This document shows, one piece after another, positions 1-32,908 of a stretch of 32,908 bases of DNA. The translations under genes were made by a program, and so were the position numbers. Location of the stretch: positions 1 through 32,908 of the forward strand of contig CAIYJV010000414.1 in NCBI GenBank assembly GCA_903926605.1. Direction: 5' to 3'. Numbering within the stretch: the stretch's first letter is position 1; every line of letters starts with the position of its first letter. Below the pieces are notes generated by a model that ran no database searches, was not told the origin of the DNA, and was given only the letters and a program-made list of their open reading frames with translations. The DNA comes from an uncultured Bacteroidota bacterium (lineage in GTDB: Bacteria; Bacteroidota; Bacteroidia; Chitinophagales; Chitinophagaceae).

Positions 1-36
1 GACAAAGTGAAAGACGTTCTCGCAGGCGGTAAATAA
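1..36 (+). CDS. C-terminal end of an unidentified protein (partial)
   Basis: The first 36 bases read in frame as DKVKDVLAGGK followed by TAA. A strong intrinsic terminator begins 22 nt after the stop, which supports this being the true end of a + strand gene that starts outside the window. Eleven residues are too few to name the family. Confidence 0.6.
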   Translation, partial: DKVKDVLAGGK

Positions 37-57
37 TATTTTCATTTTTTGTAATTC

Positions 58-85
58 AGCCGTCGGTTTTCCCGACGGCTTTTTT
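58..85 (+). terminator. Rho-independent terminator of the upstream gene
   Basis: A perfect 9-bp stem (AGCCGTCGG at 58-66, CCGACGGCT at 72-80) with a 5-nt loop is followed directly by a T run. It separates the upstream gene from the promoter at 155-185. Confidence 0.93.
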
Positions 86-154
86 GCGTTTTCGGGCTAC
101 AGGCACCTAGTTTGGTATAAAGAATATTTTGTGCTTAATAGCGCTGTTTAAATG

Positions 155-185
155 TTTGGTTTGCATACTTGTTTAATTATATTTG
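155..185 (+). promoter_or_regulatory. Bacteroidota housekeeping promoter
   Basis: TTTG at 155-158 (-33 element), a 19-nt spacer and TATATTTG at 178-185 (-7 element) match the known Bacteroidota consensus TTTG / TAnnTTTG in both boxes and spacing. The ATG follows 19 nt downstream, so the predicted leader is only about 10-15 nt. It is the best-matching complete promoter in the window. Confidence 0.85.
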
Positions 186-204
186 CATTGTAAATCACTA
201 AAAC

Positions 205-846
205 ATGAATTTGATTGTAAAGCCAGCACTGTTGTCGCTACTGGTAGCTTGTAGTATTTTGTTTTCGTCCTTTCAGACCGAGTCCAAACGAGGACTGGGA
301 AGAGTAACCAAAATAGAAGGGGTAGAAGTCTATTTTATGGCAGAGCCTCTACGTAAATACGTAAAAGTCATTGAGTCTGATGGTCTGTTGGGAAATGTGT
401 CTGTCAAGTCGCTTGCCAGTGGTGGAATGAGCACACCCACCATCGCGGAAAAGGCACAAAGGCTGATAAAAAACACTGTAAATACCGCGGCTAAAGATGG
501 CAAGCAGATAGATGCCGTGATCTATTCTGGCGGGAAATATGTAATAGGCGTAAAATTTGTTGAAGCTCCCGGTCCGTCTACAGAAGGAATAAGCAGGGTG
601 AAAAAAATAAACGGAGTAGACCTCTTCGTGTTCTCAGAACCTTTGTCTTCCTATGAGCAGGTTTCTGAAGGCAAGGCAAAAAAACGCAGTGGCAGTTCGT
701 TCATGACCGGTGGACTTGTAAACAGCGCGATCGATGAAGACCTGGGAAAACTGGTGGATCATACGAAGGATGACGACATAAAGCTTGAAGATTTTGCTGT
801 GATCTACAATACCGGGAAAACAGGGATAGGTATACAGTATAAATAG
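205..846 (+). CDS. Secreted protein made of two tandem copies of one unknown domain
   Basis: I do not recognise the family. Residues 1-22 form a hydrophobic signal peptide (LLSLLVACSILFSSF core), so the product is probably exported; C16 is not in a convincing lipobox. The mature part is an internal duplication. Residues 30-119 and 128-213 align as G-x-x-RVxKIxGVxxxxxxEPLxxYxxV at the start of each copy and AVIYxxGKxxIGxx(Y/F) at the end. Each copy has a middle segment starting with a Gly/Ser-rich stretch (ASGG, MTGG). The start is the ATG 19 nt after a consensus promoter, and a terminator lies upstream, so the gene begins its own transcription unit. The lone receiver gene follows 89 nt later with no terminator visible between them, so co-transcription with signalling genes is possible. 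Confidence 0.8.
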   Translation: MNLIVKPALLSLLVACSILFSSFQTESKRGLGRVTKIEGVEVYFMAEPLRKYVKVIESDGLLGNVSVKSLASGGMSTPTIAEKAQRLIKNTVNTAAKDGKQIDAVIYSGGKYVIGVKFVEAPGPSTEGISRVKKINGVDLFVFSEPLSSYEQVSEGKAKKRSGSSFMTGGLVNSAIDEDLGKLVDHTKDDDIKLEDFAVIYNTGKTGIGIQYK

Positions 847-935
847 CCTTTTGGGTACCAACCGAATGGCAGGGAAAAAGTTGAAACTGACCAGATTCTA
901 TTGCCCATTTTTTGTGGTTACTAAAATTTCGTAAT

Positions 936-1346
936 TTGAAAGAACCCGGTTTTATCATTGTTGTCGAAGACGATGCCGACGACCGATTCCTGTTTCAGAC
1001 AGCGTTTGAGGAAAACGGTTTTAAGGATTCACTTTTGTACCTCGAAAACGGTTATGAGCTGATACAATACCTTAAGCAATTAAAGCCGGGGAATAGTGGG
1101 GAAAAAATTCCCGGTTTTATCCTCATGGACCTCAATATGCCTAAACTAAATGGGCGCGAAGTTTTGAGGGAAATTAAAAAAGACGATACCTGGAATTCGG
1201 TTCCCGTTGTTATTTTCAGTACGACCAGCAATGAGGCCGAGCGGCTGCGTTGCATGGAACTGGGCGCTGCTGCTTATTATACAAAGCCTGTCACTTTTGG
1301 CGCGCTTATAAGTACCGTAGCCCAGATCAGGAATTCGTTCGCATAG
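936..1346 (+). CDS. Single-domain response regulator (Rcp1-like receiver)
   Basis: This is a free-standing REC domain that should accept a phosphoryl group from a histidine kinase; it has no output domain. With the start used here, it has the acidic pair in VVEDDADDR near residues 10-16, the phosphoacceptor D65 in LMDLNMPKLNG, the switch T96 in FSTTSNEAE and K117 in YYTKP. The DDADDR pattern and NMPxLNG loop are typical of Rcp1-like regulators that partner phytochrome-like kinases. There is no ATG. I chose TTG at 936 because it gives MKEPGFIIVVEDD, a normal REC N-terminus; TTG at 912 in the same frame would add eight unconserved residues. The PAS histidine kinases encoded at 1811-4842 on the other strand are natural partner candidates by proximity, which is inference. 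Confidence 0.87.
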   Translation: MKEPGFIIVVEDDADDRFLFQTAFEENGFKDSLLYLENGYELIQYLKQLKPGNSGEKIPGFILMDLNMPKLNGREVLREIKKDDTWNSVPVVIFSTTSNEAERLRCMELGAAAYYTKPVTFGALISTVAQIRNSFA

Positions 1347-1452
1347 AATACAATTATGGCTGAGCCCGAAGCCTCAAGATTTTCATTAGGGCATAAAAAT
1401 TGCAGTTAGTTAAAAGTGTTTAGAAACCATTGAAAGGTACGCTGCGCGAATT

Positions 1453-1803
1453 ATGAATCGAAACATACTCATTGTTGACGACGAGAGAGATTTGTGTCTT
1501 TTGTTGAAAGATTTTCTGGTGAGCAAAAACTACCTGGTTGAGATAAGACATACCATTCGTGATGCTGCTGCCCGGATCAAGTCTGCAATCCCAGACATCG
1601 TTTTCCTTGATAACGATCTGCCCGACGGTCTAGGATGGAACTTTGCCGCAGAAATGCTGAAAGAGTCGCCGGGTATTTTCGTTGTTTTTATTAGTGCACT
1701 TAGCGGCACCATTCCTCAATTGCCCACTGGTAGCAGGTTCACAGTGATTGAAAAACCTATTGAGATCAATAAGCTTGAAGCGCAACTACCACAGTCTGTA
1801 TAA
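1453..1803 (+). CDS. Single-domain response regulator (CheY-like receiver)
   Basis: A second free-standing REC protein of 116 aa. It shows the acidic pair (IVDDE, residues 7-11), phosphoacceptor D53 in FLDNDLPDG, switch S81 in FISALSG and K101 in IEKP. No output domain follows. It is shorter than a usual REC of 120-125 aa, and the alpha4-beta5 segment looks trimmed (the GA-x-x-(Y/F) block before the Lys is replaced by TGSRFTVIEKP). It ends only 7 nt from the convergent stop of the REC-PAS kinase gene, with no room for a classical terminator between them. It resembles no other REC in the window closely, so it is not a recent duplicate. Confidence 0.85.
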   Translation: MNRNILIVDDERDLCLLLKDFLVSKNYLVEIRHTIRDAAARIKSAIPDIVFLDNDLPDGLGWNFAAEMLKESPGIFVVFISALSGTIPQLPTGSRFTVIEKPIEINKLEAQLPQSV

Positions 1804-1810
1804 ATTTCTA

Positions 1811-3253
1811 TCAGTAATCAACCTTGGGAAAGGTGAGCCTGAACGTAGTCCCGGCTCCAGGTACAGACCGGACGTCTGTAACTACATCGTGCGCACGCAA
1901 TATGTTCATGCTATAGGTAAGACCGAGCCCTAGTCCGTTTTTTTTCTGGGTAAAAAATGGTTCGAAAAGGCGAGCCAGATCTTCGCTGGCAATACCGCAA
2001 CCATTGTCTGTAATACAAAGTACAATTTGGCTTTCTTCATCTTCCAGACAAACTTCCAGTTTGCCATGATCGTGGTTTATGGCTTCAATCGCATTCATTA
2101 CGATATTCTGCAGTGCCAGTTTCAGGCTGCCGGCGTCGGCCAGTACAAATCCGGGCGCTGTGGGCATTTTTTCTTCCAGTCTTATATGCAGCAGTAATAT
2201 TCGGTCTTTCGCTGTAGCGATCACCTCCTGTACGATATCCCGGAGTATGTTTTTTTTCAACTGACCGGACGCGGGCCGGGAGGTATTGAGCAATTCGGTG
2301 ATCAGACCATTTATACGTTGGCTGTTTCGTTGTATGATCTGCAGATAGTCGCTTGCCGGTTCTCCAGAAACCTCGTATTGCAATTGTGTTGCGGCCAGCG
2401 CAATGTTGTTAATGGGATTTCTGACCTCGTGCGCTATTGTACGCAACAGTCTGCCTGATGCAGCCAGTTTTTCGGTTTGTATTTTGCTCTTTTCTATTAG
2501 TTTCAGATTGGTAATATCGTGAAGTATTCCCTGCATATTGCCACCACTTGCGTCTTTTATTTCGTTATTGAGCGTCAGGGTACAATAGCGTATTTCTCCA
2601 TCCCGGTTCAATACTTCCAGCTCCAGGTCGTCATATTCCACGCCGGGTCTGATGTTGTTGACACCATTTTCGCTGGCGATACCCAAAATCGTATTCAGTT
2701 CTCCTGACAATACTTCCTGCAGGTTATAACCTAAAAAATCACGTACCGCGCTGTTTATCTCCAATATCCGCAATGATGGATCAACCACGAAAATCACATC
2801 TTTCGAGTTTTCGAACAGGTTCCTGTATTTTGCTTCCTTTGCCCGGATTTCCTTGAGTGTAGAAGCCCGGCCAATTGCATACCTGATGCTGCGTTCCAGT
2901 TTTTCGGTACTCAGTTCTGTTTTTACAAGATAGTCAGCTGCGCCCAGATGCATGCTCAATACGTCCAGGTCGTAATTTCCCTTCCCTGTCAGCAAAATAA
3001 TAGGCTCGTCCCTACCGTAGCTGTTGGCATCTTTCAGGAAGTCAACGCCTGTTTTCGCGCCAAGCCTGTAGTCCACAAGGTATAAATCGTATTCCCGTCG
3101 ATGCAGTTTTGCCAGTCCGTCGTCGTATTTGTAACTCCAGTCTACCAAAAACTCATTGTTCGATATCGCAAGTATATAATCGCTGATGATCCTGAAATCA
3201 TCTTCGTCGTCATCCAGTACCAGAATTTTTTTTTCAGAATTTTTTATTCTCAT
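1811..3253 (-). CDS. REC-PAS sensor histidine kinase
   Basis: A soluble 480-aa kinase with no membrane segment. An N-terminal receiver occupies about residues 8-125 (acidic DDDEDD at 14-19, phosphoacceptor D61 in LVDYRLG, T89, K111). A PAS domain follows at about 140-255 (YRNLFENSKDVIFVVD to ILHDITNLK). HisKA has H275 in IAHEVRNPINN, and HATPase_c spans about 365-477 with N387, DNGCG at 416-420 and GLGLGL at 440-445. All catalytic residues are present. A receiver in front of a kinase usually means the kinase is itself controlled by phosphorylation or passes phosphate along a relay. It is the last gene of the minus-strand operon, 17 nt after the PAS-PAS kinase, and is therefore probably co-expressed with the sigma-54 regulator. 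Confidence 0.93.
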   Translation of the reverse strand: MRIKNSEKKILVLDDDEDDFRIISDYILAISNNEFLVDWSYKYDDGLAKLHRREYDLYLVDYRLGAKTGVDFLKDANSYGRDEPIILLTGKGNYDLDVLSMHLGAADYLVKTELSTEKLERSIRYAIGRASTLKEIRAKEAKYRNLFENSKDVIFVVDPSLRILEINSAVRDFLGYNLQEVLSGELNTILGIASENGVNNIRPGVEYDDLELEVLNRDGEIRYCTLTLNNEIKDASGGNMQGILHDITNLKLIEKSKIQTEKLAASGRLLRTIAHEVRNPINNIALAATQLQYEVSGEPASDYLQIIQRNSQRINGLITELLNTSRPASGQLKKNILRDIVQEVIATAKDRILLLHIRLEEKMPTAPGFVLADAGSLKLALQNIVMNAIEAINHDHGKLEVCLEDEESQIVLCITDNGCGIASEDLARLFEPFFTQKKNGLGLGLTYSMNILRAHDVVTDVRSVPGAGTTFRLTFPKVDY

Positions 3254-3270
3254 AACCCTGTCACTTGTCG

Positions 3271-4842
3271 TTACTGTTCGTACGGCAACAGCACTGTGAA
3301 CGTCGCACCGTTGCCGATTTGCCCAACTGCGAAAATAGTACCGTGGTGGTGTTCTGCTATTTTTTTACAGATCGCCAGCCCTATTCCCGATCCTGCATAC
3401 TCTGTACGCCCATGCAGTCGCTGAAATACCTGAAAAATCCGGGAAGCATAGATGTTGTCGAACCCGATACCATTGTCCTCGAATTTTATTTTTACATAGG
3501 CTTTCTGGGGTGCCAGACCGAATATGGTTTTCTCTTCGATACCCGCCCATTCCCAGAAAATCCGGACTACGGGTTTATCATCTGTTGTCCGGAATTTTAT
3601 GGCATTTGACACCAGATTAGAAAACAATTGCACCAGTTGGGTCTTTATACCAGAAATAACCGGCAATTGTTCGCACCTCAATTCGCAGCCGGATTCCTCG
3701 ATACTCAGTTCAAAATCGGTGCGAACGATACGGAATATCAGGTTCAGGTCTACAGATTCAAAGGGTTGTTTGGTCTTTGATATTCTAGAGAATTCGAGGA
3801 GATCATTTATCAGCAGTCGCATGTTTTCCGCTGAAACCAGTGCACGCTCAAGGTACATTTTACCCTCCGCATCTAGTTGGTTACTGTATTTGTAGTCGAG
3901 CCGGCTGCAAAAAGTACTGATCTTCCGCAACGGCTCCTGCAAGTCGTGACTGGCCACATAGGCAAACTCTTCCAGTTCGGCATTGGAGTTGGCCAGCTCC
4001 TCTACCTTTTTATGATAGCTTTGTTCAATCTGTCGGGCTTGGGTGATATCTTTTATGCAAACTACCAGTTTTCGTTGGCAATCCGGTGTGTCATAGATCC
4101 GTCCTGTAGCACGAAGTATTCTTAAATTGTTTTTGCCGGTGGTTATCTGTATCTCGTCCCGTATCACTACCGGGGCATTTGCTGCATCGCGGAAGTAACC
4201 TGAGAATCTGGTACGGTCGTGCTCACATACGAAAGCGACGAGTTTTTCGACGGGCATTTCATCTGACTCGAATTCCGTCTCGAAAATAGAATTCATGCTG
4301 TCCGAAAAACAGACAACATTGCTATTGGTTTTCCATTCTAAAATTCCCCAAATCTCGTCCTTGAACTGTTCCAGATAACATTCCCTCGCTTCCGGAGAAC
4401 CAAGAGGGCCTTCTGATTTGGAATGTTTGCTGTGCAACACTACCAGGGCATAGTCGGTCTGATGCTGACCTTTATAAAAAACAGGAGAAATGTAGGTGTG
4501 AAAACGTTTTTGTTCCCCTTCTACCGTTTTCATTCGGGTTTCGAAAACGTCAACGGGCATCCCGGCGTCGAGCAGATTTAAGTTCAAGTAGTCCCGAAAT
4601 GCACTTAGCGCATCCTCGTCCAGCAATTCAGCAAAGCTTTTCTGACTTGTGCCTTGTTCTGTTTGCGGGTAGCCGGTAAGGAGCCGGAACTGCGTGTTCG
4701 CGGTCACTATCTGCATGTCTCCGGTAGTGATCAGTGCCGCCCAACCAGGCGCAGAATCCACGATATCCTGAAAAAACGAACGCATTTCTGCAGGCAATTG
4801 TGCAAGCAGCGGGCTGGTCTTAGAAAACTCTTTTGCTTTCAT
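3271..4842 (-). CDS. PAS-PAS sensor histidine kinase
   Basis: A 523-aa soluble kinase. A first PAS domain covers about residues 22-137 and a second about 160-270, ending in the typical VVCIKDITQARQIE linker. A short coiled coil (270-293) leads to HisKA with H299 in YVASHDLQEPLRK, the form seen in phytochrome-like kinases. HATPase_c follows with N413, DNGIG at 456-460 and GSGIGLA at 484-490. No transmembrane segment or GAF/phytochrome chromophore domain is present, so it probably senses a cytosolic or redox signal; the PAS ligand cannot be told from the sequence. The gene starts 16 nt downstream of the sigma-54 activator and ends 17 nt before the REC-PAS kinase. It is the likely phosphodonor for the activator, by operon position. 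Confidence 0.93.
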   Translation of the reverse strand: MKAKEFSKTSPLLAQLPAEMRSFFQDIVDSAPGWAALITTGDMQIVTANTQFRLLTGYPQTEQGTSQKSFAELLDEDALSAFRDYLNLNLLDAGMPVDVFETRMKTVEGEQKRFHTYISPVFYKGQHQTDYALVVLHSKHSKSEGPLGSPEARECYLEQFKDEIWGILEWKTNSNVVCFSDSMNSIFETEFESDEMPVEKLVAFVCEHDRTRFSGYFRDAANAPVVIRDEIQITTGKNNLRILRATGRIYDTPDCQRKLVVCIKDITQARQIEQSYHKKVEELANSNAELEEFAYVASHDLQEPLRKISTFCSRLDYKYSNQLDAEGKMYLERALVSAENMRLLINDLLEFSRISKTKQPFESVDLNLIFRIVRTDFELSIEESGCELRCEQLPVISGIKTQLVQLFSNLVSNAIKFRTTDDKPVVRIFWEWAGIEEKTIFGLAPQKAYVKIKFEDNGIGFDNIYASRIFQVFQRLHGRTEYAGSGIGLAICKKIAEHHHGTIFAVGQIGNGATFTVLLPYEQ

Positions 4843-4858
4843 AACTGCATCCCATTAT

Positions 4859-6313
4859 TTAGTTTTCACCCTGTTGTTCTTTAAAAAGTTTCATTTTATT
4901 GTACAGGGTTTTTCTGTCTATTTTTAGCAGGTCGGCAGCTTTACTCTTGTTGTAGTTCGATTTTTTCAGGGCCTCGAGTATTATTTCGTAGTCATTTCGG
5001 ATGCCGGATGTGCGCATCCGGGCATCCAGTTCTTGTTCTTTTTCGGTGGAACGTTCGTATGTGTCGTAGTTTTTGCGATCGTTGAGGTTTGTCCTTTCGG
5101 ATCCTTCGGTCTCAAATTGCAGCTTGTTGAAGTTGTTAATTTCAAATGGCAGGGCGCGTGCGTCTATATAGTCTCCGTCGGCAAGCAACGTAGCTCTTTT
5201 TACCACGTTTTTCAGCTCACGCAGGTTGCCGTACCATACATAGCTCCGGAATATCCCAGTCACTTCGTCCGTAAATCCCAATACTTTTTTACCCAATTCA
5301 TCATTGGTTACATCGAGGAAGTGGAGTGCAAACAACATGATGTCGTCTTTTCGGTCCCTGAGTGCAGGTACATGAATACTGAATTCATTGAACCTATGGT
5401 AAAGGTCTTCCCTGAACTTCCCGGCTCTTGCAGATTCCCAAAGATTTTCATTGCTGGCTACAATTATTCGGATGTCCAGTTCTATGTCGCGCACACCACC
5501 GACTTTTCTTATTTTTCGTTCCTGTATCACCCGGAGCAGGCTTACCTGAACGTCGTAAGTGAGGTTGCCTATTTCGTCCAGAAAAACAGTGCCGCCGTTG
5601 GCTACCTCCAAACTTCCGGTTTTCTGACTTATGGCACCTGTAAATGAACCTTTTTCATGACCGAATAATTCACTTGCGGCCAGTTCTTTAGACAATGCCC
5701 CGCAGTCTATGGCCACAAATGGCTTGTGAGCCCTGTTGCTGCGTTTGTGTATTTGTTTGGCTACTTCCTCCTTGCCGCTACCGCTTTCGCCATAGATAAT
5801 GATGCTGTAATTGGTGGGTGCGACAAGCTCTATCTGCCGCAGAATGGATGTGAAAGCCACGCTGTTGCCAGTGATAAAGGTGTTGTTGAGGGCTCCGCGC
5901 CCGGGTAGTTGGGCCGTGTCTGTAGCAGAAGGCCCCTTCGCAGTGTCATTTTTTTTACCGGCGAGCGCTTTTTTGATGGTTACCAGGATCTCGTCGGGGT
6001 ACAATGGTTTGGTGATATAGTCAAAAGCCCCCATTTTCATCACTTCCACGGCATCTTTTACATCGCTGTAACCAGTAATGATGATAACGGGTACCTCTGG
6101 TTGTACCTGGCGTATGCGCGCAAGCAACTCCACTCCGTTCATGTCCTCGAGCCGGAAATCACACAACACCAGCGAGGTTTTATTTTTCTTCAGCCAGTTT
6201 TCAGCAGCATGTCCGCTGTGCATACTTGTCACTTCGTATCCATGCCGTGTAAGGAAACGGTTTAGGAGCAAGCACATGTCCTGATCATCATCGGCTACCA
6301 ATATTCTTGTCAT
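4859..6313 (-). CDS. NtrC-family sigma-54-dependent response regulator
   Basis: This protein activates transcription from sigma-54 promoters after phosphorylation. The order is REC (1-118, acidic DDD at 8-10, phosphoacceptor D52 in LCDFRLEDMNG, T80, K102), AAA+ domain (about 147-380) and a Fis-type helix-turn-helix (about 442-476, KSKAADLLKIDRKTLYNKMK). The AAA+ domain has Walker A GESGSGKE at 175-182, the sigma-54-contact loop GSFTGA at 222-227 and Walker B GTVFLDEIG at 241-249. The loop has Ser where most family members have Ala (GAFTGA). A polar linker of about 50 residues (391-440) precedes the HTH. It is the first gene of the three-gene signalling operon and sits just behind a TAnnTTTG promoter element. 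Its target promoters are not evident in the window. Confidence 0.95.
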   Translation of the reverse strand: MTRILVADDDQDMCLLLNRFLTRHGYEVTSMHSGHAAENWLKKNKTSLVLCDFRLEDMNGVELLARIRQVQPEVPVIIITGYSDVKDAVEVMKMGAFDYITKPLYPDEILVTIKKALAGKKNDTAKGPSATDTAQLPGRGALNNTFITGNSVAFTSILRQIELVAPTNYSIIIYGESGSGKEEVAKQIHKRSNRAHKPFVAIDCGALSKELAASELFGHEKGSFTGAISQKTGSLEVANGGTVFLDEIGNLTYDVQVSLLRVIQERKIRKVGGVRDIELDIRIIVASNENLWESARAGKFREDLYHRFNEFSIHVPALRDRKDDIMLFALHFLDVTNDELGKKVLGFTDEVTGIFRSYVWYGNLRELKNVVKRATLLADGDYIDARALPFEINNFNKLQFETEGSERTNLNDRKNYDTYERSTEKEQELDARMRTSGIRNDYEIILEALKKSNYNKSKAADLLKIDRKTLYNKMKLFKEQQGEN

Positions 6314-6330
6314 GTCAAATGTCGGTCACT

Positions 6331-6338
6331 CAAAAATA
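6331..6338 (-). promoter_or_regulatory. -7 element for the sigma-54 activator operon
   Basis: Read on the minus strand this is TATTTTTG, a full match to TAnnTTTG, 17 nt upstream of the ATG of the response regulator. No good -33 TTTG lies at the expected distance, so the promoter may be weak or activator-dependent. Confidence 0.55.
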
Positions 6339-6430
6339 ACCAAATAAAGAGTAAAATCTGTCCTTCGCCCCGCAAGGGTGCCAAAACAAATGCCCAAAAT
6401 AAAGTTGTCAGGATTTCCGGTAACAAATCT

Positions 6431-8389
6431 TTACCTGTATTCCTTCATCAGTTGCATCCACCGGCCAAAACAAAGTATACGCCAGGGTGCAAATGAAAAG
6501 GCAATTTCGCCGCTTATCATTTTTTCCAGCATGGACATAGTTTCGTCTTTTGCAAAAAAATCAGGATTGTGTTCAACCGTTTCCCTGATTTTTTCCCGGA
6601 ACCAATCCCTGCCTTCCTCTTTTAGCCATACCTCCTCTGGTGTCACAAATCCCATTTTGTCGGTTCTGTTCACTATTGCGTCTGGCATTACGCCGGTCAT
6701 GGCATCCCTCAGTATACTTTTTTTCAGCCCGTCCCGGTATACCAGCCGCTCGGGTAGCCCAAGTGTAAACTCTACAAATCTTACATCCATAAACGGAACT
6801 CGCGATTCAATAGACCAGGCCATCGAGTTTCGGTCTTCGAAACGGAGCAATGATGGCAGTGGGCTGCCCAATACCTGATCCTGCAGGCAGTCGCGCAAAT
6901 TTTTATAATATTTTCTATCCAGTTGCTCGCCAGGGAGTTTCAGCCATTTTACTTTGGAAGGTTTTACGGCCCTGTACTTTGCTGGCAGCAGACCCACCAG
7001 CCAGGGGTGCAGTACCTGTGCGCCTCCAAGCAGGAAACCGATAGGGTAGCGGCCATTCTTCTTTTTATAAGACTTGCTTTCCTGCATCAGTTCGCCCCAG
7101 GCATGTTTTTGCAGAAGGCCAGCGTAAAGAGACAGGTCGTTGCCACCATAACCCGAAAGCTGCTCGTCGGACCCTTGTCCGTCTATCATCACTTTCAGTC
7201 CTGCGTCGGCAGCGCCTGCGAACACGCACCACTGGCTGAACATAGATGTGCTGGGTATCGGGTCATCCTGATGCCAGAGCAATTTGTCCATATCTGATAG
7301 AAGTCGGGTGAAATCGGGAAAAATTCTCATCGAGTCAGCTCCCGTCTGTTCTACTACCTGGGCTGCAAAATTCCATTCGTCAAATCGCTTATCTTTAAAA
7401 CAGGCTGTAATGGTGATCTGCCCGTTGTGTGGGCCAGATTCGTCCAGTGCACGCTTGGCCAGGCAAACAATAGCCGAGCTGTCCAGCCCGCCGGAAAGCG
7501 CAGAGCCAACCGGTACATCGGCCCGCAACCGCAGGCGCACACTGTCTTGCAGCAAGTTGCGGAAATTATCTACCGCGTCTTTGTCCCCTTTCGTCCAGGT
7601 CTTCGGCTTCAGTTCGTACCAGCGTTCTAAATTTATGGTGTGACCGGGGGCGCTCAGATCTATCGTTGCCATGCAGCCTCCAGGTATTTGCTGTACCTGG
7701 ATATCAAAGGTTTCTTCGTTGGTGTCTACTTTGCCCTCGGCCAGAAATTCGAATACTTTTTTGTTATTCAGTTTTAGTTTGTATCCGGGAAAGCTCCTTA
7801 TTTGTTTGATCTCTGAAGCCAGTACTATTTTTTCTTCGTCCCTGTACCAATACAATGGTTTTACACCAAATCTGTCTCTCACTGCAAACACTTTTCCTCC
7901 GTCCCTCGGGTCCAGAATGGTAAAGGCAAACATTCCATTCAACCGGTGCAGACAATCCTTGCCCCAGGCCACCCAGGCTAGCAACAGGACTTCGGAGTCT
8001 GAATCTGTATGAAATTCATAGCCAGACTGTTTCAGCTCTTCCCTTATAGAGACATAGTTGTAGACTTCGCCATTATACACCATCGTTATGCCCGTGCCGG
8101 CATGCATCATTGGCTGGTGCCCACGTGGCGATAGGTCGAGAATAGATAGCCTCCTGTGCCCCATTCCAACCCTGAAAGCTCCAGTACCGCCAAGGTCCGG
8201 ATACCCCCAAAATGCCCGGGTAGATGCCGCGGTATCCCCTCCGGCCCATATTTTGGGAGCGGTTCCTGCTTTCCAGGTCATAAAGCCTTCGTCGTCCGGT
8301 CCACGATGCCGGATAATGCTGCATGCTGCCGAAAGCTCCGCGCTGTTGTTTTTTTCTTCTTTATTGATCAATGCCAATATGCCGCACAT
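6431..8389 (-). CDS. asnB: Asparagine synthetase B, glutamine-hydrolysing
   Basis: The enzyme converts aspartate, glutamine and ATP to asparagine, glutamate, AMP and PPi in the cytosol. The N-terminal class II glutamine amidotransferase starts with the catalytic Cys2 (MCGILALIN), followed by RHRGPDDEG at 27-35 and the glutamine-pocket segments GHRRLSILDLSPRGHQP (77-93) and YNGEVYNY (105-112). The C-terminal synthetase domain carries the PP-loop SGGLDSS at 299-305 and ends in an intact C-terminal region (about 520-652). At 652 aa it is longer than the 550-aa E. coli enzyme and matches the longer 'asparagine synthase' type common near surface-polysaccharide genes, so a role in sugar or peptide amidation cannot be excluded. 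Here, however, there is no glycosyltransferase neighbour. It stands alone, with a 224-nt gap to trhO upstream. Confidence 0.94.
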   Translation of the reverse strand: MCGILALINKEEKNNSAELSAACSIIRHRGPDDEGFMTWKAGTAPKIWAGGDTAASTRAFWGYPDLGGTGAFRVGMGHRRLSILDLSPRGHQPMMHAGTGITMVYNGEVYNYVSIREELKQSGYEFHTDSDSEVLLLAWVAWGKDCLHRLNGMFAFTILDPRDGGKVFAVRDRFGVKPLYWYRDEEKIVLASEIKQIRSFPGYKLKLNNKKVFEFLAEGKVDTNEETFDIQVQQIPGGCMATIDLSAPGHTINLERWYELKPKTWTKGDKDAVDNFRNLLQDSVRLRLRADVPVGSALSGGLDSSAIVCLAKRALDESGPHNGQITITACFKDKRFDEWNFAAQVVEQTGADSMRIFPDFTRLLSDMDKLLWHQDDPIPSTSMFSQWCVFAGAADAGLKVMIDGQGSDEQLSGYGGNDLSLYAGLLQKHAWGELMQESKSYKKKNGRYPIGFLLGGAQVLHPWLVGLLPAKYRAVKPSKVKWLKLPGEQLDRKYYKNLRDCLQDQVLGSPLPSLLRFEDRNSMAWSIESRVPFMDVRFVEFTLGLPERLVYRDGLKKSILRDAMTGVMPDAIVNRTDKMGFVTPEEVWLKEEGRDWFREKIRETVEHNPDFFAKDETMSMLEKMISGEIAFSFAPWRILCFGRWMQLMKEYR

Positions 8390-8520
8390 GAAGTCTGTTT
8401 TTGTTTTTTTTGAAACTCAATGTCGTGTGTTTTAAACGAGTTTTTATCTCCAGCATGGCTTGCTGCCCATGACATTTGGTTTCTTCCGCAAGTTAATAAA
8501 GATATGCATGGTCAGATACG

Positions 8521-8539
8521 GGCAATTTATACAATTGCC
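8521..8539. repeat. Inverted repeat between trhO and asnB
   Basis: GGCAATT (8521-8527) and AATTGCC (8533-8539) are perfect 7-bp arms around TATAC. The similarity continues outward as TACG on the left and CGTA on the right with one extra G. It has no T run, so it is more like an operator than a terminator. It lies about 130 nt upstream of the asnB start. A TAnnTTTG-like box on the minus strand (8555-8562) is next to it. The rest of the 224-nt gap shows nothing recognisable. Confidence 0.45.
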
Positions 8540-8613
8540 GTACTATTTCCATTGCAAAAGTAACTTGCAAATGCTAACCTTGCCAGTTTTGGGAGTGTTC
8601 AACCCGCCACGTT

Positions 8614-9678
8614 CTATTTTTGCGTCCGTTCTTCGGCCCATTGGTCACGATGCTTCCGCAACGGATGGTCTTTTGATTTGCTGAATACCATCATGCCGTT
8701 TTGCCTGCCCGCCCTCAAAGCCCTGCGTTCGTCGTCGGGCATGTTTTTTTCGTCCATGCACGATTCGCTGCAGCACCCTTGCATGCGTTCGCTGCACTCC
8801 GGGCATTGAATGAACAAAAGGTGGCAACCATCGTTCTTGCAGTTGGTATGGGTGTCGCAGGGTTTGCCGCAGGTGTGGCATTCAGCCAGAATATCGTCTG
8901 ATATGCGTTCACCCAGCCGTTCGTCGAAAACAAAGTTTTTTCCCTTGAATTTATTCGGAAGACCTTCTTCTCTTGCCCGTCGGGTGTATTCTATGATACC
9001 CCCCTCGACGTGAAACACGTTTTTAAATCCGTGATGCAGCATGTATGCGCTGGCTTTCTCGCACCTGATGCCACCTGTGCAATACATAATTATGGGCTCT
9101 TCCTTTTTGGTTGCTAGCATTTCCAGTGCCATCGGCAATTGTTCCCGAAAGGTATCGGCCGGAACTTCCAGCGCGTTTTCAAAATGTCCCACTTCGTATT
9201 CATAGTGGTTGCGCATATCGACGATAACCGTGCCGGGCTGCGCGCTCAACTCGTTAAATTCGGCAGCTTTAAGGTATTTGCCCGTATTTGCCGGGTTAAA
9301 CGTGGGGTCTTCAATGCCGTCGGCCACCACCCGGTCGCGAACCTTTATCCGCAGCACCCAGAACGATTTTCCATCGTCCTCAACTGCAATGTTCAGCCTT
9401 ATTTGATTCAGTTCGGGGGCCATCCCGTATAGTGCATCCCTGAATTTTTCGAAGTTATGGGCGGGTACGCTGATCTGCCCGTTTATACCCTCCTGAGCCA
9501 CATAGATACGCCCGAATACCCTAAGGTCGAGAAAACGCCGGTACAATTCGTTCCGGAATCCCACCGCGTCTGCAATAGTAAAATACTTGTAGAAGGAAAC
9601 TGTTGTCCGTGGTTCAGTTTCAGCCAGCATCTGCCTGCGCAGTTCCTCGTTGTTCACTTTGTTGTGTAACACAGCCAT
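8614..9678 (-). CDS. trhO: tRNA uridine(34) hydroxylase TrhO (rhodanese family)
   Basis: TrhO uses O2 to make 5-hydroxyuridine at tRNA position 34. The protein has the N-terminal domain typical of the family ([18 protein letters not shown] at 60-68), followed by a rhodanese domain at about 140-240 with the active-site loop CTGGIRC at 200-206 (C200 catalytic) and HVEGGIIEY at 223-231. The C-terminal tail from about 265 to 310 is very Cys-rich ([25 protein letters not shown]) and probably binds zinc; this tail is a known feature of the longer YceA/TrhO proteins. Length 354 aa is normal. It is transcribed away from the small secreted-protein gene upstream (55-nt gap, same strand), and an operon with it is possible. 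Confidence 0.94.
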
Positions 9679-9733
9679 TTGAGAAAAAATAAAAACTTAC
9701 AATGTTTTTTGTTTGTCGCAGCGAGGCATCAGA

Positions 9734-10276
9734 TCACAATATCCTGCGGTTGTCACCGATTTTTCTACTTTTGCCTTTGGTGCCGCGCACCTTTATTTTT
9801 TTAAATCCGTTGTGGACAATTTCAACTTCATTTGCGGTTGTTGATTTGCCGTTCAGTTTAAACCCTACCATCCGGCAACGCTTGAACTGGTGCCTTTCGG
9901 TAACTATCGCGGTTTTTACATCGCTGATACGGAAAAGTTGATGGTTACTCAATTCAAAACTCCAGTCTTCGCTGTTTTTTATGGGGTGGGTACCACCAAT
10001 ATCTAGAAACCGCACTTTTTGTACGGTGTCGGCACTTTTAATGCCTGGATACACATAAAAGCTGTCTTTAGTGGTCATAAAGCCATTTCCCTTGTCGTAG
10101 ACGCGCACCAATACGGTGTCTATCTCACTATAACCGTAGCCATAGCATTTTACGAACGAGTTTATGACAACGGTATCATTGCATGCCGGCAACTTGTTCT
10201 GTCCTTTTGACAAAACGGGTAAAAGAATGGCAAGCGCCACCGAAAAAATACGTGCTGATATTTTGGTCTTCATCAT
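9734..10276 (-). CDS. Secreted protein of unknown function
   Basis: I do not recognise this family. A signal peptide is clear: KTKISAR followed by the hydrophobic IFSVALAILLPVLS and a likely cleavage around SKG-QN at residues 24-26. The mature protein of about 155 aa looks beta-rich (DTVLVRVYDKG, DTVQKVRFLDIGG, DVKTAIVTERHQF) and ends in a strongly basic tail (FKKIKVRGTKGKSRKIGDNRR). Two Cys residues (32 and 44) flank a short segment and could form a disulphide; a third is at 132. It is upstream of trhO on the same strand and divergent from the YciO-type gene. No standard -7 box was found in front of it. Confidence 0.65.
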   Translation of the reverse strand: MMKTKISARIFSVALAILLPVLSKGQNKLPACNDTVVINSFVKCYGYGYSEIDTVLVRVYDKGNGFMTTKDSFYVYPGIKSADTVQKVRFLDIGGTHPIKNSEDWSFELSNHQLFRISDVKTAIVTERHQFKRCRMVGFKLNGKSTTANEVEIVHNGFKKIKVRGTKGKSRKIGDNRRIL

Positions 10277-10422
10277 AAATTATAGTGTTGGGCTGCCCGG
10301 CTTTCGTTGCCGTAGTACACGCACATCAATAACCCGGAAAATACGGTCTGAGCATGCAAAGTTACGAAATTCTCTGCTAGTGGGCGGCGCCAGTGGTCAG
10401 GCAGCCGGCGGCAAAGATTGCT

Positions 10423-10430
10423 TACCTTTG
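10423..10430 (+). promoter_or_regulatory. -7 element for the YciO-type gene
   Basis: TACCTTTG is a full TAnnTTTG match ending 12 nt before the ATG at 10443. It supports that ATG over the far longer upstream reading frame (from 10164), which would run back across the secreted-protein gene. No clear -33 box. Confidence 0.6.
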
Positions 10431-10442
10431 CACAAAATTCGT

Positions 10443-11060
10443 ATGCTACTTTCCATTCATCCCGACAACCCACAGGAGCGCAACATAAAAATGGTTGCCA
10501 ATTGCTTGCGCAAGGGTGGGGTGATCATCTATCCCACTGATACGATTTATGGACTAGGATGCGACATATACAATGCCGATGCCATTAACAGGATTGCGAG
10601 GATAAAAAATGTGGATGCGAAAAAAGCACAGTTTTCGTTTATATGCAGCGACCTTAGTCACCTGAGCGATTTTGCCAAAAGCGTGGATACACCCATTTTC
10701 AGGTTGCTGAAAGCAGCCCTTCCCGGTCCGTTCACCTTTATTTTGCAGGCCGGCAGAGAAGTACCCAAACTGCTGAAAACTAAAAAGGACACGGTTGGTA
10801 TTCGTGTTCCCTCCAACAGGATATGCCATGACATTGTAAAGGAACTGGGGCATCCGATTATGAGTGCCTCATTGCCCATGGATGCTGACGTAGAGTATTT
10901 TACCGATCCCGAGGTGATGTACGAACGTTTCGGGAAACTGGTGGATATTGTAATAGATGGCGGGCCGGGACGAATCGTGCCTTCTACTATTATAGATTGC
11001 TCCTCGGGCGCACCTGAATTGATAAGGGACGGCGCGGGGCGCTGGGAAACCCTGATCTAG
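10443..11060 (+). CDS. Sua5/YciO/YrdC-family protein, YciO type
   Basis: The family binds threonine, bicarbonate and ATP and makes threonylcarbamoyl-AMP for the tRNA t6A modification, although for the YciO branch this is less well shown than for TsaC. The 205-aa protein has the signature PTDTIYGLGCD at 31-41, the RIKNVDAKKAQFSF segment (53-66), LLKAALPGPFTFIL (88-101), TVGIRVPSN (117-125) and PSTIID (180-185). The block from DLSHLSDFAK to VDIVIDGG resembles E. coli YciO rather than TsaC, so this may not be the cell's main t6A enzyme. The open frame continues upstream to 10164, but a TAnnTTTG box 12 nt before the ATG at 10443 fixes the start. Its stop lies 2 nt from the convergent rlmB stop. 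Confidence 0.9.
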   Translation: MLLSIHPDNPQERNIKMVANCLRKGGVIIYPTDTIYGLGCDIYNADAINRIARIKNVDAKKAQFSFICSDLSHLSDFAKSVDTPIFRLLKAALPGPFTFILQAGREVPKLLKTKKDTVGIRVPSNRICHDIVKELGHPIMSASLPMDADVEYFTDPEVMYERFGKLVDIVIDGGPGRIVPSTIIDCSSGAPELIRDGAGRWETLI

Positions 11061-11062
11061 AT

Positions 11063-11815
11063 TTACTTTGTCAGTATACGCTGGCGCATGGCTTCGTACA
11101 TTACCATGCCTGCTGCAACAGATACATTCAATGAGTCGAATCCGCCCGTCATGGGAATACGGATCAACTGATCTGCTTTTTTTAATACGTCTTTACTTAT
11201 TCCTTTATCTTCCGCGCCCATTACCACTACTGTGGGCAGTGTGAGGTCGGCTTCATAAACCGGTACGCTGCCTTTCATGAAGGTGCCCAATATCTGCAGC
11301 CCGTTCAGTTTAATGATATCTATGGCCTGAGGCACGCTGGGTATACGGCACAACAATATTTCGTTTAGCGCCCCTGCGCTTGTTTTTATAGCTTCTTCGG
11401 TCAGAGATGCGATGTGCGATGTGGGCAGTATGAGACCGTCGGCCCCGCAGCACAATGCGCTCCGCGCTATTGCACCTACGTTGCGCACATCAGTCACGCC
11501 GTCCAGGAGCAGGAACAAAGGCGTTTTCCCAGACTCTACCACATGCGATATGGCCGATTGCAGGTCTGTATAGTTCAATAAAGAGGCCCAGGCAATCACG
11601 CCCTGGTGCTGTGTACGCGACAGACTGTCCAGTTTCTCCGCAGGTACCTGGCTCACAGGTACATTTGCTTTCGATGCCAGCGTTTTTATCAGACTTATTT
11701 CCGGGCCTGTAGCACTACGCAAAAGGAATATTTTTTCTACCGTTTTGCCTTGCTGAAGGGCCTCAATTACAGGTTTTCTTCCTACCAGCAGGGGTAGACG
11801 GACAGTTGGTTTCAT
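11063..11815 (-). CDS. rlmB: 23S rRNA (guanosine-2'-O)-methyltransferase RlmB-like (SpoU/TrmH family)
   Basis: This protein probably methylates the ribose of G2251 (E. coli numbering) in the peptidyl-transferase loop of 23S rRNA using SAM. The N-terminal substrate-binding domain (about 8-90) starts with GRKPVIEAL, typical of RlmB. The SPOUT catalytic domain holds motif 1 DGVTDVRNVGAIARSA (about 102-117), motif 2 VVMGAEDKGIS and motif 3 IPMTGGFDSLNVSVAAG, which together form the trefoil knot. Length 250 aa is normal. It overlaps nothing and is convergent with the YciO-type gene. Assignment to RlmB rather than another SpoU methylase rests on the N-terminal domain. Confidence 0.88.
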   Translation of the reverse strand: MKPTVRLPLLVGRKPVIEALQQGKTVEKIFLLRSATGPEISLIKTLASKANVPVSQVPAEKLDSLSRTQHQGVIAWASLLNYTDLQSAISHVVESGKTPLFLLLDGVTDVRNVGAIARSALCCGADGLILPTSHIASLTEEAIKTSAGALNEILLCRIPSVPQAIDIIKLNGLQILGTFMKGSVPVYEADLTLPTVVVMGAEDKGISKDVLKKADQLIRIPMTGGFDSLNVSVAAGMVMYEAMRQRILTK

Positions 11816-11939
11816 GGGTTAAAAGTAGATAAATAAAAGTATCCGTGTTTGCAGGTGCCGGGCAGCCGCCATTCCAAATTCAGTTTACGGTCTGCGTGGC
11901 ATATACACCGAGATTGCTTTTGGCGTAACTTCGCAATAG

Positions 11940-13706
11940 ATGAGGTTTTTTGTATTTGCACTGTTTTCGCTGTTTTTGGGCTATTGCCTGCCGGTTGACG
12001 CGCAGGACGACAATGCCAGTCTTATCTTGCAAAGTCCACATGGGACAAGGGTGAAAATGATCTGGTTCCTGAAACGCTGGGAACCCGGAGTTCATGGATT
12101 CGACCTAAAACGTCACGAAGGCATTCAGAAAGAATGGACGCAACTGAACAGCGTTCCTATTTACCCTTCATTGAAGCATAAAAAAGATCTTCGGAACCTG
12201 GGCTCCGACAAAACCGAAAACGAGCGCGTGCGGTCTGCGGCAATGAAATTTCTTGCCAGCTACAAAATTCCGGAAATGGACTCTTTTGCGTTTGCTCAGA
12301 ATATGCTGAACGATGCAAAATTTCTTCCGGATTTTTTTGCAATGGTCTCTGAAAACTATGACCTTGCTCTTTATAGCGGTTTTGCATTTATTGACAACAC
12401 ATTGACCCGGAAAATAGACTACGAATACGGCCTGTTTGACCATGAAACCGGAAACCTGATGGCCAGAGCGACCTGGAACTATGGCGAGACACCGGACTTG
12501 AATATGATAGCCGAAGTAACATCCAGGTCCACCACACGCAAACGGGGTATACTCATTATGTGGGCAGCTGAACAAAACAAGATCAAATCCGGATATGTAC
12601 ACGGTTTTAATATTTATCGCGATGGAATCCGGCTCAACCAAGAGGCCATACCCGTCACTGCCGGGGCAGAGGGATATGAGTGGTTCGACAGCACCGCCAA
12701 CAGTTCGATACCCAACCAGTACGCGATAGCTTCGCAATCCATTCTGGATATAGAGGGCAACATTAGACCATACACCTACAACCCTTCAGATCATCCGTCT
12801 GCTTACCAAAAAGCTGTTTTGGAAGAGGTAGCCTCACAGGGTTTCTATTTCAAAGAAGGATTTCGTGTCGCATGGAGTTTTCCCGCAGACCACGAACGAT
12901 TTATTTCTGGTTTTTATGTTGAAAAGGAAAATATGCCCGCCGGATACAAAAGAGTGTCCCCATTGCTGGACCCGGCCACTCGCGTGTTTGTAGACAAATC
13001 TGCATCGTCTGCGTCAAGCTACATCAGAAGCAGGGTAGTGGCGGTTTACAAAGACAAGACACAGGTCCGGAGCAGAGATCGGGTCTTCAGTTATTTCCCC
13101 TTGCGCGAACCCCCGGCTCCTGTTGGGCTGGAAGCAAACGGGGTTGTAAAAGACAAAACCTATACGCTGCATTTTACGTGGGATGCGCCCATGATCGGCG
13201 ATACCTCGACGGCCTGTTACAATTTATTTAGTCTTGATGATACAACCGGCAAGCTGGTGCCGGTGAAGAGCGGAAATACCATTCGGAATACTGCTTTCAG
13301 CTACAGGGTACCAGACGGGAATACAGGTGCCAAAAAGTTTTGTCTTTTGGCGGTGGGCAAGAACAAAGTGGAAAGTAAGTTGAGCGACACCCTGGTAGTT
13401 GTGGTTCCTACAGTCGCCCCCCCACGCCCATCCGGCATTTCGGTTGTTCCCAACGATGATGGGCTGAAGATTCAATGGCAGTATGCCGACATTTTTGACC
13501 TCAGGGGGTTCCGGCTTTTTATCAATAACAAACTTGCACTGGGAGAAGACAGTCTGAAAAAAAATACCAGAGAATGCGAGCTGCAACTGGAGGGAGGGCA
13601 TAATTACGAGTTTAAGTTTCAGGCAGTGACCACCAGCAATATCACCAGCGAGCTGTCAGATCCTGCAGCCATCAATCTTCCTGCCGCAAACCGAAAGAAA
13701 AGGTAA
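11940..13706 (+). CDS. Secreted protein with several fibronectin-III-like domains
   Basis: I cannot assign a function. The N-terminus is a signal peptide with probable cleavage after VDA (residue 21). Residues about 30-180 form a unique domain rich in aromatic and charged residues. From about 185 on, the chain looks like four beta-sandwich repeats of fibronectin-III style: about 190-290 (GILIMWAAE... GFNIYRDG), 300-390 (FRVAWSFP... GFYVEKEN), 394-488 (YTLHFTWDAP) and 492-584 (LKIQWQYAD... GFRLFINN). Each has the W in strand B and a following 'G-(F/Y)-x-(L/I/V)-(Y/F)' strand. There is no obvious type IX sorting domain at the C-terminus, which ends NRKKR. The ATG is 6 nt after TAACTTCG (11926-11933), a one-mismatch -7 box. 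It is transcribed alone, divergent from rlmB. Confidence 0.8.
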   Translation: MRFFVFALFSLFLGYCLPVDAQDDNASLILQSPHGTRVKMIWFLKRWEPGVHGFDLKRHEGIQKEWTQLNSVPIYPSLKHKKDLRNLGSDKTENERVRSAAMKFLASYKIPEMDSFAFAQNMLNDAKFLPDFFAMVSENYDLALYSGFAFIDNTLTRKIDYEYGLFDHETGNLMARATWNYGETPDLNMIAEVTSRSTTRKRGILIMWAAEQNKIKSGYVHGFNIYRDGIRLNQEAIPVTAGAEGYEWFDSTANSSIPNQYAIASQSILDIEGNIRPYTYNPSDHPSAYQKAVLEEVASQGFYFKEGFRVAWSFPADHERFISGFYVEKENMPAGYKRVSPLLDPATRVFVDKSASSASSYIRSRVVAVYKDKTQVRSRDRVFSYFPLREPPAPVGLEANGVVKDKTYTLHFTWDAPMIGDTSTACYNLFSLDDTTGKLVPVKSGNTIRNTAFSYRVPDGNTGAKKFCLLAVGKNKVESKLSDTLVVVVPTVAPPRPSGISVVPNDDGLKIQWQYADIFDLRGFRLFINNKLALGEDSLKKNTRECELQLEGGHNYEFKFQAVTTSNITSELSDPAAINLPAANRKKR

Positions 13707-13822
13707 TGAGGTAAATAGGATTTTTGCACTTGCATAATTATTTTTTTTCTTATGATAGTTGTCATTTTTTTTAATTCCATCGAAGCATAAATTGCGGGTT
13801 GTTCTGGGGTGGTCCGTTCTTG

Positions 13823-13845
13823 TTCGGGCTAATGGATAGCCCGAA
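13823..13845. repeat. Perfect inverted repeat upstream of the Crp/Fnr gene
   Basis: TTCGGGCTA (13823-13831) and TAGCCCGAA (13837-13845) are perfect 9-bp arms separated by ATGGA. On the + strand no U run follows (it is followed by an A run), so it is not a normal terminator for the gene before it. It lies 28 nt upstream of the regulator's ATG, where an autoregulatory operator or a leader hairpin would be expected. The remainder of the 13707-13873 gap is AT-rich with T runs and no second clear element. Confidence 0.6.
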
Positions 13846-13873
13846 AAAATGAAGATCCACACCGGTGAATAAA

Positions 13874-14572
13874 ATGATTAAAGAAGTAGGGTGCAGGTAC
13901 TGTAACGCACGGTATAAGTCTATTTTTACCGATATCAACGAGCTGGAAATGAATTTACTCTGCACCGTAAAAACGTGCATGGAATTCAAGCGCGGTCAGG
14001 TTGTGTTCAAAGAAAACACACTACCCAGAGGCTTGTACTGTATCAGCAGTGGAAAATTCAAGTTGTCGAGGGTGGGCGGTGACCAGAAAGAACAGATCAT
14101 ACACCTGGCACAAAGTGGAGATGTTATGGGCTTTCGAGCCTTGTTGAGCGGCGGTAAATACAACTGTACAGCCACGGCTATGGAAGACTCGGCAGCATGC
14201 TTTATTCCCAAAGAAACGTTCACGGAGTTAATGTACGAAAGCCCAAAGCTGTCTCAGCGTATGCTCAATTTTATTTCAGACATGCTGAAGGAAACAGAAA
14301 TTAAACTTACGGTACTGGGTCAAAACAGCGTAAAGGAAAGGCTGATTCACAGCCTGAGTCTGCTGATCGACAAATATGGGTTTGAAGCAGATGGCACCAC
14401 AATTAATCTCAGTATTCGCAGGCAGGAGCTTGCCGATATGTCGGGTACTACCAGAGAAACAGCGACTCGTATACTTTTTGAATTGGAGGTAGATCAGGTC
14501 ATCAAACTTACCGGTCGCAAGATCACCATTGTCAACTATCCGCAGCTGCTCAAAATCGCTCACGTACAATAG
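13874..14572 (+). CDS. Crp/Fnr-family transcription regulator
   Basis: A cyclic-nucleotide-binding fold with a C-terminal winged helix. Numbering from the ATG used, a cNMP-binding beta-roll covers about residues 22-115 (MEFKRGQVVFKENTLPRGLYCISSGKF, GDVMGFRALLSG), a dimer helix about 120-155, and a Crp-type HTH about 160-225 (IRRQELADMSGTTRETATRILFELE). The N-terminus has a CxxC pair (GCRYCNA) and further Cys residues downstream (LLCTVKTC, LYCISS). This recalls the Fnr-like proteins of Bacteroidota, but the classical four-Cys FNR spacing is not reproduced, so oxygen sensing is only a possibility. Residues for cAMP binding are not clearly kept. GTG at 13865 in frame would add three residues; ATG was preferred. 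It is convergent with mfd, leaving a 6-nt gap. Confidence 0.9.
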   Translation: MIKEVGCRYCNARYKSIFTDINELEMNLLCTVKTCMEFKRGQVVFKENTLPRGLYCISSGKFKLSRVGGDQKEQIIHLAQSGDVMGFRALLSGGKYNCTATAMEDSAACFIPKETFTELMYESPKLSQRMLNFISDMLKETEIKLTVLGQNSVKERLIHSLSLLIDKYGFEADGTTINLSIRRQELADMSGTTRETATRILFELEVDQVIKLTGRKITIVNYPQLLKIAHVQ

Positions 14573-14578
14573 AGGTCA

Positions 14579-17500
14579 TTATTGGTTTTCAAGCCCATTA
14601 TTTATTGCACTCAGAAAGTGGTGCAATTTTTTCATGGATGCCATCTGGTCTACCACGAGCATAAAATTTTTCCCAACCTGTTTCAATCGGGCCTTGTTGG
14701 TCTGATTCTGGATATAGGCAAGTATGTGGTTGAATGTGGCCGACTCGAAATAGGGAGAATCGGGGTTACTGATGAAGTACATCCGTAACTGCTGGTTTTT
14801 CAGTATCAGCTTTTCAAAGCCCAGGCCAATGGCCAGCCGCCTGCATTTTACAGTGGTGAACAGGTCTTCTACCTGCGATGGTATGGAGCCAAAGCGATCG
14901 CATAGATCCAGTGCGAATTTGTTGAGTTGCTCCTCGGTTTCCAGGTCATCCAACTGGGTATAGAGCGAAAGCCGTTCGGTAATATTGGTCACATAGTAAT
15001 CTGGTATCAGTATCTCCAGATCGGTGTCTATCGTGCAATCTGATACAAAGTCGCGCTTGCGTTCCCGTTCGTCTGCAAAGACCTCCTTGAAGTCTGTATC
15101 CTTCAGTTCCCGAATAGCTTCTCCCAGGATTTTCTGATACATCTCAAAACCTATATCGGTGATAAAGCCGCTTTGTTCGCCACCCAGGAGGTTTCCGGCA
15201 CCACGGATATCCAGATCGCGCATAGCGATCTGGAAACCACTTCCCAGTTCATTAAACTGTTCCAGTGTCTGCAGGCGCTTGCGGCTTTCACTCGGCAATA
15301 GGCTCATAGGCGGTGCGATCAGGTAGCAAAAAGCTTTTTTATTGCTTCGACCCACACGGCCACGCAACTGGTGCAGATCGCTCAGTCCGAACTGATGAGC
15401 ATTGTTAATGAAAATGGTGTTCGCATTGGCTATGTCCACACCGCTTTCTACAATGTTGGTACAGCACAATACATCAAATTCTCTTTCTATAAAGCCGTGC
15501 AGGGCTTCTTCCAGCTTGTGGCCTTCCATTTGCCCGTGCGCGATACCAATGCGTAGGTCGGGACATAGATTGCGCAGTATGGTTACCATTTCCGTGAGGC
15601 TTTGCACCCGGTTGTGGATAAAGTAAACCTGGCCGCCTCGTTCGGTTTCATAATAGATCGCCTCTCTGATCGCATATTCGTCAAACACCAGAACTTCGGT
15701 CTGCACAGGCTGACGGTTGGGTGGCGGCGTATTGATGATACTCAGGTCACGGGCCGCCATAAGCGAGAACTGAAGCGTACGCGGAATAGGTGTTGCTGTG
15801 AGCGTGAGTGTATCTACATTGGCTTTTAGTTCCCTGAGTTTTTCTTTGGACGATACTCCGAATTTTTGTTCCTCGTCGATGACCAGGATACCGAGGTCTT
15901 TAAATTTTACATCTTTACCCAGCAGCGCGTGGGTGCCTATAATAATATCTACCTTACCCTCTGCAAGACGAGCCAGTGTGTCTTTTTTGTCTTTTGCGCT
16001 TTTAAACCTGTTTACGTAATCCACATTGCAGGGAAAATCGGCAAGCCGTTCCTTGAACGTATTGTAGTGCTGATATGCCAGGATGGTGGTGGGTACCAGC
16101 ACAGCCGCCTGTTTGTTGTCGGCCACGGCCTTGAAAGCGGCCCTTATGGCGATTTCGGTTTTACCAAACCCCACGTCTCCGCATACCAGTCGGTCCATGG
16201 GCGAGGGCGACTCCATGTCGCGCTTCACGTCCTGTGTCGCCTTGCTTTGGTCTGGCGTGTCTTCATAGAAGAAAGACGCCTCCAGCTCGGTCTGCAGATA
16301 ACTATCAGGTGTAAATGCGAAGCCGGTCGACGCTTTGCGTTTTGCATATAGCTTAATAAGGTCGGCGGCAATGTCCTTTACCTGTTTCTTGGTCTTGTTT
16401 TTCAGTTTTTGCCAGGCATCACTACCCAGCTTATTCATCCGGGGCACCGTGCCGTCCTTGCCCGTGAACTTGGTTATTTTGTGCAGGGAGTTAATGTTCA
16501 CATACAGTACATCGTTGTCTTTGTACAGTATGCGTATGGCTTCCTGCATATTGCCATTCACCTCTATTTTTTGCAAGCCGCTGTACACCCCCACACCATG
16601 ATCTATGTGCGTCACAAAGTCGCCCGGTTGCAATTCTCTCAGTGCACGCAGTGTAAGAGCCTTGCCCTTGGTATAGGCTTGTTTTACATTGTATTTGTGG
16701 AATCGCTGAAATATCTGGTGGTCGGTGTAGGCTATTACCTTTTTCTCGTGGTCAATAAATCCCTTGGTGATGGCTTTAGGAACAGATACAAAGGTGATGC
16801 CGGCGTTCAGGTCTTCGAAAATGCTGCGCAAACGCTCCAGTTGTTTGGGGTTTTCCGCAAACATATACGGCACATATTGAGATGCCATACGTTTTTGCAA
16901 GTCGGCTATCAGCATCCCGAATTGCCGGTTAAAGACCGGTTGCTCTTCGGTGGCAAAAAGGTAGGTAGCATCTATGGCATCGCCCGTTATTTTCTCCAGG
17001 CTGTGGTTGTACCATTCCAGCAAATGCCGGGATTTTAGGTTATCCTGCCATTCGGCTGCCTGTTCAAAATCGTTCCTGCTTATTTCTTTCAGCCATTGTT
17101 CTTCATGGTCTATGGCCACCTGCCCTATCTCCATTTTTTCGGGCAGGTCGGCATATAGTTTTGCCAGTTTCCCGATAGTATAGGTAAAGTCTTTTGCCCA
17201 GATCACGGTATTCTCCGGCAGGTAGGCCAGCAGGGAAACTTTCTCCTTCGACTCAAATTTGGTCTCGATATTGGGCAGGATGGATACCTGAAGCAATTTG
17301 CGTTCAGATAGCTGGGTTTCAGGATTAAAGATCCTGATGCTGTCTATTTCTGTATCAAACAACTCTATCCTGTACGGATGTTCATTGCCGAATGAGTAAA
17401 TATCCAGAATGCCCCCACGCATGGCAAACTGGCCGGGTTCGTACACAAAATCTTCCCGTCTGAAACCAAGCGACACCAGTTGGTCCAGCATTATCTCCAC

Positions 17501-17965
17501 GTGCAGGGTTGCCCCCACCTTCAGACTGATCATATTGTCTGAAAGTGAATCCGGATTCACTACTTTTTCAAAAAGGGCTTCCGGGTAAGTGACCAACACC
17601 TTTTTGTGCACCTTTTTTCCAGTAAACCGTGTCAGTGCTTCTGTACGCAACATGACGTGGCTCGAATTCAGTTCGTTGAACTGGCCGGTACGTTTAAAGG
17701 AGTCGGGGAAAAATGAAATATCCAGAGCGCCGGTCAAATGTTCCAGATCGTTGTGGAAGTACGCTGCTTCTTCTTTGTCATTAAGGATAAAGACATGGTT
17801 CACATCTGCCAGTTGCCAAACAGCAGTTGCGACCTGATTTACCGACGACCCCCTGAGGTTGTCGAGATAGAACCTGAGCTTATGACCGGGCAAAGAGATT
17901 CCAGCCGCAATTTGTTTCAGGCGGATATCATTCCGGTACAGTCCCAGCAACACTTCCAGATTCAT
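14579..17965 (-). CDS. mfd: Transcription-repair coupling factor Mfd
   Basis: Mfd is a DNA translocase that removes RNA polymerase stalled at lesions and recruits UvrAB. The N-terminal UvrB-like region contains YEPGQFAMRGGILDIYSF (about 175-192). The RNA-polymerase-interacting domain has LQPGDFVTHIDHGVG (about 445-459). The translocase has Walker A GDVGFGKT (596-603), the DEEQ box (697-700), TATPIPRTL, and the C-terminal motif with QLRGRVGRS. A TRCF domain ends the chain. The frame is open to an ATG at 17986 (1135 aa), but a TAnnTTTG promoter element lies at 17975-17982, inside those first codons. The next ATG at 17965, 9 nt behind the box, is therefore the better start and gives 1128 aa, close to the E. 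coli length of 1148. Confidence 0.96.
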   Translation of the reverse strand: MNLEVLLGLYRNDIRLKQIAAGISLPGHKLRFYLDNLRGSSVNQVATAVWQLADVNHVFILNDKEEAAYFHNDLEHLTGALDISFFPDSFKRTGQFNELNSSHVMLRTEALTRFTGKKVHKKVLVTYPEALFEKVVNPDSLSDNMISLKVGATLHVEIMLDQLVSLGFRREDFVYEPGQFAMRGGILDIYSFGNEHPYRIELFDTEIDSIRIFNPETQLSERKLLQVSILPNIETKFESKEKVSLLAYLPENTVIWAKDFTYTIGKLAKLYADLPEKMEIGQVAIDHEEQWLKEISRNDFEQAAEWQDNLKSRHLLEWYNHSLEKITGDAIDATYLFATEEQPVFNRQFGMLIADLQKRMASQYVPYMFAENPKQLERLRSIFEDLNAGITFVSVPKAITKGFIDHEKKVIAYTDHQIFQRFHKYNVKQAYTKGKALTLRALRELQPGDFVTHIDHGVGVYSGLQKIEVNGNMQEAIRILYKDNDVLYVNINSLHKITKFTGKDGTVPRMNKLGSDAWQKLKNKTKKQVKDIAADLIKLYAKRKASTGFAFTPDSYLQTELEASFFYEDTPDQSKATQDVKRDMESPSPMDRLVCGDVGFGKTEIAIRAAFKAVADNKQAAVLVPTTILAYQHYNTFKERLADFPCNVDYVNRFKSAKDKKDTLARLAEGKVDIIIGTHALLGKDVKFKDLGILVIDEEQKFGVSSKEKLRELKANVDTLTLTATPIPRTLQFSLMAARDLSIINTPPPNRQPVQTEVLVFDEYAIREAIYYETERGGQVYFIHNRVQSLTEMVTILRNLCPDLRIGIAHGQMEGHKLEEALHGFIEREFDVLCCTNIVESGVDIANANTIFINNAHQFGLSDLHQLRGRVGRSNKKAFCYLIAPPMSLLPSESRKRLQTLEQFNELGSGFQIAMRDLDIRGAGNLLGGEQSGFITDIGFEMYQKILGEAIRELKDTDFKEVFADERERKRDFVSDCTIDTDLEILIPDYYVTNITERLSLYTQLDDLETEEQLNKFALDLCDRFGSIPSQVEDLFTTVKCRRLAIGLGFEKLILKNQQLRMYFISNPDSPYFESATFNHILAYIQNQTNKARLKQVGKNFMLVVDQMASMKKLHHFLSAINNGLENQ

Positions 17966-17974
17966 CAGGGATGG

Positions 17975-17982
17975 CAAAGATA
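17975..17982 (-). promoter_or_regulatory. -7 element for mfd
   Basis: On the minus strand this reads TATCTTTG, a full match to TAnnTTTG, ending 9 nt before the ATG at 17965. It decides the mfd start codon. No clear -33 box is visible. Confidence 0.55.
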
Positions 17983-18096
17983 GCATTTAAAAAGACTGGC
18001 TAGCATTCGTTGTTCGAATATTGCCGGTGGAGTTTTCACTTGATGATTTTGTGCCCCCTTAGAATTCAGTTCAAAGTATGTATGGGCTAACTTACC

Positions 18097-18104
18097 TAAC
18101 TTTG
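18097..18104 (+). promoter_or_regulatory. -7 element for the PIN toxin-antitoxin operon
   Basis: TAACTTTG is a full TAnnTTTG match, 24 nt before the antitoxin ATG. No TTTG box lies at the usual 19 nt upstream, which would be compatible with autoregulation by the antitoxin-toxin complex, but this is inference. Confidence 0.5.
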
Positions 18105-18128
18105 TTTTAAGAGAATCTGTTTTATTTT

Positions 18129-18344
18129 ATGATACGAACGATAATTGTGCCCGACCAAAGAATTGTGCATGTGTCCTTTGCCATACCCGAAAGCTATGTG
18201 GGTAGTGAGATGGAAATAATTGCCTTTTCCCATGACGAAGGATTGGCAGCAGAATTAAAGCCCGACACCAAAGCAACATTCTCCGCTTTATCCTACAATA
18301 CCAAGGGATTTAATTTCAACAGAGATGAAGCCAATGAAAGATAA
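18129..18344 (+). CDS. Probable antitoxin of a PIN-domain toxin-antitoxin pair
   Basis: A 71-aa protein directly upstream of, and overlapping by 20 nt, a PIN-domain gene; that arrangement is typical of type II toxin-antitoxin operons. The first half is beta-rich (MIRTIIVPDQRIVHVSFAIP, then SEMEIIAFS), resembling the small N-terminal fold of AbrB- or Phd-like antitoxins. The second half is charged and low in hydrophobic residues, as expected of the disordered toxin-binding tail (DEGLAAELKPDTK to NFNRDEANER). I do not see a classical VapB signature, so the family is inferred from context. The base composition is clearly AT-richer than that of mfd. Confidence 0.7.
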   Translation: MIRTIIVPDQRIVHVSFAIPESYVGSEMEIIAFSHDEGLAAELKPDTKATFSALSYNTKGFNFNRDEANER

Positions 18345-18747
18345 TTTTTTTATTGATAGTAATATATTGATTTATTGCTATTCAAATGACGAGGCGGGAA
18401 AACGCAAAATTGCTCGTGAAATTATTGCCGATCATGAAACTTATATCAGTAGTCAGGTTTTACAGGAGTTCATAAATACCGTGACGCGGAAATTCAAATT
18501 CAATTATGAATACGCATTAGCAGGTGCTGAAGAGTGTTGTAGGAACAACAATTTTCACACTAATACACAGCACACTATTTTTTATGCATTCCAAATAGCA
18601 AGTAGATATAATTTGTCATTTTACGATAGCCTTATCCTTTCTGCGGCAATTGAAGCAAAATGCAGCATCGTCTATTCAGAAGACATGCAGCATAATCAAC
18701 TCATTGATGGGAAGCTGAAAATTGTGAACCCTTTTTTGTCTATATAA
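18325..18747 (+). CDS. PIN-domain ribonuclease toxin (VapC-like)
   Basis: A 140-aa PIN domain covering the whole chain. The acidic catalytic residues are visible: D11 in FIDSNILIY, E48 in QVLQEFINT, D101 in SFYDSLILSA and E119/D120 in VYSEDMQH. VapC toxins are Mg-dependent RNases that usually cleave tRNA or rRNA and are held inactive by the co-expressed antitoxin. The start at 18325 overlaps the antitoxin frame by 20 nt; a second ATG at 18334 would shorten it by three residues and still overlap. Low GC and its place between mfd and repeat-rich DNA suggest recent acquisition. The target RNA cannot be told from the sequence. Confidence 0.9.
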   Translation: MKPMKDNFFIDSNILIYCYSNDEAGKRKIAREIIADHETYISSQVLQEFINTVTRKFKFNYEYALAGAEECCRNNNFHTNTQHTIFYAFQIASRYNLSFYDSLILSAAIEAKCSIVYSEDMQHNQLIDGKLKIVNPFLSI

Positions 18748-18784
18748 AATTGTAATAGCATTACTTCAAACTGCGCAACGCGAT

Positions 18785-19000
18785 TTAATTTTTAGGGTTC
18801 CATGAGGGATTAATGCCAAAGTCCTCAAAGATGGTATCTCCATTTTTTATATGAACTGCATGTCCTGAAACAGTGTCTCCGTTTTCAATGTCCCAAACTT
18901 TTTCGATGAAAGTATCCGTCGGAGTTTGCAATTTAATGCCTGTTTTATTTTTCGGACTACAGGCAAAGAGGAGAAGTGCAAACAATGCGAAATATTTCAT
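18785..19000 (-). CDS. Small lipoprotein of unknown function
   Basis: A 71-aa reading frame with a typical lipoprotein signal: MKYFALFALLLFAC, lipobox Cys at residue 14, followed by SPKNK. The mature 58 residues contain a near repeat (ENGDTVSGHAVHIKNGDTIFEDF), where NGDT occurs twice 14 residues apart. The frame is open upstream to 19126, but the extra N-terminus has no signal character, whereas the internal ATG at 19000 gives a proper lipoprotein leader, so I used that. The family is unknown. It converges with the PIN toxin gene 37 nt away. Confidence 0.62.
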   Translation of the reverse strand: MKYFALFALLLFACSPKNKTGIKLQTPTDTFIEKVWDIENGDTVSGHAVHIKNGDTIFEDFGINPSWNPKN

Positions 19001-19141
19001 GGCACAATTAACATAGTTGCAAAAATGTCTTACACAAAAATCTTGTTTTCCACCTTTACTCATGTTCTTAACCAACAACATGTTAAGGACCAACCCCCAA
19101 GCAGAAAGTACCCTGATGCCAGCCACACTACGAATTTAGAT

Positions 19142-19149
19142 TATTTTTG
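19142..19149 (+). promoter_or_regulatory. Orphan -7-like element upstream of repeat copy A
   Basis: TATTTTTG matches TAnnTTTG, but no credible + strand gene follows before the repeat begins at 19197. A one-mismatch box, TAACTTCG, occupies a similar place before copy B (20210-20217). These could be remnants of gene promoters cut off by the repeat, or could drive transcription of the repeat. The rest of 19001-19196 shows nothing else recognisable. Confidence 0.3.
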
Positions 19150-19196
19150 CAGGCGTTGCAAACTGGCATATTTGCTCAAACACCACTGCCGTGATG

Positions 19197-19839
19197 GAAC
19201 ACTAGCGCTAGTGGATGTCTGCATACTTAAAAAAATACCAGCGGAACACTGAAAGTTTTAAGTCCAATGGCCACCAGTGGGACTACATTTTGCCGACAGA
19301 AGCAGAGCCGATCAGCCCATGATGGCGCATGTGTTTTCGCCAAAGAGAACTCTTGATGAAGCCGGGGAAAATTATCGCGCCGAGCCTTCCCCAATCGTCC
19401 AATGGTTAACCATAAGCGGCGGAAATACCCGTCGCCACAGCGCCTTATAGGACCGTACGCCGTTCGCGCAGAGCTACCCCCTGCGCACGCGGAGCAATTG
19501 CGCAGGGGCCGCCTTTCTTTTGTTTCTTTTATTTGGCGGAGCAAAGAAAAAAAAGGTGCATTTGAAATCCTGCTTTTGGGGGGATTTGAATTCTTCACTT
19601 GCTCAACTTCGGATCAAGGAACGCCTCGGAGACCTGCCAGCCTGTAGGCAAGAGGAGCGTTAATCATCTTAGTCTACATACTGATCGTCAGCTATTGAAC
19701 GAGAAGTTGGTGGGGGAGTTGGGGTGGAGCGATTCTGCCAAGTATGTGCGCTGATTATTATTAGAACGGGAATTCAATTTACGCCAATCCGGAGATTGGC
19801 CTCCGTTAGGACGTAGTCAGAGGCTACGCCCAACTGGGG
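19197..19839. repeat. Long direct repeat, copy A
   Basis: About 643 bp that recur almost unchanged, and in the same orientation, at 20239-20890. The left end contains the palindrome CACTAGCGCTAGTG (19200-19213). The middle contains CCCCTGCGC...GCGCAGGGG (9-bp arms, 12-nt loop). The right end contains a tight hairpin GCCAATC-CGGA-GATTGGC followed by CGTAG-N7-CTACG. A minus-strand frame of about 123 codons is open inside it, but its differences from copy B are mostly amino-acid-changing, so it does not look like a gene under selection. The two ends are not inverted repeats of each other and no transposase is present. I recall similar elements scattered in other Bacteroidota genomes; this is memory, not a search result. 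Confidence 0.88.
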
Positions 19840-19914
19840 ACTTTGGAATCAGGCAATAACATTCTCTTTACCCTTCAAATGCTCTATTGCGTAATTTGGA
19901 CTAAGAGGCGCTAC

Positions 19915-19943
19915 TTTGCAAAACCGGCGAAACTATATCTTTG
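19915..19943 (+). promoter_or_regulatory. Promoter of the VF530-type gene
   Basis: TTTG at 19915-19918, a 17-nt spacer and TATCTTTG at 19936-19943 match the Bacteroidota consensus. The -7 element ends only 4 nt before the ATG at 19948, so the transcript is predicted to be leaderless or nearly so. Confidence 0.7.
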
Positions 19944-19947
19944 CACA

Positions 19948-20169
19948 ATGACTGGTGCCCAACCCAACAATCCACTGCACGGCATAACACTGGAGGCTAT
20001 ATTGAACCATCTTGTGAACCAATATGGCTGGGAGTATATGTGCGACCGCGTGCGTATCAATTGTTTTTACGAGAACCCCAGTATCAGTTCGAGCCTTAAA
20101 TTCCTGCGCAAAACCCCTTGGGCCCGCAAAAAAGTAGAAGATCTATACCTGGAAGCAATAGGTTTGTAG
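19948..20169 (+). CDS. VF530-type (DUF2132) small DNA-binding-fold protein
   Basis: A 73-aa protein matching the VF530/DUF2132 family from end to end: [19 protein letters not shown] near the N-terminus, [15 protein letters not shown] in the middle, and [25 protein letters not shown] near the C-terminus. Family members are helical and proposed to bind DNA; no function is established. The frame is open upstream to 19843, but the ATG at 19948 lies right behind a consensus promoter and begins exactly where family proteins begin. The gene is complete and intact although it sits between two 650-bp direct repeats, and so forms the unique part of a repeat-bounded unit of about 1.04 kb. Confidence 0.88.
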
Positions 20170-20238
20170 TGGGAATCGGAATCCTGAGCCATTTGATTTC
20201 GGAAAAAAATAACTTCGCATTTTCCGCCGTTGTTGGCA

Positions 20239-20890
20239 GAACACTTGCGCTAGTTGATGTTTGCGTACTTAAAAAATACCAGCGGGAAGCTGAAAGTTTT
20301 TAGGACCAAGTGCGGCCCTTGGACCAGTGAGACTACATTTTGCCGACAGAAGCAGAGCCGATCAGCCCATGATGGCGCATGTGTTTTCGCCAAAGAGAAC
20401 TCTTGATGACGCCGGGGAAAATTATCGCGCCGAGCCTTCCCCAATCGTCCAATGGCTAGCCATAAGCGGCGGAAATACCCGTCGCCACAGCGCCTTATAG
20501 GACCGTACGCCGTTCGCGCAGAGCTACCCCCTGCGCACGCGGAGCAATTGCGCCGGGGCCGCCTTTCTTTTGTTTCTTTTATTTGGCGGAGCAAAGAAAA
20601 GAAAGGTGCATTTGAAAACCTGCTTTTTTGGGGATTTGAATTCTTCACTTGCTCAATTTCGGATCAAGGAACGCCTTCGGAGACCTGCCTGCCAGAAGGC
20701 AAGAGGAGCGTTAATTAGCATAGTCTACATACTGATGGTCAGCTATTGAACGAGAAGTTGGTGGGGGAGTTGGGGTGGAGCGATTCTGCAAAGTATGTGC
20801 GCTGATTATTATTAGAACGGGAATTCAATTTACGCCAATCTGGAGATTGGCCTCCGTTAGGACGTAGTCAGAGGCTACGCCCAACTGGGG
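20239..20890. repeat. Long direct repeat, copy B
   Basis: The second copy of the element at 19197-19839, same orientation, about 652 bp, differing by scattered substitutions and a few short indels concentrated near the left end (around 20300-20330). The left palindrome is degraded (CACTTGCGCTAGTTG) and one base pair of the central stem is lost (GCGCCGGGG). The right-end hairpin keeps its full stem, the only change (C to T) being in the loop. The minus-strand frame here is open for 132 codons and is not considered a gene. A group II intron 3' end begins 75 nt after this copy. Confidence 0.88.
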
Positions 20891-20965
20891 GTTAAAGCAA
20901 ATAAAGAAAGCAAAACCAAACTTATTTGTGGATTGGGGGTCATTGTAGCAAGGTTTGAATAATAA

Positions 20966-21039
20966 GAGCCGTATGAAGGGAGACTTTCAAGTACGGTTCT
21001 GTGAGAGGCTTGGGGTGAAATTCCTCTTGCCTACTCGAC
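20966..21039 (+). mobile_element. Group II intron 3' fragment: domains V and VI
   Basis: Positions 20966-20999 fold as a textbook 34-nt group II domain V. The 8-bp lower stem is GAGCCGTA / TACGGTTC with the catalytic AGC at its base; a 2-nt bulge (AG) lies on the 3' side; the 6-bp upper stem is TGAAGG / CTTTCA, capped by the GNRA tetraloop GAGA. Positions 21000-21039 form domain VI: GAG...GGC stem, internal pairing, GCCT, a bulged A at 21033 (presumed branch point), CTC, and the typical intron end CGAC. The predicted 3' splice site follows 21039. No domain I-IV and no reverse transcriptase/maturase are found upstream: repeat copy B ends 75 nt before domain V. The element is therefore a truncated remnant. 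It lies 46 nt downstream (on the genome) of the DUF4249 stop codon. Confidence 0.88.
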
Positions 21040-21085
21040 AAAGTTAGTTGCACTGGATTTGCAATCCCTGGTTCAGTTGCACCCC

Positions 21086-21994
21086 TTACGGCACCACCAG
21101 CGTGGTTTCCGCACTGCTGTAGCCAGCCCAAACACCAATGGCACCACCCTTGATGTTGGTCTGCACATTGATGGGTGAAGAAAACGGATTGCCAATAGAT
21201 TGCTGCGCAAACGCTTCGGTGTTCCAGAATGTGTACACACCCTTGTCTATCTGGCACCAGTTGAGCGTTACCGTATCGCCGGGGAAAAAATAGCGCACGG
21301 TGTCGCGCTGCACATTGGTGCTGTCCTGATACCCGGCAAACATTGCGATATTGGAAATCCTGATTCCGTTCACGGCATCATCACTGTACAACCCAACGGG
21401 GTAAAACTGACCGCGGTTTTTTCTGGTAAAGCTGCGCACAAAGTTGCCCGGGGTGTCCGGGTCGGTATAGTTAGCAAACAGTTGGTAGGCGCTGTCGGGT
21501 GTGCGAATACTCTTGAACTCTGGTGCGGCAAACCACATACTGTCCACACCCTTGGGGTAGGGTATACGCGTAGATGCAGTGTATGTTGCTCCGTTTACTT
21601 TAATGGTAAGATCATAGGTTTTTCCAGCCACGCCCAGCATGATGCCCGGACCATGAGATGTATCTACGCTGTATACATAATACTTGTTGCTGACCCCGGT
21701 ATCAAAGCTGTATTCCCGCAGGGTGGCTACCTGTGAACCGTCAGATACGGTTATCACAGCATTGTGCACAAAGCTGTTTTGCAGCGAAGTAAGGTCAATG
21801 GTGGAGAAAAAGCTAATGGTAGAAGTCAATACCACATAGGGTGGTTGGCCGGTTTGTACCTGGCCCTGCACCACAACTACCGACGAGGTGCTACCCAGGT
21901 TGATATGTACTTCTTTCTGGCAGGAAGCCAGGAACATAACGCCGACCAGTATCGCCATCATAATCCGGCTGGCATTGTTTACATTAAACCACAT
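21086..21994 (-). CDS. DUF4249-family lipoprotein
   Basis: A 302-aa outer-envelope lipoprotein of the Bacteroidota-specific DUF4249 family; members often accompany TonB-dependent receptors, and their function is not known. The signal ends in the lipobox MFLASC with Cys25, followed by QKEVHINLG. The conserved N-terminal beta segment (VVVVQGQVQTGQPPYVVLTSTISFFS) and SFVHNAVITVSDGSQ are characteristic, followed by TYDLTIKVNGATYTASTRIPYPKGVDSMWF and a Fn/transthyretin-like C-terminal part. An internal start at M12 or M13 would give a more usual short leader. No TonB receptor gene is adjacent, which is unusual for the family. The gene seems complete although the intron remnant and repeats begin just beyond its 3' end. 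Confidence 0.86.
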   Translation of the reverse strand: MWFNVNNASRIMMAILVGVMFLASCQKEVHINLGSTSSVVVVQGQVQTGQPPYVVLTSTISFFSTIDLTSLQNSFVHNAVITVSDGSQVATLREYSFDTGVSNKYYVYSVDTSHGPGIMLGVAGKTYDLTIKVNGATYTASTRIPYPKGVDSMWFAAPEFKSIRTPDSAYQLFANYTDPDTPGNFVRSFTRKNRGQFYPVGLYSDDAVNGIRISNIAMFAGYQDSTNVQRDTVRYFFPGDTVTLNWCQIDKGVYTFWNTEAFAQQSIGNPFSSPINVQTNIKGGAIGVWAGYSSAETTLVVP

Positions 21995-22016
21995 GGACTT
22001 ATTGGGGTTGAGGCCG

Positions 22017-22024
22017 CAAAATTA
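22017..22024 (-). promoter_or_regulatory. -7 element for the DUF4249 gene
   Basis: On the minus strand this reads TAATTTTG, a full TAnnTTTG match, 22 nt upstream of the ATG at 21994. No clear -33 box. The remaining part of the 162-nt gap to the transpeptidase gene shows nothing else recognisable. Confidence 0.5.
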
Positions 22025-22156
22025 CGGATTAACTTGTTGTAACGAACGGTGAAACCACAAACATATTGCACGGATAGGTATGGTAATTCGTTAAAATTAA
22101 CAATTGATATTTTTTGCGCATCTCCTCGGGCTGTAGATATCAACCCCATTTTCAAA

Positions 22157-22984
22157 TTAAAAAGCATATTGCCCATCCGGCGTGTACATCACAGGCAGGG
22201 GGCGGTGGTACTTTTCAAAATAGTCGTAGCTTTCTTTCAGTGTGTTCCAGAACTTCAGCCTGCTTTCGTCGTTCCCATATTCCTTTTTCAGGTAGCTCAC
22301 ACCGTTTTTCGTGAACCGGGTTGGGAAGATCTGTACCGGTATATTCTGTTGCCCCTGCTCATGGGCGTTCATGCACAGCACATACAACTCTTTTATTCCT
22401 TCGTCCATCAGAGGCAGGCATCCTATAGTCACACAACCACCGTGTATGAAAATATCACCTCCTGGATCTGTTTTCCCCGATCCGTTGCCCGACTGTTGTA
22501 TAGCCTTCAGGTCTGAGTAATTAGGATAACTCAAAGCCAACGACAGATAGTAGTTGCTGTTCGGGTTGAAAGAGTCTATGTAGTAGCATCCTTCAGGTAC
22601 TTGAAGATCGCCCTTTTTTCGTTTGGGACCCAATTCTCCCGACAATGCACATACCCGGAAAGTATGGAATAGTTTGTACTCCGGCGCATCCGGATTCCGC
22701 ACCCACGCTTCCAGTTCGTTCTGGGATTTGAACGCACGTATGTAGAGGTCAGTAGGCGGATACTCGAGACCTTTTTTTGTAAATTCAGTCCGGAGGGAGT
22801 CGTTGTATTTTTTCCAGGCAGCCGACACATGCGGGAACTTAGCCTGCCGTTCGTGAAAATGCGGGTCGCTGCTTTGTCCATAGCTCATCTCCGGAATGAG
22901 TGCCACGCAAAAAATGAAAAACACTTTATAAAAAAGCCGTTCATGCTTGTCTATAAAGTGTTTTCCGTTATTCGTTTCGGGCAT
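22157..22984 (-). CDS. L,D-transpeptidase-fold (YkuD) protein, YafK/DpaA-like
   Basis: A 275-aa exported protein; a hydrophobic segment at 17-36 (LFYKVFFIFCVALIPEMSYG) acts as signal peptide or anchor. The YkuD catalytic domain spans about 76-225. It has the HG...C signature IFIHGGCVTIGCLPL with H181 and the nucleophile C189, and a conserved GEYGPKRxxGDxQxPEG-like block (GELGPKRKKGDLQVPEGCYYI, 116-136). This pattern matches the YafK/DpaA branch, whose E. coli member cuts the Lpp-peptidoglycan bond, rather than the classical ErfK transpeptidases. Whether this protein makes or breaks such a link in an organism without Lpp is open. The start was kept at 22984; a start nearer the hydrophobic stretch is conceivable. 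Confidence 0.85.
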   Translation of the reverse strand: MPETNNGKHFIDKHERLFYKVFFIFCVALIPEMSYGQSSDPHFHERQAKFPHVSAAWKKYNDSLRTEFTKKGLEYPPTDLYIRAFKSQNELEAWVRNPDAPEYKLFHTFRVCALSGELGPKRKKGDLQVPEGCYYIDSFNPNSNYYLSLALSYPNYSDLKAIQQSGNGSGKTDPGGDIFIHGGCVTIGCLPLMDEGIKELYVLCMNAHEQGQQNIPVQIFPTRFTKNGVSYLKKEYGNDESRLKFWNTLKESYDYFEKYHRPLPVMYTPDGQYAF

Positions 22985-23010
22985 AGCCGGAAATACAGAC
23001 CGTTAAGAGA

Positions 23011-23025
23011 CCGCCAAACCGGCGG
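23011..23025 (-). terminator. Hairpin downstream of secG, possible weak terminator
   Basis: CCGCC (23011-23015) and GGCGG (23021-23025) form a GC-rich 5-bp stem with a 5-nt loop, 8 nt beyond the secG stop. On the minus strand only a short, interrupted T run follows, so termination is uncertain. Confidence 0.35.
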
Positions 23026-23033
23026 ATTTTAGA

Positions 23034-23327
23034 TTATTTCTTTTTCTGCTGGGTAGTCTGTTTTTGTGCAGACTTGCCATTGTCCTGGCCACCACCGGCA
23101 GGACGCTGAATGAAGAATACTGCAATGATGCAAAGACCTGCTACTATGCCGATCATTGTCCAGGTACCCTTTTCCATTACGTCTCCAGATTGTTTTACAC
23201 CCATTACCTGGGAACTCATGGTACCAAAAGTGCCCGTCAGTCCGCCGCCTTTGGGGTTTTGTATCAATACAAAAAATCCCAAAATGATGCAGGAAAGCAG
23301 TATAAGGATCGTAATAAGCGTTATCAT
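23034..23327 (-). CDS. secG: Preprotein translocase subunit SecG
   Basis: SecG is the small inner-membrane partner of SecYE that speeds protein export. The 97-aa protein has a first membrane helix (about 2-22, ITLITILILLSCIILGFFVL), the family's conserved VLIQNPKGGGLTGTFG loop (20-35), a second helix (about 53-73, GTWTMIGIVAGLCIIAVFFI) and a hydrophilic Gln/Lys-rich tail. The loop motif and two-helix layout are diagnostic. Its ATG overlaps the TGA of the upstream TPR gene by 4 nt (ATGA), so it is translationally coupled to that gene. Confidence 0.93.
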   Translation of the reverse strand: MITLITILILLSCIILGFFVLIQNPKGGGLTGTFGTMSSQVMGVKQSGDVMEKGTWTMIGIVAGLCIIAVFFIQRPAGGGQDNGKSAQKQTTQQKKK

Positions 23328-24646
23328 ATTATGTTATCTTTTTTTAATTCTTCTATTTTGCGGGCAAAGTAAGTACTTTTTTCAGGATTTCGCAAACTTA
23401 ATTTCTCGAACATCTCTATCGCCTTATCAATCTTCCCCTGCTTTATGTGAATCTCAGCGAGCGATTCGCTGGCCAGCCCGTCTTCTCTGGCTATCGAGGT
23501 CATGGCGAGATCAAACACTTCTTCTGGTATTTCGTCGTTTTCTTCTTCAAGTGCTGCGGCCAGTTTTTCTTTCTGCCACATGGTCTTCAGCGCTTTTTTG
23601 TCTTCCTGTTCTTCTACCTGTTCTTCGCTTTTTTGCTTAAAGTGCAACAACCATTCTTCAAAGCTCATCATGACCATCAGCGATTTGTCTTCCTCACTTT
23701 CCACACCGGTGGTTGCTGCAACGGTGGGTTGGGCAGGCGCGGCGGGTTGGGTGGTTATCTCCACTATGTCAGAAGGCATGTCCGAGGGTATGTGCACACC
23801 CTGCTGCATAAAGTAGTCGTCGGTATATACAGGCTTTACCAATTCTTCTTCTTGGTGGTGGCTTGCAACTTCGTTCGGAACTATTGTTTCATTTTCATTC
23901 GGCGCTACCGCTTTTTCAGGCTCTGGTTCAGCGGCCGGCCCCATGGCAAAAACCGTTTGTGTTTCTGTTGGGTTATGTTCCGCTTTTACCTCGGCCATTG
24001 CTTCCGAAATTTCTTCGTTCGACGGATGAGCCTCAATGTCTTCCGGTTGCACGGAGGTTGCGCCGCCTTGTTTGGCTAAAAATTCCTGTATCAGCGCATC
24101 GGCCTCAGCCTGCATTTGCTCGGCATTGGTCGTATCGGATGTCTGGCTTCCTGTTGGCTGCGGAACCTCTATTTCTTCCACAATAGCATCCTCAACTTCC
24201 GCAAAGTTGTGTGTAAACGGAGTGATGGGTGGCGTATCCAAAGTAGGGGTCACTACCGGAGGCGGCATATCCATAGGGTCTGAGACTGCTTTCCGGGCAG
24301 GCAAGCTGGTCTTTTCCTTGCCGGTTTTGCTACTTGTGTCCGCAGAAAATGCCGGCGGGGTGCTGGTTTCTGATGTATAAGAGGTATCTCCCGATCCCAA
24401 TGGTGCCTGGGCTGTAAGGAACTGATGAAACAATATCCAGTTTCCTGTGTACCCGGCAATAAGGCTTTGTACGGTATTCATATTCCCGTCCTTGCGGTAG
24501 CTGTCAAGTGCCTTGATGTACCGGGCGGGAATGAAATAGGGGAAAGTACTTGATATATTGTCGATAGTCTTCCGCGCAGCCGGTGTTACCGGTGCGGAAT
24601 TGTTTAAAATATCAAAAATTGCTACTATCGACTGTTGATCCGACAT
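23324..24646 (-). CDS. TPR-containing protein with long acidic disordered region
   Basis: A 440-aa cytosolic protein of a type found in Bacteroidota between lptE and secG; its function is unknown. Residues 1-85 form a globular helical domain (AIFDILNNSAPVTPAARKTI, YFIPARYIKALDSYRK). Residues 90-310 are Pro/Glu/Thr-rich and probably disordered. Residues 320-380 are highly charged (MSFEEWLLHFKQKSEEQVEEQEDKKAL), and 385-435 contain one recognisable TPR (LASESLAEIHIKQGKIDKAIEMFEKLSLRNP). No signal peptide is present. The start ATG is 13 nt after a TAnnTTTG box that is followed upstream by an inverted repeat. It is 4 nt-overlapped with secG, and the pair forms a tight operon. Confidence 0.85.
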   Translation of the reverse strand: MSDQQSIVAIFDILNNSAPVTPAARKTIDNISSTFPYFIPARYIKALDSYRKDGNMNTVQSLIAGYTGNWILFHQFLTAQAPLGSGDTSYTSETSTPPAFSADTSSKTGKEKTSLPARKAVSDPMDMPPPVVTPTLDTPPITPFTHNFAEVEDAIVEEIEVPQPTGSQTSDTTNAEQMQAEADALIQEFLAKQGGATSVQPEDIEAHPSNEEISEAMAEVKAEHNPTETQTVFAMGPAAEPEPEKAVAPNENETIVPNEVASHHQEEELVKPVYTDDYFMQQGVHIPSDMPSDIVEITTQPAAPAQPTVAATTGVESEEDKSLMVMMSFEEWLLHFKQKSEEQVEEQEDKKALKTMWQKEKLAAALEEENDEIPEEVFDLAMTSIAREDGLASESLAEIHIKQGKIDKAIEMFEKLSLRNPEKSTYFARKIEELKKDNII

Positions 24647-24659
24647 TTCTATAAAAGCT

Positions 24660-24689
24660 CAAAATTAATCTGAATATTACAATTCAGAT
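24660..24689 (-). promoter_or_regulatory. Promoter element with adjacent inverted repeat for TPR-secG
   Basis: On the minus strand TAATTTTG (24667-24660) is a full -7 match, 13 nt before the TPR gene ATG. Immediately upstream lies an inverted repeat, ATCTGAAT (24668-24675) and ATTCAGAT (24682-24689), with 8-bp arms and a 6-nt spacer. It fills most of the gap between -7 and the place of the -33 box, a classic operator position. Confidence 0.6.
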
Positions 24690-24815
24690 CAATCATTTTT
24701 GTTTTGGTACAACCGCTGGCCGGTATTTGTTGGTGCCGATTAGCGGGTAGTAGGTTTTATTTGCTGCAAAGTAACTAATATAAGCCCAATTATTTTAGTT
24801 ATACTTTATTTAAAA

Positions 24816-25325
24816 TCACCAATTTACAAACGCTTTGTTGAATATGTCGTCTGCAAGCTGATTGCCGATATCGTCTATCAGACCGGTTTCCACGCTTTGC
24901 AACGTTTGGCTGGCATCAAAATCCGAAAATCGGGTAAAAGTTTGTGTGAAGTTTCCTTTTTCGTTCAGTCGGTTCTTGAACACAACTTGTATACTGAGTG
25001 TAAGCCTGTTTTTTGTGGCCACCTGCACATTTTGTGCGCCTGTTACAGACACTTCGTAGGCTGTTATCGTACCGGTCATGTCATAATCTGCATCATCACT
25101 CAGTACCGACGAAAGCCCGGTCTGCGACAAGATGCGGCTGCGCAACTTGTCGGTGAGGGTGGAGGCCAGACTGGGCACCACATTGCGCGCCCTGTTATCT
25201 ACCTGATGAATATTGATGCTTTTACCTTCAATGGTTGCCCCGCTGAAACTGTATATGCCGCAGCCGGTTAGCATGAATAATGCCGCGAAAAACAGAATAA
25301 TGGATACGTTTCTGGTCAGGTTCAT
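24816..25325 (-). CDS. lptE: LPS-assembly lipoprotein LptE
   Basis: LptE is the outer-membrane lipoprotein that plugs the LptD barrel during LPS delivery. The 169-aa protein has a lipoprotein signal ending in LTGC (Cys22), followed by the Bacteroidota LptE start GIYSFSGATI. The body holds typical strands (INIHQVDNRA, LRSRILSQTGLSSVLSDDADYDMTGTITAYEVS) and the C-terminal helix DIGNQLADDIFNKAFVNW. An ATG at 25337 in frame would add four residues, but it lies inside a TAnnTTTG promoter box (25335-25342), so I chose the ATG at 25325, 9 nt behind that box. Its neighbours are the TPR protein and secG downstream, the order usual in this phylum. Confidence 0.9.
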   Translation of the reverse strand: MNLTRNVSIILFFAALFMLTGCGIYSFSGATIEGKSINIHQVDNRARNVVPSLASTLTDKLRSRILSQTGLSSVLSDDADYDMTGTITAYEVSVTGAQNVQVATKNRLTLSIQVVFKNRLNEKGNFTQTFTRFSDFDASQTLQSVETGLIDDIGNQLADDIFNKAFVNW

Positions 25326-25334
25326 GAGATTTGG

Positions 25335-25342
25335 CAAAGTTA
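25335..25342 (-). promoter_or_regulatory. -7 element for lptE
   Basis: On the minus strand this reads TAACTTTG, a full TAnnTTTG match, ending 9 nt before the ATG at 25325. It argues against the upstream ATG at 25337 and gives lptE a promoter separate from the membrane-protein gene 38 nt upstream. The -33 box is not evident. Confidence 0.55.
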
Positions 25343-25375
25343 AGTATCCATGCGCAAATATTTTGTAGCATCAGG

Positions 25376-26311
25376 TTATTCCAATATTTCGGCAGGTTGT
25401 TCCTGCGAAAGTTTCCCCAGCAGTATGCTTACGTTCAGGTCGTAGCCCACAAGTAGTATCAGCGTATTGTACCACAGCCACGCCATGAATGCGATGAGCG
25501 TGCCTATGGAGCCATACACTTTGTTGTAGTTCAGAAAATTGTTGACCAGGAAAAAGAAAAACGATGTGACGATAATGGTGGCGATTGTAGCAAACACCGA
25601 TCCGGCCGATACGAACTTGAATCGGTGCGTGAGCGATGGCCCATAGGTGTAAATGATGGATATTGCCACAAACATGAGCAGGAAAAGGATGGTATAACTC
25701 AGCACTTTTACGGCTGTTCCGTTGTGAAAAATTCCGAGCAATAGTTTATTGATGCTTTTGTTCTGGAGTATCAGCACCACAATGGTTGCCCACAGTACAC
25801 TCATAAGGATCAGGGTCAGTTTTATGGCGGTCCATTTGCGCTGGAAAAATGTACGTTTTCTGTAAAGGGTGAGGCTTCTGTCAAAACTCTTCATCAATGC
25901 GCCCATCCCGTTTGACGCATAGTAAAGCGTAAGCACCAGACCGAAAGACAATACACTATTATGCGGTTTGTGCATAAAGTCTGTAATGATCCCGGCTACG
26001 TTCTGGTAAATTTTGTAGTTAGGGGTAACCATTTTTAGCGTTTTAAGAATGGTTTGTTCAGAATTGCCCAAATGCAGAAAGGGAACCAGTGAGAAAAGGA
26101 ACAGAAAGGTAGGCGGAATAGCCAAAATGAAACTGAACGTTACGAGGTCTGCACGATCCAGTAAATTGGAGTCGCTTACTTCCTGAATAAAAAACCTACT
26201 CACGTCAAACAGGGACGCACCCTTTAGCCCGGGCAGTTTTATTTGCTTAGACTTGTTCACGATGGCCTTCACGAGTCGTAAGTTCCGGATATGCGCTTTT
26301 TTTATTTTCAT
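25376..26311 (-). CDS. YihY/BrkB-family inner-membrane protein
   Basis: A 311-aa polytopic membrane protein. About six hydrophobic helices are visible: 57-80 (LVTFSFILAIPPTFLFLFSLVPF), about 117-135 (VLSFGLVLTLYYASNGMGALM), 160-180 (LTLILMSVLWATIVVLIL), 203-225 (VLSYTILFLLMFVAISIIYTYGP), 232-257 (FVSAGSVFATIATIIVTSFFFFLVNNF) and 270-295 (GTLIAFMAWLWYNTLILLVGYDLN). The last two, with YGSIGTLIAFMAWLW and the LVGYDLN end, are the family hallmark. YihY proteins were once called ribonuclease BN in error; their transport role is not settled. The start is 26 nt after the stop of the dipeptidyl peptidase gene, so the two are probably co-transcribed. Confidence 0.92.
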   Translation of the reverse strand: MKIKKAHIRNLRLVKAIVNKSKQIKLPGLKGASLFDVSRFFIQEVSDSNLLDRADLVTFSFILAIPPTFLFLFSLVPFLHLGNSEQTILKTLKMVTPNYKIYQNVAGIITDFMHKPHNSVLSFGLVLTLYYASNGMGALMKSFDRSLTLYRKRTFFQRKWTAIKLTLILMSVLWATIVVLILQNKSINKLLLGIFHNGTAVKVLSYTILFLLMFVAISIIYTYGPSLTHRFKFVSAGSVFATIATIIVTSFFFFLVNNFLNYNKVYGSIGTLIAFMAWLWYNTLILLVGYDLNVSILLGKLSQEQPAEILE

Positions 26312-26337
26312 TCTGACAGAGCAGTATACAGAAAAGG

Positions 26338-28515
26338 TTACAGGTTTTGAAGAATAAAATCAGTCATGCGGCGGTAAAGGTGCAACCTTGTTCCCATACC
26401 GGAAATACCATGTGCCTTGTCCGGATAGTATTCACTATCGTAATCCTTGCCTGCTTTTATCAACGCGTTGGCCAACATCACAGAGTTTTGGAAATGTACA
26501 TTGTCATCGGCAGTACCATGTATGAACAGGAATTTCCCGTTCAGGCGGCCGGCTATTTTTTCCGGGGCATTATCATCATACCCGGCTGCGTTTTCCAGAG
26601 GCGTCCGCATATAGCGTTCGGTGTAAATATTGTCATAGTAGCGCCAGTTGGTCACAGGTGCCACGGCTATAGCCATCTTAAATACATCGTTGCCCTTCAG
26701 TATGCAGTTGCTGGCCATGAATCCGCCATAGCTCCAGCCCCATATCCCAATTCTGTTTTTGTCTGCCCAGCGCTGTGTGCCCAGGTATTTTGCCACAGCT
26801 ATCTGGTCGTCACTTTCATACTTGCCCAGTTGCAAATAGGTTTTTTTCTTGAATGCCTCACCTCTGAAACCCGTTCCCGTACCGTCTGCGCAAACGATCA
26901 CATAGCCTTTTTCCGCCAGCATCTGGTGCCAGAAATAGTTGCCCAAGGGAAATTTGTCTGCTACTTCCTGCGACCCGGGCCCACTGTATTGATACAACAG
27001 TACCGGATATTTTTTATTGCTGTCAAAGTCGGGTGGTGTTATTATCCATGCGTTCAGCTCGTCTTGTGCGCCAGGTACTTTCATAAATCCGGCGCTGCCC
27101 AGCCGGTATTCCTTCATTTTCATTTCCAGTGCATGGTTGTCTTCCAGCGTTCTTATTATTTTCCCGGTGGCATCCCGCAGATAATATACGGGCACATGAC
27201 TGATCGTAGTGAATTTGTCCACGAAGTAGTGAAAGCCTTCGCATTTCGTAATGCTGTGATAGCCTTTTTCGTCCGTTATGTTTTTTTGTGTTTTCCCCGC
27301 CCAGTCGGTAGCAAACAGGTTGCGTTCCATTGGATTTGTACCTGTTGCCGTGTAGAATACCAGCTTCTTATGTTCGTCCACACCGGTCAGTGCGTCCACC
27401 TCGCGGTCTCCCGGAGTGAGGCAGGTGCTTTTCCCATTCGTCCAGTCATACAGGAACAGGTGGCTGTGCCCGTCTTTTTCACTGCGCAAAATCATACTGT
27501 GTCCATCGGGCAAAAAGTTTATTTCATCGGTCACTTCCACATAACACTTGTTCTCTTCTGTATACACCACTTTCGATGCTCCCGTCTGGGCATCTGCAAA
27601 AAGAAGTTCCAGTTTGTTCTGGTGCCGGTTCAGGCGGTAGATGCATAACGTGGCTGCGTCGCGGGTCCATTTTATCCTCGGTATATATTGGTCGGTAACC
27701 GGGCCGGCATCGCAGGTGGCTATTTTTCCTGTTGCCGTTTCACAGGTTTTTATCTGTACTATAGAATTTGCTTCTCCGGCCTTGGGGTATTTGTAGGTAT
27801 ATTGCTGCGGGTACAACCCGTTGTATTTCGCCATCGTGTATTCGGGTACCGCAGACTCGTCAAATCTGTACCAGGCAATATATTTGCTGTCTGGTGACCA
27901 CTCAAATGCCCGCGTAAATCCAAACTCTTCTTCATATACCCAGTCGCAGTTTCCGTTTGATATATGGTTCAGGAGCCCGTCATTGGTTATCCTGTTCACG
28001 CTTTGTACAGACAAGTCCATTACCCACAGGTCATTGTTTTTTACCCAGGCTATCTTTTTGCCGTCCGGCGATAATGTGGGGTGCAACACCTTTGTCGTGT
28101 CTACCGTGATTAGGCGTCCTGTACTCAGGTCGGCCACATAGGTGCGGTACAGTACCGAGCGGCGGTATATGTTTTCTCCGCCGGCCATCAACACCAGTTT
28201 GGTCTCGTCTTCGCTGAATCTGTATTCGTCAAATTTCGGCAGCACAACACCCGTATTCAGTTTGCTGTTTTCTACGAGCGCATTTAACAGGTTTCCTTTT
28301 TCCAGATCATAGACCCTTATGTGTTGTCCTGCACTGTCTGTTTCCAGTTTTGTAAATCGTTTGCCGTCCTTCATGGCATTAAAGCCCGGAATGTCTTTCA
28401 CCCGAAAGGTGCTCTTTTGCCAAAGGTCTTCCAGTGTAATGTCTTTCAGGTTTTGTTGGGCCCGCAGCATTGCCGGTAAAACAAGCAGTATGCACAATAT
28501 TGTCTTCTTGATCAT
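26338..28515 (-). CDS. Dipeptidyl peptidase IV (S9B serine peptidase)
   Basis: This exported enzyme removes X-Pro or X-Ala dipeptides from peptide N-termini. Residues 1-20 are a signal peptide (IKKTILCILLVLPAMLRA). The eight-bladed beta-propeller (DPPIV_N) covers about 95-455 and contains the DWVYEEEF segment (191-198), whose Glu pair binds the substrate N-terminus. The alpha/beta-hydrolase domain spans about 490-725 with nucleophile S595 in GWSYGG, Asp at 671 in HGTADDNVH and H702 in KAHGI, all in place. Length 725 aa fits the family. The -7 element TAATTTTG lies 10 nt before the ATG. It leads a minus-strand series into the YihY-like gene. Confidence 0.95.
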   Translation of the reverse strand: MIKKTILCILLVLPAMLRAQQNLKDITLEDLWQKSTFRVKDIPGFNAMKDGKRFTKLETDSAGQHIRVYDLEKGNLLNALVENSKLNTGVVLPKFDEYRFSEDETKLVLMAGGENIYRRSVLYRTYVADLSTGRLITVDTTKVLHPTLSPDGKKIAWVKNNDLWVMDLSVQSVNRITNDGLLNHISNGNCDWVYEEEFGFTRAFEWSPDSKYIAWYRFDESAVPEYTMAKYNGLYPQQYTYKYPKAGEANSIVQIKTCETATGKIATCDAGPVTDQYIPRIKWTRDAATLCIYRLNRHQNKLELLFADAQTGASKVVYTEENKCYVEVTDEINFLPDGHSMILRSEKDGHSHLFLYDWTNGKSTCLTPGDREVDALTGVDEHKKLVFYTATGTNPMERNLFATDWAGKTQKNITDEKGYHSITKCEGFHYFVDKFTTISHVPVYYLRDATGKIIRTLEDNHALEMKMKEYRLGSAGFMKVPGAQDELNAWIITPPDFDSNKKYPVLLYQYSGPGSQEVADKFPLGNYFWHQMLAEKGYVIVCADGTGTGFRGEAFKKKTYLQLGKYESDDQIAVAKYLGTQRWADKNRIGIWGWSYGGFMASNCILKGNDVFKMAIAVAPVTNWRYYDNIYTERYMRTPLENAAGYDDNAPEKIAGRLNGKFLFIHGTADDNVHFQNSVMLANALIKAGKDYDSEYYPDKAHGISGMGTRLHLYRRMTDFILQNL

Positions 28516-28525
28516 AAGTTGTCTT

Positions 28526-28533
28526 CAAAATTA
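28526..28533 (-). promoter_or_regulatory. -7 element for the dipeptidyl peptidase gene
   Basis: On the minus strand this reads TAATTTTG, a full TAnnTTTG match, ending 10 nt before the ATG at 28515. A TTTG at 28548-28551 is only 14 nt upstream, shorter than the usual spacing. Confidence 0.5.
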
Positions 28534-28576
28534 ATAGTATGTTTTCACAAATCGGCAGTACTGACGTCTGTTTGTC

Positions 28577-29365
28577 TTATTTCAATGGTGCAGGGTTTCG
28601 GCTCACGTTCATTTCTCCAAGTATGGAAAAAGGTTTTATCGTCCGGTGTTGTTTCAGCCCAAAGCCTTCAATCGCGTGCTTTTTCAGGTACTCGCGGGTC
28701 TCGTCCACCGAATCTGTAAAAAGGAAAAGGTCAAGGTCTTCTCCAGCTATTGTTTTCTCAGCCTGCATTTTTTGCAGAAAACTGTACAGTGACGCATGAT
28801 ATGTTTTACCAAACAATACAACCGGAACCTTTTTCATCTTGCCGGTTTGCACCAGTTCTAAAGATTCAAAGAATTCGTCCATGGTGCCATAGCCACCGGG
28901 CATTACAATAAATCCGTAGGAATACTTGGTGAGCAGCACTTTTCGCACAAAAAAGTACTTGATGTCCACCCATTTGTCCAGATATTTGTTGGGGTGCTGT
29001 TCGTGGGCCAGCACTATATTGCAACCTACAGAATAGCCACCCGCTTCTTTGGCTCCGCGGTTTGCCGCTTCCATTATACCGGGTCCGCCACCCGTCATTA
29101 CGGTAAACCCCATTTTCGCTATTTCCTGACCGATCTGCCGGGCGGCCTTATAAAAAACGTGATCTTCATCAAATCTTGCCGAACCAAAGACTGTGACACA
29201 TGGGCCTGCAAAATGGAGGTTCCTGAATCCTTTTATGAACTCGCGTACCACACCGAGCAGAAATAAAAATTCTTTTTTGCGCGAATGGGGGCCCTCCAGA
29301 AAAACTTTTGTATTCGGTGAGCCTAGCGGTGTGAAACGGCCGGAATGTGTTGAACCTGCTTCCAT
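28577..29365 (-). CDS. LOG-family nucleotide phosphoribohydrolase (TIGR00730 type)
   Basis: The family cleaves nucleoside 5'-monophosphates to base and ribose 5-phosphate; plant LOG enzymes thereby activate cytokinins, while in bacteria purine salvage or homeostasis is likely. The 262-aa protein has the Rossmann start VTVFGSARF (57-65), GGGPGIMEAANRGA (92-105) and the catalytic signature PGGYGTMDE (156-164). A Bacteroidota-style N-terminal extension of about 45 residues (KEFLFLLGVVREFIKGFRNLHF) precedes the core. The C-terminal region is complete. The gene is divergent from the UspA-like gene; the 257-nt gap between them is AT-rich. A one-mismatch -7 box (TAATTTCG on the minus strand, 29377-29370) lies in front. 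Confidence 0.9.
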   Translation of the reverse strand: MEAGSTHSGRFTPLGSPNTKVFLEGPHSRKKEFLFLLGVVREFIKGFRNLHFAGPCVTVFGSARFDEDHVFYKAARQIGQEIAKMGFTVMTGGGPGIMEAANRGAKEAGGYSVGCNIVLAHEQHPNKYLDKWVDIKYFFVRKVLLTKYSYGFIVMPGGYGTMDEFFESLELVQTGKMKKVPVVLFGKTYHASLYSFLQKMQAEKTIAGEDLDLFLFTDSVDETREYLKKHAIEGFGLKQHRTIKPFSILGEMNVSRNPAPLK

Positions 29366-29595
29366 TGCGCGAAATTAGCTATTCATGTTCATTCGCCCGG
29401 CTCTGCACGTTTTTGACGGTTGTTTTTTTTGAACAGCAGACTGGTATAAAAGCAAATATACTTTTATCTGTAAATAGCAAACAGATTTTAATGCGTAACT
29501 TAATATTTCGAAAGCCTGTATTTGTGACCTGCGGGCATTGACATTTATCATGACATCCGCTGTTGAACGTCATCTAAAAAGGACTGATGCTTTGA

Positions 29596-29603
29596 TAATT
29601 TTG
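29596..29603 (+). promoter_or_regulatory. -7 element for the UspA-like gene
   Basis: TAATTTTG is a full TAnnTTTG match, 19 nt upstream of the ATG at 29623. No TTTG at the expected -33 distance. Confidence 0.5.
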
Positions 29604-29622
29604 TTATCGGAAAAAGTCTGAA

Positions 29623-30441
29623 ATGAAAAAAGTTCTGCTGGCAATAGACGGGCAAAATTTCTCGGAGGGTGCTTTTGAGTTTATCCGGAGGATGAACGAG
29701 ATTGATCCCGTTCTGGTCGTGGGGCTTTTTTTGCCTTCGGTAGAGTTTACAGAACTGCTGTATTCGTTCGGTGGTATGACGGGCCCGGTCTTTCTTCCTG
29801 AGATGACCAATGATGTAGAGAACCAGACCAAGGCGAGTATAAAATTGTTTGAGGCGCATTGCGACAAAGCGGGTCTGGAGTTCAGGACGCATTACACGCC
29901 TGTTGAGAATGTGGTGAACGAGATCAGGAAGGAAAGCCGTTACGCCGACCTTCTGGTGCTGAGCAGTGAAAAGTTTTATACTAATCTCGGTACAGAGCGT
30001 CAGCACGAATACCTGCTACACGTACTGCACCAGTCAGAATGCCCCGTAGTGCTGGTGCCCGAGCGTTTCGAATTTCCGGAGACACTGGTCATTGCGTTCG
30101 ATGGCAGCCCTGCCTCGGCATATGCCATCAGGCAGTTTTCGGGTCTGTTCCCGCAGCTTACGGGTCTTAAGACCATTTTGGTGCATGCAGGCGTGAAGGA
30201 GCAAATGCCCGACTGGGATTATGCCGAAGAAATGATCAACAGGCATTTTCCAAACCTGACGGTTCATTCGCTGGTGGCCGACCCGAAGAAATATTTCGAT
30301 TCCTGGGTTATGGACAACCGCAACCCGATGGTGATAGCTGGCGCATATTCAAGGTCATTTATCAGTGAAATGATGAAAAAGAGTTTCGTGAGTACGGTAG
30401 TGGAAGAGCACTATGTGCCTGTATTTATAGCGCATAGATAA
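29623..30441 (+). CDS. Two-domain UspA-like universal stress protein
   Basis: A 272-aa protein with two Usp-like Rossmann domains, about 1-147 and 152-272. Each ends in a hydrophobic strand preceded by CPVVLVPE or YVPVFIAHR, as in the family, and each starts with a VLLAIDG / LVIAFDGSPAS strand-loop. The Gly-rich ATP-binding motif (G-x2-G-x9-G-S/T) is missing in both halves: SSEKFYTNLGTERQ in the first and AGAYSRSFISEMMKKS in the second. It therefore probably belongs to the non-ATP-binding class. Usp proteins are usually induced by stress or starvation. The gene is followed 27 nt later by a small coiled-coil gene on the same strand, perhaps in one operon. Confidence 0.85.
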   Translation: MKKVLLAIDGQNFSEGAFEFIRRMNEIDPVLVVGLFLPSVEFTELLYSFGGMTGPVFLPEMTNDVENQTKASIKLFEAHCDKAGLEFRTHYTPVENVVNEIRKESRYADLLVLSSEKFYTNLGTERQHEYLLHVLHQSECPVVLVPERFEFPETLVIAFDGSPASAYAIRQFSGLFPQLTGLKTILVHAGVKEQMPDWDYAEEMINRHFPNLTVHSLVADPKKYFDSWVMDNRNPMVIAGAYSRSFISEMMKKSFVSTVVEEHYVPVFIAHR

Positions 30442-30468
30442 AATAGTTTTTAACCTGGTTAATGAGTG

Positions 30469-30867
30469 ATGTTTTTGGATAATATGGTAAATAATCGGTA
30501 CATACAGTATAAGCATGAGAATGAAACATGGCTTAGGACACTGGATTATTTCCAGCAGGAAAACATTTACTTAAAAAACAGGATTGCTCAGATAGCCAAA
30601 ACCAACATCAACAATGCTTTTCTGGCCGACCTGGAGAATTTTCAGAATAGATTTGTAGATAAAGATGCCGTGATCTCGATACTGAGGTACGATATCGCAA
30701 TTCAGGACGATCTGATAGAGAGCATCAAAAACCCCAACGATGCAGTCGTAAATCATAAGATCATCAACAACCAGAATAAGTTGCGCGATGATATGCAACA
30801 AATGGAGCGTGAATTTAACAGGCTTAAATTCGACTTCAACAACTACCTGGCCAATTCGCTTCAGTAG
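30469..30867 (+). CDS. Small coiled-coil protein of unknown function
   Basis: A 132-aa, highly charged, fully helical protein without signal peptide. Two coiled-coil stretches are likely: about 13-60 (YIQYKHENETWLRTLDYFQQENIYLKN... ADLENFQNRF) and 95-130 (NNQNKLRDDMQQMEREFNRLKFDFNNYL). There are no Cys residues and I see no named domain. I chose the ATG at 30469; the GTG at 30466 is directly before it in frame, and another ATG at 30484 is possible. It lies 27 nt behind the UspA-like gene on the same strand, so the two may be co-expressed under stress. The 178-nt gap to pth contains two short GC-rich hairpins (30947-30964 and about 30979-31000) without T runs. Confidence 0.7.
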   Translation: MFLDNMVNNRYIQYKHENETWLRTLDYFQQENIYLKNRIAQIAKTNINNAFLADLENFQNRFVDKDAVISILRYDIAIQDDLIESIKNPNDAVVNHKIINNQNKLRDDMQQMEREFNRLKFDFNNYLANSLQ

Positions 30868-31045
30868 GTTTTCCTTTCTTTTACTTTAGTGTACTGATTC
30901 CGTTTGTTGGGCTATTCCAAAAGCAGATGTATTTTTGGCGCTGTGCCACCGATATTAGTGGTGGTGTTTTGCCATTCCACCTCCGTTGTGGCAGGTGGCA
31001 AGCCGGGTGTTCCGGTACGGGCATAAAGGATAAAAAATTGTTTGA

Positions 31046-31606
31046 ATGAAATACCTCATCGTCGGACTTGGTAATATTGGGGCGGAATACGATTCCACCC
31101 GGCATAACATTGGGTTTGAAGTGGCCGATACGCTGGTGCTGAAAAACGGTGGCAACTACCGGCTGGACCGGCACGCTTTTGTGTCTGAAGTAAAGTGGAA
31201 GGGCAAGTCCTTTATTGTCATCAAGCCCACCACCTACATGAACCTGAGTGGCAAGGCTGTGAAATACTGGATGGACAAAGAAAAGATAACGCTGGAAAAT
31301 GTGCTGGTGATAGTGGATGATCTGGCGCTGCCGCTGGCCACACTGCGTATCAGGGCGGGTGGCAGCGCTGCCGGTCACAACGGACTTAAGAGTATTCAGG
31401 AAACGCTCACTACCGACCAGTACCCGCGTTTGCGCTTCGGTATCGGTAATAATTTCCCCAAGGGCAGGCAGGTAGAATTCGTATTGGGCAGATGGACCGT
31501 AAACGAGGTGCCGGTAGTAAAAGACACCTTGCTGAAGGCCGTAGAAGCCATAGAGTGCATTGTGTCGCAGGGCATCTCCAAAGCAATGACGTTTTACAAT
31601 AAGTAA
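31046..31606 (+). CDS. pth: Peptidyl-tRNA hydrolase
   Basis: Pth frees tRNAs from peptidyl-tRNAs dropped by the ribosome and is essential. The 186-aa protein has all family residues: N10 in VGLGNIG, the catalytic H20 in STRHNIGF, N66 in PTTYMNLSG, D91/D92 in VIVDDLALP, and the GGSAAGHNGLKSI block (105-117). The usual 'GLGNPG' is GLGNIG here, a small change. Length is normal. The usual neighbour rplY/L25 is not adjacent. A terminator follows the stop codon immediately, and recA converges from the other side. Confidence 0.95.
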   Translation: MKYLIVGLGNIGAEYDSTRHNIGFEVADTLVLKNGGNYRLDRHAFVSEVKWKGKSFIVIKPTTYMNLSGKAVKYWMDKEKITLENVLVIVDDLALPLATLRIRAGGSAAGHNGLKSIQETLTTDQYPRLRFGIGNNFPKGRQVEFVLGRWTVNEVPVVKDTLLKAVEAIECIVSQGISKAMTFYNK

Positions 31607-31637
31607 GAAAGCCGGGATACCCCGGCCTTCTGCTTTT
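31607..31637. terminator. Terminator between convergent pth and recA
   Basis: GCCGGG (31611-31616) and CCCGGC (31621-31626) pair around a 4-nt loop, extended by GAA/TTC on the outside with one mismatch. A short T run (TGCTTTTA) follows on the + strand. It can serve pth and probably recA as well. Confidence 0.75.
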
Positions 31638-31664
31638 ACTAACCCTTAATTCACAACTATTTTA

Positions 31665-32657
31665 TTATTGGTCTGCCTGTAAAGACGCACGTATGCTAGC
31701 TTCCAGCGAATCCATCATTTCCGGATTGTCTGCCAGGAACTGCTTTACAGCATCACGTCCCTGACCTATTTTGCTATCGCCATAAGCAAACCAGGAACCG
31801 CTTTTCTGCAGTAATCCCAGCTCTACGCCCATGTCTATTATTTCACCCACTTTGCTGATGCCTTCGCCGAAGATCATATCAAATTCCACCTGGCGGAAGG
31901 GGGGCGCTACCTTGTTCTTCACCACTTTCACCCTTACACGGTTACCGCTGGCCACATCTCCGTCCTTGATCTGGCTGATACGCCTGATGTCCAGTCGGAC
32001 CGAAGCATAGAACTTCAGCGCATTACCACCCGTAGTGGTTTCCGGATTGCCGAACATGACACCTATTTTTTCACGCAGCTGGTTGATGAATATGCAGCAG
32101 CAGCCGGTACGGTTTATCGTGGCCGTAAGCTTGCGCAGTGCCTGGCTCATAAGGCGTGCCTGCAGGCCCATCTTGCTTTCGCCCATTTCGCCTTCCAGTT
32201 CTCCCTTGGGCACCAGTGCCGCTACCGAGTCTATCACCACTACGTCTACCGCTCCCGAGGATATCAGCCTGTCGGCTATTTCCAGGCCTTGTTCGCCATA
32301 GTCCGGCTGAGAGATGATCAGGTTGTCCACATCTACTCCCAGCTTGCGGGCATAGTTGGCGTCAAACGCATGTTCCGCATCTATTATGGCGCAAATACCA
32401 CCCAGCTTCTGCGCCTCGGCAATATTGTGCAGCGCGATGGTGGTTTTACCCGACGATTCCGGACCGTAGATCTCAATGATACGTCCACGGGGGAAACCGC
32501 CCACACCCAGCGCTATGTCCAGTCCCAGCGAGCCGGTGCTGATCACTTCCATTTTCTCTTTCTGCTTTTCGCCAAGCAGCATCACAGATCCCTTGCCATA
32601 ATCTTTTTCAATTTTGTCCAGCGCCAGTTTCAGCACTTTTAATTTGTCGTCTGCCAT
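31665..32657 (-). CDS. recA: Recombinase RecA
   Basis: RecA forms filaments on single-stranded DNA, performs strand exchange and triggers the SOS response. The 330-aa protein carries Walker A GPESSGKT (65-72), the Walker B region [12 protein letters not shown] (139-150), loop L1 LEGEMGES (154-161), loop L2 [16 protein letters not shown] (202-217) and the KNKVAPPF segment (247-254). The C-terminus is short (ASLQADQ) and lacks the long acidic tail of E. coli RecA (353 aa). Three consecutive Cys residues (186-188, TGCCCIF) in a core strand are uncommon. The -7 box TATTTTTG lies 33 nt upstream. No LexA-type SOS box is recognised, consistent with many Bacteroidota. Confidence 0.98.
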
Positions 32658-32690
32658 ATATTGAGTTGTTTTTTACGATTTGTTGTTTTC

Positions 32691-32698
32691 CAAAAATA
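32691..32698 (-). promoter_or_regulatory. -7 element for recA
   Basis: On the minus strand this reads TATTTTTG, a full TAnnTTTG match, 33 nt before the recA ATG. A convincing -33 box is lacking, which fits a regulated promoter, but no operator is recognised. Confidence 0.5.
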
Positions 32699-32889
32699 AC
32701 CTAAAAAAGCGGTCTTTGTCGGTGGGTGATATTTAATAATTTTATTTTAAGATAAGCGAATTCGGGTAGAAATGTCAAGAAATTCGTAAATTCTTTGTAT
32801 TTGTATCCTTCGTTTCGTTTTAAAATTTGAATATTAATCCCTTTGACGACACAAAAATTGTCTAAAAAATTGAATATTCCAAATAAAAT

Positions 32890-32906
32890 GGAAAAAATAT
32901 TTTTCC
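32890..32906. repeat. AT-rich inverted repeat at the window edge
   Basis: GGAAAAA (32890-32896) and TTTTTCC (32900-32906) are perfect 7-bp arms around ATA. The preceding 190 bases upstream of recA are very AT-rich and contain TTGAATATT twice. The element is cut off by the end of the window, so whether it belongs to recA or to the next gene is unknown. Confidence 0.35.
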
Positions 32907-32908
32907 AC

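What the first reader, a model, noticed from the sequence alone, without database searches (positions are those of the whole stretch)
20966..21039. Isolated group II intron 3' end (domains V-VI) beside a 650-bp repeat
The 34-nt domain V is complete: AGC catalytic triad, 2-nt bulge, GNRA tetraloop, perfect stems. Domain VI has a bulged A and the end CGAC. Yet domains I-IV and the maturase are absent, because repeat copy B ends 75 nt upstream. A well-kept domain V without a recent body suggests either a fresh truncation or a split intron whose 5' part lies elsewhere and acts in trans.
Basis: partly seen in the sequence, partly recalled or inferred. Interest (0 to 1): 0.72.

Follow-up and report, generated by a model that had tools for sequence, protein, structure and literature searches.

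The report
Truncated remnant of a group II intron
This is the leftover 3' end of a common bacterial mobile intron, cut off inside its own protein gene at the edge of another repeated element; there is no sign of a missing half elsewhere in the genome, so it is almost certainly inert and ordinary.

Summary
Domains V-VI of a group II intron lie at 20966-21039 (+): RF00029, 67.2 bits, E 2.5e-11; the fold is far better than shuffles (z -4.8). But the 75 nt between the repeat and domain V are not blank. They encode the last 18 codons and stop of the intron's maturase (LKQIKKAKPNLFVDWGSL*, 20892-20948), in the frame and spacing of intact relatives. The intron was cut inside its maturase gene, at the end of repeat copy B, a REP-type palindromic end shared by more than a dozen loci in this genome. 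No other intron piece was found in the 97%-complete assembly: no second domain V, no reverse transcriptase or maturase, no domain I above cut-off with RF01999, a model that recognises 14 of 14 relatives. The '3' exon' runs antisense into a DUF4249 gene. The same family holds other 5'-truncated, 3'-retaining remnants, one in a single-contig genome. Verdict: an ordinary, inert 5'-truncated intron remnant; a trans-acting split intron is not supported.

The parts
20892..20948 (+). last 18 codons and TAG stop of the group II intron maturase (LKQIKKAKPNLFVDWGSL*), cut at its 5' side
   Evidence: best match in the six-frame window to a profile of 19 relatives' maturase C-termini, E 8.9e-5; aligned at the C-terminus in A1; stop 15 nt before the domain V match, as in relatives (5-21 nt); DNA of 20893-21039 aligns at 78% to the 3' end of the intact intron L101
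20949..20965 (+). 3' strand of domain IV leading into domain V
   Evidence: alignment A2 with intact introns
20966..20999 (+). domain V: AGC triad 20967-20969, GAGA loop 20980-20983, 2-nt bulge 20990-20991
   Evidence: RF00029, 67.2 bits; fold z -4.8
21002..21037 (+). domain VI with bulged branch-point A at 21033
21038..21039 (+). intron 3' end (AC); junction with the 3' flank at 21039/21040
   Evidence: relatives conserved to CGAY and divergent beyond
20226..20890 (+). repeat copy B, whose right end is the truncation point
   Evidence: 93.4% identical to copy A 19188-19839
20831..20890 (+). REP-type palindromic end of the repeat (CGTAGTC-AGA-GGCTACG...AACTGGGG)
   Evidence: the same end at more than a dozen places in the genome, nearly all stopping at this base; flanks a RAYT gene on contig C292
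19188..19839 (+). repeat copy A (same right end, different right flank)

Best explanation
A roughly 2-kb mobile group II intron of the common bacterial type (reverse transcriptase/maturase of about 415 aa without an endonuclease domain) once sat between the repeat region and the DUF4249 gene. Its first ~1.8 kb (domains I-III and all but 18 codons of the maturase) was lost in a rearrangement whose breakpoint is the REP-type end of repeat copy B. What remains (20892-21039) is the maturase tail, the end of domain IV, and domains V and VI. Without domain I (exon recognition) and without a maturase it cannot splice or move, and it persists as neutral debris. Shown: remnant identity, breakpoint, and absence of other intron parts in the assembly. 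Inferred: that the REP-ended element caused the loss (I give this about 0.6), and that the remnant has no function.
For: RF00029 67.2 bits. Maturase C-terminus just upstream in the right frame and spacing. Intact intron L101 (1976 nt, two copies in G186 with different flanks) aligns to 20893-21039. The breakpoint lies 0-2 nt from the end shared by many REP-type copies, and a REP-associated transposase NF047646 (97.8 bits) is flanked by this REP type on C292. Only one domain V in the genome; RVT_1, the maturase profile and GIIM all without a real hit; RF01999 best 15.2 bits against a cut-off of 36, whereas it finds 14 of 14 relatives. Comparable 5'-truncated remnants in the family: L131 (single-contig genome, 107-aa maturase tail, no domain I) and L133. 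[quoted passage not shown]
Against: The assembly is a draft in 426 contigs, so an intact copy or a 5' half on an unbinned contig cannot be excluded; repeats can also cause misjoins, so the junction at 20890/20891 could be chimeric. The literature on RmInt1 describes loss of the 3' end as the usual course (PMC4496777, PMC5894124), the opposite of what is seen here.
Confidence: 0.93

Rival explanations
1. The 5' truncation arose during retrohoming: cDNA synthesis starts at the 3' exon and stopped early, leaving a 3'-only copy, and the REP element is a later or neighbouring insertion. (A rival only for the route of truncation, not for what the remnant is.)
For: Truncation from the 5' side with an intact 3' end is what incomplete cDNA synthesis would give (inference from the known mechanism); other 5'-truncated copies exist in the family.
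Against: The breakpoint coincides with the defined end of a dispersed REP-type element, which a random stop would not explain unless the element inserted just there afterwards.
Confidence: 0.2
2. Split intron: the 5' part lies elsewhere and the 21039/21040 site is trans-spliced.
For: Domains V and VI are well kept; natural trans-splicing introns usually break in domain IV (PMC4424553), and the break here falls in the domain IV region.
Against: No domain I, reverse transcriptase or maturase anywhere in the assembly; no + strand gene as 3' exon, the next gene being antisense (21086-21994); the break is inside the maturase reading frame at the end of a mobile repeat. PMC4424553 says none had been reported in bacteria by 2015.
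Confidence: 0.01
3. Assembly artefact: the contig was misjoined at the REP repeat, and the intron elsewhere is intact but unbinned.
For: Draft assembly in 426 contigs; 568 nt of copies A and B are 96% identical; intron ends often fall at contig ends in related drafts.
Against: The remnant was found only once in the assembly and lies well inside a 32.9-kb contig; no contig carries the rest of an intron.
Confidence: 0.06

Closest known systems
Intact mobile group II intron L101/L102 (G186, same bacterial family; RF01999 domain I, RF00029 domain V, TIGR04416 maturase)
   Same: domain V-VI 92% identical; maturase C-terminus and its spacing to domain V; same CGAC end
   Different: L101 keeps 5' GTGTG, domains I-IV and a full maturase; the window keeps only the last 148 nt
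5'-truncated group II intron remnants L131 (G058) and L133 (G066)
   Same: domain V-VI plus a maturase C-terminal fragment, no domain I found upstream
   Different: longer maturase remnants (107-aa frame in L131, 42-aa frame in L133); no REP-ended repeat was looked for at their breakpoints
FRE652 RmInt1-like fragment of Sinorhizobium (PMC5894124)
   Same: a persistent group II intron fragment without mobility
   Different: FRE652 keeps domains I-III and loses the 3' end; the window is the reverse

Membership tests
Group II intron (as a sequence-derived remnant) | domain V with catalytic triad, bulge and GNRA loop | tested here: met
   RF00029 67.2 bits over gathering 40; fold
Group II intron (as a sequence-derived remnant) | domain VI with bulged A and AY 3' end | tested here: met
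   bulged A 21033, end AC
Complete group II intron | domains I-III and 5' GUGYG | tested here: not met
   no RF01999 match above cut-off in window or genome; no DNA similarity to the body of L101
Complete group II intron | intron-encoded reverse transcriptase/maturase | tested here: not met
   only the last 18 codons remain; none in the genome
Trans-splicing (split) group II intron | the complementary 5' part encoded elsewhere | tested here: not met
   RF01999 best 15.2 bits, below cut-off 36, in the 97%-complete assembly; unbinned contigs not covered
Trans-splicing (split) group II intron | a 3' exon that yields a product after splicing | tested here: not met
   next gene is antisense, DUF4249 at 21086-21994
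Trans-splicing (split) group II intron | spliced RNA | not testable with these tools
   no RNA data

The most novel reading that the evidence does not exclude
A bacterial split group II intron whose 5' half lies on an unassembled contig and acts in trans on the 21039/21040 site.
Probability: 0.01. Interest if true: 0.85.

Novelty: already known. Interest (0 to 1): 0.1.

Why it matters
It matters little by itself: intron remnants are common in bacteria. It is a clean example of a 3'-retaining remnant whose breakpoint coincides with the end of a REP-type element, and it shows that a well-kept domain V alone is no evidence of function.

Tried and rejected
Scans for an exact match to the domain V found only three contigs of one Saprospiraceae draft and one Ignavibacteria draft (L127-L130) and nothing in viral contigs. 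The exact empty site could not be reconstructed: congeners G001-G003 lack the intron, but the DNA downstream of their DUF4249 gene is unrelated (thioredoxin reductase in G001). A raw tblastn of maturases against the window at a loose E-value was too noisy to use alone, so a C-terminal profile was used instead. The whole-intron DNA search is only partly sensitive for domain I (about 11 of 28 relatives found), so RF01999 was used as the stronger test. The maturase-profile search of the own genome carried no positive control of its own; RVT_1, GIIM and RF01999 did. The paper by Dai and Zimmerly (2002) is not held. No promoter-like site was found in 20150-21150, and the single terminator-like site is within chance.

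Full report
Observation. Rfam's group II intron model matches 20964-21039 (+) over its full length, 67.2 bits, E 2.5e-11 for the window. The strand folds at -33.6 kcal/mol against -19.6 +/- 2.9 for shuffles into domain V (20966-20999: AGC triad, GAGA loop, 2-nt bulge) and domain VI (21002-21037, bulged A 21033), followed by AC at 21038-21039. In relatives the sequence is conserved to CGAY and diverges beyond, so the 3' boundary at 21039/21040 is sound. The neighbouring repeat exists as described: 19188-19839 and 20226-20890, 93.4% identity, the last 568 nt at 96%.

They read LKQIKKAKPNLFVDWGSL* in one frame (20892-20948). In most relatives with an intact intron the maturase ends P-x-LF-x-HW... 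with its stop 5-21 nt before domain V; here the stop lies 15 nt before. A profile of 19 such C-termini, built without the window, ranks this frame first among 1363 six-frame stretches of the window, E 8.9e-5. The DNA of 20893-21039 aligns over its whole length (78%) with the 3' end of the intact intron L101. L101 and L102 are two copies of one intron in G186 with different flanks, which fixes its length at 1976 nt. So the window holds the last ~148 nt of a roughly 2-kb intron, cut within the maturase gene.

Breakpoint. Copies A and B of the repeat share their right end...CGTAGTCAGAGGCTACGCCCAACTGGGG, and differ from the next base on. More than a dozen loci of the genome carry a similar palindromic end and also diverge at or within a base or two of that point. 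On contig C292 two such ends flank a gene that scores 97.8 bits (cut-off 80) for REP-associated tyrosine transposase. The intron remnant begins within 2 nt of this end. It is a reasonable inference, not shown, that insertion of, or recombination at, this REP-ended element removed the intron's 5' part. Incomplete cDNA synthesis during retrohoming is a rival route to the same outcome.

Is the rest of the intron elsewhere? In the window's own assembly (3.97 Mb, 426 contigs, 97.2% complete) there is one RF00029 match only, no RVT_1, no match to a profile of nine maturases plus the window fragment, GIIM at best E 0.14, below cut-off, and no similarity to the body of L101 above chance. The strongest test is RF01999 (domain I region): it finds the 5' part of all 14 relatives tried, at 44-109 bits, but nothing over 15.2 bits in this genome. 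Congeners have no copy. Unbinned contigs remain a gap in this argument.

Could it splice? Domain I carries the exon-binding sites (established knowledge) and is missing. The first gene on the 3' side, DUF4249 (21086-21994), is on the opposite strand, and no credible + strand gene follows at once. A review states that trans-splicing group II introns had not been reported in bacteria (PMC4424553, 2015). Nothing here supports one.

How ordinary is it? Among 149 genomes of the family, 23 have a domain V over cut-off and 16 a D1D4-2 match over cut-off; the two sets overlap only in part, in both directions, which fits frequent fragmentation, although domain I types other than RF01999 also contribute. 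Two remnants were looked at directly: L131, in a single-contig genome, has domain V-VI and a 107-aa maturase tail but no domain I in the 4.7 kb upstream; L133 has domain V-VI and a 42-aa frame ending in the maturase C-terminus, again without domain I. PMC4424553 states that the majority of bacterial intron copies are truncated or inactivated. Reports on RmInt1 stress loss of the 3' end (PMC4496777, PMC5894124), so the polarity here is the less described one, but it is not unique in this family.

Age. The remnant is not obviously fresh: the near-invariant H of the HW motif is D here and the tail is shortened, and the repeat copies have diverged by about 7%. A preserved domain V of 34 nt is weak evidence for selection.

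Verdict. An ordinary, inert, 5'-truncated group II intron remnant.

Noticed in passing
window 19188-19839 and 20226-20890: Direct repeats ending in a REP-type palindrome flank a small VF530-domain gene (PF09905, within 19843-20169), an arrangement that looks like a duplicated or mobilised unit; parts of the same repeat occur on several other contigs of the genome.
   Followed up: partly
L010:317-865 (-), contig C292 of the window's genome: A REP-associated tyrosine transposase (NF047646, 97.8 bits) between two inverted copies of this REP type; the survey PMC3733652 listed GTAG REPs in Proteobacteria, Cyanobacteria, Chloroflexi and the PVC group but not in Bacteroidetes (that this genome is Bacteroidota is my inference from its genes).
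   Followed up: partly
L066, L103, L105, L112: RF01999 domain I and RF00029 domain V only about 400-500 nt apart with no maturase between: apparently ORF-less group II introns in relatives of the window's organism.
   Followed up: no
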